Below are positions 1-64,000 of a stretch of 64,000 nucleotides of DNA, in pieces. The DNA lies in IMG/VR virus record IMGVR_UViG_3300031920_000341, positions 62,001-126,000 of that record; one strand, 5' to 3'. Origin of the DNA: a virus. The stretch's first letter is position 1. Each line of letters starts with the position of its first letter. The position numbers and the translations under genes were made by a program. The notes beneath the pieces were generated by a model that was not told the DNA's origin, made no database searches, and worked only from the letters and a program-made list of their open reading frames with translations.

Positions 1-483
1 ATATATAAATCCTTCTGCACTATTGCCATTTGGAAATAATAATACACCTGGTTTAAAATTATGTGGTGTAAAATCCTTTACTTTAATTTGTGTATCTCCT
101 TCTTTTGTAAAGAATGATGAATCAATAACCTCAGAATTTTTAATAACAGATTTAAATTTAATATTTATAATTTGTTCATATATCTTTGGTTTATCTTTAT
201 CTTTGATATTTACTGTACGGGTAATTTTAATAAATGATTGTAAGCTATTATTAGACAATGTTTCAAATTGCATTGTTTTCATCATATTATTATTTTTAAA
301 AACAGGTAATAGGAAATGAATGTCATTACCATGAAATTCACAAGTATCAGCAGGTCCAAGTTTGGATTCCATGAAGATTCTATTTGATGCTAACATTACT
401 ATTGTAATAAGAGCACGCTTATCTTCAGGAGAAATAGTATTGTCATTATTTAATGTTATTTTTATTTCTTGTAAATTATTCAT
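1..483 (-). CDS. Hypothetical protein, 3' end beyond window
   Basis: The frame stays open from an ATG at 483 to the left edge, giving at least 161 residues; the C-terminus is outside the window. The protein begins MNNLQEIKITLNND and is mixed alpha/beta by eye with no motif I recognise. Its start overlaps the stop of the upstream SbcD-like gene by 8 bases, so the two are probably translationally coupled. In T4-type genomes gp46 (SbcC/Rad50-like) follows gp47, but no Walker A or coiled coil is visible here, so I do not call it gp46. Function unknown. Confidence 0.75.
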   Translation of the reverse strand, partial: MNNLQEIKITLNNDNTISPEDKRALITIVMLASNRIFMESKLGPADTCEFHGNDIHFLLPVFKNNNMMKTMQFETLSNNSLQSFIKITRTVNIKDKDKPKIYEQIINIKFKSVIKNSEVIDSSFFTKEGDTQIKVKDFTPHNFKPGVLLFPNGNSAEGFIY

Positions 484-1570
484 TATTAATTCTTGTTTTT
501 TCTAAAGATGAATTATATATTTCATTAAATAATTCCATTATATCATTAATTTCATTTGGTTGATATATTCCATTGCCGCTAAGATTACCTTTTGCTAATG
601 CTTGTATATCTAAATTAAATTTAAGAATGGTTGGTGTACTACCAGCGACATCAGGAAATGGATCAAAATCAAATTTATGTAATGTTCCTACTAATTCTTT
701 GATATAATTCTTAACATCATCCTTTTGTATATGTTGTATAACAGAATTAGGGCCTTTAACTTTTATAAATGAATTATAACAAATATCTTTTAATTGAGCA
801 TCTGTCATTTCAAGTAAATCAAATATATCAATATACTTAAATTCCGGAGATTTATCATTCCTAACAAAATCCATTTTCATATTAGGCATATCAAGTGTAT
901 ATAGACCTTTTTTCTGTCCAATATCACCAAAATCTAAATGATATGGTGTTCCTAAGTAAATAAAATTATCTTTTACTTGTGGTTTGTGAATATGACCTGA
1001 AATTACAATTTCATATTTTTTTAATATAGAAAAATCAATACCTTTTTGTATTGGATAACCATTATCATAACTCATGCCAGCAACATCAAAATGAGAAAAT
1101 ACCATATCGGCTTTTCCTACATTATCTTCAAGTAATGTCATGATTTCATTAAAATCAGTTATCCAAGGAATAATTAATAATTTTTTATCGTTTATTCCTA
1201 TAATTTCTGGTTTATTAAATACATGTACATTGGGAGTATTATATAAAATTTTTAATGAATGAATTTCATTGTTATCTGTATAATATGTGTCATGGTTTCC
1301 AATAAGAACATATACTGGAATTAATTTTGCTAACTCATAAAACAAATCCATTACATTATTGAATATATTTACATTAATTTGGTGTTTGGTTTCAAATATG
1401 TCACCAAATTGAAATAATATATCACCTGGCTGTACTGTTTCCTTAATATAAGGTATCAGAATGTCATTAAAAAATCTTTTCTGGTGATTAAGCCAAACGA
1501 TTGAATTTGCATCTACACCAAAGTGTAAATCACCAACCAAATATATTTTACCTACTTTGTTTATTTGCAT
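476..1570 (-). CDS. SbcD/Mre11-like recombination nuclease subunit (T4 gp47-like)
   Basis: 364 residues, close to the size of T4 gp47. All calcineurin-type metallophosphoesterase motifs are visible: GDLHFG (13-18), GDIFE (56-60), GNHD (91-94), FSH (158-160) and GHIH (192-195), which bind the two catalytic metals. In T4, gp47 pairs with the gp46 ATPase to resect DNA ends for recombination-dependent replication. It lies in the replication/recombination operon downstream of helicase and UvsX genes, the T4-like order. Its start is about 25 bases downstream of the small YopX-like gene. Family assignment is firm; the gp46 partner is not seen in the window. Confidence 0.93.
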   Translation of the reverse strand: MQINKVGKIYLVGDLHFGVDANSIVWLNHQKRFFNDILIPYIKETVQPGDILFQFGDIFETKHQINVNIFNNVMDLFYELAKLIPVYVLIGNHDTYYTDNNEIHSLKILYNTPNVHVFNKPEIIGINDKKLLIIPWITDFNEIMTLLEDNVGKADMVFSHFDVAGMSYDNGYPIQKGIDFSILKKYEIVISGHIHKPQVKDNFIYLGTPYHLDFGDIGQKKGLYTLDMPNMKMDFVRNDKSPEFKYIDIFDLLEMTDAQLKDICYNSFIKVKGPNSVIQHIQKDDVKNYIKELVGTLHKFDFDPFPDVAGSTPTILKFNLDIQALAKGNLSGNGIYQPNEINDIMELFNEIYNSSLEKTRINNE

Positions 1571-1595
1571 GTTAATTTATTTGTTCACTTGCATA

Positions 1596-1775
1596 TTATA
1601 TAATATTAGTTAATGTTTCTCCATCAATTTCATATGTTTCAATGTAATCACCAGTATCCCATTCTTTGTATACTTCAATTACAGGAACAATAAGATTACC
1701 TATTTCCTTTTTAGTGAAAAAACCTATTACCCATTTTTTATTGTCTAACCTTCGTGCTTTAAATTTTACATTCAT
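1596..1775 (-). CDS. Small YopX-like protein
   Basis: A 59-codon ORF fills the gap between the SbcD-like gene and the next gene. It begins MNVKFKARRLDNKKWVIGFF, which resembles the N-terminus of the YopX family common in phages (a basic RxLDN-x-xWV-x-G(F/Y) signature), and ends ...YEIDGETLTNII. Shorter than typical YopX proteins, which usually continue with a C-terminal 'xDGxxIYEGDIV' part, so it may be a truncated version. Role of the family is unknown. The upstream gene ends at 1780, four bases before this start, which supports operon membership. Confidence 0.65.
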   Translation of the reverse strand: MNVKFKARRLDNKKWVIGFFTKKEIGNLIVPVIEVYKEWDTGDYIETYEIDGETLTNII

Positions 1776-1779
1776 GATT

Positions 1780-2262
1780 TTAAAACATTTTACTTGTTTT
1801 TCCTAATATATTTATAGACTTATCTAATTCACTAACAAGTTCTGATTTATATTCAAACTTAAGAAAATCAAATAGTGTTTTTGTTTTTATTCCTGTTAAA
1901 CTTGATAATATATCAAATAAATATATTACATTAAACATATAACGATTACTTGGATCTTCTAAAAATATTACTTTCATTTTACCAAAGATCTCATTTAATA
2001 CTTCTTTGTTAAATTTCTTTTTTACTTCTACATTAAATTTCTCTTTAAAATAATTATCGGTTTTAATTTTTTCAATAATTACACGTTCCATATATGAATA
2101 AACTGTATGATTATCAAAATCATCAAGTTGACTAATTCCACCGCCAATTTCCGCCTTATTAATTTTTATTTCTCTAGTCGCAGTAAAGTCTTCTTTTAAA
2201 TTTGTACCAACGTGATAACTATTATTAAATATTTTATCAACACGTCTTTTTTTATCTGCCAT
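1780..2262 (-). CDS. Hypothetical protein in replication operon
   Basis: 160 residues, not recognised. The first 20 residues are basic (MADKKRRVDKIFNNSY) and the C-terminal two thirds looks helical, rich in Lys, Phe and Leu, with no cysteine and no membrane segment. Its ATG overlaps the stop codon of the helicase gene (shared base 2262, TAATG-type junction), implying translational coupling with the replicative helicase. A helicase accessory or loader role would suit the position (T4 places gp59/gp40-type helpers near gp41), but I see no sequence support for that. Confidence 0.8.
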   Translation of the reverse strand: MADKKRRVDKIFNNSYHVGTNLKEDFTATREIKINKAEIGGGISQLDDFDNHTVYSYMERVIIEKIKTDNYFKEKFNVEVKKKFNKEVLNEIFGKMKVIFLEDPSNRYMFNVIYLFDILSSLTGIKTKTLFDFLKFEYKSELVSELDKSINILGKTSKMF

Positions 2263-3953
2263 TATAATTCAACTTTTTTTAATAACTCAGTATATTCATC
2301 ACTTGGACCATATTCGGTTTTTACTAGTGTGTTTAAGCTATGTTCTTCATTTTGTTTTACATGAATTTTTTCTAATATTTCCGGATCTATTTTATAATCT
2401 TCAATATCTGTTGCTTGTGGCATAGTAGCAATTTTTTCTGTTTTACTATTTGCCATTGTATTTTTCTTATATGAATCATTTATTATTTGAGACATACTAG
2501 AATCAACACTTAAATTTGCATTTACATTACCAAGTGCACTTGCTGCAATTCCTAAGTTATTATATTCTTGATCCATTGCTGTTTCTAAACTATCCATATC
2601 CTCATCTGGCCAAAATTCACTATCGGTTGACCAATCTTCGATTATACGATAATACTTCTTTGACTTCCTAAAATACTTATAACTATTCATGTGCCCTTCA
2701 TCTCTGTTTGCAATGTTTTTTATTTTAATACGTTGATCGGCAGAATTGCCAATTAATCCGAATAAACTATCAACTGTAGCAACAAGTCCTGAGGATTCTG
2801 CTGTAGAATCTAAAAATAAATCATCAGCATTAAAATAAGCAGCTTTAACCTGTGTAGCTGAAAGTATACACCAATTATTTCTTTTTGCAATTTTACGTAA
2901 TTCTTCAGATATTGATTTAATCTTCTCATACATATTTGCCTCACCCTTATAATATTTAAGTAAGTTAATATAATCAATAATAATTAAATCAAATTTCATA
3001 TCAAGTTCCTTTTCTTTACTAAGGAAAAAGTTCTCAACATCAAGAGATGTCATTGCACCGGTTGGTCCATCTTCTACAATTAATCTACCTAATTCATTCT
3101 CACCAGCTGTTTTCTTAATTGCATCAGCAACCATTGAAATACTTTGTTCATCAGTAAACCCTTTATAAGCAGTATATGGAATATTAAATGCATTTGATCC
3201 TAATCGCTTCATATACTTAGCGGCAGAGAGCTCAACACTATATAATCCAACATTAAGTTTATTAAATAATCCACGTACTGCAATATTACCTAATACTAAT
3301 GACTTACCAACTTTTGGTGGACCTTCAAATACAATAAGTGTACCTGGTTCCCATCCGCCACCCAATACTTTATCAAAATATGGAAATCCAGTTGAATCAT
3401 TTTTTTTAATCATCTGAATATGTGCAACAGGATCCATTATATCAAATCCTTTTTTTCTACCGGTTAAATCTATATTAAGTTCTTCATTAAACCTGTTCTT
3501 TACTTCATCAATAGTTTCTTCAATATTCTTTGGTGTAATCTTTTTCATTTTAAGTTCACCCATAATCCCATCTACTGTTCTGTTGAGATTACCCTTCAGA
3601 ATGAATGTTTTCATATATTCATATAAGAAGTCGGATTTATATCTATGTAAATTTAAAGAAAACATTGTTAATATATTTTCTTCTTCAAAATCATAGTTTT
3701 TAGTTTTAATTACACTAAATATTTCATTTACAGTTGGTATCTTACCATATTCAGTTGTGTATTTCTTTATTGCATCAAATACTATTTCACGTTCTGGATT
3801 ATCGAAGAACTTTCCACTTAAGTTATGAATAACTTTAAATCTATCAATAACTTCATTCTCTACATCATATAATTCATAATCATCATCTACTTTTACAATA
3901 TAGTTGAGGATTGCGTTTTCAAATACTTCTGTGTTTTCGTCAAAATTTATCAT
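2262..3953 (-). CDS. DnaB-family replicative DNA helicase (T4 gp41-like)
   Basis: 563 residues. An N-terminal helical DnaB-type region is followed by a RecA-like ATPase core: Walker A GPPKVGKS near residue 210, Walker B DLIIIDYINLL near 322, and SATQ downstream (motif 3/sensor). These define a hexameric 5'-3' helicase that unwinds the fork and normally partners a primase. The roughly 100-residue tail (after about 460) is Asn/Ser/Met-rich and probably disordered. The gene sits between UvsX and SbcD-like genes as in T4-type phages. No primase gene is recognisable in this window. Confidence 0.93.
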   Translation of the reverse strand: MINFDENTEVFENAILNYIVKVDDDYELYDVENEVIDRFKVIHNLSGKFFDNPEREIVFDAIKKYTTEYGKIPTVNEIFSVIKTKNYDFEEENILTMFSLNLHRYKSDFLYEYMKTFILKGNLNRTVDGIMGELKMKKITPKNIEETIDEVKNRFNEELNIDLTGRKKGFDIMDPVAHIQMIKKNDSTGFPYFDKVLGGGWEPGTLIVFEGPPKVGKSLVLGNIAVRGLFNKLNVGLYSVELSAAKYMKRLGSNAFNIPYTAYKGFTDEQSISMVADAIKKTAGENELGRLIVEDGPTGAMTSLDVENFFLSKEKELDMKFDLIIIDYINLLKYYKGEANMYEKIKSISEELRKIAKRNNWCILSATQVKAAYFNADDLFLDSTAESSGLVATVDSLFGLIGNSADQRIKIKNIANRDEGHMNSYKYFRKSKKYYRIIEDWSTDSEFWPDEDMDSLETAMDQEYNNLGIAASALGNVNANLSVDSSMSQIINDSYKKNTMANSKTEKIATMPQATDIEDYKIDPEILEKIHVKQNEEHSLNTLVKTEYGPSDEYTELLKKVEL

Positions 3954-3963
3954 TAATAGATTT

Positions 3964-4284
3964 TTATATTTTATAAAATAATTCTAGCGCTTGTTTGGTA
4001 AAGGTCATTTTTGATCCTTCATATTTAAAATAAACTTGTTCAAATATATTATATAACAATTTTTTAATTTGTTCTTTCTTATTTTCATCAGAAAATGCAG
4101 GAATAGCTTGTTCTAACTCTGAAGACTCTAATATAAAGTCATTTATGCCCCATTTCTTTTTCCGTTTATTTTTAGACATAATGTATCTAAATATATCAAA
4201 AAGAATATCTTTTTCAGTAGGATATTCTTTTGATAATCTATATGCATTAATCTTGTACTTTAATTCGATGTCTTTATTTTTCAT
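3964..4284 (-). CDS. Hypothetical protein between helicase and recombinase
   Basis: 106 residues, helical and charged, containing a basic stretch SKNKRKKKWG near residue 37. No known domain recognised. The start overlaps the end of the UvsX-like gene by 11 bases and the stop lies 10 bases from the helicase start, so it is an integral part of the recombinase-helicase operon. A small helicase- or recombinase-associated factor is a guess from position only. Confidence 0.75.
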   Translation of the reverse strand: MKNKDIELKYKINAYRLSKEYPTEKDILFDIFRYIMSKNKRKKKWGINDFILESSELEQAIPAFSDENKKEQIKKLLYNIFEQVYFKYEGSKMTFTKQALELFYKI

Positions 4285-5566
4285 CTTCTAATGTAAATTT
4301 AACTTCTTTAACTTTAGTATTACTTAGTGCTTCAATACTTACATTTTTTAAATCATCTTCAACTGAACTATATTGAAGCATTGGTTTAATTATATTTTCA
4401 TCAAGCATTTTTTTAGTATTTGGTGTAAATGCAACATCACTTAAAACAACATCAGGATCAATATTTTGTAATGTATCACCAACGGCAAATGTTCTAGCAC
4501 TTGAATTTCTAACAAAAGCAAACTTTTGATTAACTTTATCAATTTTCTTTTCAAACCAAAATGTTTGAAGTTCTTTTTTTGTAGAATTAACAGCAATACC
4601 ATTTTTCCATTTTTTCATAAATTCTTCTTCTGGAAAAATTGTACCTTTATCAACCATACAATTTTCCCATGTTAATAATTCATGTATTCCCCAATATTCA
4701 TTCATACCGTGCATAAATGATAAATGAATTTGAATTGTTTTTGGTACGGCAAGTCTATTCTTATATGCTCTGGCTTTTAATAATACTCCAGTTTGTGTCT
4801 TAGCACCCTCGCTACCTTCTTTAAAGTATTTCTTTTCTAATAATAAAATAATACTTGCAGCAAATGTAGGACCGCCGCCGCCCGATGGAATCTCTTTATC
4901 TTGTGAGAATAACTCAAGTGTTGCTCCGGTATGATTTGTAAATAAAAATGGAATTGCTAAATTGGATAAATCTAATGTGATATTACGAAAAAGTTGTCTA
5001 CCTTCTTTTGCACGAAGACCCATATCAGCTGCTGATTTGCCAATTTTTGCATCTGCAAGTTCTTTTGTTGTATTTAACATAGCAAATGAATCAACAACAA
5101 TCATAACTTTTAAATCCGGATATTTCTTCTTTTGTTCAATTAATGAAGTAATGAAATGTCTAAGTGTATAGAAAAACTTAATTGTTTTGATTAATTCAAT
5201 TTGTTTAATATTAATACCCATACGTACCATATCAATTTCATCTATTGCGCCCTCAGTATCTATATAATAAACATAATAACCTAATTTTTGTGCTTCACGT
5301 ACAATATTCATAGCGAGGAATGATTTACCTGTACCAGATGGACCAGCTAATTCAATACTTCTTGTATTTGGAATACCACCAAATATAGAACCACTTAATA
5401 TTGCATTTAACATTAAATTACCAGTTCCGATATATTCAGTAATACCACCAAATTTTTTGAAGAGATCAATATTGGTTTCTTCTTTTGTTGTTTTAAACTT
5501 TTTTGAAAGTTCTTTGTTTATATCAATAAAGCTTTTATAATTTTCACTAAAACTTTTCTTTGTCAT
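4274..5566 (-). CDS. uvsX: UvsX/RecA-like recombinase
   Basis: 430 residues (T4 UvsX about 390). Walker A GPSGTGKS lies near residue 75, Walker B (KVMIVVDSFAML) near 150, followed by an ATPase core with TNHTG and a GGGGPTF glycine loop matching the RecA L2 region. It would form ATP-dependent filaments on ssDNA for strand exchange and recombination-primed replication. The approximately 130 residues after the core form a phage-type C-terminal extension. Stop and start codons overlap neighbouring genes on both sides, indicating one operon with helicase and polymerase genes. Confidence 0.93.
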   Translation of the reverse strand: MTKKSFSENYKSFIDINKELSKKFKTTKEETNIDLFKKFGGITEYIGTGNLMLNAILSGSIFGGIPNTRSIELAGPSGTGKSFLAMNIVREAQKLGYYVYYIDTEGAIDEIDMVRMGINIKQIELIKTIKFFYTLRHFITSLIEQKKKYPDLKVMIVVDSFAMLNTTKELADAKIGKSAADMGLRAKEGRQLFRNITLDLSNLAIPFLFTNHTGATLELFSQDKEIPSGGGGPTFAASIILLLEKKYFKEGSEGAKTQTGVLLKARAYKNRLAVPKTIQIHLSFMHGMNEYWGIHELLTWENCMVDKGTIFPEEEFMKKWKNGIAVNSTKKELQTFWFEKKIDKVNQKFAFVRNSSARTFAVGDTLQNIDPDVVLSDVAFTPNTKKMLDENIIKPMLQYSSVEDDLKNVSIEALSNTKVKEVKFTLEDEK

Positions 5567-5943
5567 TATAACATTATTTTTTTATCAGATATGACAATAT
5601 CTCTACGTCTCTGATCAGCCATTATTTGTTTAGCTTTATCTTCACCATATAATTCAGTAAAGTTTTTAAGTTGACTTGTGTATCGTTTACGATCAGCTTC
5701 AGCCTGATCAAATGAAATTTCTTCTAAGTATGCATTATGTATTGCTCTACCATGTTTAATATTTTCATCTGTTATATTTACCCAACCTTCAAAGTTATTA
5801 GGTTTTTGTTGTTTAAAATGTGATCTTCTCATTCTTCTATCAGGATATACGCCAGGAGGATTTTTTTCTTTTCTTCTTTCTACTGATAATGGTTGATCTA
5901 AAAATCTAATAATTGTCTGTAATGTTTCTCGTCTTATTGCCAT
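5566..5943 (-). CDS. Hypothetical basic protein
   Basis: 125 residues, rich in Arg, Lys and Gln (MAIRRETLQ..., YPDRRMRRSHFKQQ, MADQRRRD), with no cysteine and no membrane segment. Not recognised. The high charge could suit nucleic-acid binding, which is inference. The stop overlaps the UvsX ATG (TAATG-type junction at 5566), so expression is probably coupled to the recombinase. Confidence 0.78.
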   Translation of the reverse strand: MAIRRETLQTIIRFLDQPLSVERRKEKNPPGVYPDRRMRRSHFKQQKPNNFEGWVNITDENIKHGRAIHNAYLEEISFDQAEADRKRYTSQLKNFTELYGEDKAKQIMADQRRRDIVISDKKIML

Positions 5944-5959
5944 TTTTTCTTTAATTTTT

Positions 5960-6331
5960 TTATGCTAAATATGATATCAACATAAATAAAGATGCCGATA
6001 AAAATATATCCATGTTTGAATCTTTTATTAGAGTAGGGTATTGTGTTACCTCATATGTATCCTTTATAGATTCAGCATTGATTTTCTTTATTACTGGTGT
6101 TAAATTAATTCCATATAATGGTGTATCTTTCGCATTATAAATATTTTCTCCGGACAATACGCCAAGATAAAATAAATTATTAAGAAATTCTTCCATTTCT
6201 TCTTCTTCTACAATAATTTGAAATTTTTCTTTGAGAAATTTAAATATTGCATCACTATTTGATTTATTATTATGCGAAACAAATAAAATACTATTTCTAT
6301 CCTGATCTGTTCTACTTGTCAGTATGTTCAT
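5960..6331 (-). CDS. Hypothetical protein
   Basis: About 123 residues from the ATG at 6331 (MNILTSRTDQDRNS...). An in-frame ATG at 6391 would add 20 residues but would overlap the upstream gene by 80 bases; I prefer 6331 because most overlaps in this genome are below 25 bases. The middle has an acidic run (VEEEEMEEF) and the C-terminus is hydrophobic (DIFLSASLFMLISYLA), possibly a membrane-associated tail. No family recognised. Confidence 0.65.
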   Translation of the reverse strand: MNILTSRTDQDRNSILFVSHNNKSNSDAIFKFLKEKFQIIVEEEEMEEFLNNLFYLGVLSGENIYNAKDTPLYGINLTPVIKKINAESIKDTYEVTQYPTLIKDSNMDIFLSASLFMLISYLA

Positions 6332-6983
6332 TATTGACTTTGACTTTTCGTCTAGTATGAACGGTATTATTGCTATTAGTTTTTTTTCCATTAGATATTA
6401 ATTTTTTTTTTTCATCGAGTAGAACTAATAACGATGCTGTAATTACTTCATTCTTGATTCCTTCTTGTACATAACTCGAAAGTTCATTTAAAAATTCTTT
6501 TGAATTTGCCGCATTTTTATACATTGCCTTTAAGAAAGCAATATCAGGTAACTTAATTTTTATATTAAGTGGTAAATCATATTCATCATTATTAAATTTA
6601 GAAAAATATGATTCCTGTGGTTTAACTGGTTTTTGTTCTACTATATTATTTACTTGTTGTTGTGTACGCATTGGAAATTGAGTATTAGTTTCAAGTTCCA
6701 ATTCAGCAAACTCAGGTTTTGATTTATCAATTAACGGCGCGCCACTTAACGATTCTGGTGCACCCACATTAACATTGACATCATGTATACGTAAATACTT
6801 ATCAATTACTGATAATTTTAACGAGGCGCCATCTGGAAATTCAAGCATAAATGAATCACCTCGTTCACTTACATCTTTTGCTTTTATTATTTCACCTTTT
6901 ACGTATTTTCCGAATGGTCTAACTACCTTAAAAGGATAAGTTAGATATTGGTTTTTTATACCTTCCATTATATCACTTGCCAT
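6312..6983 (-). CDS. Hypothetical protein next to DNA polymerase exonuclease gene
   Basis: 223 residues. Residues 1-75 look like a small beta-barrel (KVVRPFGKYVKGEIIKAKD...FPDGASLKL), followed by a Pro/Gln-rich linker and a helical second half. The last 25 residues are Asn/Lys-rich and lie in the overlap with the next gene. It sits immediately downstream of the polymerase exonuclease half where the C-terminal polymerase half might be expected, but it carries none of the polymerase motifs B or C. Function unknown. Confidence 0.75.
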   Translation of the reverse strand: MASDIMEGIKNQYLTYPFKVVRPFGKYVKGEIIKAKDVSERGDSFMLEFPDGASLKLSVIDKYLRIHDVNVNVGAPESLSGAPLIDKSKPEFAELELETNTQFPMRTQQQVNNIVEQKPVKPQESYFSKFNNDEYDLPLNIKIKLPDIAFLKAMYKNAANSKEFLNELSSYVQEGIKNEVITASLLVLLDEKKKLISNGKKTNSNNTVHTRRKVKVNNEHTDK

Positions 6984-6994
6984 ATCTTTTATTA

Positions 6995-8392
6995 TTATTT
7001 TTCTAATTCTCTAAGTTCTTCTTCAAGATCTTTTATTTCATTTTGAACTTCAACCCTTAATCCATATAGATAAACTAAAAGTTCTTTTGTAACTGAGTCG
7101 AATTCAAGTGTAAATACAGTATTGTTTTTTGTTATTGTATATGAACCAGGCATTAACTCATTTAAATTAATTTGATCTGCTTGTCCAAGCAGACTATCCA
7201 TTGATATATTGAATTGTATTTGAATATTTGGATACATTGATGAAAAGTCAAAACATACAATATTCCTATAAAATCCAGGTATCGGTTCTTTTACATATGC
7301 TCCTTTATATTTACTTTTATCATCTGTTTGAAATTTATTTTCTTTAGTTGTATGTAGATTACGATCAAGTAATCTTTTTATAATCATAAGCTCAGTCATA
7401 AATACTGGTCCAAATATTCTACTTATCTCTGTTCGAGCAATTGCAGAAATAGCAAATGATGCTTTTAATTGTTCTAAATCTTCATCAATCAATTGGGGTA
7501 ATATCGTATCTATTATGTTATACTTTAAAAACTTAAAATGTTTTTGTTGAAGTTCATAAAAACTTTCACTATGTGTCAATTTCTTAATTCCAAGCACCCT
7601 GTTCGACGTATAATCTAAAGAGTGGTTTTCCATATCATCTAATGGTTTAAACTTCTTCAGTGCGTCTATATAATCAATAATACCCATATGAATAGGTATA
7701 TTCTCTCTACCGAATGTTTCATGCGAAAGTAAATACTTTGTAATATCAATTTTATTATGCTTTACTGTTCTATTGTAAATGGTTTGCCAGTCAAAATTAA
7801 TAACATTCCATCCGGTTAAGAAACCTATCTTAGGCATAAAATATTGAACAAATGCCGTAAGTAAATCCTTTTCTGTTTTAAAGTAAGTATAGTATAACTT
7901 AAACTTTCTATTAAATGGTAAAAAGTATTCATTTACTTCAACCTCAAGTTGAATTCGTTCTTGATCATCTAAATATTTTGTAGTTAATACATAAATATTA
8001 TCACCTTCTACTAATGTAAGTGCATTAATTGGACAAGGTGCAATTTCAGGATCAGGAAATTTATTGCTTTTATCAACTTCAACTTCAATATCTACATAAA
8101 ATACTTTTGGTGGTGCAACCGAAGATATTTTATCCCAATCATCTTGTGTAAATCGTTCATGCATTATTTCTTCAATACGATAACGATTTAAATAATGAGT
8201 TCTCTTTTTAGAAACATAACGTTTATCCCAATTTCTACCTTCTGGTGGTCCATCACCAGCTGTATGAGGTACCCATTCGAATAAATCTTTTGATGTTATC
8301 TTTTTCTTAATATAATCAAGATTTCCTTCTTCATCATAATATGATACTAAAAGAGCTTCATGATTTTTATTATATTCTGCACCTACGAGCAT
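6995..8392 (-). CDS. Family-B DNA polymerase, N-terminal/exonuclease part (split gp43-like)
   Basis: 465 residues, about half of a T4-type polymerase. The 3'-5' exonuclease motifs are present: YVDIEVEV (Exo I, near 99), NVINFDWQ (Exo II, near 197) and KYNIIDTILP (Exo III). The start of the palm is present with motif A DFSSMYPNIQ near 380. The protein then ends in a charged helix (EIKDLEEELRELEK) at about the fingers domain. Motif B (KxxxNSxYG) and motif C (YxDTDS) are absent here and in every other ORF of the window. I infer a split polymerase whose C-terminal half is encoded elsewhere; split gp43 is known in some T4-related phages. Confidence 0.88.
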   Translation of the reverse strand: MLVGAEYNKNHEALLVSYYDEEGNLDYIKKKITSKDLFEWVPHTAGDGPPEGRNWDKRYVSKKRTHYLNRYRIEEIMHERFTQDDWDKISSVAPPKVFYVDIEVEVDKSNKFPDPEIAPCPINALTLVEGDNIYVLTTKYLDDQERIQLEVEVNEYFLPFNRKFKLYYTYFKTEKDLLTAFVQYFMPKIGFLTGWNVINFDWQTIYNRTVKHNKIDITKYLLSHETFGRENIPIHMGIIDYIDALKKFKPLDDMENHSLDYTSNRVLGIKKLTHSESFYELQQKHFKFLKYNIIDTILPQLIDEDLEQLKASFAISAIARTEISRIFGPVFMTELMIIKRLLDRNLHTTKENKFQTDDKSKYKGAYVKEPIPGFYRNIVCFDFSSMYPNIQIQFNISMDSLLGQADQINLNELMPGSYTITKNNTVFTLEFDSVTKELLVYLYGLRVEVQNEIKDLEEELRELEK

Positions 8393-8973
8393 TATTTAAG
8401 CTTTAAATTTATATTATTTGTTGAACCAAATCCACCGCCGCCACGTTCGGATTTTTTATCATATAATTCTTCCAATGGTAATTGTTCTAATTTAGAATAG
8501 CCTGTAAGTAATTCAATAAATTGAACTATTTTTTCACCTTGACTAATTTTTACAATATGATTGGATGTATTTATTATATTAATATGGATCTCACCTTGGT
8601 AATCGGAATCAATTACACATGCACCAAGTACTAAACCTTTTTTTGAAGCAATGCCTGATTTATTAAATGCAATCTGTACAATATCAGGATCTAGGTTAAC
8701 ATGAATTCCAGATGGAATTAAGAAACGTTCACCGGGACCAATTAAAACAGCAGTCTCTAAATAATAATATGAATAACAATCAGGTCTTATTGAATTTATA
8801 TTTGGATTCTTTTCTTTAAGCTCAGCTATAAATTCATCTGTAAATTCAGGGACGTATACGTCTACACCAGCTGATTGAGAAGTTCCTCTTGATGGAGGCG
8901 TAATTGTCCTTTTTGGACTAATTGCATATTGTAACTTTTTCACCATTAGTTTATTGTTTTTATATTTTACCAA
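8392..8973 (-). CDS. dut: dUTPase (deoxyuridine 5'-triphosphate nucleotidohydrolase)
   Basis: 193 residues with the trimeric dUTPase motifs: AGVDVYVPEF (motif 1, near 31), FNKSGIASKKGL (motif 2), GACVIDSDYQGEIHI (motif 3), KISQGEKIVQFI (motif 4) and the C-terminal RGGGGFGST (motif 5). It hydrolyses dUTP to dUMP and PPi, keeping uracil out of DNA and supplying dTMP synthesis. Slightly longer than bacterial Dut because of an insertion between motifs 1 and 2 (residues about 40-75). It is first gene of the leftward replication unit, divergent from the tail sheath, and its stop overlaps the polymerase start. Confidence 0.95.
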   Translation of the reverse strand: MVKYKNNKLMVKKLQYAISPKRTITPPSRGTSQSAGVDVYVPEFTDEFIAELKEKNPNINSIRPDCYSYYYLETAVLIGPGERFLIPSGIHVNLDPDIVQIAFNKSGIASKKGLVLGACVIDSDYQGEIHINIINTSNHIVKISQGEKIVQFIELLTGYSKLEQLPLEELYDKKSERGGGGFGSTNNINLKLK

Positions 8974-9014
8974 AAAAAGGGGAAAAGTTTGACATTTATC
9001 AAAAATAATTTCGA

Positions 9015-9030
9015 ATAAATAAATAAAAAT
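9015..9030 (+). promoter_or_regulatory. Late-promoter-like box upstream of tail sheath
   Basis: ATAAATAAATAAAAAT, ending 12 bases before the sheath ATG. It resembles the T4 late promoter core TATAAATA and matches boxes at 25301, 29660, 44185 and 58633 with the same spacing to a start codon. Reading by the gp55-like sigma factor is inferred. Confidence 0.5.
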
Positions 9031-9042
9031 ATACTATAACAC

Positions 9043-11988
9043 ATGGCTGAATTAAATTTAGCGGAATATACTGCAAGTGGTATCTATACGATTGAAGTCG
9101 ATGGAACTCAAATGATATCTTATCCTCTTAACTCTGGAAGGATAGTAATTGGTACATCCAGAACAGGTCCTATCAATTCATTAGTATTAAACCGAGATTC
9201 AAAAACCGCACAATATGTTTATGGCACTAGAGACTTATATTTAGAGAATCGTGGAAGCTATTTCCATAAAGCATTGGATATTATGTTAGGAATTGGACCA
9301 GTTTATTCACTTAACCTGGTACCTATTGATTTATCTTCTCCAAGCATTGATAACTTGGATCAAGGTAACTTTTTAATATTTAGTGCCGAAAGCGCATTAC
9401 ATAATGCAGGTGAATCTTACGCAGACTTAGGTATCGAACCTATAATGTTTAAACAATCCGCATATAAAGACTTTTACAATAGACAAAAATTTTGGTCTGC
9501 AAGTGAAGAACGATTAAATAGTACCAAAAATTCTGTCCTTGGTGAAACAGCAACATCATTTGGAACAATTGCTGCTGCAAACAATATAGTTGGTTTTGCT
9601 AACTTAAGTAAACGTGAACTTACTATATTTGTTGTTAAAGCAAATGTAAACGGTTATGATGCAACAATATTTGAATGGTATAATGGTTTAGGTGAAGATG
9701 TTGTAAAACCTGAATACTTACATAAAGATGATTTTGTTTCTGACTTTTTTGTTGATGTAATTGTAATTGAAGGTGACTGGTCGGATAATGTTAGATTATC
9801 TAAAGATGTTAAATATTCTAGATATTTTAATAATAGTGGACTTGAATATTCAAATATTGATGAATTTATTCAACTTAAAGATGTTAAACTTATAACTCGT
9901 CAGACTGGTTCATTAATTGCTGATTTTCAAGACAGATCAGGTAATGCTGTTTCAATTGATAAAGTATTTAATAGAATGTTTCCTATAACAGAATGTATTA
10001 TGTCACTTGATGAATCAAAACTTGAAGCAATGCTTCTTAATACAGATACATTTGAAGCTGATGATATTACAACACAGAGACTTGACTTAATCGGTCATGG
10101 CGCAACAGAAATTGATACTGGTGCTGGAACTGGTGCTGGAGAATATGCTGATGATTCAACAACTAATAAAATAATTGATTTATTATCATATAGAAAACCA
10201 TTAATTTCAAAACTTTATTTTAAAGCAACAACCGGTACTACTACTTCTGAATCTATAGAATTTACAACAGCTGGTACACCAGCCGCTGTAGCTGAAATTA
10301 CAGCATATGAAGATAGTAAACTATATAAAGCAATTATGTCTGGTTTCATTTATAATGGAATGACTTCAATTGATGATAGTGGAGCTTCTCCTGCTGATCC
10401 TGTAACTTATATTAAAGTTAATGGACCTTATACTACAGATATTGGTTCACCAGCAGTATCAGTAAGTTACTTTACAATAACAGCATATAGTGATTCTACA
10501 TTATTAACACTATCAGAATTCAATTCATGGAACGATGGTGATGATGTTGTTACATTCGTTGATGATGCTGATGATAATTATACACAAGTTATTTCAATGA
10601 CATCCTTTGATAGCTGGACATATACTCAACCTAATGTTGTACAAATTGAAATGGTAACTGCTGATTTAGAAAATGATGATAATGCATTAATTCTCAATTA
10701 CTTAACACCGGGACATTATGTTAAAGCTAAGTCAACTTCTGGAAGAATTAGAATGCTTAAGATTTTATCTGTATCTAAAAATTTAACTAAAACTACATTA
10801 TTAAAAACTTTTTACGATATTACTGTAATGACTGCTCAAGGAACTGAGATTTTGGGAATTGATATGGGAACATCTGGATCAGAAACATTAACTGTTTACA
10901 AAGGTATTCAGAAATTCATTACTGATATAAGAGGTTTTAATATTGATCCATTTATTTTAAGAGAACAAGTTCTTCCTAATGGATCAGCAATAAGACAAAA
11001 GGTAATTCTTGATTACATATTTGATTCAGGATTGTATAAAGCATTAACTCAAAGTGATGCTGTTGAGATTAGACAAATTGTTGACTCATATGAAGGAACA
11101 ATTGAACCTTCAACTAAGTATAACTTAGTTAAATTAGCAGCTACACATCAAAGGACTGCAGTATTTGCAAATGATCCATCAATGAAACAATTTGAAGAAT
11201 CAGTAGATCCTAGTTTTATTGATAGTAGTAACGGTTTAGTAGATCCTCAACATATTGTTGATGGTGGTAATTTACTGTTAAATCCTTCTTTCACATTTAC
11301 ATTACCGGAAGAATCATTAAACGGAATTCCAATGGAATCCTTTGCATACTTTGTGATGCCTTATTTAATGATTCGTGATAAAGGTAAAAATAAAAGAATG
11401 ATACCTGCTCCTTATATGGCTAATGCCTACTACAGGAAATTCCAAGGTGGTAGTAAATATGCTATTGTAGCTGGTACTAAAGGTAAAATTACTGAACCGG
11501 AAGTTATCGGACCAGAATATGATTTTGATGATGATGCACGTAAGATAATTGAACCAAAAGGTCATAACTTAATTGTTAAACGTAAACGTCACGGTATAAT
11601 GTTATTAAGTAACAATACCGCATACTATAAAGTTGAATCTGCACTTAACAGCGCACATGTTCGTGAGAACTTAATCTCTATTGAAAATGATATTGATGCA
11701 ATTTTATTCGGATTCTTATTTGACTTTAATGATCCTATAACAAGAATTAGAGTTAAGACTCAATTAGAAAATTATTTAGATGGCGTTAAATCAAGTCGTG
11801 GTATTACTTATTATGAAGTAACAATAGATGAAAGTAATAATACTGAAGAATTGATTAGTAAAAACATGGCACTTGTTGATATTAAAGTATCCTTCAATAA
11901 AGGTATACATAAATTTATTAACAGAATCATACTTACTCAATCAAATGGTGAGATTTCTCCACTACAAACTGGTTTCGCAATTAACTAA
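9043..11988 (+). CDS. Tail sheath protein (T4 gp18-like)
   Basis: 981 residues, longer than T4 gp18 (about 660). The N-terminus (AEYTASGIYTIEVDGT..., VIGTSRTGPINS, YFHKALDIMLGIGPVYSLNLVPID) and the C-terminal domain (ENDIDAILFGFLFDFNDPITR, KTQLENYLDGVKSSRGI, NKGIHKFINRIILT) match the contractile sheath family. The extra length is a Thr/Ser/Asp-rich middle region (about residues 360-620), probably a surface domain. It forms the contractile outer tube that drives the tail tube into the host. Transcribed alone to the right, with a late-type promoter box before it and a terminator directly after it, which suits a highly expressed structural gene. Confidence 0.9.
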   Translation: MAELNLAEYTASGIYTIEVDGTQMISYPLNSGRIVIGTSRTGPINSLVLNRDSKTAQYVYGTRDLYLENRGSYFHKALDIMLGIGPVYSLNLVPIDLSSPSIDNLDQGNFLIFSAESALHNAGESYADLGIEPIMFKQSAYKDFYNRQKFWSASEERLNSTKNSVLGETATSFGTIAAANNIVGFANLSKRELTIFVVKANVNGYDATIFEWYNGLGEDVVKPEYLHKDDFVSDFFVDVIVIEGDWSDNVRLSKDVKYSRYFNNSGLEYSNIDEFIQLKDVKLITRQTGSLIADFQDRSGNAVSIDKVFNRMFPITECIMSLDESKLEAMLLNTDTFEADDITTQRLDLIGHGATEIDTGAGTGAGEYADDSTTNKIIDLLSYRKPLISKLYFKATTGTTTSESIEFTTAGTPAAVAEITAYEDSKLYKAIMSGFIYNGMTSIDDSGASPADPVTYIKVNGPYTTDIGSPAVSVSYFTITAYSDSTLLTLSEFNSWNDGDDVVTFVDDADDNYTQVISMTSFDSWTYTQPNVVQIEMVTADLENDDNALILNYLTPGHYVKAKSTSGRIRMLKILSVSKNLTKTTLLKTFYDITVMTAQGTEILGIDMGTSGSETLTVYKGIQKFITDIRGFNIDPFILREQVLPNGSAIRQKVILDYIFDSGLYKALTQSDAVEIRQIVDSYEGTIEPSTKYNLVKLAATHQRTAVFANDPSMKQFEESVDPSFIDSSNGLVDPQHIVDGGNLLLNPSFTFTLPEESLNGIPMESFAYFVMPYLMIRDKGKNKRMIPAPYMANAYYRKFQGGSKYAIVAGTKGKITEPEVIGPEYDFDDDARKIIEPKGHNLIVKRKRHGIMLLSNNTAYYKVESALNSAHVRENLISIENDIDAILFGFLFDFNDPITRIRVKTQLENYLDGVKSSRGITYYEVTIDESNNTEELISKNMALVDIKVSFNKGIHKFINRIILTQSNGEISPLQTGFAIN

Positions 11989-12005
11989 ATTTAAATATGT
12001 AGTAC

Positions 12006-12037
12006 AAAAAAAGCCTGGACAAAATCCAGGCTTTTTT
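12006..12037. terminator. Bidirectional intrinsic terminator
   Basis: A 7-bp GC-rich stem (GCCTGGA / TCCAGGC, 5-base loop) is flanked by A7 on the left and T6 on the right, so it works as a rho-independent terminator in both directions. It lies between the convergent sheath gene and the leftward gene ending at 12056. Confidence 0.9.
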
Positions 12038-12055
12038 ATTAATACACAATAACAA

Positions 12056-12499
12056 TTATACTTGGACATATTTAGCGTCCATTTTCTTATTATCACTAGT
12101 TAACTTAGTTAATGTTAATGTTCTTGGCATATGATTTTTTTGATCTTGTCCACCTGACATTGATTCACAGAATATAACTTCAACAACTTTACCTTTATCA
12201 TCATATATTGCTGGAATTAAACTACCATTCTTTGCAATTTGTTCAATATCAATACTTTCATCATCCAATTGTAAACCACGAATTTTTCTTTCATGTTCTA
12301 TTGATGTATCATACATAGAAACTGGTATTTCAGTAATCACACCCTGTTGTGCAGAATAATGTTTGTTTTCATAAGTAAATTCAAAACCTGAATCTCTCAT
12401 ACATATACCCATACGTTCACCACTATTGGTTTTTAGTCCTATTCCACTATATACTTCTCGTATTTCAATTGCACCGTCTTCATCAGTTGTTACTTTCAT
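12056..12499 (-). CDS. Hypothetical protein
   Basis: 147 residues, beta-rich and acidic, no membrane segment. Contains VIFCESMSGGQDQKN near residue 110 and two other short Gly/Ser turns, but no family is recognised. Last gene of a small leftward unit that begins with the GroES-like gene; it ends at the bidirectional terminator. Confidence 0.78.
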   Translation of the reverse strand: MKVTTDEDGAIEIREVYSGIGLKTNSGERMGICMRDSGFEFTYENKHYSAQQGVITEIPVSMYDTSIEHERKIRGLQLDDESIDIEQIAKNGSLIPAIYDDKGKVVEVIFCESMSGGQDQKNHMPRTLTLTKLTSDNKKMDAKYVQV

Positions 12500-12502
12500 A
12501 GT

Positions 12503-12838
12503 TTATTTGTTTTTAAGATCAAAATAAATAATTGTTATTTCTTCATTTGGTTCTAAATCAGGATAGAATTTTTTCATGCCTTCATACATATCTTCATTAT
12601 CTTCATATCCATCATCCATACAAACTTCATCAGGAACCAAATTTAAATATGTATGAGTAACTTGGTATACTGCAATATCTTCTTTATCATCACCAGATAT
12701 TGATTCCATTACATTTAATCCCAATGGAACTTCTCTATGTCCCTTACGTATAGTTACAAATTTTGAACCATCATATAAGCCTGGAAATATTCCATCTTCT
12801 AGTTTTAAAATCATGATATTAAAATTATTTTTCTTCAT
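12503..12838 (-). CDS. Small protein with possible ASCH/PUA-like fold
   Basis: 111 residues. From Met9 the layout MILKLEDGIFPGLYDGSKFVT-IRKGHR... , followed by short beta strands, an acidic loop (DDGYEDNEDMYEGM) and a terminal strand ITIIYFDL, resembles compact ASCH/PUA-type phage proteins in which a GxKxxTIR motif contacts nucleic acid. The fold call is weak. The start overlaps the end of the GroES-like gene by 14 bases; a start at Met9 would avoid the overlap. Confidence 0.7.
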   Translation of the reverse strand: MKKNNFNIMILKLEDGIFPGLYDGSKFVTIRKGHREVPLGLNVMESISGDDKEDIAVYQVTHTYLNLVPDEVCMDDGYEDNEDMYEGMKKFYPDLEPNEEITIIYFDLKNK

Positions 12839-13115
12839 CTACCACAGCTATTATGTCATTTTTCATAATAACCTGGTATGATTTACCTTTGTGTGTATAA
12901 GTTAGTCCTGCGTATTTCATTATTAGTACTATATCATCTTCTTCAAAATTATTAGTGCCCTCAATTGCATTTGGCCCTATTGCTATAACCTTTCCTCTTA
13001 CAGGCATTTCACGTGCATCTTCTGCAAGCATAATTCCACCTGATGTGGTACTTTTAGTTGGTTCGAGTTCTATAATAACTCTTTCAAATAATGGTCTTAA
13101 TCCTATTCTGCTCAT
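12825..13115 (-). CDS. GroES-like co-chaperonin (functional analogue of T4 gp31)
   Basis: 96 residues, the normal Cpn10 length, with the conserved pattern RPLFERVIIE (start), TSGGIMLAEDAREMPVRGKVIAIGPN (mobile-loop region and following strand, quoted discontinuously in the family as GGIxLPxxAxExPxxGxVxAxGxG), DDIVLIMKYAG and the terminal MKNDIIAVV. It should cap the host GroEL ring; T4 gp31 and other phage co-chaperonins do this to fold large capsid proteins. It is first in a short operon of small proteins. Confidence 0.93.
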   Translation of the reverse strand: MSRIGLRPLFERVIIELEPTKSTTSGGIMLAEDAREMPVRGKVIAIGPNAIEGTNNFEEDDIVLIMKYAGLTYTHKGKSYQVIMKNDIIAVVDEEK

Positions 13116-13129
13116 CTTTATTTATTTTT

Positions 13130-13330
13130 TTAATCATTCTTGTCCATAAATGTTATTTTACCAGTCTTAGTATCATACCATACTATACCTTGTTTCCCAG
13201 CTTTAAATTCTTCTTCTGTTAAATTTTTACCGGGTGGTAATGAACTAGTACCTTTTATTACTATTTTTTTATAATAATTTAAATTTACTATTTTTTTATA
13301 ATAATTTAAATTTACGGCTTTATTTTCCAT
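13130..13330 (-). CDS. Small protein with duplicated N-terminal segment
   Basis: 66 residues. After MENKAV the nine residues NLNYYKKIV occur twice in tandem, encoded by a perfect 27-base duplication. The rest (SLPPGKNLTEEEFKAGKQG, then IVWYDTKTGKITFMDKND) resembles the short 'GKNLTEEEYKxGKQGIV'-type C-terminus of phage head-to-tail or decoration-like proteins, but I cannot name a family. It lies 14 bases upstream of the GroES-like gene. Confidence 0.65.
   Translation of the reverse strand: MENKAVNLNYYKKIVNLNYYKKIVIKGTSSLPPGKNLTEEEFKAGKQGIVWYDTKTGKITFMDKND
13260..13313. repeat. Perfect 27-base tandem duplication
   Basis: Two identical, adjacent 27-base units (13260-13286 and 13287-13313) inside the small gene at 13130-13330. 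The unit length is a multiple of three, so the frame is kept and nine residues are duplicated. The identical DNA suggests a recent event. Confidence 0.97.
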
Positions 13331-13342
13331 AATATTCTATTT

Positions 13343-13546
13343 TTAATTAATATATGTTGAAAATTTCTCATCGGTTGCTTCATCCATAAATTCAAATGAT
13401 TGTAGTAGAAAACATATTCCAAACATTACTATAAAAAACATTTCTGATAAATGTGATCTCATATAATAATTAACAATACCAAAAAGCATAGTTGTAAATC
13501 CTATGATAGCAAATATAATTATTGGATAATTTAGTTTATTTTTCAT
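13343..13546 (-). CDS. Small membrane protein, two transmembrane segments
   Basis: 67 residues with two hydrophobic helices: about 8-28 (PIIIFAIIGFTTMLFGIVNY) and about 34-52 (SEMFFIVMFGICFLLQSF), separated by the short basic turn MRSHL. The C-terminus is acidic. A holin-like or membrane-modifying role is possible from size and topology, but no lysis genes are near. The start overlaps the end of the RNase H-like gene by 4 bases. Confidence 0.7.
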   Translation of the reverse strand: MKNKLNYPIIIFAIIGFTTMLFGIVNYYMRSHLSEMFFIVMFGICFLLQSFEFMDEATDEKFSTYIN

Positions 13547-14679
13547 AACATTCCTTGTTCCATTTTTACATAACTCATAAATTCATGATAATTAAAATCT
13601 TTTGTATTTTTAACTATTTCAAATTTTTGTTTAATTGTATCAATTAATATTTCTGGTACATTATTATAAGCTAATCTTATCATTTTTATATTAAAAAGAA
13701 GATTGTTCAGTAATTCTGCTTTTAATTTTCTTTCATCATTCTTTTTAGTAAGATTCTTTTTAATGAAAGTTGCATTAACTATGTCTGTTAAAAATTCTTC
13801 ATTTCTTTCATCAATTAACTTAATAAAATCTTTTGAATTATATTTGCTTATTAATCCTGTTATTATTGATCTTGCCTGTGCTTCACTTACGTTCATTCTT
13901 CTTCCTGAATCAGATAAATAGTGATACATACTCTGCACATTATCTCCTGGGTCTCCGTGAATGAGTTTAACCATTAATTCTATATTGAAGTCTGATTCTT
14001 CTACTGAGTATTCTCTTTGGTCTTTAAAATAATTAAATACATTAGAAATTTGAAGTGTATTATTACTTAAATCAATTCCTGTATTTTCATGTAATGGTAA
14101 ATATACCATTTTAACATTTTTATGTTGTCTTTTAGGTGTTACCATAAATGTAACATTATCTTCCCATTTTAACAACTGAGCTAGGTCCATATCACCAGAC
14201 CAAATTATATTATGGTCTTTTAATTGTTGAGTAAGATGAAATATTAAATCATCACCTTCGGCACCACGTACAGATAATACAGTAATACCATCAATTGTAG
14301 CTAAATCAGGTGCAACAGCTTTAAAAAAATGTTTAAAGAATTTATATACGTTTTTCTTAGTATCTTTTCCTTTTTTTCTATTTCCTTTATATTCAAATGG
14401 TTCTATATTTGGATTACGATTACAAAATTTATTAGCATAATATTTTCTCCAACTATCATTATCAAGTACAAAGTATACTTTATTAATCATACTTTTATAT
14501 GGAAACATAATATTACTAAGAAATTTCAAAGAAAAATTCTTGAAGAAATCTTTTGCTTCATCAGTAAGATTATCTTCATTATCAAATATTTCATTATATG
14601 ATGAATTTTGTTTTAATAAATATAATGCAACAGGAGATATTACATTTAAAAATGCATGTCCGTCTACTAATAAATTCAT
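13543..14679 (-). CDS. T4 RNase H-type 5'-3' exonuclease / flap nuclease
   Basis: 378 residues (T4 Rnh about 305). Acidic FEN-type motifs are visible: NLLVDGHAF (N-terminal Asp), VYFVLDNDSWRK, VRGAEGDDLI, WSGDMDLAQLL and HGDPGDNV. These residues bind two metals in the PIN-like/FEN nuclease family. In T4 the enzyme removes RNA primers from Okazaki fragments, helped by gp32. Here it lies two genes downstream of the gp32-like gene, consistent with that partnership. Confidence 0.9.
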   Translation of the reverse strand: MNLLVDGHAFLNVISPVALYLLKQNSSYNEIFDNEDNLTDEAKDFFKNFSLKFLSNIMFPYKSMINKVYFVLDNDSWRKYYANKFCNRNPNIEPFEYKGNRKKGKDTKKNVYKFFKHFFKAVAPDLATIDGITVLSVRGAEGDDLIFHLTQQLKDHNIIWSGDMDLAQLLKWEDNVTFMVTPKRQHKNVKMVYLPLHENTGIDLSNNTLQISNVFNYFKDQREYSVEESDFNIELMVKLIHGDPGDNVQSMYHYLSDSGRRMNVSEAQARSIITGLISKYNSKDFIKLIDERNEEFLTDIVNATFIKKNLTKKNDERKLKAELLNNLLFNIKMIRLAYNNVPEILIDTIKQKFEIVKNTKDFNYHEFMSYVKMEQGML

Positions 14680-14681
14680 AG

Positions 14682-14891
14682 TTATTTCTTTTTTATTGGT
14701 TCTATAATTCCACCTTCTAATACACGAATACTTTTTGAAATTATTTCAGATTCATTTAAATTAAATGCGCCTTTTGATTGTGCATATATTAAAGCTGAAA
14801 CTATATTGACAACAGACATATCTAATGTCATATGTTGAACATATTGTTCGTATTCTTCTGATGTGAATTTTAATTTTTCAAATAGGATCAT
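14682..14891 (-). CDS. Small hypothetical protein
   Basis: 69 residues, mostly helical (MILFEKLKFTSEEYEQYVQHM..., ESEIISKSIRVLEGG), ending IEPIKKK. No family recognised. It sits between the gp32-like gene (with its terminator) and the RNase H gene, and is 2 bases from the latter, so the two are probably co-translated. Confidence 0.7.
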   Translation of the reverse strand: MILFEKLKFTSEEYEQYVQHMTLDMSVVNIVSALIYAQSKGAFNLNESEIISKSIRVLEGGIIEPIKKK

Positions 14892-14895
14892 AATA

Positions 14896-14924
14896 AATTA
14901 AAAAATGGGGGAATTGCTTCCCCC
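14896..14924 (-). terminator. Intrinsic terminator after ssDNA-binding protein gene
   Basis: On the minus strand a 7-bp stem GGGGGAA / TTCCCCC with a GCAA loop is followed by ATTTTTTAATTT. It is 11 bases after the gp32-like stop codon and immediately before the next start. It should limit readthrough from a strongly expressed gene. Confidence 0.8.
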
Positions 14925-14934
14925 GTTATTTCAA

Positions 14935-16152
14935 TTAAAGTTTTTCTAGCATTGTTGCAAAATTAGTATTTTCTAATTTTGTTTCCGTTGCAGGTTGATT
15001 TACTACAGGATCTTCTACTTTAGGTTGTACCTTATTAAGTTCTGTTTCCATATCCATTCCTGTATTTTGAACTACAGGAGGTTGAGCTTGCTCTTTAGCC
15101 ACAATTGGTTTTTGAACTACAACCGGAGGAGTAACTAAACTCTCAGTTGGTTGATTATCAAATACAAATTTTCCTTCAGCTTCATTTATAACTGGTTTTT
15201 CAGCAGTAGGTATAATTGGTGCATTAGTAACAGTAGGCATTCCAGTAAATCCTTGTGCAATAGCTTCACGTTCTTTCATTTTACTAAGAATAAGAGTCTT
15301 AGTTTCTAAATCGCGTGTAGTAGAAAGTAATTCTTGTAAAATACTTGGGTATTGTACAATTGCAATTATATAATCTGCAACTTTATCACGAATATCAACA
15401 GTCCAAGGCTTAAATTTATAAGCATCAAGATTTGGAGTTTCTGCTTTTAAGAAACGTGCTAATGGTGTTTCATCACTTTTTGTTGTCGCATCAAGCATTG
15501 CTTGATCAACAGTATATACTTGACCTTCAAATTGAAAAGTAAACGGAGTTACCTGTTCAACAAATTGACAGCTATCATAATCTTTATATTGTTTGTTTTT
15601 CTTACTAACAATACAGAAATAATCTTTACCTTCTAACATTGAGAAAGGATTGATTGATTTAACTACACCTATTCCAAGTGATTCTGGTTCAATTTGTTTT
15701 TCAATTTGTTTTAAAATAGTTATACCAAATGGCCAAAGTTTAATTTTTCCATTAAGAGTTGAGTCTTGCATATCTTTAATTATATAAACCGGAGCATATA
15801 CATTCATGTAACGGTTAAAATTAACCTTTATTTCTTTTGCAAGATTTTCATCGATGTGATTACGTATTTTATTACGCAATAATGTGTCTAAATCCCAAAG
15901 AATTGAAGATTGCCTAATTGTTGATGGGCATTCTACAAAAAATTTCTCTTTGGTAAGAGGATGTGTAAGTATCGCTTGATACTTTTTGTACATTGAATTA
16001 TTTGGGTCTTTCCACCAAGGTATATACCTTATACCTGCTTTATAAACTCCATTTTGTCCCTTTGCTGGGTCCGGTGTAAATAAGTTTTCATCTCTGAATC
16101 CTTCATGTTGTTTTTGTACAAAATTGTCATTTTTTAAATTTCCTAAATCCAT
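14935..16152 (-). CDS. Single-stranded DNA-binding protein (T4 gp32-like)
   Basis: 405 residues. The central OB-fold region matches the gp32 pattern: AGIRYIPWWKDPNNS, NVYAPVYIIKDMQDS, NGKIKLWPFGITILKQIEKQI, INPFSMLEGKDYFCIV, KKNKQYKDYDSCQF. It coats ssDNA at forks and recombination sites and recruits partners through its tail. Two differences from T4: the zinc ligands are not evident (FVECPS is left without the paired cysteines), and the C-terminal part (about 300-405) is a long Pro/Val/Gln-rich linker rather than a short acidic tail. Followed by a terminator; an ATAAATAATA box lies about 70 bases upstream. Confidence 0.87.
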   Translation of the reverse strand: MDLGNLKNDNFVQKQHEGFRDENLFTPDPAKGQNGVYKAGIRYIPWWKDPNNSMYKKYQAILTHPLTKEKFFVECPSTIRQSSILWDLDTLLRNKIRNHIDENLAKEIKVNFNRYMNVYAPVYIIKDMQDSTLNGKIKLWPFGITILKQIEKQIEPESLGIGVVKSINPFSMLEGKDYFCIVSKKNKQYKDYDSCQFVEQVTPFTFQFEGQVYTVDQAMLDATTKSDETPLARFLKAETPNLDAYKFKPWTVDIRDKVADYIIAIVQYPSILQELLSTTRDLETKTLILSKMKEREAIAQGFTGMPTVTNAPIIPTAEKPVINEAEGKFVFDNQPTESLVTPPVVVQKPIVAKEQAQPPVVQNTGMDMETELNKVQPKVEDPVVNQPATETKLENTNFATMLEKL

Positions 16153-16220
16153 TTTCTGTCGTTTTTTTTAATTAATACTACTTTCGTAATTCGGCTCTAT
16201 AGCCATCGTCTTTATTATAC

Positions 16221-16230
16221 TATTATTTAT
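16221..16230 (-). promoter_or_regulatory. ATAAATAATA box upstream of ssDNA-binding protein gene
   Basis: ATAAATAATA on the minus strand, preceded by AAACTTTTAG and about 70 bases before the gp32-like ATG. It shares the core of the boxes before the structural genes, and AAAGTTTTGG precedes the box at 58633 in a similar position. Promoter function is inferred. Confidence 0.4.
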
Positions 16231-16256
16231 CTAAAAGTTTTACTATATTTGAATAT

Positions 16257-19200
16257 TTAAGTGCATAAGGAATAATCACAATGCTTGCATTTTATACAGC
16301 CTTCTAAGTACATTAAGCCTTCACTTTCATGACATTGTGGACACTTTGTATCTTTTGGTTCTAATCCACTTTTAATATACTTTTTGATCATTCTCATTAA
16401 TCCAGATTTCCATGTACCAAATTCCGCGCCTTCAATAGTAATATTAAGACCACGTACAAGTTCATATAATTTATCAAGTGGCATTCCGTGCCTTAGTACT
16501 GCTGAAATTAGCTTAGAAGTATTATGAAATTCACGTTCAAATGATCTGTTCAATCCTTGCATTGTAACTTGATAACCATCTTTATCAGTATAAATAAAAT
16601 CATACCTTGAACCATTGCCATTTTTGGTTCTATTTATTATTCCATTTTCAACATAAGTTGGTACACTAAACGCTTCTTGTCTACCAGTAAATGTTTCATA
16701 AGGTTTATCTTTAAGTAATCCAATAAATCCTATCCATTTTTCACCTTGATTTTGAAAACGAATCACATCACATGGTAAATTAGCCGGACGTTTTGGTGCA
16801 TGTGTTTCTTTTATTTCATTACCTCGATCATCAGATTCAACATTACTATCAACAGCAGCAAGAACATTTGCCATTGTTCCGGCTCTATATGTTGTTCCAC
16901 CTTTAATTGTACCAGTTTCGTATAGTGCAGTATAAATACCTTTAAAATCTTCGTAATTATAATCATTTGGAAGATTTATTGTTTTACTCATTGCACTATC
17001 AATATGACGTGAAAATACTTCCATTGTATTTATATGTGCATCTATATCAAGACTATTTGTATCTGATGCCCAATCTGCTTCGGGATCCCATTCATTAAGT
17101 TCTTTTAAATGTCTTACTGCATAATCTTGTACTAAATTCTCCTTTGTTAATCCTCTATTAGAATCTAACTTATATACAACATCATTAAATTCAGTACGAA
17201 GTAAATTATCATCACCTTCACGAATCCAATTCCAAATTGGTGGATTATCATCAGGATCCCAATCATAAGTTCTACCTTCATAGCTAATATTCTTAGGTAA
17301 AATCAAACCTCTTGGTTTTTGAACTACTATAGAAGTCCTAATATACTCAAATAAGAATATTGGCTCTAATCCACTACTAATTACGTTTGCAAATGAAGAT
17401 GTATTACCAGTTGGTTGTATTGAAAGTAAATGTGAATTTCTCATACCATTATTTTCAATCATTTCAAGTGTTTCTGGCCATAATTGTTTTATAAATTCAC
17501 CAGCTAAATACTTTTCTTTATCATATAGCTTAAATGAACCCTTTTCTTTGGCTAGTAAACTAGATGTCTGATAAGCCCAATTTTTAATCTTATCCATTAT
17601 ATCATTAGTGAGATTAAGTGCTTCTTTTGAACCATATCGTTTTTTTAACATCATAAGCGCAGAACCGTATCCTACAACACCTAATCCAAGCCTACGTTTA
17701 TCAGTTAAATTTTCTTTTTGTGATGGGAGTGGTACATATGTTATATCATTTACATTATCCATAAAACGTACAGCAATACTAACTGATTCTTTCAAAGAAT
17801 CATAATCAATTGTATCGTTTTTAATAAATTGTGTTAAATTTATTGAACCAAGTAAACATACTCCGCCTATCGCTAATAATTGTTCCCCACAATTGCCTGT
17901 TATACAATGACTTAAACTAAATGTATGTGTATCATCAAATACATGAATATCCCATACGTCTTCATATAAATTGGTTTTTTCTATTGATTTAATTCTAATT
18001 ATATTTTCATCTGTATTTTTTCTTTTATATTCTTTATCTAAATATTTTATTAATTTTTCTTGTTTTTGTTGATGTGTGAATTCAAAAGTTTTTGCAAATT
18101 TAATAGCATGGTGTCCATTTATATGTAATCTATATATTGTATATTCTTTGTTATATTTTTTCTTATTTGGAAATGATGGATTATTTTGTACTTGCTTGTT
18201 TATTGTACTTTTAATACCATAAAATCCTAATATTTCTGAAATATCAGATAAAATTTCTTTGTTTTTATTTGTTAATACTATACGTAAATCTTTAGTATCA
18301 ACATAACCATCTGCGCTAAATATACCATCAATAAAACCTTTAATATATTCATCACCTGAATTAAATACTGAATTAGGTAAAATACTTTTATTATCTACAC
18401 CAAGTGATTTTAAATATGTATCAAATTCTATACTTCTAACTTGAATACTTTTACATTTATCAAAATCAGTATTTTTCTTTAATTTTAAATAAGACTCATT
18501 GGTTTTATATGAATTTATTAATGGTAAAAGTTTTTCTCCAATATAATATTCATGTTGGGAAAATATAAATGTATATTGATTTATGTTACCAACATTAGAT
18601 ATACACCCATCCCCATATAACCATCCTAACATAAATCCATCTTCTTTATTTCTAATTATATTAGGTTCAAAATCTATTTTATTAAAATGTTTATTAAATG
18701 CAAATATATTTGTTTCTTTAAGATTTTTTGTTTCTATTTTACCAAATCCACCTCCTATTAATTCAACTGGCCACTTATGTTCTTCAGTACTATAATATTC
18801 AATACCTGTTGATAATGTAATTTTATATAATTGTTTATTTTTACCACTTAATTTACATATAGCATCTTTCCATTCATTATTAATTGTTTTAACTTTAAAT
18901 TTTTCACCTTCTAATTGATCAATATCAAATATACCAGTTTTGGTTAAAACCTTTGTTCCTTTACGTAATGATGGATTTGTTGCACTAATATACTCCTCCC
19001 AATATAAATTATTGAGTTTATTAATAGTATCTACAAATAATACACCTGGTTCATTCCTTTTGTATGTAGATTCCATAATAAGATCCCATAATTCATTAGC
19101 ATCTTTAAATGTTTTGTATACTTTAGTTGGTAATCCTTCCTCTTTCCATGTTTTAATATTCCCATCCCAAATTTCTTTATATACATCCTTAACAGTCTTT

Positions 19201-19940
19201 GCTTCATTATTAGGATCAAATTTGGAAGATACTTCTTGTGGAAGATATTCCATTTCTATATCAGGAAACTCTAAATCCCAGGGTAAGTGATTCTTTACAG
19301 CATGCATGAATTCATCTGTAATCAAAACCGACATATTAAATTTTGTAAGTCGACCTGGTGTCTGTTTTGATGTAATAAATTCTTCTACGTCTGGATGCCA
19401 ACATGACATTGTTACCATTTGTGCACCCTTACGTATTTTTTTCTTTGCATTTTTGTTTTTACTTACCTTACCGCTTCCTTCGGTAATGGTTGCAGATTGA
19501 GTATCCCACATATTAAGCATTGTAACTGCACCTGGTGTCTCATTTCCTATTCCTGCTACATACGTACCTCTTGGTCTCATAACATCAGCACAAAAGCCGT
19601 AACCACCTTCAGATTTAAGTATAAGTGCTTGTCTTCTGAGCGCGGCAAGTATTCCTTCCATAGAATCTTTATCTTCGCCCATAAACCCATCAACAAAACA
19701 ATTAATCATTGTTGTGCCATTAATAGAAATCCCAGCATTGGATAGAATCCTTCCGCCAGGTATGAATTTTAAAGTAGATGTTAAATCATAAAATTTTTGA
19801 TACCAATGCTGTTGTTGTAATTCAATACTTGATATTTTTTCTGATATGCGTTCAAACATCCCTTCTATTGATTCATTATTTGATCTATAGGTTGAATCGA
19901 ATACCTCTATACTAAAATCGTTGTTTAAAATATTGGACAT
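16257..19940 (-). CDS. nrdJ: Adenosylcobalamin-dependent ribonucleotide reductase (class II, NrdJ) with intein
   Basis: 1227 codons: N-extein 1-323, intein 324-683, C-extein 684-1227; the spliced enzyme would be 867 residues. Class II features are FIPGGRILSNAG, SEGGYGFCADVMRPRG, GRLTKFNMSVLIT, CGEQLLAIGG beginning at the C-extein, the late TSCPD-type region (KRPANLPCDVIRF, FHNTSKLISAVLRHGM) and a terminal CxxC...CxxC pattern (CPQCHES, CIKCKHCDYSLC). It reduces ribonucleotides to deoxyribonucleotides using B12. T4 uses class Ia NrdAB instead. The intein interrupts the conserved NPCGE(Q) active-site motif. Stands alone, with a hairpin 5' of it. Confidence 0.93.
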   Translation of the reverse strand: MSNILNNDFSIEVFDSTYRSNNESIEGMFERISEKISSIELQQQHWYQKFYDLTSTLKFIPGGRILSNAGISINGTTMINCFVDGFMGEDKDSMEGILAALRRQALILKSEGGYGFCADVMRPRGTYVAGIGNETPGAVTMLNMWDTQSATITEGSGKVSKNKNAKKKIRKGAQMVTMSCWHPDVEEFITSKQTPGRLTKFNMSVLITDEFMHAVKNHLPWDLEFPDIEMEYLPQEVSSKFDPNNEAKTVKDVYKEIWDGNIKTWKEEGLPTKVYKTFKDANELWDLIMESTYKRNEPGVLFVDTINKLNNLYWEEYISATNPSLRKGTKVLTKTGIFDIDQLEGEKFKVKTINNEWKDAICKLSGKNKQLYKITLSTGIEYYSTEEHKWPVELIGGGFGKIETKNLKETNIFAFNKHFNKIDFEPNIIRNKEDGFMLGWLYGDGCISNVGNINQYTFIFSQHEYYIGEKLLPLINSYKTNESYLKLKKNTDFDKCKSIQVRSIEFDTYLKSLGVDNKSILPNSVFNSGDEYIKGFIDGIFSADGYVDTKDLRIVLTNKNKEILSDISEILGFYGIKSTINKQVQNNPSFPNKKKYNKEYTIYRLHINGHHAIKFAKTFEFTHQQKQEKLIKYLDKEYKRKNTDENIIRIKSIEKTNLYEDVWDIHVFDDTHTFSLSHCITGNCGEQLLAIGGVCLLGSINLTQFIKNDTIDYDSLKESVSIAVRFMDNVNDITYVPLPSQKENLTDKRRLGLGVVGYGSALMMLKKRYGSKEALNLTNDIMDKIKNWAYQTSSLLAKEKGSFKLYDKEKYLAGEFIKQLWPETLEMIENNGMRNSHLLSIQPTGNTSSFANVISSGLEPIFLFEYIRTSIVVQKPRGLILPKNISYEGRTYDWDPDDNPPIWNWIREGDDNLLRTEFNDVVYKLDSNRGLTKENLVQDYAVRHLKELNEWDPEADWASDTNSLDIDAHINTMEVFSRHIDSAMSKTINLPNDYNYEDFKGIYTALYETGTIKGGTTYRAGTMANVLAAVDSNVESDDRGNEIKETHAPKRPANLPCDVIRFQNQGEKWIGFIGLLKDKPYETFTGRQEAFSVPTYVENGIINRTKNGNGSRYDFIYTDKDGYQVTMQGLNRSFEREFHNTSKLISAVLRHGMPLDKLYELVRGLNITIEGAEFGTWKSGLMRMIKKYIKSGLEPKDTKCPQCHESEGLMYLEGCIKCKHCDYSLCT
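17892..18971 (-). other. Intein with LAGLIDADG homing endonuclease inside NrdJ
   Basis: A 360-codon in-frame insertion between ISATNP and CGEQLLA. It starts SLRKGTKVLTKTGIFDIDQL (splicing block A with Ser1), has STEEHKW (block B-like His), the endonuclease motifs GWLYGDGCIS and FIDGIFSADGYVD (dodecapeptide pair), and ends HTFSLSHCITGN before Cys+1. The penultimate residue is Gly instead of the usual His. The exteins align across it with no loss. Boundaries are inferred from conserved extein and splice-block residues and are good to the residue. Confidence 0.92.
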
Positions 19941-19968
19941 TATTGAATAAGATTATTATTTTGACATG

Positions 19969-20000
19969 AAAATGGCAATGTTGTATAACACTGCCATTTT
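19969..20000 (-). terminator. Hairpin, probable terminator after S1-like gene
   Basis: An inverted repeat AAAATGGCA...TGCCATTTT with an inner TGTT/AACA pairing and one mismatch gives a stem of about 14 bp with a GTAT loop. The flanking T run is short (four), so it may be a weak terminator. It separates the S1-like gene from nrdJ. Confidence 0.6.
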
Positions 20001-20046
20001 AAAACATATTTTATTAAGTATTCATAGGTAAATTTATATATCTCTA

Positions 20047-21222
20047 TTAACAGAAATCAAAATTTAAAATTTTATTAATTACATCAACTTCATTTACCTT
20101 TATATTGTTATACTTATAAACTTTTCTTCGTATTGCTTTAAATGGTATTCTTATTTTTACTTCAACACCAGAACTTGGAAGAGTGATAAAGAAATCTTTA
20201 TTATCATTCATTCTAAAGTTAATTATCTCACCTTCAACCTCATTTTTAAGATCTTGCCATTCTAACATATCTGGATTTATATTATCTTCATCCATTGTAA
20301 GAATAACCCGATAACTTCCATTTTTATTTATTGTATCTTTAATATAGAAGTCAATTGAATCACCAGCACCGAAATGTTGTTCTATTGCTGAATAATCATT
20401 AAATTCTGTTTTATGAATTAATCCAGTGAAGAAACCATTGCCAAATTCTACAAATAAACCGAATTTAGTAGGTTTGTCTGTTAAATGACCGGTATACTTA
20501 GTACCAAATTTCAATTCCTTGATTTTGGTTGGCATTGCATGTTTAACATATTTCTTAAATGAAACAATATAGAAATTGCTAACATTATCGTAATTATCAA
20601 TCATTACAGTAACTGTTTTATTAATATAAGTATTGAAATCTTTAATTATATTAGCAGCAGCTTGTCCGCCAGGTAAGAAACATTCAACACTTTCTTTATA
20701 TAGCGCTTTATATCCACCTTTGATAAGTTCAACAATACGAACGTCAAATGCAGTATCGTTTTTATATGCAATATCAAGTTCATTTTTATAGATAATAGAA
20801 TTATATGCAATATTTGAACCAAAGAACATACCAGAATGTTCTCTTGTTATAATTATACCAATTCTTGGATTTTCTTTGATTTCATCAAATGATGGTATAC
20901 ACTCATTTACTGCAACATAAATTTGGGTTTTAGAATTAACCTCTTCGGTAGTATACAACATAGTCTCAGGACTAAATGATTTGATTATAACCTGATATGG
21001 TTCACCAACCATTAAATCTTTTGGCATTACTTTAAAGTCACCAATGAATTTACTTAATCTGTTGTATTGTTCTTGTGCATATGGTTCTTTGCATAAAACC
21101 CTTACTCGGTTTTTCTTATCTGCTTCGGTAAGAATGATTCTCTCATTATATTTTCCGGTTGGAATATCAAAAATTGCAATATCTTCTGGTTTATCGCTTC
21201 CATAAATAACTTTACTTTCCAT
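20047..21222 (-). CDS. S1-domain (OB-fold) RNA-binding-like protein
   Basis: 391 residues with at least two S1-like segments. Near 160-195, GGYKALYKESVECFLPGGQAA resembles the S1 pattern 'GGxxVxxxGxxGFLPxSQ'. Near 235-305, FGTKYTGHLTDKPTKFGLFVEF followed by GFFTGLIHKTEF is a typical S1 domain. A third beta-rich repeat may lie at about 325-370. Ribosomal protein S1 has tandem copies that bind mRNA, so an RNA-binding or translation-directing role is plausible but inferred. It diverges from the rightward gene at 21299 and ends before a hairpin. Confidence 0.75.
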   Translation of the reverse strand: MESKVIYGSDKPEDIAIFDIPTGKYNERIILTEADKKNRVRVLCKEPYAQEQYNRLSKFIGDFKVMPKDLMVGEPYQVIIKSFSPETMLYTTEEVNSKTQIYVAVNECIPSFDEIKENPRIGIIITREHSGMFFGSNIAYNSIIYKNELDIAYKNDTAFDVRIVELIKGGYKALYKESVECFLPGGQAAANIIKDFNTYINKTVTVMIDNYDNVSNFYIVSFKKYVKHAMPTKIKELKFGTKYTGHLTDKPTKFGLFVEFGNGFFTGLIHKTEFNDYSAIEQHFGAGDSIDFYIKDTINKNGSYRVILTMDEDNINPDMLEWQDLKNEVEGEIINFRMNDNKDFFITLPSSGVEVKIRIPFKAIRRKVYKYNNIKVNEVDVINKILNFDFC

Positions 21223-21298
21223 ATTAATTTTTATTAGTGAGTAAATATAATTATTATATGATTGAGAATATGAAAGTTTTATTAAAATAAATAATATT

Positions 21299-21850
21299 AT
21301 GATAACACAAATTGCTAAAGATGCTTGTATTATTTTATGGGGCCAGACTTTATATTTAGATTATGAATATCTTGAGATAGGAAATGATAATAGTAACCAT
21401 CCTGATTTATTAGATGGATTTAAAGATGTAGTTGATGCATTTAATAATAAAGATGATAAAGAACTTGAAGAATTAGTTGATTGGTTTCAAGATGGAGCAT
21501 CATATGGTGGCGTAAAATTACTTACTAAGAATACCTATGACATAATTATGGAAAGTAATCAAACTATATTAATAGATGATTTACGTGTATTTAGAACTGG
21601 TGACTTTTATAATATACAAAAAGGATATTGGTTAAGTTTCTCAATGGAAGCTGAAAGATATGGAAGACCAGACGATAAAGAACATACATTTATTATCGAA
21701 AAGGGTAAACCTATAATATATACAAGAGGACTTGCAGATCATGATGAAGTTATAATTAAATCAGATATTATAGTTGATATAATGAATAATGATACTTATA
21801 TTAAAGAATGTAATGTTATGGTAAAAAGTTTTCCTGAAATCCGCCTTTAG
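21299..21850 (+). CDS. Candidate ADP-ribosyltransferase-like protein
   Basis: 183 residues, not assigned with certainty. The order of short motifs fits the R-S-E ADP-ribosyltransferase fold: LRVFRTG (Arg96/99), WLSFSMEAERYG (S113/S115, the STS-like strand with the following xxF/Y helix), GKPIIYT strand, and DHDEVIIKSD (E150, like the ExEVxLP motif). Phages such as T4 carry Alt/Mod ARTs that modify host RNA polymerase. The residue two before the catalytic Glu is His rather than Glu/Gln, an unusual variant. It stands alone on the plus strand and its 3' end overlaps the convergent 1157-residue gene by 35 bases. An ATAAATAATA sequence immediately precedes the ATG. Confidence 0.6.
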   Translation: MITQIAKDACIILWGQTLYLDYEYLEIGNDNSNHPDLLDGFKDVVDAFNNKDDKELEELVDWFQDGASYGGVKLLTKNTYDIIMESNQTILIDDLRVFRTGDFYNIQKGYWLSFSMEAERYGRPDDKEHTFIIEKGKPIIYTRGLADHDEVIIKSDIIVDIMNNDTYIKECNVMVKSFPEIRL

Positions 21851-24800
21851 TTTTTCCAGTATGACAAAAGTCATCAAGGAATACTGTAAATAAAATATTA
21901 TCAAGAGTTAACCTTTCCCATGGTGGTATATCATCACATCGTAAAACCGGGTGTAAATTTCTTATTATTTCACTATTGCCAAATGCTGCCAATGCACCAA
22001 TCACAGGCCAAGGTATTAATTCTAGGTTTTTTAAGAGCATCATTGCTATTGATACCAAATCTGGACTACTTAATGGAATATGTTTTCCTAAATCCATATC
22101 TTCACCTTGCATTTCTTGAAATTTTGACCACACTGACATAGGATCCATTACAATATCAAGTTGATTAATTTCGAAACCACGAAATGATGGAATTGACATA
22201 AATCCTTGAACAATAGTTAAAATTGGATCAATAATTGGATCAATTTGGGTTCCTATGACGTAATTAAGTAGCATTTTCATATCTATACTAGTGATTCCAA
22301 ATAAAAACTCTCTGGAGTCGCCATATGAGCCCGAGGGTAGTATATTGACAAATCTTTCAAGTGTCTTATCTACAATATTTGTAATTCCGGCCATATACTC
22401 ATTTAAATTAATATCAATGTGATCTGGTAGTCCAGTCGGCAAAGTAAGTTTAGGTATCATCGTTGCAATAAGACTAAGTGCAATGCTTTTGAATAGTAAA
22501 GTAAAATTAACATCAAAATCAGCAGGTGGCATTGGTATTGGTGGAATAAATTTTGATATCATATTCAACGCTGCTGAAAATAATTGATTTGGTTCTAATT
22601 TAGAAAATCCAAGCATTTGAATTAAGTCGGCTTGTGTAAGATTCTCTAACATGGCTGATGTTACAGATGCCATATGTGCTTTAATAACAAGTGCAGGCAA
22701 ATCAGTTGAATTCGGTACTACAATTGCTTCTTGACATATAAACATATCAAGTTTAAATGAAGCTATAAATGCGGCAATACTTGCAATAAAAGTACCTTGT
22801 GTTAAAACATCGGTTAATATACCAAAGAATTTAGCAGCAAATGCTTTGAATTTTTCATGTCCCTCATTAGTAGTTAAATCAAGTACAGGCATATTATTGG
22901 CCATATCATTTAATTCTGGATCTTCATATAAATCAATTGCCTTTAATTTCATTGTTTCCCTTAAATCTAATACATCTAAAGCAGGAAGTTTAAATTTTTC
23001 AGATGAAAATTGAGTCATAATATCAAGTACTTTAGAAAAATCATCTTTTGGTTTAGTTTTACCATTATCTTTTGGTATTCTAATATTAGGTAATGTAACA
23101 TTACCTAAAAATGCAACAATATCATCTTTAACAGCTCTTGATACTTCACCAAGATCAACATTTCCATCATCTCCAACTTGTGTTTTTAATTCATTTACTG
23201 AATTTAACTCTGGAGTTCCCCATCCATCAATCTTTTGTAATATGTCATTTATTATCTCAGATTTATAATCTTCAATTGATTCTGGAGCTGATAATTCAGC
23301 ACCTGCTATTTGCATATCAATATCAGCACTAAGTGCTAATGGTTTCAGTAAATTAGATGTTACTCCACCAAATTTTGCCGAACAGCCAACTTCACTAGAA
23401 GGACCTCTTAATGTAAGTATAAATTTCTTTGAACCTTGATTACCGATATAAAATAACATTGGAGAAGGAAATATCCCACATACATTTAGAAATAATACCG
23501 CTGTACCAAATGGAGAACTTAATACAAATAACGGAAGCCATATCATTGGTAATGGAATCTTAACTAAACCAGCAGGTGTTGGAATCATTAAACCAACAGG
23601 CCAATATCTCATACCTATTCCAGGTGCAGTAGGTAATGGATCAGGAAATGGCAATAACCCATATAATGTAGCCAATTCTGCAAATTTATTCCAATAACAA
23701 TTTTTATTGGGTCCTGGTTTAGTTGGATCTTGTAGATTTGTAATTGTACCGGTATCTTCATCAAACTTACCAAATGAATCTGTTAAATTTCCACCATTAT
23801 CATCGGGTGGTGTTTGATTACCTGGTATAAATTCTACACACTCAACATCATTTTGTAATTTTTCAGTAACGCTATCTTGACTTAATTGTTCTTTTAATTC
23901 ATTTTCAAGTTCTGTTAATCTTTGAATTTCTGCATTTAAATTATTATACATTATAACAGCCTCTTCTGAACGACTTATCATATCTTCCATTTGAAAATTA
24001 TTAACAAGTGCCTTTGAAACATAATAACGTGCTTCTTTTTCTGCAAGTGCAACATAACGTAAAGAAATATCATCAAGCATTGATTGTACAGTATTATCTC
24101 TTAACCATTGAATTTTAGCTTCAAGCTTATCTGGAAAATTTGAAAAGAATTCATCGAATATTACTTTATTATGGATATAATATGTTTGGTCATTATAAAC
24201 AAACTTAGCCATATCAGATGGATTAATTTCATATCTAGGGCCACTTCCAAAATATGGATCAATTTGAGATGGACTTGTAGCAAGTCCACGTTCTTCAAGT
24301 GTGAATAAATTTTGTATCGGATCAGATAATAAATCATAATATTGAGAATATAAAGTACCGGTTAATTCTACTTCTTGTTCTATTGGTTGAAAGTAAAATT
24401 CAGCAGATTCGGACGGGATAATAAAGCTTTTGTCGATTATCTCATCATTCTCTATTATATCTTCAGCATTTTTAATAAGAATAGTCGTACTAAATATGTT
24501 TACTTCATTTAACGTATTAAAAACGTTATTAAAGAAATCATTGAATGTAGTTTGTAATGCCGATGAATATTCATTGGAATATGTGCTTAATTCTATTGCA
24601 TAATCTGCAATCGATTGTGATAATACACTAATGCTTGTATTAAGAAGTAAATCTACATCAATTGTTTCTAAATGATATACTAGGTTTTTTAAATCATCAA
24701 CATAATTTGTTATGATTATTACCATCTCGTTATTTAATGATGATAAATCCTGATTTAATTGATTGTATGTATTTTGATCAGATTGAGATGGATTAGTTAA

Positions 24801-25289
24801 ATCATTATAATATTCAAGGAATGTATCAAGCTGGGTTTGCTTTGAATCTATTTCAACTTGTTTATCATTTCGTTTATTATAATGTTCCGTAAATATTTGT
24901 ATTAATTCGCTATATTTATCGAATCTCCTTTTATGATACATGAAAGCAGGTGCTGAATTATCTTTTAATTCAATAAGACGCCATTTTGCTATTCTTACAT
25001 TAGTATATCTTTCTCTTATTTCATCAATTTCTTTAATTACATCATCTGTCTGATCTTTACATCTAGTAATCTTGTCTATGAATGCCTGTTGTTTTTCTCT
25101 CTCTTCATTTATTTGAGCGTTTTCACTTTCATTAAATCCATTAAATACATCTGGAGCACCAGCTAGGCCTTCAAATATATCTGGACTAAAATATACAGGT
25201 TTACCATCAATTTCAATTTTACAAGAATCAACTTCATTGTTATCAATAGTAATTATTTGATTTTTATCAATATTACATAATTCAGCCAA
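21816..25289 (-). CDS. Large virion structural protein
   Basis: 1157 residues from a TTG start (no in-frame ATG before an upstream stop; the protein would begin MAELCNIDKN). Residues about 60-500 are predicted helical/coiled coil (for example EIDEIRERYTN, EIQRLTELENELKEQL). The second half is beta-rich with long hydrophobic stretches (about 540-610, PLPMIWLPLFVLSSPFG) and Pro/Ile-rich turns, without signal peptide. This resembles large hub or tail-associated proteins of T4-like marine and Bacteroidota phages, but I cannot name a T4 counterpart. Preceded 11 bases upstream by a late-promoter-like box. Confidence 0.72.
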   Translation of the reverse strand: MAELCNIDKNQIITIDNNEVDSCKIEIDGKPVYFSPDIFEGLAGAPDVFNGFNESENAQINEEREKQQAFIDKITRCKDQTDDVIKEIDEIRERYTNVRIAKWRLIELKDNSAPAFMYHKRRFDKYSELIQIFTEHYNKRNDKQVEIDSKQTQLDTFLEYYNDLTNPSQSDQNTYNQLNQDLSSLNNEMVIIITNYVDDLKNLVYHLETIDVDLLLNTSISVLSQSIADYAIELSTYSNEYSSALQTTFNDFFNNVFNTLNEVNIFSTTILIKNAEDIIENDEIIDKSFIIPSESAEFYFQPIEQEVELTGTLYSQYYDLLSDPIQNLFTLEERGLATSPSQIDPYFGSGPRYEINPSDMAKFVYNDQTYYIHNKVIFDEFFSNFPDKLEAKIQWLRDNTVQSMLDDISLRYVALAEKEARYYVSKALVNNFQMEDMISRSEEAVIMYNNLNAEIQRLTELENELKEQLSQDSVTEKLQNDVECVEFIPGNQTPPDDNGGNLTDSFGKFDEDTGTITNLQDPTKPGPNKNCYWNKFAELATLYGLLPFPDPLPTAPGIGMRYWPVGLMIPTPAGLVKIPLPMIWLPLFVLSSPFGTAVLFLNVCGIFPSPMLFYIGNQGSKKFILTLRGPSSEVGCSAKFGGVTSNLLKPLALSADIDMQIAGAELSAPESIEDYKSEIINDILQKIDGWGTPELNSVNELKTQVGDDGNVDLGEVSRAVKDDIVAFLGNVTLPNIRIPKDNGKTKPKDDFSKVLDIMTQFSSEKFKLPALDVLDLRETMKLKAIDLYEDPELNDMANNMPVLDLTTNEGHEKFKAFAAKFFGILTDVLTQGTFIASIAAFIASFKLDMFICQEAIVVPNSTDLPALVIKAHMASVTSAMLENLTQADLIQMLGFSKLEPNQLFSAALNMISKFIPPIPMPPADFDVNFTLLFKSIALSLIATMIPKLTLPTGLPDHIDINLNEYMAGITNIVDKTLERFVNILPSGSYGDSREFLFGITSIDMKMLLNYVIGTQIDPIIDPILTIVQGFMSIPSFRGFEINQLDIVMDPMSVWSKFQEMQGEDMDLGKHIPLSSPDLVSIAMMLLKNLELIPWPVIGALAAFGNSEIIRNLHPVLRCDDIPPWERLTLDNILFTVFLDDFCHTGKTKGGFQENFLP

Positions 25290-25300
25290 TAAGATTAGAT

Positions 25301-25315
25301 ATTTTTATTATTTAT
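25301..25315 (-). promoter_or_regulatory. Late-promoter-like box before the 1157-residue gene
   Basis: ATAAATAATAAAAAT on the minus strand, identical over 15 bases to the box at 58633-58647, with 11 bases to the TTG start codon. Supports the TTG start choice and late expression. Confidence 0.55.
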
Positions 25316-25331
25316 CTAGGTTAGTTGGAAG

Positions 25332-25934
25332 TTAAGACTTTCTCATGAATTCAGATAATGATACAAATCCTTTACTACCATCAACAGGTTTAGCAATTTG
25401 TGTTTTTTCTGTATTTCTAATAGATTTACTAGACGTTTCTTTCATGATAGTCTTTTGTTCTTTAACAGGAGCTGGTTTTTTAACCTCTTTCTTAGGTTTA
25501 TCTTTCTTAACCTCTTTCTTTTTTACTTTAACAGGTTCTGGTTTCTTTTCTTCTTTAATTGGTACTTGTTTCACTTCAGGTGCTATTGGCGAAACATTAA
25601 TACTAGGAATAACTTGTTTTAACGCTTGTCCGAACATTTCATTTACTTTAATGGATTTTTTAGTTCTAACACTAAATTCATCTTCCCATACATTGTAATA
25701 TGAATCTTCGGCTACTAATTCAAATCTAAGTTTGCCTGCATTTTCATTTTCATATATTTTTAGCTGAGGTATATCAAAAGTACACACATCATTTTCTATT
25801 TCACCAAAAATAATATAGTTAATATTTTCATTTGCGATAAATACAAGTCTAGGTTGAATGCTATTAACATCTATACCTTCTGCATTTATTTTAAACTTTA
25901 AGCTATCGTTAGTTTCATTATTATAAAATTCCAT
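25332..25934 (-). CDS. Hypothetical protein with Lys/Pro-rich linker
   Basis: 200 residues. Residues 1-95 form a beta-rich domain (SLKFKINAEGID, RLVFIANENINYIIFGEI, GKLRFELVAEDSYYNV). Residues about 120-165 are a Lys/Pro/Val repeat (KEEKKPEPVKVKKKEVKKD), probably extended, and the C-terminus is basic (SLSEFMRKS). Not recognised. Placed with virion genes, so a small structural or scaffold-like component is possible (inference). Confidence 0.72.
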   Translation of the reverse strand: MEFYNNETNDSLKFKINAEGIDVNSIQPRLVFIANENINYIIFGEIENDVCTFDIPQLKIYENENAGKLRFELVAEDSYYNVWEDEFSVRTKKSIKVNEMFGQALKQVIPSINVSPIAPEVKQVPIKEEKKPEPVKVKKKEVKKDKPKKEVKKPAPVKEQKTIMKETSSKSIRNTEKTQIAKPVDGSKGFVSLSEFMRKS

Positions 25935-25974
25935 TCTAATGGTCCCATTTTAATTATATATTTCCATCAATGAT

Positions 25975-26343
25975 TTACGTTTTATCGCTATCTTTTAACA
26001 ACTCTACTGTTACGCCTTTGTTTGACATAAGTTCAAGTTCGAAATCTTCAAAATTGATACCATATTTTCTTAATAATTCAGCAGTTATACTTTTCTTTAA
26101 TTGTTTGACAGTAATTTTCTTCTTTTTCTTTCTATAATCAGTACGCCAATCAACCATGACTTTTATAGCATCAATATGTTGTACGCCAACACCATAGATA
26201 TCATCTATAAATTCACCATAACCACCGCCGCCTTTTATAACTTTAGTTGGTGTGATTATTTCATACCTTACTACTAAATACTTTAACATCGGCAAAGAAT
26301 TAATAATACCCTTTGTCAAGTAGTTCCATGCTATATTTGCCAT
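25975..26343 (-). CDS. Hypothetical small structural-cluster protein
   Basis: 122 residues with a Gly turn (KGGGGYGEF near 39), a basic cluster (RKKKKKITVKQLKKS near 87) and a helical C-terminus. No family recognised. Its ATG overlaps the stop of the 1033-residue adhesin-like gene by one base (TAATG-type junction), so it is translated with that protein. Confidence 0.72.
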   Translation of the reverse strand: MANIAWNYLTKGIINSLPMLKYLVVRYEIITPTKVIKGGGGYGEFIDDIYGVGVQHIDAIKVMVDWRTDYRKKKKKITVKQLKKSITAELLRKYGINFEDFELELMSNKGVTVELLKDSDKT

Positions 26344-29300
26344 TATGCTTCGATTACTTTATATGAGGTAATTCTTTCTTCTGAATCATATTCAGCGGTC
26401 ATTAAATATTCTTTTAATGGATTTACATCATCATTTGTATCTGCTACTGTATCATATACCACAATTGTAGAAGATGTTATTGAACCAGATGTATTATAGA
26501 CTTGATCTTTGATTCTAAAGTTATGTTGGGTTAATCCTAATACAAGTCTAATATTTGTATTCATAACATTAATCTTATCGCCTATTGTTTCTAATATGAA
26601 ATCATCTGGATCTGCATCCCAAACAGCTTGTGCAATTAAAGTAGGATCTGCTCCAGCACTTACATTAGCTAATGAATCACCGGCACTTCCAACATTTGTA
26701 TGTTCTGATAATTGTGCATTCCAAACTGAATTTGAAATCATATCAGGTTTTATTGTGCCTGTTGGTAATATTACGTATGCGGAAGTTGAATCAGGAATAA
26801 CTGGCCAACTACTTCCAACTGTCGCTATTTTAGTTGTTCCATCATATCCAATAATTCTTCTTGCTTGATCATCACCATACCCAGACCTAATAAATATTAC
26901 CTGACCAATATATGTGCCATCTGTTGATGAAGCAAGTGGATTTAAAGTTATAGTTGTAGATGTTGCATCTTGTGCGAGTCCTTCATTTACATGTTCTCTA
27001 CCAGGATTACCTACAATTATAAATTTACTCGTATCATCTGGATTTATTTTCCAATTTCTATCAACTGTTGCCGTTCTAGTTGCACCTTCATATTCTAATA
27101 TTAGTCTTGATTGACCCATACCAGTACCTTCTGATATCGATACAATAGCAGGATCATATGCTCCATCATAATCGGCAGCATCTACATCAAAAATAATTTG
27201 ATTATTAATTGCACCTAAACTTCTAGAAGTTCCTTCCCAAATAACATGTGCTGATAACTGTCGTAATCTTCTACCTGCTGTTGTAGCTATATTATGTGTT
27301 GAACCAGTTAACGGTTCATCCCAGACACTTTCAGAAATAGCAATATGGCTTAGTGACCTAATATCGACAACACATCCTACTGAACTATTGTCTGTAACTT
27401 CAGTAATACCACCAATAAATACTGAACCTGCGGTACATGTTGAATCTACTATTATCGTACCACCTACCATATCAATAGCTAAAGTACTAACTGAAGTCTT
27501 GTTTGTTATTTTATATCCACCTCTACAACGAATAAGATTTACTAATGTATTATTAACAGATATTTCTTTCGGTTGAGTTGGGTCAGTAATATATGTATCA
27601 CATTCTGTAAAATAATTAGCACCTGTTCCTACTATATCAATATTTCCAGTCAATAAACAATTTTTTGATCCTCCGTCATATTCATTAATATCACCTAAAA
27701 CACAAGTAGTATACCTAACTGAACCATTCATTGTACCGGATACCGTTAAGTTTTCAAAATATGTATTATTAGTTATTGCATCTGTTACGATAACAACATT
27801 ACCAAAACTACTAGCTGATGTTAAAGTAAAACCACTTATATCTTCACCACCGCTTATAGTTAAAGTTCCATCAATATAAATATATGGAAATTCATGTATA
27901 TTTGCAATAATAAGAGAATCAGCTAAGTTATTCGATGGATACTCATGAGTACCGATTGGATAAAGAGTTCCAGCTGAACCATTTATAACATCTATTACAA
28001 CTTTATTATCATATGCTTGATGATACATTTCATGTCCGAATGTTTCGTGATCTAAATGATCTTTAATAGGTTCGTCCCAAACGGCTTTTGCAATAGTAGA
28101 TTTATTAATAAGAGCACTTGTTTCAACTGTCATGCCTATTCCTGAATTATCAATTAATGTACCAACACCTGTAATAATGACTTGTCCATCTGTACATGTT
28201 GAATCTAATTCAACACCACCTGATGTTAAAAATATTCTAATATCATTATTATCTGTACTGTTAATTAATGTAATAAATCCAGAATAATTTCTAAGTTGTA
28301 AACTACATGCTGTATCATTAAAATTAAAGATTGGTGAAATAGCTACTTCCGGTATTGACCAAGAATCAACAATATAAATTGTACCAGTATATGTTGGTGA
28401 TATTTTAGTTGTACCACCAACTAAACAATTAGTTAATATTATATCTAAGTTAGATGTATTATTTATAAAAAAATCATCAAATTTACATTCAACAAATGAT
28501 GATAGTCCTCTTGCTTCACCGGTAACTGTCGCATATTTAATAGCTGATTCTAAAAAAGTTGAACCAGTTTCGAATGTAAATATAGATGTATTAAATCCTC
28601 TGCCTATTAGTGTATGATGATGATCTATATAATCAGCTGAGGTAAATGTCCAATCTTCTAAAAAATTTAATTCAGTAAATCCTCTGTCGTCTGCAATAGT
28701 ATGTGCATCTACTAAATTGTTAGATGGTGTTTCTGGTGTACCTATTGGATATGCAGTACCTGCAATTCCACCAACACTTAACCAAACACCACCATCAAAT
28801 GAACTGTATTGAATTGCTCCTAATTCTTGAAGGGTTGCAGATGATGAACTTGATCTAACAACCTGTACATTTGGAGTTTGAAAAACTGAAGGTAATTCTG
28901 CTCCAACATCATCAACGGCAACAAGATTACCACCAGCAATATTACATTGTACGTTGGGATATATAAAATAACTATCGCCAATTGTCCACGCTGTACTTAA
29001 TCCGCCACTAAGAGCAAAACTATTAATATTATTTGCATCAGTAACAATACTAACAGCTGCCATTGCACCGGTAGTAGCATTAAATACAGTACATCCTTCA
29101 TATATGCCATCTCCTATAAAATCTGCATCATCTACATATAAATGAACTCCTAATGGATCTGTTAAATCACAAGTTTTTCCTATGCCATAATCTAGTGCGG
29201 TAGTTCTACCGGTAAACATAATTCTTGCATTTTGGAGAGTTGCGGTAATACCTACGGTAACACCGCCACCTAATGCTTCTTTACCGGCAGCATCAATAAG

Positions 29301-29444
29301 AAATGGGTAATGTTGACCAACATCAGAATCTTCCCAAGCACGTATAGCATTAATTAATTCTTGTACTGAAACATCAGTAACAGGAGATAATACTTCTATA
29401 ATTCTAGGACTTAAATATGGATATACTTCTATATTAACAGCCAT
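26343..29444 (-). CDS. Large repetitive virion protein, adhesin or tail-fibre-like
   Basis: 1033 residues, Thr/Ser/Gly/Ile-rich, beta-sheet/beta-helix character. Modules recur: a 'YPIGTxExPSNNLxDxxxIA' segment twice (around 230 and 500), 'AxxVWDEPLxxH' segments (AVWDEPIKDHLDHETFG, SVWDEPLTGSTHNIA, later SVWNAQLSEHTNVG and AVWDADPDDF), and a 'LILEYEGATRTATVDRNW' / 'RIIGYDGTTKIATVGSSW' pair. Such motifs are common in receptor-binding and surface proteins of large myoviruses. N-terminal residues 1-60 probably attach it to the virion. Receptor-binding role is inferred. Confidence 0.75.
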   Translation of the reverse strand: MAVNIEVYPYLSPRIIEVLSPVTDVSVQELINAIRAWEDSDVGQHYPFLIDAAGKEALGGGVTVGITATLQNARIMFTGRTTALDYGIGKTCDLTDPLGVHLYVDDADFIGDGIYEGCTVFNATTGAMAAVSIVTDANNINSFALSGGLSTAWTIGDSYFIYPNVQCNIAGGNLVAVDDVGAELPSVFQTPNVQVVRSSSSSATLQELGAIQYSSFDGGVWLSVGGIAGTAYPIGTPETPSNNLVDAHTIADDRGFTELNFLEDWTFTSADYIDHHHTLIGRGFNTSIFTFETGSTFLESAIKYATVTGEARGLSSFVECKFDDFFINNTSNLDIILTNCLVGGTTKISPTYTGTIYIVDSWSIPEVAISPIFNFNDTACSLQLRNYSGFITLINSTDNNDIRIFLTSGGVELDSTCTDGQVIITGVGTLIDNSGIGMTVETSALINKSTIAKAVWDEPIKDHLDHETFGHEMYHQAYDNKVVIDVINGSAGTLYPIGTHEYPSNNLADSLIIANIHEFPYIYIDGTLTISGGEDISGFTLTSASSFGNVVIVTDAITNNTYFENLTVSGTMNGSVRYTTCVLGDINEYDGGSKNCLLTGNIDIVGTGANYFTECDTYITDPTQPKEISVNNTLVNLIRCRGGYKITNKTSVSTLAIDMVGGTIIVDSTCTAGSVFIGGITEVTDNSSVGCVVDIRSLSHIAISESVWDEPLTGSTHNIATTAGRRLRQLSAHVIWEGTSRSLGAINNQIIFDVDAADYDGAYDPAIVSISEGTGMGQSRLILEYEGATRTATVDRNWKINPDDTSKFIIVGNPGREHVNEGLAQDATSTTITLNPLASSTDGTYIGQVIFIRSGYGDDQARRIIGYDGTTKIATVGSSWPVIPDSTSAYVILPTGTIKPDMISNSVWNAQLSEHTNVGSAGDSLANVSAGADPTLIAQAVWDADPDDFILETIGDKINVMNTNIRLVLGLTQHNFRIKDQVYNTSGSITSSTIVVYDTVADTNDDVNPLKEYLMTAEYDSEERITSYKVIEA

Positions 29445-29462
29445 TACTGTATTATGATATTT

Positions 29463-29648
29463 TTATCTTTCAGCTTTAATTACAATATTTGAATTTGCGA
29501 TCAGCTCTTTCTTTTTAATAACTTCAATCATATCATAATACTCAGTAATAGTATTTCTTTCTTTTTCGATAGCTTTCTCGAAAATTATAATATTCTTTTT
29601 ACAAGCCTCTATTCCATTTATTAAGGAATCTGTGTTATAATCTGGCAT
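29463..29648 (-). CDS. Short coiled-coil protein
   Basis: 61 residues, nearly all helical (ACKKNIIIFEKAIEKERNTI, EVIKKKELIANS), predicted coiled coil. Not recognised. It has its own ATAAATAATAAAAAG box 11 bases upstream, so it is probably expressed as a late gene together with the following adhesin-like protein, 18 bases downstream. Confidence 0.62.
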   Translation of the reverse strand: MPDYNTDSLINGIEACKKNIIIFEKAIEKERNTITEYYDMIEVIKKKELIANSNIVIKAER

Positions 29649-29659
29649 AATATTAAAAT

Positions 29660-29674
29660 CTTTTTATTATTTAT
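29660..29674 (-). promoter_or_regulatory. Late-promoter-like box
   Basis: ATAAATAATAAAAAG on the minus strand, 11 bases upstream of the ATG at 29648. It matches the 25301 and 58633 boxes at 14 of 15 bases and at the same spacing. Confidence 0.5.
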
Positions 29675-29708
29675 GTAAATTATACGGAAATATAATTGTA
29701 AGTTTTAT

Positions 29709-30044
29709 TTAGACAGGATTATAGTTTAAATCTTTTTCCATTACAATTTTTAATTCAAAAACTGGCGGGAATACAGTATGCTTTGTACTAAAGTTAACAT
29801 ATCGTTCTTTACCTGGAATAGTTTTTCTACATCTTATTTCAATATCAGTACTGCTATCAATTGGTAAATTAATATTAACCTTTTCATCTTCGGTTATTTT
29901 AGAAAATAGTTTAGATTTATCTTCCATTTTATAAATAGCTACTTCTACACCAGATAAATATTCTCCAACAATATCTCTTATATGTAAAATAATATTACTT
30001 GAACTGTGTGTTGGAGCATTCTTTGTATATTTTCTTCTTGACAT
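29709..30044 (-). CDS. Ig/carboxypeptidase-regulatory-like domain protein
   Basis: 111 residues forming one beta-sandwich of the 'VxDxxGxxxxGxxVxIY' type (IILHIRDIVGEYLSGVEVAIY, then KERYVNFSTKHTVFPP). It aligns by eye with the last 100 residues of the neighbouring 540-residue protein (KIIVKDAAGVVISGALVGIY; ATKYINYSSNQTIAAT), so the two share a duplicated domain. Such domains decorate phage virions and bind surface sugars or proteins weakly. It is 15 bases downstream of that gene. Confidence 0.7.
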   Translation of the reverse strand: MSRRKYTKNAPTHSSSNIILHIRDIVGEYLSGVEVAIYKMEDKSKLFSKITEDEKVNINLPIDSSTDIEIRCRKTIPGKERYVNFSTKHTVFPPVFELKIVMEKDLNYNPV

Positions 30045-30059
30045 AGTAATGTTTTATTT

Positions 30060-31682
30060 TTAATTATCTGCATTATTATTTGGATCTACAATCATAGTAA
30101 CACTTAATGATAATCCTGTGGTTGCTGCAATAGTTTGGTTTGAACTGTAATTTATATATTTTGTTGCACCCAAAGATGCTTTACGTATCCATACTCTAAC
30201 TATTCTTGGTGTTGATCCTGTATATGCATAAGTAACTTCTCCATTAATATCAGTATCTTGATTGACAAGTTCAGTATCATCGTCATTTGTATATATACCA
30301 ACTAACGCACCTGATATAACTACACCAGCAGCATCCTTTACAATAATTTTTACTGGTACTGAACCAGTTATTGTTGTAGTTGCACTTGTTCCATTGTTAT
30401 ATGTTGGTACGGTTCCAGTTCCTACTCCAATTGTTACTGCACCACCACTATTATTGTATATAGCTGCATTAGTTGTTAAATTTGCACCATATCCAGTAAA
30501 AGTACATCCAATTAAAGAGAATGATCCTCCTGCATGTGCTGATGTTAATTCAATTGCATATCCAGTTCCATCACTAGTAAAATCACAATATGTGATATTA
30601 TCTAAATCATCAACTAACATAGCAATACCAGTTGGTTCTTCAAATAGACATCCTTCTAAAATAGCAGATCCTTGTGTAACTAATCCACATCTTCTAAATG
30701 TTGTATCAAGTAATTCACTATTAGATTGAAAAATAAATGTACTCATGTCTGTGAATACGCAGGTATCTATTGCAAATATAGCGTTATCAATTACTTCTAA
30801 TTGACCTGCTGACACAGTTCCCAGTGAAGTTATGTTTATATTTGTCCATTCAACATTAGATGAAACATGATGTATTTCTATTCTATTAAAGGCAGATGTA
30901 ACATTAATAGTATTAGCGAATGTTATATTTCTATTCGCATCTCTAAAATCTACTGATGTTCCAGTCAGACCTATTGACATTAATCCCATTGCACTATATC
31001 CACCTTCTACTGGATCAAGTAAACTCCATTTATTAGTTGACGTAGCATCTACTGCTCCAAACCCTAAGAATGTTGCATATCCATTTGCTAAATCACCATC
31101 TGTATATTGTGCAATACATCTTCCGTATCTTATTGCATTACAAGCATGAGGATTACCCCTCGCTTGTGCTAATGCTCCAACTGCTCCACCAACTGTTGTA
31201 TAAGGGCTAGCAGCTCCTGTACCAACGGTATCATCAGCTGTCCCTACTGCTGGATTAAGGGCGTAAGTAGTCCACCCGCCTTTAGGTGCTGGTTTAAAAT
31301 CACTACCTGAACAGTTCCATGCACTAAAATCACCAAATCCATTACCTAATAATGTTTTTACGCCACCGTTTGCTAAAGTGTTTAATGCTGGCGGAGCTGC
31401 CCATAAATGATGTAGTAATACTGCCCCGTCTGTTGGGATAGTCCAAGTTGTACCATGTACATACATTATGGTAGCTGGTCCAGTCGTACCAGTACCATTA
31501 CTATCTTTAGTCATTTGTGCAGATACACATTCTGTATTGTTGTAGTAAAGGTTTTGATCATCTACCATTGCACCACCAGTATCCCAGCCAGCATCAGAAC
31601 TTTCATCCCAAGTGCCAGTATCCACATTTAGATCACCAGTAGCAATTGTTGTTAAATCTGTTGTATAACTTGGTGCTGCCAT
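30060..31682 (-). CDS. Virion surface protein, beta-helix plus Ig-like C-terminal domain
   Basis: 540 residues, rich in Thr, Gly, Ala and Asn. N-terminal part has Trp/Gly motifs (DESSDAGWDTGG, MYVHGTTWTIPTDG); residues about 240-400 form short repeated strands with Cys and Asn ladders (FAIDTCVFTDMSTFIFQS, TTFRRCGLVTQGSAIL, YCDFTSDGTGYAI), typical of a right-handed beta-helix. The last 100 residues are an Ig/carboxypeptidase-regulatory-like domain shared with the next gene. No signal peptide. I infer a late virion or fibre component. Confidence 0.75.
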   Translation of the reverse strand: MAAPSYTTDLTTIATGDLNVDTGTWDESSDAGWDTGGAMVDDQNLYYNNTECVSAQMTKDSNGTGTTGPATIMYVHGTTWTIPTDGAVLLHHLWAAPPALNTLANGGVKTLLGNGFGDFSAWNCSGSDFKPAPKGGWTTYALNPAVGTADDTVGTGAASPYTTVGGAVGALAQARGNPHACNAIRYGRCIAQYTDGDLANGYATFLGFGAVDATSTNKWSLLDPVEGGYSAMGLMSIGLTGTSVDFRDANRNITFANTINVTSAFNRIEIHHVSSNVEWTNINITSLGTVSAGQLEVIDNAIFAIDTCVFTDMSTFIFQSNSELLDTTFRRCGLVTQGSAILEGCLFEEPTGIAMLVDDLDNITYCDFTSDGTGYAIELTSAHAGGSFSLIGCTFTGYGANLTTNAAIYNNSGGAVTIGVGTGTVPTYNNGTSATTTITGSVPVKIIVKDAAGVVISGALVGIYTNDDDTELVNQDTDINGEVTYAYTGSTPRIVRVWIRKASLGATKYINYSSNQTIAATTGLSLSVTMIVDPNNNADN

Positions 31683-31714
31683 TTATTCATTTAATTTTTT
31701 AATATACCTTTACA

Positions 31715-31745
31715 TTAAAAAAGTGCTCTAATATTAGAACACTTT
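31715..31745 (-). terminator. Intrinsic terminator
   Basis: Minus-strand hairpin AAAGTGTTCTAA...TTAGAGCACTTT (11-bp stem, one T-G pair, tiny loop) followed by six T. It ends the transcript from the 821-residue structural gene and the small 52-residue gene. Confidence 0.85.
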
Positions 31746-31784
31746 CATTATTAATAATTTCAAAAATAACATTGTATTCATACA

Positions 31785-31943
31785 TTATTCACCTTTAAAT
31801 GAGTTAAAGTTATTATTGATATATTTTGCTATGTAAATTTTACCATCTCTAAAAAACACAGTATCAGATGGACCAAAACCCTTAGGAATTGATCCGATCT
31901 TTTTAACTGTTTTTTCATTAATAGCTTTCTTTGATTTTGCCAT
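31785..31943 (-). CDS. Small hypothetical protein (52 residues)
   Basis: An ATG-started ORF of 52 codons in the gap after the 821-residue gene. It begins MAKSKKAINEKTVKKIG and has the beta-hairpin-like SDTVFFRDGKIYIAKYINN. Basic N-terminus, no membrane segment. It lies before the terminator at 31715-31745. The coding sequence is short but the codon use (no rare stop-proximal runs) and operon position support it. Confidence 0.55.
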   Translation of the reverse strand: MAKSKKAINEKTVKKIGSIPKGFGPSDTVFFRDGKIYIAKYINNNFNSFKGE

Positions 31944-31977
31944 ATGAATTTATTATTTTTACCACATTAAATATGGA

Positions 31978-34443
31978 TTATTGTATAATAGTATCTGCGG
32001 TACGAATTGTTGCAACCGATACGTCAGATCCAGTTGTTGTACCATCCACACTAAATGGTTTTATTTTAATAGTTGCTCTAGTATTTCTAACCTTTGCTCT
32101 ATAGTAAATTTGACTAGCATATGTAACAGATACACTTTCTTGATCGGTTGTTGCGATTCTATCAATAAACGGAACATAAACTTTATCAGCGGCATCAATT
32201 AATATAGGAGATGTGTTAATCTCATATGTATCTAAGTTTGCTACTGCTCCACCTAACGTGCTTTCAAATGTTAATTGAATATCGCTATCAACAGTTTTAA
32301 CGTGAACACTTTCTCCATTTACGGTTACAAGGTCACCTCTGAAAACGTTACCATCAAATCCTCCACCTGAATCGATTAGAGTTGTAGTTGAACCACCAGT
32401 TGCCGTACCAGTAATTTCATCTAATGTAAATACTAAACCAGTCCATGATGAATATCTTAATTTATATTCTGCGCCATTATCTGAAATATCAACTAATACT
32501 AGTGTTCCACCACCAGATTTACCAACAGTATCTTGTGTAATAGATGCACCAACTGTTATAGAATTTGCTCCAACTGCTTCACCGCCGTCACATGCATATT
32601 CAGTCTTATCAATATCAGCTCCAGCTCCAGTTAATCTAAAGATAGAAACTCTATCATGAAGATTAGAAGTTTCTAGTCCTCCTACTAAATTAGTAACAGT
32701 CATAGTGATTGATGGTGGACGTTCCTTTGTACCACCTTCGATTGGAGTAAGAATGAATGAGTTAGCGTCAGCTGCTAAATAATTAGTTAAAAGAACTCCA
32801 CGAGCGCCAAAGAATGTTCCTCCAGCAAATGTTCCTAATGGAGATGCTGTTTTGGGAGCAAACGTTGATACTGAGGTTGGAGTAAAGTTTCCACCTTGTT
32901 CACTGGTTACTAATCCACTTGTATCAAATGTTCCTCTTGTATCTCTAAGTAATATTACTCTAGTAGCGTCATCTACATCATTAAATGCAATAATAACACC
33001 AGTTGCTCCGGTACCTGCTTGTGTAACATCATCGCCTTCTGCAATTGTTCCAGTAACAGCACCAGTCCATGCTAAATAAACTTCACCACCAATATAATCT
33101 TCTCCGTTAATACCGTCGAGATCAGATGTTGTTTCTCCATTACGAGTAGCATACTTAATCCATTCATAAACTTCAGTTAATGGGTTATTTAAACAATCAA
33201 TTGTAATACCGTAATTTTCATTTACACTATTATCATCAATATCAGCAGCTATATATGTAAATGCAGCAGTTGGTATAGAATTACTGGTAAACCAAGTAGA
33301 TAAACTTGGGCCTGCAGCACTAGGTGCTCCAATTCCAGTACCTGTTGTAGCACTAGCTGAAATAGCTTCAGCTGCTGTGAAAGCAATTTGTGGATCATCA
33401 ATAGAAATATAAGTTAATGATACTCCAGCATCTACAAATGTTACAATACCACGTGCGCCTGATGTACCACCTAAGATGATATCACCTACTATAAAAGTTC
33501 CTGAACCTGCAGTATAAGTAATATTCCAAATACCAGATGAGTTATCGAGGTCAGCCGCAGTTTGTAACGGAATAGGGTTACGTCCACCAGATGTCGTAGA
33601 ACAAGCTACTTCAAAGGATGCATATAAGTCACCATATTTTCTCGCAAGTACTGTAATGTATCCATCATCGATAATATCCCACGTTGACAATGTTATATCT
33701 TTTAATGCAACACATATATCAATGTGACCATTATCGTACCAGTCTTGTGTATTATCATTCCATGAGAATAATCTTACTCTATCACCGTCTGTAGCAACAG
33801 GACCTTGATATTGATAAAGGTGAACGTTTGGATCAATGGTACCAAGTGAATATAAATTAGCCCATATTTGTTCTCCTGTTGTTGATGCTGCATTTTGAGT
33901 TGCTGTGAAAGCACCTCTTGAGGAAGTAATAACTCCAGCAGCTGTATTAAAATCATTTGCTAATGCACTTGTTAGTGGTCTAATTACCAAATAATCTGTA
34001 GTTCCGCCAGTATCAATAAATTCTACTAATGTACCAACATCGCCATCAGCATGAGTCATAGTTAAACCTTCATCATCGGCTGCGGTAATCGTACCACCAG
34101 AAGCAACTGGAACTACAAGAACACCTGCATTAGTATCTACTACCCAAGTCCAACCTGATGTTCTAAGTGCACCACCTGTGATATGTTCCATTAAATCAAA
34201 TGTAATATACCAAGGTTCAGTATCACCCGTGTCAATTTTTCCGATTGTGTACTCAACTGGTGTTTCTGCAGAAAAGCAAGTACCATCATCAATAGTAGTT
34301 GTCTCATCAAGCAGAGTTGCCATAGCTGAATAAATTTCATTCATTGTGTAGGTTAGATTAGTTCCACCTAACCAACTTAATCTCTTTTGTCTGTTATCTG
34401 CTAAATAATCGACTTGAATATCCGCATTTAAAATTGTAGCCAT
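31978..34443 (-). CDS. Large virion structural protein
   Basis: 821 residues, strikingly Ala/Gly/Thr/Asp-rich compared with the Asn/Ile/Lys-rich rest of the genome. N-terminus ATILNADIQVDYLADNRQKR looks like an attachment region. The rest is beta-rich with repeated 'TGTxGxxGxVxFxD' turns, for example GGTSGARGIVTFVDAG and QAGTGATGVIIAFNDVDD. No signal peptide or membrane segment. Widespread in large phages as a structural protein, but no T4 gp name can be given. Ends 34 bases before the small 52-residue gene. Confidence 0.75.
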   Translation of the reverse strand: MATILNADIQVDYLADNRQKRLSWLGGTNLTYTMNEIYSAMATLLDETTTIDDGTCFSAETPVEYTIGKIDTGDTEPWYITFDLMEHITGGALRTSGWTWVVDTNAGVLVVPVASGGTITAADDEGLTMTHADGDVGTLVEFIDTGGTTDYLVIRPLTSALANDFNTAAGVITSSRGAFTATQNAASTTGEQIWANLYSLGTIDPNVHLYQYQGPVATDGDRVRLFSWNDNTQDWYDNGHIDICVALKDITLSTWDIIDDGYITVLARKYGDLYASFEVACSTTSGGRNPIPLQTAADLDNSSGIWNITYTAGSGTFIVGDIILGGTSGARGIVTFVDAGVSLTYISIDDPQIAFTAAEAISASATTGTGIGAPSAAGPSLSTWFTSNSIPTAAFTYIAADIDDNSVNENYGITIDCLNNPLTEVYEWIKYATRNGETTSDLDGINGEDYIGGEVYLAWTGAVTGTIAEGDDVTQAGTGATGVIIAFNDVDDATRVILLRDTRGTFDTSGLVTSEQGGNFTPTSVSTFAPKTASPLGTFAGGTFFGARGVLLTNYLAADANSFILTPIEGGTKERPPSITMTVTNLVGGLETSNLHDRVSIFRLTGAGADIDKTEYACDGGEAVGANSITVGASITQDTVGKSGGGTLVLVDISDNGAEYKLRYSSWTGLVFTLDEITGTATGGSTTTLIDSGGGFDGNVFRGDLVTVNGESVHVKTVDSDIQLTFESTLGGAVANLDTYEINTSPILIDAADKVYVPFIDRIATTDQESVSVTYASQIYYRAKVRNTRATIKIKPFSVDGTTTGSDVSVATIRTADTIIQ

Positions 34444-34545
34444 TTTTCATTGTTATTTTTTTGTATAAGCTAATGTTATAGATTTATTTATTTCTATTTT
34501 TTATACAATTTCTTAACAATACATCATTGGCTAAAACTTTTTATA

Positions 34546-34938
34546 TTATAAGAGTAGGTTTTTTGCGCAAATAGCTGCAATTTTACTATCATACTGACCA
34601 GGATAATTTTCGTTTAGGAAGTCCATGACGTCTCTTATGCTTCTAATAGTAGGATTTTCTAACTTTTCTATAAAATGCTTTATACGGGCATTTAATTCAT
34701 CATTAGGTATCATTTTAGGAAGGTATAACTCAAGATATTTATTTTCTTCTTCGGTATTCGTTAATTTATTATTAGCAATCATCTTTTTAATGATTTTAAT
34801 AATTTCAATATCAGTTGGATCTTTACCAATTTTATTATCAACTTCACCAAGTAGTGTTGATAATACTAATCTCATTTCTTTATCACCATTCCGTAATGCA
34901 AAAAGTTTATGATCGGTAATCTTTTCTTTTAATGTCAT
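34546..34938 (-). CDS. YqeY/GatB C-terminal-like protein
   Basis: 130 residues, close to the ~150 of bacterial YqeY. Conserved pattern: LKEKITDHKLFALRNGDKEMRL (LxxxIxxxxxxAxKxxDKxxxxxLR), EVDNKIGKDPTDIEIIKIIKKMI, EEENKYLELYLPKMIPNDEL (E..xLxxYLPxxLxxxEL). The YqeY fold equals the C-terminal tail of GatB, which contacts tRNA in the Asp/Glu-tRNA amidotransferase; function of stand-alone YqeY is unsettled. It follows the tRNA-His gene by 28 bases, so it is probably co-transcribed with the tRNA cluster. Confidence 0.85.
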   Translation of the reverse strand: MTLKEKITDHKLFALRNGDKEMRLVLSTLLGEVDNKIGKDPTDIEIIKIIKKMIANNKLTNTEEENKYLELYLPKMIPNDELNARIKHFIEKLENPTIRSIRDVMDFLNENYPGQYDSKIAAICAKNLLL

Positions 34939-34966
34939 ATTTTATTTTTTTTTTTTAATATTCAAG

Positions 34967-35040
34967 GGTGCCAAAAAAGGCTCGAACTTTTACTTCTAGA
35001 ACCACAATCTAGTGTGCTAACCAATTACACCAAAGGCACC
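34967..35040 (-). tRNA. tRNA-His (anticodon GTG)
   Basis: Cloverleaf on the minus strand: D stem GTG/CAC, anticodon stem CTAGA/TCTAG with loop TTGTGGT, T stem AAAAG/CTTTT with loop TTCGAGC. The extra 5' G(-1) opposite discriminator C73 is encoded, the His tRNA hallmark. The two acceptor pairs next to the body are T-T mismatches. No CCA encoded. Last tRNA of the cluster. Confidence 0.92.
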
Positions 35041-35047
35041 ATATTAA

Positions 35048-35905
35048 TTAATAATAAATATGTTCTCTATCGCGATGATCAACCCAATACACCATTCCGC
35101 CTGTAAATATTCCACTTACACCAGTCATATTATTTACGGTACGACCAGCAAAACCTTCAGAGAACTCAAACCAACCAACTAGATCATCCATTCTTATTCC
35201 ATCTGGATTTCCACATGACTTCATTGTTCCACCGCCATATAAGTATTCAATTTCAGTTTTATGTAGATTTCTATCATATATTAATACATTATCAATTATT
35301 CCTTTAAATGTATATAATTGAACATCATTTTTAGTACCAATCCAAAATGGTTTTATATTACCAAGTGGTTCAGTATGGCTTTCTATATTTATTGATGCGA
35401 CAATTTGTCCATCTATCCAAATTGCGGCATATTCTAGTATATTATCACTTTCACGATATATTGTGAATCCAATAAAATGATCTTTGCCATCATTTATTGA
35501 AAATTCTTCTGGACTAAGGACATTTTCAGTAGAACGCCCATTTAACTTAACCATCAATTTTAATTGACCTCTACTATTCATTTGTAATCTAACATTATTA
35601 TAATAATCAGTATTAAAATCTGATAAAATATATCCATATGGATAATCGCTTACTGTTGAAACCCAACAAAACCAAGAAAATGAACCATAATAAGTATTGA
35701 TTATTGCAGTATTAACATAACCCAAATCAACCAATCCAATACCACTATAATTCATTTCAACATACTTATCTTCTGATTGAGGCTGTGATTTAATATTAAA
35801 TGAATCAGGTTCAATAATTATTTGATATTGAGCTGATGTACTATAATTAAATTGTAACATGATTACAATTATAATCAGTAAATAATTTCTAAATTTTTTC
35901 ATCAT
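35048..35905 (-). CDS. Secreted LamG/concanavalin-like protein
   Basis: 285 residues with a clear N-terminal signal peptide (MMKKFRNYLLIIIVIMLQF, cleavage likely after STSA). The mature part matches the LamG jelly-roll pattern: GSFSWFCWVSTVS, NNVRLQMNSRGQLKLMVKL, GKDHFIGFTIYRESD, AAIWIDGQIVASINI, KPFWIGTKNDVQLYTFKG, IDNVLIYDRNLHKTEIEYLY. Such domains bind sugars or proteins. A signal peptide on a phage lectin-like protein that is not part of the visible tail is unusual; it may be displayed on or secreted from the infected cell. Lies between tRNA-His and an uncharacterised Cys-rich gene, overlapping the latter by 17 bases. Confidence 0.82.
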   Translation of the reverse strand: MMKKFRNYLLIIIVIMLQFNYSTSAQYQIIIEPDSFNIKSQPQSEDKYVEMNYSGIGLVDLGYVNTAIINTYYGSFSWFCWVSTVSDYPYGYILSDFNTDYYNNVRLQMNSRGQLKLMVKLNGRSTENVLSPEEFSINDGKDHFIGFTIYRESDNILEYAAIWIDGQIVASINIESHTEPLGNIKPFWIGTKNDVQLYTFKGIIDNVLIYDRNLHKTEIEYLYGGGTMKSCGNPDGIRMDDLVGWFEFSEGFAGRTVNNMTGVSGIFTGGMVYWVDHRDREHIYY

Positions 35906-36167
35906 TTATAATTTTTGATATTATTTGTTTATTAATGTCAGAAGATAATATTTCTACGTTTTTTCCTGGAAAATCTAGAGATTTCCATCCATTATTTGGA
36001 TCACCTAAAATAATTGCACCACGTTCAACAGATTCTTGAAATGTTTTAAAATCTGGATCGCCACAACTACATTTATCTGTATGGCCACAATAACATAGCT
36101 TACCTTCTTCAGACTTAGTTGTTTTTCTAAGTATAAGCCAATCTTTATAGTCTTGTACTGTTATCAT
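35889..36167 (-). CDS. Small Cys-cluster protein
   Basis: 92 residues from the ATG at 36167 (MITVQDYKDWLILRK...). A longer ORF reading to 36284 would overlap the upstream gene almost entirely out of frame, so I use the internal Met. Residues 24-34 hold a compact CYCGHTDKCSCG cluster, a likely single zinc or Fe-S site, followed by DPDFKTFQESVERGAIILGD. No known family. A metal-binding regulator is possible (inference). It overlaps both neighbours by about 20 bases. Confidence 0.7.
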   Translation of the reverse strand: MITVQDYKDWLILRKTTKSEEGKLCYCGHTDKCSCGDPDFKTFQESVERGAIILGDPNNGWKSLDFPGKNVEILSSDINKQIISKIINDEKI

Positions 36168-36465
36168 AATTAAAATGCGTTTTACCTGGTTTAGGTTCCC
36201 ATTCAAACCATTGCCAACTTGGTTTAATATAATAACACTTGTTGTTTTCATCAACAATCTTATGTGCATTATATTTACCAACATGTAACTTTTGTGGATT
36301 TGAAATTATTAAATTCTTGCCATTTGGATATACATATTCCCTATAATATTCATCAGAAATATCTGTAAATTCTAATCCACTCTGATTAATAAATTTAAAT
36401 TCCTTTGGTGTAATATCATCAAATGCTTTTTCTTTAAGCTGTTTAAAAAATGTTCTTATATTCAT
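36145..36465 (-). CDS. Hypothetical protein
   Basis: 106 residues, mixed alpha/beta (MNIRTFFKQLKEKAFDDITP, EYYREYVYPNGKNLIISNP, KPSWQWFEWEPKPGK). Not recognised. Between tRNA-Trp and the Cys-cluster gene in the tRNA cluster transcript; overlaps the latter by 23 bases. Confidence 0.7.
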   Translation of the reverse strand: MNIRTFFKQLKEKAFDDITPKEFKFINQSGLEFTDISDEYYREYVYPNGKNLIISNPQKLHVGKYNAHKIVDENNKCYYIKPSWQWFEWEPKPGKTHFNYDNSTRL

Positions 36466-36490
36466 TATTTAGTTTATTAGTTTAAAATTG

Positions 36491-36563
36491 CACGTATGAC
36501 AGGCTTCGATCCCGTGACATCCACTTTTGGAGAGTGGCACTCTACCAGCTGAGTTACATACGT
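36491..36563 (-). tRNA. tRNA-Trp (anticodon CCA)
   Basis: Minus-strand cloverleaf: acceptor ACGTATG/CATACGT, D stem ACTC/GAGT, anticodon stem CCACT/AGTGG with loop CTCCAAA, T stem ACGGG/CCTGT with loop ATCGAAG, discriminator G. No CCA encoded. Confidence 0.93.
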
Positions 36564-36566
36564 ATA

Positions 36567-37058
36567 TTATTTTTTAATCCATATCTTCATTTTTTGTGGC
36601 GCTCTTGATTTTCCACCAAAATAAGGTCTTAACCAAAATCCCCAATTTTTATCATGTGTTTCAAATACTTCAACACTATTAGGATCCACATTTGTATTTA
36701 AGATATAACTTTCGCCATTTATTGTAATATAAATTATAAACCATTTATTAGTTTTAACATCACAAAGAAATTCTTTTTGATATCCTTCTTGACTTCCATC
36801 ATACCAATAAGCATATAACTTAATAATATCTTTTTTATCAAAATCAGGTTGCCATCCAACACGTATTGAGTTATTATGATGATCAAACCCAAATCCTAAT
36901 CCACATAATTTATTAATTCCAGTAAATTCAACATTTTCTCTTTCATACCAACAATTTTTATCAAATTTAATGTTAAAATGCGCATCAGTTATATTAACGT
37001 GTGGTTTTATAAAGAACGGAAAACTGTAATGTAAACCTTTTAATATTGTAAATTTCAT
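36567..37058 (-). CDS. Hypothetical protein of a beta-rich Bacteroidota/phage type
   Basis: 163 residues, strongly beta-rich with many aromatic residues: GINKLCGLGFGFDHHNNSIR, VGWQPDFDKKDIIKLYAYWY, GKSRAPQKMKIWIKK. The 'INKLxGxxFGxxHHxxSxRxGWxxD' pattern looks like a group of hypothetical proteins I associate with Bacteroidota genomes and phages, but I cannot name a family or function. A jelly-roll or lectin fold would fit. It lies between tRNA-Trp and tRNA-Ser(GCT) in the same transcript. Confidence 0.75.
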   Translation of the reverse strand: MKFTILKGLHYSFPFFIKPHVNITDAHFNIKFDKNCWYERENVEFTGINKLCGLGFGFDHHNNSIRVGWQPDFDKKDIIKLYAYWYDGSQEGYQKEFLCDVKTNKWFIIYITINGESYILNTNVDPNSVEVFETHDKNWGFWLRPYFGGKSRAPQKMKIWIKK

Positions 37059-37125
37059 TCATATTGATTATTTTTACTGCATTATTAATTATAAATTATA
37101 CGAACTTTAATATTAAAGTTTTAAG

Positions 37126-37209
37126 TGGAAGGTGAGAGGATCGAACTCTCGCAAGTGTTACCTTGTCTCAGATTAGCAATCTGGCCCGTTACCACTCCGG
37201 CAACCTTCC
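37126..37209 (-). tRNA. tRNA-Ser (anticodon GCT)
   Basis: Minus-strand class II tRNA: acceptor GGAAGGT/ACCTTCC, anticodon loop TTGCTAA (anticodon GCT, reads AGC/AGT), a long variable arm, T arm GAGAG-TTCGATC-CTCTC. The first pair of the anticodon stem is C-A, a mismatch. Discriminator appears to be A. Confidence 0.9.
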
Positions 37210-37247
37210 ATATTTAACTGTATTTTTCAAAGAACTTTATTATAAAG

Positions 37248-37330
37248 CGGAAAGTAAACGAATCGAACGCTCATCTGTAACGATGGCCTGGATTTCAAGT
37301 CCAGTTAGACACCATTGTCTGCTACCTTCC
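37248..37330 (-). tRNA. tRNA-Ser (anticodon TGA)
   Basis: Minus-strand class II tRNA: acceptor GGAAGGT/ACTTTCC with one G-T pair, anticodon stem CTGGA/TCCAG with loop CTTGAAA (anticodon TGA, reads TCA), long variable arm, T loop TTCGATT, discriminator G. First tRNA after the leader terminator. Confidence 0.92.
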
Positions 37331-37336
37331 ATAAAT

Positions 37337-37367
37337 AAAAAAACCGAGACTAATAAAGACTCGGTTT
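37337..37367 (-). terminator. Intrinsic terminator of the tRNA-cluster leader
   Basis: Minus-strand stem AAACCGAG/CTCGGTTT with an 11-base loop followed by seven T, directly upstream (7 bases) of tRNA-Ser(TGA). It must be read through for the tRNAs to be made, and its 5' arm also matches an upstream antiterminator segment. Confidence 0.85.
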
Positions 37368-37445
37368 GTAAAAAGTATGATTAAAAATAAAAATTAAGCA
37401 TTACTTGGCCGAGTCGCAAATATGTGACTAGATGAACTGGACCAA
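37337..37445 (-). promoter_or_regulatory. Putative ribosome-controlled attenuator upstream of the tRNA cluster
   Basis: Three exclusive pairings on the minus-strand RNA. Segments 1:2, TTGGTC (37440-37445) with GGCCAA (37405-37410). Segments 2:3 (antiterminator), GACTCGG (37409-37415) with CCGAGTC (37358-37364), seven perfect pairs. Segments 3:4 (terminator), AAACCGAG with CTCGGTTT. Segment 1 lies over the Ser-Trp-Ser codons of a leader ORF, so a stalled ribosome would free segment 2 to pair with 3 and block termination. This matches the classical amino-acid-operon logic; its use for phage tRNA genes is inferred from sequence alone. Confidence 0.6.
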
Positions 37446-37471
37446 CTGTGTATGTATAATATTTTTCTCAT
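37394..37471 (-). CDS. Leader peptide, Ser/Trp/His-rich (25 residues)
   Basis: A 25-codon ORF beginning MRKILYIH, then SWSSSSSH, then IFATRPSNA and stop. The codons include seven Ser (one run of five, using TCC, AGT, TCA, TCT, AGT), one Trp and two His. These are exactly the amino acids of the four tRNA genes that follow (Ser-TGA, Ser-GCT, Trp, His). The stop is 26 bases before the terminator stem. It is too short for a stable enzyme, so its coding content probably acts by ribosome stalling. Confidence 0.65.
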   Translation of the reverse strand: MRKILYIHSWSSSSSHIFATRPSNA

Positions 37472-37608
37472 TACTTAATTATGCTTTATTTTGTTAAATT
37501 TTATTAAAATATTAATTTTAAATGGATTAAGCACTAACCCTCTATCAAGTAGATTTATAAAAATCATTCTTGATTACTTTTAATTATATATTCGAGTTTT
37601 AATGTATT
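37472..37608. other. Non-coding stretch upstream of the tRNA-cluster leader
   Basis: 137 bases between the 107-residue gene and the leader ORF. AT-rich; no tRNA or ORF of substance seen. A spaced inverted repeat ATCAAG/CTTGAT (37544-37574) is present but without a T run. A promoter for the leader should lie here; no clear consensus could be picked out. Confidence 0.5.
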
Positions 37609-37932
37609 TTATTTTTCAATAGGAGGTGGCTCAACATATGTCATTTCGTCATAAAGATCTTCTTCTGAAACATTAACTATTTCAGAAAGACGTTTTGAAA
37701 GAATCCTTCCACGTGCACTTTCTTTATTTAGTTCAATTTCTGCTGAATTCAATTGAGCGAGTTCTAACGTTTTAGCATTCCTGATTGTACGGATATCTTG
37801 TAATTTTATATTAATTACTTTTCCGAGATCTTCAAATTGTTTTAATGCTATATCAAATGCAGATACACAACTTTTACTTTGTTGAGCAATTGATTTAACC
37901 ATTTTAATTGTACCTGTTTTTACATTTCTCAT
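37609..37932 (-). CDS. Hypothetical helical protein
   Basis: 107 residues, helical (QQSKSCVSAFDIALKQFEDL, TLELAQLNSAEIELNKES), with a short Pro-rich, acidic end (MTYVEPPPIEK). Predicted coiled coil in the middle. Not recognised. It starts 17 bases downstream of the 215-residue gene. Confidence 0.7.
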   Translation of the reverse strand: MRNVKTGTIKMVKSIAQQSKSCVSAFDIALKQFEDLGKVINIKLQDIRTIRNAKTLELAQLNSAEIELNKESARGRILSKRLSEIVNVSEEDLYDEMTYVEPPPIEK

Positions 37933-37949
37933 CTTTTTATATATTATTT

Positions 37950-38597
37950 TTATTTAACTCTACTTGCTTGTACTTGATTTCCTGATATTTTATTAAGTGA
38001 TGCATATGCTGCACGTACTTGATCACGAGTCCATGTTGGCTCAAAATATAATGAAATTGTATTATTTTGTTCTGAACCACATTTCCAATAACCCATTGTT
38101 CCAGTAGAATATGCATTCATTATTTGGCCAGAACGACGAATATATTTCTGAGGATTATCCATATTATTTTTTGGATCATTAATTTCTAATTCATCAATTA
38201 GATCGGTAGAAGAACTTATATTATCAAGAGTAGTATTGCTATTGTTATCATCAACAACTACTACTGGTATACTTAAATCATCATGATCAATACTTGGATA
38301 ATAAACTCTAAATATAGAACCTTGTTCTATATAAATATCAATTTCTTGTTCATCACACAATTCCTTCATATCATATGATACAGTATGTTGTTCTGCAATA
38401 AAACCCCATATGCGTAATCTGTTTTTAACATCAAGCGTGGTTGTTTTACCAAACCTACGAAATTCACATTTTACGGCACTAATAAGATTATCATGCCCAT
38501 AAGGTAATTTATCTTTAAGTTTTGTTTCTTTACTTTCACCTACTATTCCAAGTGTTAAAACTCCTAATGCACAATTATCAAAAATATTGTCTTTCAT
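37950..38597 (-). CDS. Hypothetical protein
   Basis: 215 residues. The first 100 residues look like a small folded domain (LISAVKCEFRRFGKTTTLDV, KNRLRIWGFIAEQHTV), the middle (130-160) is Asp/Asn/Ser-rich and probably flexible, and the C-terminus is basic (ASLNKISGNQVQASRVK). No family recognised. A nucleic-acid-linked function is possible given the neighbouring exonuclease but is a guess. Confidence 0.72.
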   Translation of the reverse strand: MKDNIFDNCALGVLTLGIVGESKETKLKDKLPYGHDNLISAVKCEFRRFGKTTTLDVKNRLRIWGFIAEQHTVSYDMKELCDEQEIDIYIEQGSIFRVYYPSIDHDDLSIPVVVVDDNNSNTTLDNISSSTDLIDELEINDPKNNMDNPQKYIRRSGQIMNAYSTGTMGYWKCGSEQNNTISLYFEPTWTRDQVRAAYASLNKISGNQVQASRVK

Positions 38598-38671
38598 TTT
38601 TTATATTTTAGTTTTAAAAATAATATTGCAAACATACTACTTTATTTTGAAACAGAAAAGTAATTATAATT

Positions 38672-39427
38672 TTAACTTGTTGAAATATTAAAATCGCTAT
38701 ATTCTAATATTTCTAAACCACATATCTTCAAAATAACATTAATTGTAGCTATAACATCATAAGAACAATATTTAGCAATAAGATCAATATTATCATTCTC
38801 CCAATAAAAATATCCAACTTGATCGGCATGCATTACATCTTTCGGTGATGGTATATTTAAATGATGAGTTAAAATTTCTAAAGATATAAACGATTCTTGC
38901 CATGCACCAAATCCCCACATTTCAGATGTATCAATTATTGGACTTTCCCATGGTTTCAATATAGAAACATCAATTAAAGGATAAGGAATCTCAATTGCAT
39001 ATTTATATGCACGTTTCATGATATATGGTATATCAAATCGTTTTATATTATGACCAATTATTTTACCTTCACCTTGATATGCTTCAAAATATCTTTTTAT
39101 AAAATTCATAAATTCTTGAAGTAATATTTCTTCATTTGTATTTACAAAAGTACGAATTTGACTTGGTATTCCTTTTACATTAAAGGTTCCCATTGAAATA
39201 CATACTATTTTTGAAAACTCAGCATGAAGCGCAGCCTTTTCTGTATAAAGCTGAGCATCTGATACTTTTTCATTTTCTGGATACCGTCTTCTAAGATACT
39301 CACATCTTTTAGACCACATTTTACCCATTAATGAATCAGCTGCTAATAAATCAGTTAAAGTTCGATATTCTGATACTGTTTCAATATCTATAAAAAGATA
39401 TTTTTCGATTTGTTGTTCTGAATACAT
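38672..39427 (-). CDS. Predicted 3'-5' exonuclease (PolB-exonuclease-like, DNA_pol_B_exo2 type)
   Basis: 251 residues. Exonuclease acidic motifs: LFIDIETVSEY (Exo I, DIE near residue 14), GHNIKRFDIPYI (Exo II, near 128) and YCSYDVIATINVIL (Exo III), with the family signature DVMHADQVGYFYWENDNIDL before Exo III. This matches the family of predicted exonucleases related to the PolB exonuclease domain. It is separate from the polymerase exonuclease half at 6995-8392, so this phage has two. Single-stranded or nicked DNA degradation or repair is the likely role. It faces the divergent RuvC-like gene. Confidence 0.88.
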   Translation of the reverse strand: MYSEQQIEKYLFIDIETVSEYRTLTDLLAADSLMGKMWSKRCEYLRRRYPENEKVSDAQLYTEKAALHAEFSKIVCISMGTFNVKGIPSQIRTFVNTNEEILLQEFMNFIKRYFEAYQGEGKIIGHNIKRFDIPYIMKRAYKYAIEIPYPLIDVSILKPWESPIIDTSEMWGFGAWQESFISLEILTHHLNIPSPKDVMHADQVGYFYWENDNIDLIAKYCSYDVIATINVILKICGLEILEYSDFNISTS

Positions 39428-39552
39428 TTTTTATTAAATCTTTTATATGAATTATATGAAAAATTAGAAAAAGGTTTTTATATTTACTAAATCATATAAC
39501 AAATTTTGTTAAACAAAAAATTTTAGGGAATTCGCGCGATGCGCATGCGGTT

Positions 39553-39597
39553 ACTAAGATACTAAGATAATATATATTTATAAAGATAATAAAGATA
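39553..39597. repeat. Iteron-like short direct repeats
   Basis: ACTAAGAT occurs twice in tandem (39553-39560 and 39561-39568), then TAAAGATA twice (39581-39588 and 39590-39597). The four share an (A/T)A(A/G)GAT core, giving roughly regular spacing. Function unknown; iteron-type protein binding is a possibility. Confidence 0.6.
39575..39582 (-). promoter_or_regulatory. TATAAATA box (minus strand)
   Basis: TATTTATA on the plus strand reads TATAAATA on the minus strand, an exact match to the T4 late core. It lies within the iteron-like repeat array, 148 bases upstream of the exonuclease start. Activity is inferred. Confidence 0.3.
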
Positions 39598-39639
39598 GTA
39601 CGATTATAATGATAGTATTGTATTACCTCCCACCCACCC

Positions 39640-39647
39640 TATTTATA
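39640..39647 (-). promoter_or_regulatory. TATAAATA box (minus strand)
   Basis: Second exact TATAAATA on the minus strand, 213 bases upstream of the exonuclease start codon, following the pyrimidine-rich stretch. T4-type late promoter match; long leader makes use for this gene uncertain. Confidence 0.35.
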
Positions 39648-39741
39648 CTTTGTTTATTGAAAAAGTTTTACTTTATTATAAATTATTTTACTGAATAAAA
39701 CTTTATCATATTGTACTGTATAAACAATAAAGCACTGTTCA

Positions 39742-40434
39742 ATGTACATAATTGGAATAGATTTCTCAATAAAGTTTCCGTCCGCATGTATTACAAATGA
39801 TTTTAAAAATTTTAAATTTATTTCTTTAGTTAATACTAATAATATATCAATAATACATAAAAAGTTTTTAATTGATGCTCAAAAAGCTTTACCTGACTTT
39901 AATATTAAATTTTCCGAAGGTGTACCTAAGAAAGAAGAATATTATATTACTGAACGTAATAAATTATTAAATTATTCTTTATTAAGTAAAAATATGGTTA
40001 ATCTTATAAAAGAACATATTGGAACAATTGATTCTAATGATATACCATTGTTAGCGATTGAAGGTACATCTTTTAATAGTAAAGGTAGTTATGCCTTTGA
40101 ATTACCAGCTGCTTCTATGCTTTTTAAGAATAATATGTATGAAAATGTACTTCTTAAAAATATTAACAATTATTTTGTCTTTCCACCAGCTAATCTTAAA
40201 CAAGCAATTGGATGTAAAGGCAATGCTAAGAAAGATATTATATTTAAACAATTTCTTGATGATCCAGGTATAGATGCTATTAAAGATACGAAGTTTTATA
40301 AGTTCTTAAAATTGAACAAAGATAATCCAAGAGTTTTCAATAATAAGACAGGATTGGTTGCATCACCTTGGAATGATTTAATTGATGCTTATCTTGCTGT
40401 TTTAAAATTGTATAATATAACCTTTAAAAAATAA
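39742..40434 (+). CDS. RuvC-like Holliday-junction resolvase
   Basis: 230 residues with the RNase H/RuvC-fold acidic set: YIIGIDFSI (D7), LLAIEGTSF (E107), NDLIDAYLAV (D212/D215), plus the RuvC-type FVFPPANLKQAIGCKGNAKKD segment (basic loop after the second acidic motif). It would cut Holliday junctions or branched DNA before packaging, the job T4 gives to gp49. The N-terminal acidic residue is followed by SIKFPSAC, common for phage RuvC homologues. First rightward gene, with the late sigma factor 10 bases after it. Confidence 0.82.
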   Translation: MYIIGIDFSIKFPSACITNDFKNFKFISLVNTNNISIIHKKFLIDAQKALPDFNIKFSEGVPKKEEYYITERNKLLNYSLLSKNMVNLIKEHIGTIDSNDIPLLAIEGTSFNSKGSYAFELPAASMLFKNNMYENVLLKNINNYFVFPPANLKQAIGCKGNAKKDIIFKQFLDDPGIDAIKDTKFYKFLKLNKDNPRVFNNKTGLVASPWNDLIDAYLAVLKLYNITFKK

Positions 40435-40443
40435 TTCATAACA

Positions 40444-41133
40444 ATGGGATACGATGTAGGACCTAAACTTAATATAAACAAAAAAGAATTACGTGAAGAA
40501 ATAGTTAAATCAAAAGAAAATGATAAATTAACACCAAATGCTTTAAAATCATTAATTGAAATAGCTAATCATGCAATTAATAGATTACCTTATAATAATC
40601 CAATCGATAGAGAAGATTGTATACAGTCAGCTTTATATGATTTAATGAAATATTGGAGAAATTATAATCCAGAAATTTCTGATAATGCTTTTGCTTTTTA
40701 TACACAGATGGCCAAAAATGGTTATGCTAAAGTATTTAATGTAATTCATAAGAATAAAAAACTAAAAAGTCTTAAGGTATTTAAACCGAGTAATTCTTTT
40801 TATGATTTAAAATCATTAAAATATTCTTTACTTGATTATTACGATACTAATATAAAAGAACAATTTCTTGATAACAATACATCTAATTTTAGATATGATG
40901 TTCCAGATAATTTGGTTGAAAATTATTTTAGATATTCTGGCAATAAAAAGAAATGGAGTGCCTGGTCTAAATTTGATATAATGGAAATGGAACCAGATTT
41001 CGATGAAATATTCAGCCACGAAGATAATAATACAATAGACGCATACTTTTTTGAATTTAAGTTTGAATTTAAGACAAATATTGATTTTGTTTCATTAGAT
41101 CAGTTAGGTGAAAGCGAAATCTACAGTATTTAA
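40444..41133 (+). CDS. gp55-like late sigma factor with fused baseplate-type domain
   Basis: 229 residues. Residues about 57-105 (DREDCIQSALYDLMKYWRNY, NPEISDNAFAFYTQMAKNGY) match the phage sigma/gp55 region that binds RNA polymerase and the promoter (NPFAYFTQ-type helix). Residues about 158-212 (YFRYSGNKKKWSAWSKFD..., FFEFKFEFK) are similar to residues 57-105 of the baseplate-type protein at 58660 (RFFRYSKNKDIWSMWYDID..., FYVELKYEYD). The T4 late sigma is about 185 residues, so the extra C-terminal part is additional. It would direct host RNA polymerase to ATAAATA promoters. Confidence 0.82.
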   Translation: MGYDVGPKLNINKKELREEIVKSKENDKLTPNALKSLIEIANHAINRLPYNNPIDREDCIQSALYDLMKYWRNYNPEISDNAFAFYTQMAKNGYAKVFNVIHKNKKLKSLKVFKPSNSFYDLKSLKYSLLDYYDTNIKEQFLDNNTSNFRYDVPDNLVENYFRYSGNKKKWSAWSKFDIMEMEPDFDEIFSHEDNNTIDAYFFEFKFEFKTNIDFVSLDQLGESEIYSI

Positions 41134-41168
41134 TATAAAGGGATATATAATTAAAATAGCTGTTTTAA

Positions 41169-44100
41169 ATGAATGTTTTAAATCTAAACTTCTTTGATAG
41201 AGAAGGAAAACCACTTAATTTTGAATATAACATAGATGAAGCAAGATGGGAAGGTGTTATGTACTTCGATCCGTTATCAATAGGACTTTTTGATAATCAA
41301 CATATATTCATTACTGAACTTATTGATACAGTTCATGCTCATCCAATTTTAACTGATACATATGATACCAGTCCAGGTCTTGATATACTTACATTTAATA
41401 TGGAAGAATCAGAAAATAATGAATTTTTTCCATATGAAGTAATTGTAGATGATTCGCTTTCACTTCCATTTTTATCTAAACTTGATTTAGTTATTATTGA
41501 TAATATCCCAGATATTGTTAGAATACCGGCACAGGTTAATATAGCATTTAATCCAAGTGCCGAAGAAGTTACTGAAATGGTATTAATTGGTAAATATGCA
41601 GGAATAGAAGTAATACGAATACAATTATATGGTGAAGGAATTGATGAAGATGAAAGAATGTTAATTTGGGCCAAGAATTTTGGTATAAAATTTAACAAAG
41701 AAGATGCATTGATTTTAAAAGATTACGATTTAGTTGAATCATTACCAGATTGGGAAGTTATTAATAATAAAAGAAAAGAGCTTGTTTTAACAAAAGAAGA
41801 AGTATTTCCATATATAGGAACATATCGTGGCCTTATAAATATGATTGATTTATTTGGTTTTAAAGATACGCTCGAAGTAAAAGAATATTGGTTAAATGTT
41901 GATAAAACATCACCATATTACAATAAATATTTTTTAACGGATATTGTTAATATGGTTAGTACTGGTCAGATTCAAACAGTTAAGTTAATGCAAAAAGACC
42001 GAGATATTAAATTCAGTAATGCATTTCAAAAGACAGGTTTTTTATCATTAGTTTATAGTTTTACAAAAGAAACTGGCGAATATGATGATATAGGATTGCC
42101 AGTAGTTGAATCTACAACTGAATTTACACAGAAGGATATTTTTTATAAGATGAATCGTTTATCAGATAAATTAAAAGATGAATTTTTACCTGTTAATGTA
42201 GCTATTAAAGATGTTATAGGACAATATGTTTATTATACTGCATTTATTTTTAATACTTGGAACGATACTGTTATAATTTATAATACAAGTTTAAATGAAT
42301 ATGCCAATATAATTGCACATCAAGAATTTAATTATGGAATACGTGACTTAAGTGTTTTTAATGAACAAACAAATATTAATGGCGTATTTTTTCCACAGGA
42401 ATCAATAAATGATTCAGGAATACTTCCATATCAGGATGCTCAAATGTATCCAATTGAATCATTGCCTGCAATAATAACAGCTATTGATGCATATTATGAT
42501 TTATTTACATCAACATCACATTATACAATTGATAATAGTATGAATTGGGAAAATAATTATTTGACTGAGGCTAAATCAGGTTGTCCTGTTATATTTGAAT
42601 TAGTTGTACAAGAAATGCAAATTGATGATTTTAGATCAATGCAAATTGATGATTTTGTTGTAAGTAATGAATTATTGGCATATTACACTTGGGAAAATAT
42701 TAAATATAGAGATATTTATGAAATAGAATGGAATGTTCGTAAAGGTGGACCTAATTCATTTGATTTTAAAAGAAGATTATTAGTAAAAGATTTTTATAAA
42801 CTTCCGATATTTTTACCATATGCTGGTACATATGATATTAGTGTAGTCTTATATGATTTACTTGGTGGAACGTCAAGAAAGTTTAAAATGTCATTTACTG
42901 TCGTAGATTCAATTGAACCACAAATAATGGCATTAACTAAGGTTCCTGATATATACAGTACAATAATTAAAGATTATCAGTTTGTTAAAGTTGAGGATTT
43001 AGAAGATTCATATGCATATAATATATTTCCAAATTTTATAAGAGATGAAGATGCATTTACACGACTTGATCCAATATTAATGGATTGGAATTTTTATCGT
43101 AATAGTATGGGATATGCAATGGTATACAATGATGAAATTGATATTCCGGCATATGAATCATTTGCTACAACAACATATTCAAAGAAAAAATACTTTGGCG
43201 TAAACGATTATGCATATTGTTTTAATATGTATTCAAAATCAACAATATCCGAGCTTGAATTTTTAAGACCTATCGATACAATGTTTCATGGACAAACATT
43301 AGCCGGGTTTATATTTCAAAATCCAAATCCGGGCGATATAATCAGATTTACAAGAACAAACTTATTAGTAGATGAACATGGTTATACTGATTATGTAATA
43401 CCAGAGCTTTCTCCATTTACACTTGATAATTTAATAATAGCGTTAAATGCATCAGATCATGCAGCAATTAAATTATTCACATATCAAGTAATAAATGGAA
43501 AAATTCAAGCAGCTGGAAAAGATTATGGTAATGAAGCATATCAAATAGTTGAATTTATTGATAATAGCATATATTCTCCTAGTTCACCTAGTTCTCCTAG
43601 TGAAGGATTAATATCTGGAAATTTATTTACATTTAATTTTCCATATTGGCTTTATAATGAAGATACAATGAATGAGCTTAAAATAGATTACCCTGGGTTT
43701 GATATTGAATCAATGTTTTTATTTGCTCCAATGCACGATAGACTAAGGGGTTACACTGATATTGCTGATTATTGGGTTAGTAATCATAGTATAGAAATTC
43801 AAGATGATATACAACGAGGTCATTTACCATCTATTGTAGATGCTAACTTTTTAACCATGGGTAATATTAAAGCATTTGATTCAACATTTACTATACCAAA
43901 ATTTGCATATGTTGTATTTACGGTAAATAATATAGTAAGCAAGAAGAATTTTGTCTGGAAGATCTATAAAACAGGAGAAACTATACCATATTTCACAGTA
44001 AAAGATGTACCATTTTTAATGTGGGTTTTTTCAGAAATAGGAAGTTTTGATATAGAGGTTTCATTTACAGATTTTAACGGTAACTTAAGTATAACAAAGG

Positions 44101-44192
44101 TTGATAATTATGTAAAAGTTATCACAGCAGAAGATTATAAAAATTATGCAAAAGACTGGTTAGTTACTAGAGCATATAAAAGAAATAAATAA
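41169..44192 (+). CDS. Large baseplate/tail protein with PKD-like domains
   Basis: 1007 residues. N-terminus MNVLNLNFFDREGKPLNFEY. Two Ig/PKD-type segments with 'xWxVxKGGxxxFxxK...PYAGTYDISVVLYD' (residues about 520-590) and 'FVWKIYKTGETIPYF...FSEIGSFDIEVSFTDFNGN' (about 915-985). A short Ser/Pro spacer (YSPSSPSSPSEG) lies near 800. It also holds a 24-base internal duplication (MQIDDF twice). No signal peptide. First of the large structural run; exact T4 equivalent unknown. Confidence 0.75.
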   Translation: MNVLNLNFFDREGKPLNFEYNIDEARWEGVMYFDPLSIGLFDNQHIFITELIDTVHAHPILTDTYDTSPGLDILTFNMEESENNEFFPYEVIVDDSLSLPFLSKLDLVIIDNIPDIVRIPAQVNIAFNPSAEEVTEMVLIGKYAGIEVIRIQLYGEGIDEDERMLIWAKNFGIKFNKEDALILKDYDLVESLPDWEVINNKRKELVLTKEEVFPYIGTYRGLINMIDLFGFKDTLEVKEYWLNVDKTSPYYNKYFLTDIVNMVSTGQIQTVKLMQKDRDIKFSNAFQKTGFLSLVYSFTKETGEYDDIGLPVVESTTEFTQKDIFYKMNRLSDKLKDEFLPVNVAIKDVIGQYVYYTAFIFNTWNDTVIIYNTSLNEYANIIAHQEFNYGIRDLSVFNEQTNINGVFFPQESINDSGILPYQDAQMYPIESLPAIITAIDAYYDLFTSTSHYTIDNSMNWENNYLTEAKSGCPVIFELVVQEMQIDDFRSMQIDDFVVSNELLAYYTWENIKYRDIYEIEWNVRKGGPNSFDFKRRLLVKDFYKLPIFLPYAGTYDISVVLYDLLGGTSRKFKMSFTVVDSIEPQIMALTKVPDIYSTIIKDYQFVKVEDLEDSYAYNIFPNFIRDEDAFTRLDPILMDWNFYRNSMGYAMVYNDEIDIPAYESFATTTYSKKKYFGVNDYAYCFNMYSKSTISELEFLRPIDTMFHGQTLAGFIFQNPNPGDIIRFTRTNLLVDEHGYTDYVIPELSPFTLDNLIIALNASDHAAIKLFTYQVINGKIQAAGKDYGNEAYQIVEFIDNSIYSPSSPSSPSEGLISGNLFTFNFPYWLYNEDTMNELKIDYPGFDIESMFLFAPMHDRLRGYTDIADYWVSNHSIEIQDDIQRGHLPSIVDANFLTMGNIKAFDSTFTIPKFAYVVFTVNNIVSKKNFVWKIYKTGETIPYFTVKDVPFLMWVFSEIGSFDIEVSFTDFNGNLSITKVDNYVKVITAEDYKNYAKDWLVTRAYKRNK
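42615..42656. repeat. Short in-frame direct repeat
   Basis: ATGCAAATTGATGATTTT occurs at 42615-42632 and 42639-42656, a 24-base unit spaced by AGATCA. In-frame, giving MQIDDFRSMQIDDF in the 1007-residue protein. Confidence 0.95.
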
Positions 44193-44199
44193 ATAAAAT
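44185..44199 (+). promoter_or_regulatory. Late-promoter-like box before 318-residue gene
   Basis: AATAAATAAATAAAAT, with 11 bases to the ATG at 44211. Same core and spacing as other structural-gene boxes. It overlaps the end of the preceding gene. Confidence 0.45.
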
Positions 44200-44210
44200 A
44201 ATCATTTAAT

Positions 44211-45167
44211 ATGGCTACGTTTAGCGAATATATTCTACCCATTAAAACTATATTACAGACATCATATATCCCAACTGCATTTGAGGATATGAATAGTAAC
44301 TTTGTATACATCAAAGATTCGTTTGAAGATTTAGTGAACAATTTCGAAATTGATATAACAAATGTTGAAATTGGAAAAACAACACCTATCAGTTTAATGA
44401 ACGCACTTAGGGTTCAAATTGTACATGATACCCCTGTTTCAACATATGGATTTCATTTACGAGAAAGATTAGATTATCCATCATTGGGTTATTTCCGTTT
44501 AGCTGAGGTATCACCTAGTGTACTTGGTACAGAATTAATGGTTGATAATATTACATTGAATGGAACATTAACCGGAACAAGTGGAACAATGTCAGTTCAA
44601 TCAATAACAACATCTGATGCTTTAACAGTGGGTGGAAAAGCATTATTTAATGGACTAGCTGAATTTGATGCAGGCATGAAAGAATCATATGAATATGATC
44701 TTGAGGTTACAGTATCTACAACCGGAACAGTAGCGGCAGGAACATTATCATTAACTAAGAATACTGCAAAATATTTATATTTAACTATTAAATGTGATGC
44801 ATCAACATATACCACAGGAACTGGACAGTTTAGTGCAGGTATGACAAGTTTTAGTATTATACTTGATGTTGCATCAACATTTCCAAGTGAAGAAGGACAA
44901 GTGTTCCATATAATCGTAGCTAATATTATTGATGAAAATGGAGATGATGTTACAGCTGTAATGCCAGTGCCATTTCGATTAACAATGGGATATCAACAAT
45001 CTGCATCACCAGCAACAGCATTATATTATACTGATAGTAGAACATATTTAACATTAATGCCAGATGCTTTAGCACATACAAAATATAAAAGAGTATTTAA
45101 AGTACAACAAATACTTGATGGTACAGATACTAAATTCCAGGTAATAGATGAATATATCGCAACTTAA
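44211..45167 (+). CDS. Virion structural protein
   Basis: 318 residues. N-terminus MATFSEYILPIKTILQTSYIP, then beta-rich with GTLTGTSGTMSVQSITTSDAL (about 120-150), typical for tail-fibre shafts, and a compact C-terminal region (FKVQQILDGTDTKFQVIDEY). Likely short tail-fibre or baseplate component. Has its own late-type box and starts 18 bases after the previous gene. Confidence 0.72.
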   Translation: MATFSEYILPIKTILQTSYIPTAFEDMNSNFVYIKDSFEDLVNNFEIDITNVEIGKTTPISLMNALRVQIVHDTPVSTYGFHLRERLDYPSLGYFRLAEVSPSVLGTELMVDNITLNGTLTGTSGTMSVQSITTSDALTVGGKALFNGLAEFDAGMKESYEYDLEVTVSTTGTVAAGTLSLTKNTAKYLYLTIKCDASTYTTGTGQFSAGMTSFSIILDVASTFPSEEGQVFHIIVANIIDENGDDVTAVMPVPFRLTMGYQQSASPATALYYTDSRTYLTLMPDALAHTKYKRVFKVQQILDGTDTKFQVIDEYIAT

Positions 45168-45183
45168 AATAAAATTATAATAG

Positions 45184-47235
45184 ATGGCTACAACAGCGTT
45201 TATAAAACCAATTCCGAATAATAAGGGTATCTTTTATACATTTAAGAGTGCTGAAGATGATATTATGTCAACTTTTAATCATGATCAGAAAAAATTTAAA
45301 TTTTCTAAATTTGTTTTACTTAATATTCCTCCAATGGGTGTTCCTAATGGAATAGAAAATAAGGTACAATTCTTAGCTCCAGGTGAAACTCCTATGATAG
45401 ATGGTATAAGTTCTACTGACTATAATAAAAATTTAGCAGAAAGTTTTCAGAACTATTGTTTAAACCTTGAAGCATTGTTAATGTCTAGTACTAACTTTAA
45501 TCCAGAACTTAGGCGTACAATAGCAGAACGTACATTTTGGAAATGGTTAAAAGAAACAGGCGCTTTACGTTTTATTGAAACAGATGGAACAGTATCAGAT
45601 GAAGAAAAGGATTATTTAATACTTGGTTCAGAAAAACGATTTACCGAAGAAAAGGAAATTGCAAGTGGTTCACCAGCGGTTACCGAATATTCTAAAGTTG
45701 TTCAATATGTTGGTGAGATTGATGTTGTATTAAGTCGTAAAGGAACAAATGCATATTCAATGATTTATATTTATGTTCCTACTAATGTCGGTAATACTCC
45801 TTATATAATGTTTAGGTCACTTTCTGATGAGAATTATGATGAGGATATGACACTATTAAATAGTGAAGCAGCATATGAGGATATAGAATACTTATCAGGA
45901 AGAAAATATAATGATGTTCATCCATTTAATTTAAACATACATGCTTTTTATGATTTAGATGATGGTTCAATTGATAGTTATATTTCAGCTGGTAGTTCAA
46001 CTCCATCATATACAACAGGATATTGGTTTACTGGAACAAACAATAATGCATATTATACTGATGAAGTTTTTGATATTGCAACTAATCAATGGATTAAAAA
46101 AACAGATGGTGTTAAAACCGTTGAATATTTAAGAAGTAAGTTAGATGGTGTTTTAATAGATTTCACATTAGAAAATTATAAATTAGCAAATGAAAATTCT
46201 GAAATTAAAACATTTGCTCAATTTAATGAATATACAGGAAGTAAAAATTTCCAATATAATGCAATATTAATTTATTACGATATACTTAACGAAGATGATG
46301 AAACCGAAACAGTAACTAATATGTTCGGTATACAATTTCTTAATGAAACAATACCGGTAACATATGAGTATGAAATTCCGGCAATCGATAAGTTTATGCC
46401 AGATATGCTTGCTAAAACAAATGGAAATGCATTTGCACATGTTATTAATATTAAATTTGATACATCTACAAATACAGTTTCAGTTGAAAAATCAATTAAT
46501 GATTATACTGGATTTGGTTTAGATCTTTTTGTTGATGCACTAAGTAATGTTGCATATCTAAATGATGCATTTGAAGAAAACCTTAATTGGATGGTATCAT
46601 TGAATAATGAACTTGATGCAACAAATAATGTAATGTTGAATACAAAAACAGTACAAGAATTAAATGATAGAATTGTAACATTAGAAGATAGTTATAGTGC
46701 AGGTACGGCTTTATTTGATAATACAACAGCCGTAATGAATATGATTGATGATTTATATAAGAAGTATAGTGATATACTTGACGAAGAATCAGTTGATATT
46801 ACGTTTAAATATAACAAACGAGAACTGAATAATTTAATTGATAAAAATCAATCATTCAATCTATCACAAACATATTATGGAAACATAATTGATAATAGTG
46901 AATTGATTTTGGTAAAGTATTCAAATTATTTTAGACATGACTATATTGAAAAAGTGGTCATAACTAATGATTTTAACTTGTACATAAATGATAAACAATT
47001 TAATTGGGAAGATGGACAGTCATTTGAAATAGTATTTCATTCTGAATTTGATTTAGATGGAAAATATTTCAACATATACACTGACTTTAATAACGTTAAA
47101 AACATGGGTGCTGGAAAGTATTTAATAAAAAGTTTAGATGAAACATTTTTTGAGAATTCTAATTTTATGCCTATACTTAGAATTACTTGTGTTGATTCCA
47201 AAAATTTATTGTTTTTTGTAGATAAAATAAGATAA
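45184..47235 (+). CDS. Large baseplate/tail protein
   Basis: 683 residues, beta- and Asn/Asp-rich, no signal peptide. MATTAFIKPIPNNKGIFYTF; middle part has TGYWFTGTNNNAYYTDEVF; the region 490-540 is helical (NTKTVQELNDRIVTLEDSYS). No family recognised. In the structural run; its stop is 4 bases from the next start, so translation is coupled. Confidence 0.72.
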   Translation: MATTAFIKPIPNNKGIFYTFKSAEDDIMSTFNHDQKKFKFSKFVLLNIPPMGVPNGIENKVQFLAPGETPMIDGISSTDYNKNLAESFQNYCLNLEALLMSSTNFNPELRRTIAERTFWKWLKETGALRFIETDGTVSDEEKDYLILGSEKRFTEEKEIASGSPAVTEYSKVVQYVGEIDVVLSRKGTNAYSMIYIYVPTNVGNTPYIMFRSLSDENYDEDMTLLNSEAAYEDIEYLSGRKYNDVHPFNLNIHAFYDLDDGSIDSYISAGSSTPSYTTGYWFTGTNNNAYYTDEVFDIATNQWIKKTDGVKTVEYLRSKLDGVLIDFTLENYKLANENSEIKTFAQFNEYTGSKNFQYNAILIYYDILNEDDETETVTNMFGIQFLNETIPVTYEYEIPAIDKFMPDMLAKTNGNAFAHVINIKFDTSTNTVSVEKSINDYTGFGLDLFVDALSNVAYLNDAFEENLNWMVSLNNELDATNNVMLNTKTVQELNDRIVTLEDSYSAGTALFDNTTAVMNMIDDLYKKYSDILDEESVDITFKYNKRELNNLIDKNQSFNLSQTYYGNIIDNSELILVKYSNYFRHDYIEKVVITNDFNLYINDKQFNWEDGQSFEIVFHSEFDLDGKYFNIYTDFNNVKNMGAGKYLIKSLDETFFENSNFMPILRITCVDSKNLLFFVDKIR

Positions 47236-47239
47236 TTAA

Positions 47240-50200
47240 ATGGCAAAAGATGAAATAACAAAAGTAACGCCTACACATCTAATTACGAAGCTAACATATC
47301 TGTATAGTAATTTACAGGAACTTCTTAATAAATTAGTTGTATCTATGTCTTCATATTCTGAAACTGTTACAACAACATTACAGGCTACTGATGGTACACC
47401 AGAAATATACAATATACCTTCATTAGGATATTTGTTCAACGAAGTTGAAATACTTACTAAGCAGATGGAATCACTCATTAATCTTAATAATGATACATTA
47501 AGTTTAAAGTATACAGACGGAAGCATAAAGAATTTTGAAATGAAAAAATTATCAGCTTTAATTGATGAGCTTGAAGAATTTGCTGAGGTCGATTTGCCTT
47601 TACCTGAAGAATTTAGAATAAAGAATAATTGGTTTTTTGAATCATTTTTAAATCCAATGCTTTATGTTAATGTTAATCTTTCTGATATAATCGGTAATCT
47701 TGATATAGATTCATTTGCGGTTAAACGTGTTATTATTGAAAAAGACAATCAAGAAGCAGGAACATATTTTGATGAGAGTATCAAAGGTCGTGCCGATATT
47801 AATATTACTGAAATATTAAATGAACTAGATAATCAAGGAATTCCATATTATATGGATGATACTATGGTTGACAGATCAACTTCAATCAATAGATATAATG
47901 GTTCATATGCAGTTACACAATTATTAAGTGATACTGCAGTAGTAGATAGTGTTAGTATTGAAAGAAAATTATATAAACTTGACACACTTAAATATTATGA
48001 TTTAATCAATACCGAAAAATCAACTAAATTTTTAGCAAAAGGAGATATATTAATAACTAATAATGATAGCGAATACGAAATTGTTGATATAAACTATGAT
48101 AATAAAATAGTTTATTTGGAACGTAGTTTTGGCACAGATTCCATTGGTGTTGGTGCAAATGTACTTAAAATTAAACCATTGTTATATCGTTCACCTAATA
48201 TACAGATTGGTATTGGATATAATGAAAGGAATATTATATTTATTAAACCAATATCTAAGCTAAGGAATATGTCTGGTCATAATTGGAATAGCGGGGTTGC
48301 AATTTATACAAATGAATTACAAATTAAACTTTCTAATGGTGAACTTATAAATCTATCACAATATTATGATACTTATGTATCTGATTTTAGTTTAATGTTT
48401 AGTAATTTTACTAAAGAATCTAAACTACCAGCTAGTGTTGCTATACAACCAGATTCACCAGTTCTTAATTTAAATAATTTTAATGTTGAATTAGTAAATG
48501 CACATATTAAGAATAGTATTTCAGAAGAAGGCATTGAAAATGATCTTGCAACAAAAGAAAAGCTTGAAAGTGATATTGCAGAATATAATAAAACCATAAG
48601 TGATTTAACAAGTAGAGTAAACAGTACTGAAACACTTAATAAAAGCGAAATTCAAAACCTTGATAAAGATATTAAAAAATCGACTGAAAGGAAAACAAAT
48701 GCAACTAAGCAATTAACTTCTCTTATTAGTCAATTAAATTATAATATCAAGAGTAAACCCAATATGATTAGTAATCCTAAATATAGGTTACGTGGCTTTT
48801 GGGAAATACCAGATCCTAAACAAAGTATGTATGGTGTACAACATGTAGTTAAATTTTTAGTTTCATATAGATACCTTAGTAAAGATGGTGCACCTAATGA
48901 TACTAAACAAATGTCGTATGTTGATAAGACCGGTAAAAGTAATGTTGCATTCTTTTCAAATTGGATTGAAGTAGATACTAAAGCAAGGATTAGAATAAAG
49001 AATGAAGATACTGATATATTTGAATGGCAGGATGAGGATACAAAAAATGCCGAAGAAGTAAATATAAATCAACTTGATATTCCAATTAATAAAGGAGAAT
49101 CTGTTGAAATTCGTATTAAATCAATTTCAGAAGCTGGATATCCGGATAATCCTGTATTTTCTGATTTTTCAGATAGTGTTGTAATAACATTTCCTGAGAT
49201 ATTTGAAATGAAAGATAATGGCGAAGTATTAGTTCAAAAATTATTAATTGATGAATCAGTACTTAATTTCAGTGAAGAGTTAAATGCTAAGCATCTTGAT
49301 TTACATTTAATGAGTGGATTTATTCGCGGCGATCGTTATTATACACATAAATTATCTGATATATTCTCAGGTTCATATGATACAAATGGCGATATACTTG
49401 ATGCTGAACAGAAAATTAGAAAATTAGAAGATAGAATAGTTGCATTAGAAAATGCTCTAACTGGAGCACGTGGCGTTATTAAAGTATCCATTGTTGATAA
49501 CAATGGTAATATTATTAATGTTAACAAAGGAGATACTATTTCATTATTTGCTGGATATTATAGAGATATAATTGAAGATAATACTGGTTTAAATGAAGGT
49601 GACATATTAACTTCGTCTTATGTAATTTCAATTGAGAATACTTCACAAACCCAACTTGAACTTGTTTCAAGACTTGCTGGCGGAATTGATGAAGTAGTTG
49701 AACCATCTCCAAATGCTGATGATTATGGTATAAATAGAAAATATGATAGAACGCCACTATTGGTATCTAGTAATACTATACCAATGTTAGGTGAACTTAA
49801 ACAACCTTCGCCTTGGCAATCTGGTAATGTTAAAAGTCAATTTATATATTCAAGATATAAAGATAATGGTTTAATTAATAATTTATATGAAAATGATAAT
49901 AAATTAAATGATTTAGCCGCATATGATTCAAATGATGTTATGACAACAGTTTCTAATTATGACTTTCTAGGCAATACGCCAAATGGAACAGGAGTAAAGG
50001 TTCCATTTAATGGTTATAACTATTTACCATATGATCCTACATATAGCGATTTTGGTTTATGGAATACAAATACTGATGTTTGGGCAGGAACGCTTTCGAG
50101 CTCGCCTGCCGCACCAGATGGTGGTGGATACTTAAGTGATTTCTGTATTCATAAAGATCACCCAGAAGTCACCGCATTAACCGGTACGCCATCTGATATA

Positions 50201-50809
50201 ACGTTATTCTATCGTCCAACAATGTTAACAAATCAGGCATACTATCCGTTTGCCCATGGTTTACATTTTGAAACAAGTGTACAAGACGATACAAATATAT
50301 TTGGAACTAAATATTATAAACAAATAATTTATAGAACACCAGATGAACCATCAGTTACTATACGTGATAATCATTTTCCAGTTAAGATTGGATATCATGT
50401 TAATGATAAATATTTAATTGGTAAGTATACATGTGGTTCTTATTTGTTTATTGCACCAACTAAATATGATGATATTTCTATTGATGGTAACCATCCAGAT
50501 ATTGCTAAGAAGACTATAGAATATGGTTCTGAAAATGCAATTAATATTCCATTGGCATTTCAATTTAGATGTGTTGATACATTAGGATATGTTGGTGGAT
50601 TTAGTATGGACAGAACTCTTTCTAATGTTGAATATACAAAGAAAATTGGATTTGATATATATGATAGAGCAAATTCTACAACAAACCAATATGGCGATAT
50701 ATTCTCATTTGACGTAGAAGTTAATTGTAAATATAAACAAAAAACTCCAAATATTACACCAGTATCGTTTGTAACCAAAGGTGCAATTAATAAAATAAAT
50801 TACGCATAA
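47240..50809 (+). CDS. Large baseplate protein with coiled coil and FN3-like part
   Basis: 1189 residues. Coiled-coil segments near 430-500 (KEKLESDIAEYNKTISDLTS, KSTERKTNATKQLTSLISQL) followed by an Ig/fibronectin-like region about 510-650 (YRLRGFWEIPDPK, NKGESVEIRIKSISEAGYPD). Further coiled coil near 735 (AEQKIRKLEDRIVALENAL). C-terminus beta-rich. Probable baseplate wedge or attachment protein of T4-type. Stop and next ATG overlap (TAATG). Confidence 0.73.
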   Translation: MAKDEITKVTPTHLITKLTYLYSNLQELLNKLVVSMSSYSETVTTTLQATDGTPEIYNIPSLGYLFNEVEILTKQMESLINLNNDTLSLKYTDGSIKNFEMKKLSALIDELEEFAEVDLPLPEEFRIKNNWFFESFLNPMLYVNVNLSDIIGNLDIDSFAVKRVIIEKDNQEAGTYFDESIKGRADINITEILNELDNQGIPYYMDDTMVDRSTSINRYNGSYAVTQLLSDTAVVDSVSIERKLYKLDTLKYYDLINTEKSTKFLAKGDILITNNDSEYEIVDINYDNKIVYLERSFGTDSIGVGANVLKIKPLLYRSPNIQIGIGYNERNIIFIKPISKLRNMSGHNWNSGVAIYTNELQIKLSNGELINLSQYYDTYVSDFSLMFSNFTKESKLPASVAIQPDSPVLNLNNFNVELVNAHIKNSISEEGIENDLATKEKLESDIAEYNKTISDLTSRVNSTETLNKSEIQNLDKDIKKSTERKTNATKQLTSLISQLNYNIKSKPNMISNPKYRLRGFWEIPDPKQSMYGVQHVVKFLVSYRYLSKDGAPNDTKQMSYVDKTGKSNVAFFSNWIEVDTKARIRIKNEDTDIFEWQDEDTKNAEEVNINQLDIPINKGESVEIRIKSISEAGYPDNPVFSDFSDSVVITFPEIFEMKDNGEVLVQKLLIDESVLNFSEELNAKHLDLHLMSGFIRGDRYYTHKLSDIFSGSYDTNGDILDAEQKIRKLEDRIVALENALTGARGVIKVSIVDNNGNIINVNKGDTISLFAGYYRDIIEDNTGLNEGDILTSSYVISIENTSQTQLELVSRLAGGIDEVVEPSPNADDYGINRKYDRTPLLVSSNTIPMLGELKQPSPWQSGNVKSQFIYSRYKDNGLINNLYENDNKLNDLAAYDSNDVMTTVSNYDFLGNTPNGTGVKVPFNGYNYLPYDPTYSDFGLWNTNTDVWAGTLSSSPAAPDGGGYLSDFCIHKDHPEVTALTGTPSDITLFYRPTMLTNQAYYPFAHGLHFETSVQDDTNIFGTKYYKQIIYRTPDEPSVTIRDNHFPVKIGYHVNDKYLIGKYTCGSYLFIAPTKYDDISIDGNHPDIAKKTIEYGSENAINIPLAFQFRCVDTLGYVGGFSMDRTLSNVEYTKKIGFDIYDRANSTTNQYGDIFSFDVEVNCKYKQKTPNITPVSFVTKGAINKINYA

Positions 50810-53800
50810 TGTCTTTGAATATTAGCTTTGATAGATTTCAGGAAAGTATTTCATCATTCCAGATGGTTCGTACTAATCCAAAATTAACAGGTAATGTTAA
50901 AATAAGTGTGGATTTCAACGAAGATATCTGGTTTAATTCTATTGATGCTAATGAACAATTAGCTAGTAGTGAATATAAAAAATTTCCTATATCGCTTACT
51001 GATAAACACGGAGTAAATCTTAGAAATTTTTTTAGAGCAGGAAAAACGCCACTTAATATCATTTTTGATGTTAAAAAGGAGGTTGATGATAAGTCAACCT
51101 CTTCTGATTATGCAAATCAATTCGATTTTTCAGGATATACATCTGGTGCAAAGTATCTTAAGAGTAAATTTTACGATGAACGATTTTCATATTTCGCTCC
51201 ATTGTATTTAAAAGGAGATATACCACAATATTTTGTAATATTCAGAATAGACGGCCCAATGAATAATAGCCAAACATTAAATGAAACAGTTATTAATAAC
51301 AAAGAATATTTTCTTAAAATATTAAGAGAAGCAAAGGTAATTAAGACATTTGATTTAAGCGAAGAAACAAATATTGGAAAATACGTCAAAAGTATTTTTA
51401 ATGATAGTAAGAATAATAATTCAGACATTGATATTAGATTCAATAAAGATAATTTTACATATTGGAATGGTTATTCGATTAAAAGTGGTAGTTATGTTAG
51501 CCGTGGCGAATATATGCAAAAAACATTTGAAGATGATTCACCAATTAAGATATTTGAAAAGTATGTAACAACTGGATATGAAAGACAAGGTATTATTAAT
51601 CCTCATATTGTTAACTTAGAATTTTTCTTTGAAGATACTTTTGCTGATTATTATGATATGAATAGATATATTGGATTTTATGTTAATAGCATAGATATGG
51701 TTGACATGGAATTTGATACAGATCGTTTATATGAAATGCAAAATGATTTAGGTAATTTACCTGTTATAAAAGTAAAACCAAAGTTTATCGATGAATCAAG
51801 AATTATGACAAATACAAATGGTGTTAAACTTCCATTTGTTGGAAATATTACCGATATAGGTCCACTTGATTTTATGATTAATTCTAACAATATGATTTTA
51901 CCTTATATTACAGGTAAAGATAAAACATTCTATACACTTGACCCAGATAATCCATTTGAAGTTTATCATATAGATGAATTTGATTATGCGTTATTCAATA
52001 TTAGAAATAAAAGCATGGATGTTGGCAATATGTATGGAACAGATCGTGTATTATTACAACAGAAAGCAAGTCAATTAGATAAACAAGGAAGATCATTTAT
52101 TTGGATGGAATTCACAGATGATTTATCTAACTTTGATAGATTTTTAATTTATCACATAAATGGTTCTAAATTTGATGATACCCTTAATTTAAATTATGAT
52201 GAGATTCATGTATTTAATGAATTTACACCAACATCTAATCCAGGTGAATATTATGTATATGAAGATTATGTTGATCCAATTGATTCTTCAATATATGATT
52301 TATATTATATTAATGGTAAAATGTTACACGGTAGACCAGAATCAATAGTTGAAGCTATATCTGGTGCATTAAATACATTAGAGAAAATGCCATTTAACAT
52401 TTATACAGAAGATGGTAAAATTTTATTTGTTAACAAAGCCGAAGGTAATCAAGATAGTAAATTTTCTATAAAATTTATTAGTACTTCATCTAGTTATCCT
52501 TATGTTACAATCAATAGATATACCAGTAATGATCTAATTGATACTATTATCTATGCTGAAGGTGGTTCTGATGATTGCTATAGAGTAAAGGTTGATGCTA
52601 AATATTATGAATATCTTACAGATAACCTTGGAAATATTTTATTAAAGACCAATAAATTCTGGGAATATTTACATAAGCTATCATATGATGTTGATGCTAT
52701 TGATACAGGAAATATATCAGGTATTTTTAATAATATAGTATTATGTATTGATAAAACATATACTGATGGTCTTGATATAACCGGTAATTTTATTTTAATA
52801 AAACGTGAATTTCATTCTCAATTAGGATTATTTTCATTTTATCCATTAAAAGATTTTGATTTTGGATTTACCGATACAACTTATAACAGAATGCCATTAT
52901 GGGAAATTTACAAATATTTTTTCATTCCGCCAAATACTAATTTAATAAAAGAAGGTATATGGTATAAAGTAGTAGGTGATGGTATAATTGAATATAATTC
53001 TATAGAATATAAAGCAGATGAGATATTCCAAGGTATTGTCAATAAAACCAGCTATACACTAAAGGAAGGTAATACATACATAATATATTCATCTGAAACA
53101 TCAAGTGGAACAGATTTATTAGATATACCATTATATGATGGCGATAAAGACATTCAAAGATTTAATGGATATTTTGCAATTCGCGATCCATTCCTTGAAA
53201 AAGAAAAAACTGATAATTATGATACAAGAGATGTATTCTTTGATAATATGTTAACATCTGAATATCATTATTATAGAGAAAATTTTGTACCTGAATTAGC
53301 AATGGATTCTAGACTTGTACCTTATATTAGCAAATGGGGTTATGTTGATGGTAAGAATATAAGAGATGTTAATTACAGATTGAATAATCATATATCATTT
53401 GGTATAAATAACTTTTCTCCGGATCATTTTGAATCTACTCAAAATCCACTTAATATGACACATGAGTGGTATTATCTTATAAGTGATTATGATTTTATAA
53501 ATGATATATCAGTAAAGGTAAGTAATTATTCTTACTTTCCAACTGAATTAGATTTATTACAAACATCTGCTATATTTACAGTAGAGACTGAATTCGAAGA
53601 ATTCTTTAATTATACCTATGTAAATCAAGAAACACAACTTTCTAAAACACAGGAACGTTATTCTTATATCAAATATAATAAAGTATTCAATAGATATGAA
53701 ACATTCTTTAGGGGCGTTAAAATGATATTCAATGAACGTGATCTTAGTAATGATGAAGCGCTTCCATCAGGAAAACCGCCAGTTAAGGTTAAATCAAGAA

Positions 53801-55680
53801 GATTTGATGATTATAGATTTACTGTGGTTTTAATTCCAAAACAAGAAGATATATTAGGGACCGCTCCACCTATAACATATAATTTTTATGAAAGTAAAGA
53901 AAATAAATTTATAATATTTGCGATAGAATTATATATTGGAGACATAACAAATGTTGATACTACTATTCCTGAAATTACAGTTGATAATTATAGAGAGATG
54001 TTAACTAAAAGTAGTCCTAGTGATTCAACTGCTGATGGCGATTATAGAATATCATTTAATGAACAAGGTATATCTGATTTAACTTATTTGTACTTATATT
54101 CAGTACACAATAAAAAGTTTAGTAATTTACTTAATAATTTTTCAACAATAAAATTAACAGATATTTATAGATTTGATTTATTACAAAGTTTAGGCGGAGA
54201 TAATTATCTTATAAATGCTGAGGCTAATCCTAATTTTACTAATTATAAATTTAATGTTGGTAATGAAATTCAATCATTTAACGGAGTTTCTGTTATGATG
54301 ATGGATCATATTGCATTAACCGATTTATTTTTTAATTTAGTTGATCCAATATCTAGTCCAGTACAAATAATATCTGATAATCCAATGTTTCAAACAATTG
54401 ATAGAGGAGTAAAGATTAAGAAAAAAAGCTATCAAGATTTTTATTTAACATATGGAGAAAATAGTTTATATACATCTATACCTACAACTAGTGTACCAAC
54501 TAATTTTAGACAAGTAATGGGCGGTAAGAATTATTATAAGAATATATTTAGCATGATTTCATTTGCTCAAATAAAAGAATATATCAATTCAATTGATCCG
54601 GTTATTGAATATAATACATGGAATAGTACTGGGTTTACTAGTAATGAATTTTATGTAACCATTGTTAATCCTGATAAGGTTAAAAAAATGAATACAATAG
54701 TTCCTGTTGTAAATGAATCGCTTAAAATCGAACTTGGTTCAGAATCTGATGTTTCATTTGATTTATATAAACAAAGCATTAAACAAGGTTATGATATATT
54801 AAGATATTCTGGTGAATATGAACCAATATTTAAAGATATACTATTTTTTGATCGTGATGTTAATTTACCAGAAAATGGAATTTCTAACATATTTATGTCT
54901 AATACTAAATTTGCAACTGATGTTGCTGATTTTGCTGTACTTAAAGATTTTACACACTTAAAGATATCTGATAAATCTGTATTAAAAACAGAGAGTGATT
55001 TAAAATTATATCCTATTTATGAATTGATTGATGAAATAACAATTGGCAATGCTGATTATTATTATTTCTTATCTAATTGGGAATATGGTTATCATAAAAA
55101 ATATATTGATAAAATTAATCATATTGATGTTCATGGTTCGTTGAGAATTGAAGAAGATTATAATTTCGTGGCTAAATTAATAAAACTAAAAGAAGAATTA
55201 GAATTGCTTGAATTTGAAGTTACTACACATAATGCACGTAGTAATATTGATAATTTAGATTTTAGTCAATATGAAATTGTTGTACAAGATGTTGATAATA
55301 CAATAGTTGGTTATATTAACATAAAGAATATGTTAATCCGTTACTTATATGAAGATGGAATTTATGATTTAATAAAAACATATTTAATTTATAATGTAAC
55401 AACACTTGGAAAATTAACCATGAGAGAATATGTTAATTCATACATAGAAACTAATATAATTGATTTATATAATGTTGATACAATTACATTTTTAGGCGAG
55501 GATTATAATAATGATGTTGATGCATCTAATCTATTTAGTAGTAGTTTAACAACTAACTCAAAAGAATTTAAAGGTGTTGATATAAATAAAAAAGAGAAGT
55601 ACTTGTATAAATTCACATATACAAAAAAAGATGGTGATAACAAGAAAATCAAATTTAAAACAAAAATTAAGCTCATATAA
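50809..55680 (+). CDS. Giant baseplate protein (1623 residues)
   Basis: The largest protein of the window. No signal peptide or membrane segment; rich in Asn, Asp, Ile and Tyr, with alternating beta strands and loops throughout. N-terminus MSLNISFDRFQESISSFQMV. No family recognised. Stop overlaps the ATG of the collagen-like fibre gene. A baseplate wedge component or fibre-anchoring protein is the likely role from position and size. A 10-bp hairpin is embedded near 51077-51103. Confidence 0.73.
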   Translation: MSLNISFDRFQESISSFQMVRTNPKLTGNVKISVDFNEDIWFNSIDANEQLASSEYKKFPISLTDKHGVNLRNFFRAGKTPLNIIFDVKKEVDDKSTSSDYANQFDFSGYTSGAKYLKSKFYDERFSYFAPLYLKGDIPQYFVIFRIDGPMNNSQTLNETVINNKEYFLKILREAKVIKTFDLSEETNIGKYVKSIFNDSKNNNSDIDIRFNKDNFTYWNGYSIKSGSYVSRGEYMQKTFEDDSPIKIFEKYVTTGYERQGIINPHIVNLEFFFEDTFADYYDMNRYIGFYVNSIDMVDMEFDTDRLYEMQNDLGNLPVIKVKPKFIDESRIMTNTNGVKLPFVGNITDIGPLDFMINSNNMILPYITGKDKTFYTLDPDNPFEVYHIDEFDYALFNIRNKSMDVGNMYGTDRVLLQQKASQLDKQGRSFIWMEFTDDLSNFDRFLIYHINGSKFDDTLNLNYDEIHVFNEFTPTSNPGEYYVYEDYVDPIDSSIYDLYYINGKMLHGRPESIVEAISGALNTLEKMPFNIYTEDGKILFVNKAEGNQDSKFSIKFISTSSSYPYVTINRYTSNDLIDTIIYAEGGSDDCYRVKVDAKYYEYLTDNLGNILLKTNKFWEYLHKLSYDVDAIDTGNISGIFNNIVLCIDKTYTDGLDITGNFILIKREFHSQLGLFSFYPLKDFDFGFTDTTYNRMPLWEIYKYFFIPPNTNLIKEGIWYKVVGDGIIEYNSIEYKADEIFQGIVNKTSYTLKEGNTYIIYSSETSSGTDLLDIPLYDGDKDIQRFNGYFAIRDPFLEKEKTDNYDTRDVFFDNMLTSEYHYYRENFVPELAMDSRLVPYISKWGYVDGKNIRDVNYRLNNHISFGINNFSPDHFESTQNPLNMTHEWYYLISDYDFINDISVKVSNYSYFPTELDLLQTSAIFTVETEFEEFFNYTYVNQETQLSKTQERYSYIKYNKVFNRYETFFRGVKMIFNERDLSNDEALPSGKPPVKVKSRRFDDYRFTVVLIPKQEDILGTAPPITYNFYESKENKFIIFAIELYIGDITNVDTTIPEITVDNYREMLTKSSPSDSTADGDYRISFNEQGISDLTYLYLYSVHNKKFSNLLNNFSTIKLTDIYRFDLLQSLGGDNYLINAEANPNFTNYKFNVGNEIQSFNGVSVMMMDHIALTDLFFNLVDPISSPVQIISDNPMFQTIDRGVKIKKKSYQDFYLTYGENSLYTSIPTTSVPTNFRQVMGGKNYYKNIFSMISFAQIKEYINSIDPVIEYNTWNSTGFTSNEFYVTIVNPDKVKKMNTIVPVVNESLKIELGSESDVSFDLYKQSIKQGYDILRYSGEYEPIFKDILFFDRDVNLPENGISNIFMSNTKFATDVADFAVLKDFTHLKISDKSVLKTESDLKLYPIYELIDEITIGNADYYYFLSNWEYGYHKKYIDKINHIDVHGSLRIEEDYNFVAKLIKLKEELELLEFEVTTHNARSNIDNLDFSQYEIVVQDVDNTIVGYINIKNMLIRYLYEDGIYDLIKTYLIYNVTTLGKLTMREYVNSYIETNIIDLYNVDTITFLGEDYNNDVDASNLFSSSLTTNSKEFKGVDINKKEKYLYKFTYTKKDGDNKKIKFKTKIKLI

Positions 55681-57740
55681 TGGCGATATCAATTAATTTA
55701 AAGGCACTTAGCATAAATGATTCACAGGAACAGTTCATAGAAAAACTAACGTATAATATGAACAACTTGATAGAGCTTGGACTTGGCAAAGACGGTCCAG
55801 ACGGTATCGGTTTACGTGGATACCCAGGTCCTATCGGAGACACTGGAGTTACTGGAACCAGAGGAAGTTTATGGTACAATGGTACTGTTCTTCCAACATC
55901 AGATCTTATTGCTGGAGATCAATTCTTACATGAATCTGAATATGCAATATATAGTAGAGAAGATGCTTCTCCTGATATATGGACAAAAACTATTGATTTT
56001 TATGAAATCATGAATAGTTTAATTAGTTCAGATGCAAGTAATACATTTGTTAGATTAAACCCAACAAATGATCCTAACAATACAATAATAGTATTCAAAG
56101 ATGCAATTGAATCACCGTATCCATCTGCTGCACATCGCGATAGATTACTTATGCTTGATTTTGATTTTGTATCACTTGATAATAGTGATAATATAACAAT
56201 AATACGTTCTGCTATTCAAAGCATTTATTCATTTGATAATTGGTCTTTACTAATTGGCGATGGCGATTTATTGGTTGGTACCGAATTACCCGCTCTTGCA
56301 GATTCTCTTAAAATAAAAACAGATGTTAAAAGTTTATATGTACATTCTTATTTTAATTTATCATATGATCAATTAGATACTGAAATTACTAAACATTCAG
56401 GATTTAGATTTCATACATCTAATTCAACAATAGATGAAGATGCAAGATTTTATATGAGCGCTGGTGCATTTCAATCAGATGTTGCCGCTTCATTGCCTGC
56501 AACAGGATATGCTGCATTTGCATTGCATTCTACTTATAATGATTATTTCTTTAATATAGCAGTAGAAGCAAGTTCAACTGATTTTTATACAGATAATAAT
56601 AATCCAATAAAATTTAATCAAGATATACATCCAGCCACAAACTTAACATATGATATTGGTACAACATCTTTACTTTTTAATGTATTATATGTAAATTCAT
56701 TACGTGAAAGTATTTATATTGGTTCAGGTGGAGAGCTTGGTGTAAATATGACAGTATCAACATCAGAATCAATACTGGCAAAATTGCAAGTTAATGGTAG
56801 TATTTGGTTAGATGGCACAACAGATAGAAGTATAATAATGGGTGATAGTGCATCAACTGGTAATGATTTAACAATTAAATCTGGCGATGCGGCATATGGT
56901 TTAATTTCTGGTGGTGATTTATATCTATATTCTGGAGATAATGGTGGTGGAACAAGCGGTAGTGTTAATGGTTCAAATATTTATATTAGACCAGGTGAAC
57001 ATTTGGGAATTGGTGATGTAGGTAAAATAATTATGGCTGAAGCTGGTGGTTCTCCTAATGGTGCTGTATGTATTGGTATGAGCGATATATATGCAAGAGA
57101 TTATATATTAAATGTAAATGGACTATCATATTTCGGAAATAATATATTACTTAATGGTGATTCAAATAGATCAATTACTGTAGATCAAACTGGTGATATA
57201 GAAACAGGTGCTTCATTAACGATACAAGCTGGAACAGGTGGTGTTGGTGATTATGTCGGTGGCGATTTATATTTATATGCAGGAAGTAATGACGGTAGTT
57301 CTAGTAGGGGTATAAATGGACCTAATGTATACATTAAAGGTGGTGAACCTGCATTAACTTATAGATGGGGAGATGTTATTATGGTAGCAGATGGCACAAC
57401 AGCTGAAGGTAGAGTACTTATTGGAACAGATACAACTTCATCTACTGATACTATACTTACAGTTAATGGCGATACTTATATTGATACTAAATTAGGTATT
57501 AATATTGTAGCACAACAACACTTACATGTTAAACACATTCTTAGATTAGAACCATATTCTGGTACACTTGTAGCATTTGAATCAGCATATAGCAGTAGTT
57601 TAGATACTGGTGATATGTTTACAATTATTGATGTAACTATTTGTAAAGTTCAATTATATATGTATGTAAGTGAAGTAGCTTCACCAGGAAGTCAATTACT
57701 TCATGAATGGGATATTGATGGATGTACACCTGTAGGATAA
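55680..57740 (+). CDS. Tail-fibre-like protein with collagen-type segment
   Basis: 686 residues. Near residues 36-62 is a Gly-X-Y collagen-like stretch (GKDGPDGIGLRGYPGPIGD, then TGVTGTRG). The rest is beta-rich with repeated Gly/Ser motifs: GGDLYLYSGDNGGG and GGDLYLYAGSNDGSS, NIYIRPGEHLGIG and NVYIKGGEPALTY, which look like repeats of a fibre-shaft domain. N-terminal 30 residues likely attach to the baseplate. Such genes commonly encode long tail fibres or pilot fibres. It is the last gene of the rightward run and faces the convergent 276-residue gene 4 bases away. Confidence 0.78.
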   Translation: MAISINLKALSINDSQEQFIEKLTYNMNNLIELGLGKDGPDGIGLRGYPGPIGDTGVTGTRGSLWYNGTVLPTSDLIAGDQFLHESEYAIYSREDASPDIWTKTIDFYEIMNSLISSDASNTFVRLNPTNDPNNTIIVFKDAIESPYPSAAHRDRLLMLDFDFVSLDNSDNITIIRSAIQSIYSFDNWSLLIGDGDLLVGTELPALADSLKIKTDVKSLYVHSYFNLSYDQLDTEITKHSGFRFHTSNSTIDEDARFYMSAGAFQSDVAASLPATGYAAFALHSTYNDYFFNIAVEASSTDFYTDNNNPIKFNQDIHPATNLTYDIGTTSLLFNVLYVNSLRESIYIGSGGELGVNMTVSTSESILAKLQVNGSIWLDGTTDRSIIMGDSASTGNDLTIKSGDAAYGLISGGDLYLYSGDNGGGTSGSVNGSNIYIRPGEHLGIGDVGKIIMAEAGGSPNGAVCIGMSDIYARDYILNVNGLSYFGNNILLNGDSNRSITVDQTGDIETGASLTIQAGTGGVGDYVGGDLYLYAGSNDGSSSRGINGPNVYIKGGEPALTYRWGDVIMVADGTTAEGRVLIGTDTTSSTDTILTVNGDTYIDTKLGINIVAQQHLHVKHILRLEPYSGTLVAFESAYSSSLDTGDMFTIIDVTICKVQLYMYVSEVASPGSQLLHEWDIDGCTPVG

Positions 57741-57744
57741 AAAT

Positions 57745-58575
57745 TTAAAATGCAGGGGTAAGATGATAAGGAAATTTATTTTCTGTTTCAATTACATTTA
57801 ACATATTTTTGAATATTGACGGATTAAATTCTTTTGGACCAATAAATACACGGTTCATCATTACTATATCTTTGGCTAAATAAATTCCTTTATTTACAGA
57901 ATTACGTTTATTCATATTAACGTAAAATGAATTAGAAGTTTCAATTGGATCGTTATTATCAAAATTATATTCAATAATTTTTTCAAGTAATTCTTCATTA
58001 TCTTCATCATTAAGAAATTCAACTTCAAAACATTTTGTCATTTCATGTAAATAAGTAAGTTTATTGCCAAAAGATAATTTCCAAACTTGATGTTTAGATT
58101 TAAATCCGTCAGTAATTATAATATAGACAGAATCATCATTTTGATGTAATTTATCATTTTCAAAATAGAATGAGCCTTCTGACATGAATTCAATCATTTC
58201 TTCAAGATAATTAGTTATGTTTTTATCAAGTATTTCTTTAGTATTCCAAATAACATTTGCAGTATCACTAAACTTACTATCTTCTTTGAAATCAGCAAGT
58301 AACATATCAAGCATTTTATCATTCTTAATTTTCTTAAGTCTATTGTCATACATTTTATTTTCATCAATAAATGTATTAAGATTTAGTGCATGATATATTA
58401 TTTCATAAAAATGTTTGAAGTTTTTATTTTTTAAAGCATCATTGTATTGTTTATCCGCATTCAGAATAGTTAATTCAACCATTTCCGGATCTATTAAATC
58501 CTTATTTGGTTTATCTAACGTAATCCAATTATATGGTAATAATTCTTTCGCCTTAATTCTTCTAGCCATTATCAT
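57745..58575 (-). CDS. Hypothetical protein
   Basis: 276 residues if translation starts at 58575 (MIMARRIKAKELLPY); a start at 58569 (MARRIKAK) keeps an A/T-rich ATAAATAATT-like box at the same 11-base spacing seen before other starts, so I slightly prefer it. Mostly helical and charged with no cysteine. No family. It lies in opposite orientation between two baseplate genes, which is unusual and may mark an inserted gene. Confidence 0.7.
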   Translation of the reverse strand: MIMARRIKAKELLPYNWITLDKPNKDLIDPEMVELTILNADKQYNDALKNKNFKHFYEIIYHALNLNTFIDENKMYDNRLKKIKNDKMLDMLLADFKEDSKFSDTANVIWNTKEILDKNITNYLEEMIEFMSEGSFYFENDKLHQNDDSVYIIITDGFKSKHQVWKLSFGNKLTYLHEMTKCFEVEFLNDEDNEELLEKIIEYNFDNNDPIETSNSFYVNMNKRNSVNKGIYLAKDIVMMNRVFIGPKEFNPSIFKNMLNVIETENKFPYHLTPAF

Positions 58576-58632
58576 ATGATACTTTTAATTATTTACTTAT
58601 AAGTTTTACCAATAGATTTTGTAAAGTTTTGG

Positions 58633-58647
58633 ATAAATAATAAAAAT
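58633..58647 (+). promoter_or_regulatory. Late-promoter-like box before 601-residue gene
   Basis: ATAAATAATAAAAAT, identical over 15 bases to the minus-strand box at 25301, ending 12 bases before the ATG, with AAAGTTTTGG preceding it. Best-supported copy of the motif. Confidence 0.6.
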
Positions 58648-58659
58648 GTTCGTATTAGT

Positions 58660-60465
58660 ATGGGAAATATTGCGTTAAAGATAATACCAAGTACCGAAAA
58701 GAATTATATAAGCTATAGTAAAAATTATAGAATATTTGGTACAGTGGAGAAAATTGAGTATGCAAGTAAAATTGTTAACTTCAAAGACTCAGTTTCTATA
58801 GGAAGTAATGATATCCAATTGCTTAATAGATTTTTTAGATATTCTAAAAACAAAGATATTTGGTCAATGTGGTATGATATTGATAATGGTAGTTCACCTA
58901 ATATGAGTGAAATAGCCGCAATTATATTAAATCCAGATGAAGATTTTTACGTTGAACTTAAATATGAATATGATAATGGAACAAATAATACTTTGCCAGA
59001 TTCAATAGTTATCAATTTTGCGACCATTTATATTGAACTGGACGGTCCAAAAGTTACCCTAGGTGATATTACTCCAAATGTTGCATGTTCAGATGAGAGT
59101 TGCCTTAGTGTCGTAATCAATAGGGATCCTTCATTTGATCCTTATGCTGTTGGTGATATGACTAAACTTGCACAGAATATGTCGTTTGCCGTGAATCAAA
59201 TATTTGGTTTAGATTCAGTATATTTTCATACATCACCGGTCGAAGGAGCTGGTGATTATATTTTCAAAGAATGGAACTTATATGATGTAGATGCAATGAA
59301 ATGTGTTAAAATAGCATTACCTGGTAATAAATTTCCTGATAATATGCCATACTTTCATGAAGATGGATTAGATTATGAAGAACCATTTGAAGTGCATATC
59401 GATAAGATTTATTTTGAAAGTATTTTTGGTAAAGAAGCTGAACCACGAAATAAAGATTTTGTATATTTTCCATTAGTTAACAGGATTTATAAAATATCCG
59501 GCGCATATTTAAAACGTGGGTTTATGATGCAACATATATTTTGGAGATTAATGTTAACTAAATTTAAACCAAACATTAATTATATATTAAAAGCAGAAGA
59601 AACTCAATATTTAGATAACCTACTTCTAAATAGTGAGAATACCCTATCTGAAATTGCAAATAAAGAGACAGAGGACGCTTTAATGCCAAAACAGTATAAA
59701 ACCATATCAGAACGATTTGATGAGACCAGACGAGCTCTAAATGAGAATTTGATAATGAAACAACTTAGCTTATATTATAACTATAATATGTTTATTGAAT
59801 ATTATTATGATCAAAATGAAATGCTTGATGATACATATCCGGTAGTATACAAGGAATCACCTAAATTAAATGATGAAGTTCAGAATATTACATATACTTC
59901 ATTATTTAAAATGAATTCAGATACAACTATGATTGAGTTGTTATATGGCAAAGAAATACCAGGTTCACCTAGTTCGCCCAGTGATGATACAAGCGGAATT
60001 CATTTATATGGAATGTATGATGCAGCACTTGAATTAATAAACATATTTATTGTAATAAATGATATTATAGAAATTGTTACAATAGAAGATGTAGAAATAG
60101 ATAAATGGTATGGTATTATATTACAAGCATCGGTTGAATTTAACCAATATTCATTATTTGTATATGATACAACCGTTGATTCTATTGATGAAGGAAATAT
60201 TACAGATTTTAATTTAAAGAAAAGACATATTGTTCAAGTTGCATATTCAAGTCCTAATCCTTTAGAATTTAATGTTGATGCATATTATACAATTAAGAAA
60301 AGCAATATTGACTTAGCTAATATACGAATATTTAAAACAAATATTAAAGAAGAACAACATTCATATATTTTAAGTAGTTTATTTGTTAAAAACGAAAGTG
60401 ATCTTATTTTAATCGATAATTGTAGACCTAGACTTAATGCACCATTCATAGCAAAATCAAGATAA
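58660..60465 (+). CDS. Baseplate-type protein with FRYS domain and LamG-like C-terminus
   Basis: 601 residues. Residues 57-105 carry FFRYSKNKDIWSMWYDID...FYVELKYEY, the domain also fused to the late sigma factor. The middle is helical (NENLIMKQLSLYYNYNMF). The C-terminal part (about 430-590) is beta-rich and LamG/concanavalin-like (HLYGMYDAALELINIFIVIN, KWYGIILQASVEFNQYSLFV, LANIRIFKTNIKEEQH), with an adjacent Ser/Pro spacer PGSPSSPSDDTSG. Baseplate or fibre attachment is likely; no T4 counterpart assigned. 13 bases upstream of the next gene. Confidence 0.75.
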   Translation: MGNIALKIIPSTEKNYISYSKNYRIFGTVEKIEYASKIVNFKDSVSIGSNDIQLLNRFFRYSKNKDIWSMWYDIDNGSSPNMSEIAAIILNPDEDFYVELKYEYDNGTNNTLPDSIVINFATIYIELDGPKVTLGDITPNVACSDESCLSVVINRDPSFDPYAVGDMTKLAQNMSFAVNQIFGLDSVYFHTSPVEGAGDYIFKEWNLYDVDAMKCVKIALPGNKFPDNMPYFHEDGLDYEEPFEVHIDKIYFESIFGKEAEPRNKDFVYFPLVNRIYKISGAYLKRGFMMQHIFWRLMLTKFKPNINYILKAEETQYLDNLLLNSENTLSEIANKETEDALMPKQYKTISERFDETRRALNENLIMKQLSLYYNYNMFIEYYYDQNEMLDDTYPVVYKESPKLNDEVQNITYTSLFKMNSDTTMIELLYGKEIPGSPSSPSDDTSGIHLYGMYDAALELINIFIVINDIIEIVTIEDVEIDKWYGIILQASVEFNQYSLFVYDTTVDSIDEGNITDFNLKKRHIVQVAYSSPNPLEFNVDAYYTIKKSNIDLANIRIFKTNIKEEQHSYILSSLFVKNESDLILIDNCRPRLNAPFIAKSR

Positions 60466-60478
60466 AAACATAAAAGAA

Positions 60479-61282
60479 ATGATACAAAAGAATAATTTAA
60501 AAAATAATGTATTTAGAAATGCAACAATTGCAGCATTGGATCATTTGAATCGTGTAATTATATTACAACAACATGAAACAGATGGAATTCATGAATATCC
60601 AATAAAATTCTTTTACGATTTTAAAAACGATAAACAGTTTATAAAAGATATGTTTTTAGAATTGCCGCATGGTTGTGCTATACCTAGTCATGCCGAAGGT
60701 AATTTTGATATAAGTCCCAAAGGTACATTAATTCTTAATAATTTTGTTGTAAAAAAAGATGAAATAACAAATAGATTTGTTCGTGCCACAAAATCTCAAA
60801 TAACATATGATGAAAATAATAATCCACAAAAGAAAGCATATTCTGGTTTAATGTTTGTAATGCCTATGAAGTTATCATATACGTTAACATTATATTCGGA
60901 TTCTCAACTTCAAATGTATTTATTGGCACAAGAAGTGTTATCACAAGTATACAAGAATACTATACTATATTATGAATACGATGGAATGAGAATGCCAGTA
61001 CAACTATATATTGGAGAAGATCCAAATGCAACATTACCAACCGAATTTAAATGGGAAAATGATGATGAACATAGAATGCAAATTGCAGTATCTGTTGAAA
61101 CATTTTTACCGGTATTTGATGAAAAATCATTAATATTTAAAGGTAATAGAATACACGAATTTTATAACAATATTTATAATGATAATCAAGAGTATTTAAT
61201 TAGAGCGGATGTTGTTACAAAAGATACTGTACTTAAAGTTAATCCTACTGAATCATCACAGGATGATATAAATTTAGGTTAA
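60479..61282 (+). CDS. Tail sheath stabiliser/tail completion protein (T4 gp15-like)
   Basis: 267 residues (T4 gp15 is about 272). The order of features matches the sheath-stabiliser type: an N-terminal FRNATIAALDHLNRVIILQQ, a basic KFFYDFKNDKQFIKD, then LILNNFVVKKDEI, MKLSYTLTLYSDSQLQMYLL, QEVLSQVYKNTILYYEYDG, MRMPVQLYIGEDPN, and HRMQIAVSVETFLPVFDE. It would cap and lock the tail after sheath assembly. Assignment rests on remembered family layout, not a search. Followed by a convergent gene overlapping by 9 bases. Confidence 0.62.
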   Translation: MIQKNNLKNNVFRNATIAALDHLNRVIILQQHETDGIHEYPIKFFYDFKNDKQFIKDMFLELPHGCAIPSHAEGNFDISPKGTLILNNFVVKKDEITNRFVRATKSQITYDENNNPQKKAYSGLMFVMPMKLSYTLTLYSDSQLQMYLLAQEVLSQVYKNTILYYEYDGMRMPVQLYIGEDPNATLPTEFKWENDDEHRMQIAVSVETFLPVFDEKSLIFKGNRIHEFYNNIYNDNQEYLIRADVVTKDTVLKVNPTESSQDDINLG

Positions 61283-61840
61283 CTTTTCTAACTGATCATG
61301 ATTTAATGTTAAATCCCAATCATTATATGTAAACTTTGCTGTGAATGTATTCATTATAGGTTCGTTCTTACTATATGCCATTTTAAAATTTGTCATACCA
61401 GTAAGAATTACTTTATGTAAATCTAAGAAAATCATAGCATACCCTTCATTATTAAGCAATACTATTCTGAATCCATCAAAATATTGTTGTTTATTATTGA
61501 AATCTAAATACTGTAATGCGTTATCATAAAATATAAAATAATTAATAAATGCATCGCTGAGTTTAAACTCAACATTAAATTGTCTTTCAACCAAATCTTT
61601 TATAGGCTTAGCATTTTTAAAGTCTTGTTCTGCACCATGCATTCTAGTCTGTCTAACCATTCCCATATCCCAACCAGGAAAATCAATAGAAGATATTGTA
61701 CTAGACATAAAATCATCTAATCTATCATATGGCAATAGCATTTGCTTATGATAAGCATTATATCGTTCTTGTATTTCCGAATAAAAAAAAGTATTAGGAA
61801 ACAACAGTATAAAATTATTTAATCGTTGGTTTAATATCAT
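61274..61840 (-). CDS. Tail-tube-like protein
   Basis: 188 residues, close to T4 tube-protein size. The second half has the tail-tube signature: ALQYLDFNNKQQYFDGFRIV, LNNEGYAMIFLDLHKVILTG, MTNFKMAYSKNEPIMNTFTA, KFTYNDWDL. The N-terminal region is helical and shorter than the normal tube domain. Either the inner tail tube (gp19-like) or a related tube-initiator protein (gp54-like). It is coupled to the 133-residue membrane protein next upstream (shared base). Confidence 0.55.
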   Translation of the reverse strand: MILNQRLNNFILLFPNTFFYSEIQERYNAYHKQMLLPYDRLDDFMSSTISSIDFPGWDMGMVRQTRMHGAEQDFKNAKPIKDLVERQFNVEFKLSDAFINYFIFYDNALQYLDFNNKQQYFDGFRIVLLNNEGYAMIFLDLHKVILTGMTNFKMAYSKNEPIMNTFTAKFTYNDWDLTLNHDQLEKLT

Positions 61841-62241
61841 TATTTCATAAACATGTTTATTATGTATACTATTGCAGCAAATGCGCTAGTACCGCCAATT
61901 ATAATGAGCGATATTCTTAATAATAAGAATTTACTCAAATTTACAATAGAATTTTTAACCGATTCTAATGTTTGTTCAATTTTATATAACATATCCAATT
62001 TCTGTTTCATTGAATCTAATTTGTCATCTAATCCTTCATTGCTTGAATTCACAACTTCAGTTAGTAATTTCACAAGACCATCACGATTTTTGAAAAAATC
62101 TACTGTGCCTTTCGTATTGCTATTAATTTCAGATAATATATTATTTTGAGCTTCCGTTCTCTTAGCAAAGAGCTCGAATGTTTTAATCAAAATACTAATG
62201 TCATCTTTAATTACACCATCAGGGAATAATGCTTCATCCAT
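61840..62241 (-). CDS. Coiled-coil protein with C-terminal membrane anchor
   Basis: 133 residues. Residues 20-100 are a coiled coil (DISILIKTFELFAKRTEAQ, DKLDSMKQKLDMLYKIEQTL), then one transmembrane helix at about 108-129 (LLRISLIIIGGTSAFAAIVY) with a short cytoplasmic or periplasmic tail. Could be a small anchor, holin-like, or sensor partner. Its ATG and the GAF/PAS gene stop share a base, so the two are translated together. Confidence 0.7.
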   Translation of the reverse strand: MDEALFPDGVIKDDISILIKTFELFAKRTEAQNNILSEINSNTKGTVDFFKNRDGLVKLLTEVVNSSNEGLDDKLDSMKQKLDMLYKIEQTLESVKNSIVNLSKFLLLRISLIIIGGTSAFAAIVYIINMFMK

Positions 62242-63941
62242 TACACTTTACCTTTTTTTAAGGAATCAGCAAGTTCGCTGTTAGACCGTACTAATTTATC
62301 TATGTTGTTATTTAACATTAAAAAAGCTTCAACATTTCTTTTAGTTGTAATGTCATTTATTACATAGATAGTATGCTCTCCATCTTCAGAGATTGACCTT
62401 CTTGCACTTATACTAACAAGAATTATATTTCCGCTATCATCAATAAGTTTAAATTCAGCATTATTTATTTTTGGTTTTGAATTTAGCATATTTGATAAAT
62501 TTCTAAAATCATTTTTATCTAAGAATAATGTACCAATATTTTTATTCAATAATTCTTCAAATGATTTTAATTTAAATAATTCAATCAATGGATCATTTGC
62601 AAATATTATATCATTAGCCTTATTGCATGCAATAACAGGTTCAGGTATCATATTTATTAAGTTTTTAAACTTCTTTTTTTCATGTTCAATTTTAGTTTGA
62701 GCTAATTTTTGTTCAGTAATATTAGTTAATAATTTAAATCTAACTTTACTACCATCAATCCAATCAATTGATTTCATTGTTATTAAATAATATAAACCAG
62801 ATACACTATCAAAATATTCAGTATTTACTACATGTTCATCATCTTCTTCAAGTTTGTAGTTATAACAATCATTACAAACTTCATCTCTTGAATGTACCGC
62901 ATAATGACATGTTTCATTAACAAATGATTTCTCAAAATGATCATTTGAATATTTATTTGAAAATATAATTTCATTAGTATCAAATCTACTAACATAAATT
63001 GGCGATTCTATGCTATTAAACAATGAATACATTTTATCATGTTCAATCTTAACTATATTTTCAGCTTTTTTTCGTTCTGTTATGTTTATCATTATTCCAC
63101 GAGTACCAGATATTTTACCATTTTTAACACGATTTATTCTTAATATAACCGGAAAAATTTCTCCTTTTGAATTTATTCCATAAATATCTTGTGTCATTGT
63201 TTGTTTTTCAGCATGTATACACATATCAAAAATTGCTTTAACCGTATCAACATTTTCTTTAGCAATAAAATCAATTAAGTTAACTTTGCTTAAATCTACA
63301 TCAGAATCTATACCAAATGTTTCATATCCATCATTATTTAAAAATAAAAAATTACCATCCACATCGGTTTCAAATATAATTTCAGGAAGCATTTCTGCAA
63401 TTTCTTTATATTTAGTTTGACTTTTAATTAATTCATGTTTTGTTTCTTGTCCAATTATGAAATTTCTTAGAATATTAATTATACTATTAAATGGTATTTC
63501 AACACTTTCTGTTATATCTATACCTGCATCGGTTTCAACAAGAATAAAACCCCAACATCCATTATTTGATGAAATAGGAAATATTCTAATATTTGAATTT
63601 TCGCTTAATGTAAAATCACTTATATCACCTTTTGATATTCCTTTAAGTTCTGTAATCATTTTTGATTTACATAAATTATTTGCAAATTCCATAGATATTT
63701 CTTTTTTCTCAGGAGTTAAATAATTTGTTAATCTACCATTTTTCGATAAAATGAAAGTTTGGTCAATTATTGGTTTATCATGTTTAGATATCTTGTATAA
63801 TGATACTATTGAATTGGCGCTACAATCATTTATAAAATCCATAAATATATTTTGTAATGCAATAATAAAATCTTTTTCATTATCCTGTGCTTCAGTAAGA
63901 GCTAATAAGTGTGTATGGAAGTCGACTAAATTTTTTTTCAT
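62241..63941 (-). CDS. GAF and PAS-domain sensory protein
   Basis: 566 residues with, in order, a GAF-like region (about 25-160), PAS1 (about 178-292, KYKEIAEMLPEIIFETDVDG to GIMINITERKKAE), PAS2 (about 305-415, YSLFNSIESPIYVSRFDTNE to LLTNITEQKLAQ, with a CHYAVHSRDEVCNDC cluster) and PAS3 (about 428-541, FKNLINMIPEPVIACNKAND to VINDITTKRNVE). Each PAS ends in the typical ITExKxAE coil. No histidine kinase, GGDEF or output domain. Together with its membrane partner it resembles a signalling module from a host. Confidence 0.85.
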   Translation of the reverse strand: MKKNLVDFHTHLLALTEAQDNEKDFIIALQNIFMDFINDCSANSIVSLYKISKHDKPIIDQTFILSKNGRLTNYLTPEKKEISMEFANNLCKSKMITELKGISKGDISDFTLSENSNIRIFPISSNNGCWGFILVETDAGIDITESVEIPFNSIINILRNFIIGQETKHELIKSQTKYKEIAEMLPEIIFETDVDGNFLFLNNDGYETFGIDSDVDLSKVNLIDFIAKENVDTVKAIFDMCIHAEKQTMTQDIYGINSKGEIFPVILRINRVKNGKISGTRGIMINITERKKAENIVKIEHDKMYSLFNSIESPIYVSRFDTNEIIFSNKYSNDHFEKSFVNETCHYAVHSRDEVCNDCYNYKLEEDDEHVVNTEYFDSVSGLYYLITMKSIDWIDGSKVRFKLLTNITEQKLAQTKIEHEKKKFKNLINMIPEPVIACNKANDIIFANDPLIELFKLKSFEELLNKNIGTLFLDKNDFRNLSNMLNSKPKINNAEFKLIDDSGNIILVSISARRSISEDGEHTIYVINDITTKRNVEAFLMLNNNIDKLVRSNSELADSLKKGKV

Positions 63942-63943
63942 TT

Positions 63944-64000
63944 TTAGTTAAGTCTTTTTTCATTTTTATGCGTAGCAATATTTGCAAATGTTTTAATTGA
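63944..64000 (-). CDS. Partial CDS at right edge
   Basis: The frame is open from the right edge to a TAA at 63944-63946, ending ...SIKTFANIATHKNEKRLN. Only 18 codons are visible, so no assignment; it lies 2 bases upstream of the GAF/PAS start, implying an operon with it. Confidence 0.45.
   Translation of the reverse strand, partial: SIKTFANIATHKNEKRLN

Follow-up and report, generated by a model that had tools for sequence, protein, structure and literature searches.

Known attenuators and phage tRNA operons

The closest described systems are the trp and his attenuators of the enterobacteria, which share with the locus described here a short leader ORF carrying control codons, RNA segments 1 to 4 and a terminator placed before the first gene. 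The theory of ribosome-mediated transcription attenuation has been set out (PMC1183508), and it predicts that basal readthrough will be low where the stop codon lies in or beyond segment 2, as it does both in trp and his and in the phage attenuators. The present locus differs from these in being phage-borne, in having tRNA genes rather than amino-acid biosynthesis as its output, such that the molecule sensed is also the product, and in that phage leaders of this kind often address several amino acids at once and are matched to isoacceptors. In a biosynthetic operon the regulated genes would serve to synthesise the amino acid or to aminoacylate its tRNA; here the downstream genes are tRNAs, and it is inferred from sequence alone that the phage attenuator acts like that of an amino-acid biosynthetic operon without being one.

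Three further systems bear comparison. In T-box riboswitches the choice between terminator and antiterminator likewise responds to the state of a tRNA, but they bind uncharged tRNA directly and without translation, whereas the phage leader would sense it through the codons of an ORF; Rfam scans gave no T-box match at the gathering score, nor any weak match at E up to 10. The tRNA operons of T4 and T5 are also clusters of phage tRNAs supplementing those of the host, but their tRNA runs differ in having no leader peptide and terminator in front. Phage tRNAs are able to rescue infection from tRNA-degrading defence; in T5 it is tRNA-Tyr, reportedly expressed from a strong promoter, that works against retron-Eco7, which degrades tRNA (PMC11555353). 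Antitermination in rRNA operons involves a boxA similar to an element found in the phage attenuators, in which it is accessory and not the sensor. No description of a phage tRNA attenuator was found in the open-access literature (subscription papers and preprints were outside the search), and the main text of those papers on huge phages, Lak phages and jumbo phages that were consulted makes no mention of attenuation or leader peptides. This agrees with an earlier note on the locus, which knew of no described attenuator of this kind. The inferred mechanism is that of trp and his; what is probably new, as far as the open-access literature allows this to be judged, is the product under control and the feedback.

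Leader, terminator and tRNA genes at the locus

The DNA analysed, referred to as the window, is a stretch of 64,000 nucleotides comprising bases 62,001-126,000 of a 208,266-base virus record, and the proposed attenuator lies on its minus strand, as do the leader, RNA segments, terminator, tRNA genes and boxA-like element located in it below. The source virus is an AT-rich T4-like myovirus of a type known from Bacteroidetes phages; it encodes a gp23-like capsid protein, a large terminase and a tail sheath, and its relatives include PAU, MA9V, Lak, the huge phages LR756500 and LR745206, and others. It carries 14 tRNAs in three clusters, each of the three preceded by a leader.

The leader ORF of the window (37394-37471) runs from an ATG at 37471 to a TAA at 37394 and has 25 codons plus the stop, encoding MRKILYIHSWSSSSSHIFATRPSNA, with seven Ser, one Trp and two His. 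Codons 8-16 (37424-37450), CAC AGT TGG TCC AGT TCA TCT AGT CAC or HSWSSSSSH, are the putative control codons, and all nine can be decoded by four phage tRNAs encoded downstream. These are tRNA-Ser(TGA) (37247-37330), which would be the first gene regulated, tRNA-Ser(GCT) (37125-37209), which decodes AGT in the leader, tRNA-Trp(CCA) (36490-36563) and tRNA-His(GTG) (34966-35039), the last tRNA of the cluster; the latter two lie 0.6 and 2.1 kb further along, with protein ORFs intervening. Of 3,562 short ORFs in the phage only this one has nine Ser, Trp or His codons in a row, the runner-up having five, and by arithmetic the chance of a run of nine is about 6e-10 per position at a background of 0.095 per codon.

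The intrinsic terminator (37341-37367), formed by AAACCGAG/CTCGGTTT and followed by seven T with the T run extending to 37337, begins 26 nt past the stop codon of the leader. Segment 1, TTGGTC (37440-37445), pairs with GGCCAA (37411-37406) in a pause hairpin of -4.1 kcal/mol. Segment 2, GACTCGG (37409-37415), is the 5' strand of the antiterminator and occupies leader codons 19-21, such that the control codons sit 35 to 11 nt upstream of it, and segment 3, CCGAGTC (37358-37364), is part of the 5' arm of the terminator. The 2:3 pairing comprises 7 bp at -9.2 kcal/mol, close to the -9.3 of the 3:4 pairing; a 2:3 duplex as strong was attained by 2 of 300 dinucleotide shuffles, and the folding of the leader region (z = -3.5) was matched or beaten by 1 of 200. 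The earlier note had claimed the 25-codon ORF and its composition, a terminator 26 bases beyond it, three mutually exclusive pairings and four tRNA genes for serine (TGA and GCT), tryptophan and histidine in the same direction, and all of this held when read from the sequence. The sequence features by which leader-peptide attenuators are recognised, a cognate-codon ORF, a terminator, an exclusive antiterminator and appropriate codon placement, are all present, and codon identity, spacing, exclusive pairings and terminator position are shown by the sequence.

It is very likely (about 0.9), as an inference from sequence without expression data, that the locus is a ribosome-mediated transcription attenuator of the trp/his type for phage tRNA genes. 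In the proposed mechanism RNA polymerase would transcribe the short leader, whose codons are those of the tRNAs encoded just downstream. Where the charged tRNAs are plentiful, the ribosome would clear the control codons and cover segment 2, the 3:4 terminator would form, and transcription would stop before the first tRNA. Where any one of them is scarce, whether made in too small amount, uncharged or destroyed, the ribosome would stall 10-36 nt upstream of segment 2, which could then pair with segment 3, and transcription would continue into the tRNA genes. The circuit would be one of negative feedback, in which a shortage of a tRNA turns on the genes for that tRNA; that it senses such a shortage and controls those genes is inferred from sequence alone. 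Translation of the leader, stalling, readthrough, the response to tRNA supply, the benefit and the physiological trigger are likewise inferences, and the direction of regulation, which is unmeasured, rests on the order of the pairings and the established logic of attenuation.

An alternative is that the hairpin merely terminates the upstream gene, that another promoter makes the tRNAs and that the Ser-rich ORF arose by chance. Genes often end in an intrinsic terminator, and a 107-aa gene does end about 138 nt before the leader. The interval between the T run and tRNA-Ser(TGA), however, is only about 6 nt, too short to hold a separate promoter. In addition, the order of cognate ORF, terminator and tRNA recurs in many phages, survives 20,000 permutations and is missing from controls and host tRNA genes. 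This explanation is all but excluded, and attenuation remains the preferred reading.

No promoter of the window's leader was identified, the automatic scan being uninformative in AT-rich DNA. Across phage leaders a TATAWA box lies within 50 nt upstream in 26 of 40 cases (13.1 expected), though not before that of the window. A boxA-like GTTCTTTGA (37227-37235) lies between the two tRNA-Ser genes; of 31 attenuators, 12 have a boxA-like TTCTTTGA(C/A) after the terminator, against a chance of about 0.005 per 40 nt, and in Bacteroidota a related element precedes the 23S start by 60-213 nt (41 of 80 hits). By inference, such an element may protect RNA polymerase, after readthrough, across the untranslated tRNA stretch. 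The boxA-like TTCTTTGA was also seen within a tRNA cluster at L163, near 19208. An Rfam scan of the leader revealed no cryptic tRNA or known riboregulator, just weak terminator look-alikes. The tRNA-Ser(TGA) gene itself is unusual, scoring under the Rfam tRNA threshold and showing weak likeness to the tRNA-Sec model, and directly 3' of tRNA-His is a gene for a YqeY-like protein (34546-34938; PHROG 'tRNA amidotransferase').

The other two clusters of the same phage present a mixed picture. Leader B, MRRTNISLRLRTARIRPLGLILRCR, on the plus strand at L162:17500-17577 (genome 182799 on), precedes tRNAs Arg-ACG, Leu-TAA, Ile-GAT, Arg-CCT and Cys, and 17 of its 24 codons specify R, L, I or C (P 2e-7, judged by composition). 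It has no recognisable terminator, failing that criterion for leader-peptide attenuators, and folds no better than shuffles; it may possibly operate by a different route. Leader C, MKQILNIQVTKATKRTPDFNYEGDPSCNTRGKKSVCM, precedes Pro, Asn, Thr, Lys and Asp tRNAs, with a strong terminator lying immediately in front of tRNA-Pro and possibly an antiterminator; its codon match is weak alone (P 0.04), yet of 31 clusters its own scores highest. Leader B bears on a second rival, in which a stalled ribosome alters how the tRNA precursor is processed or degraded and not transcription termination. In its favour, tRNA 5' processing is needed close to the hairpin, and leader B matches its tRNAs yet lacks a terminator. 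Against it, the hairpin, T run and competing segment are required by attenuation and unneeded for processing, and nearly all leaders except B have a hairpin and T run immediately before the tRNA with the competing segment inside the leader. Processing or decay is very unlikely to be the explanation, and termination is retained as the regulated step.

Several minor features accompany these clusters. Two odd untranslated stretches, L163:19402-19730 and L163:1-180, lie beside tRNA-Thr and tRNA-Ile without an Rfam match, one of them holding an apparent tRNA that escaped detection and has a long variable part. Probable homing endonucleases, judged by eye, are found among the tRNA genes at L162:18539-19182 and L164:80-937, the former with an HNH-like Cys/His motif, also judged by eye.

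Leaders and their tRNAs in relatives and huge phages

The exact orthologue of the window's leader was not found in the collections scanned. Searches by tRNA-Ser or by terminator pattern returned nothing, or chance matches; viral contigs held no useful direct relatives of the neighbouring genes, and in distant relatives the exonuclease neighbourhood is without tRNAs, local synteny being uninformative. Relatives with a terminase about 41-46% identical have tRNA clusters of the same design, for different amino acids. Among them, ILRPSIRRS leaders are found ahead of Ser-TGA, Arg-TCT, Pro, Ile-TAT, Met and Leu-TAA; KEDDLLED leaders ahead of Glu, Asp, Met and Leu-TAG; NGCYQTVAFWAKGK leaders ahead of Phe, Lys, Trp, Arg, Cys and others; and an HTTSSSSSRRPITH leader ahead of Ser, Thr, Arg, His and Pro. 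The architecture extends to the huge phages Lak, LR745206 and LR756500-LR756504, where QQIQQQQ is found before three Gln tRNAs, FQQQQQQQ before four, NPQPQDQDP before Pro/Asp, SKHSKHFSSSSKWF before Trp/His/Phe/Lys/Ser, HIIHIWEHLLEEV before His/Glu/Val/Trp/Leu, KKKK before four Lys tRNAs, FWHFHF before His/Phe and, in Lak-B1, CMHPVCGMIHMFPCGGGR before His/Pro/Arg/Gly/Cys/Met. Many leaders share a short start, M-K/R/N-x-x-x-x-N/Y-I (L166-L177, L194-L205, the window and L163); past it, the match to the tRNAs is kept between families but the peptide sequence is not. Shine-Dalgarno sites were seen before 1 of 40 leaders. Attenuators stand at 96 of 318 tRNA-run starts in these phages, many starts being without one.

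For statistical comparison, leaders were chosen by position alone, as the longest ATG ORF of 12-60 codons ending near a terminator, and the match of each to its own tRNA cluster was compared with its match to other clusters. The mean z of 40 non-redundant leaders was 2.98 for their own tRNAs and -0.08 for other clusters, and the highest mean z in 20,000 permutations was 1.01; 31 leaders entered a further test. Some candidates picked in this way mismatch their tRNAs (e.g. L272, L166 -7261). For amino acids with two codon classes, with the expectation taken from the codon usage of the phages, 80 of 102 codons fall in the isoacceptor class of the phage's own tRNA and 22 do not (61.7 matches expected, z 4.0): ATA, AGA and TTA codons precede Ile-TAT, Arg-TCT and Leu-TAA, and ATC and CGC precede Ile-GAT and Arg-ACG. 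The isoacceptor match, like the recurrence, is shown.

This match bears on a third rival, a sensor of amino-acid starvation through uncharged tRNA, as in the trp and his operons, with the phage tRNAs a by-stander output. The mechanism cannot distinguish an uncharged from a missing tRNA, which favours this view. Extra tRNA would give no relief from amino-acid starvation, however, and the leaders match the isoacceptor of their own cluster beyond the amino acid alone, and starvation sensing is accordingly regarded as very improbable. The trigger named by the earlier note, uncharged or scarce Ser, Trp or His tRNA, remains an inference as to whether the tRNA is uncharged, destroyed or insufficient; tRNA shortage is the reading followed here.

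The placement of codons and the pairings were consistent across leaders. In 35 attenuators cognate codons make up 66-71% of positions 36-10 nt upstream of segment 2 (22% expected) and fall towards background from -9 nt on; the control region as a whole has 67% (27% expected, z 19.7) and segment 2 onward 25% (21% expected). This peak and drop fit the prediction of ribosome stalling. The 2:3 energy averages -12.8 kcal/mol with a leader's own terminator and -7.8 with those of others (0 of 20,000), complementarity being individually significant at 5% in 25 of 31 leaders. In two leader families the segments covary three ways: cluster-2 leaders mostly have TCAGAGG/CCTCTGA/TCAGAGG, with CCGAG/CTCGG/CCGAG in L166 and L260, and in cluster-3 leaders TTTGAT..ATCAAA alternates with TTCGAT..ATCGAA. 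Of the checks proposed in the earlier note, the one on relatives supports its reading: the arrangement recurs in dozens of phages with amino acids that differ as the tRNAs do, covariation is found, and the refuting case of a leader not conserved gave the opposite result, though the exact leader has no orthologue. Its attenuation interpretation is supported by codon match, isoacceptor class, spacing and complementarity far above controls.

Two observations on coding in these genomes may be added. In the relatives L096, L097, L098, L102 and L110 the reading frame of the exonuclease gene contains TAG or TAA, which suggests stop-codon recoding. Lak-B1 (L207) has a tRNA with anticodon TTA, and LR756501 (L202) has two with anticodon CTA.

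Phage G, control genomes and meaning

Bacillus phage G, with a Bacillus host, offers an independent case. Its annotated gp86 (58381-58515), MMKCSWFEFDTDFTDVFYCEYTFYSLYTFLD..., precedes a terminator and tRNAs for Cys, Asp, Phe, Tyr, Glu, Thr, Ser and Trp; 26 of 43 codons are cognate (P 6e-4), and its competing pairing was attained by 2 of 500 shuffles. Annotation errors are predicted on this reading, in that gp86, to which no function is assigned, would be a leader peptide. A bolder interpretation, which is likely, is that the tRNA supply of the huge phages that infect Bacteroidetes, and independently that of phage G, is modular and meters itself: the leader of each sub-operon would register, one codon after another, which of its tRNAs are short, allowing detection and repair of translation shortages, those caused by host tRNA-cleaving defences included. 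If this is true, phage tRNAs are made on demand and the leader itself tells which tRNAs the phage finds limiting; why phages carry tRNAs becomes directly testable, with leaders as natural reporters of the tRNAs scarce during infection, whether through codon-usage mismatch, host shut-off or tRNA-cleaving defence. Attenuation would be extended from metabolic operons to the translation machinery.

Control genomes largely lack the arrangement. The proteobacterial jumbo phages XacN1, GAP32 and Atu_ph07 gave 1 case in 51 and the chromosome of Sphingobacterium mizutaii (Bacteroidota) 1 in 37, neither matching its tRNAs. With controls and host tRNA genes essentially without it, the attenuator therefore looks like a phage trait, and it is probably not a feature borrowed from the host. 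In T4, T5, KVP40, Klebsiella phage ATCCa, Moby and S-PM2, an ORF and terminator occur at 3 of 54 tRNA runs. A leader-like ORF in KVP40 was set aside as uninformative because its cluster spans nearly all amino acids. The sole possible codon match among the three cases is that of Stenotrophomonas phage Moby (L423, about 2000-2130), where MNNMYSQNQFCKWSVEDAGHRSVFESC and a terminator precede Trp, Cys, Lys, Asn, Ala, Val and other tRNAs; with a z of 3.2 and an unconvincing segment 2, it is a possible attenuator in a proteobacterial phage.
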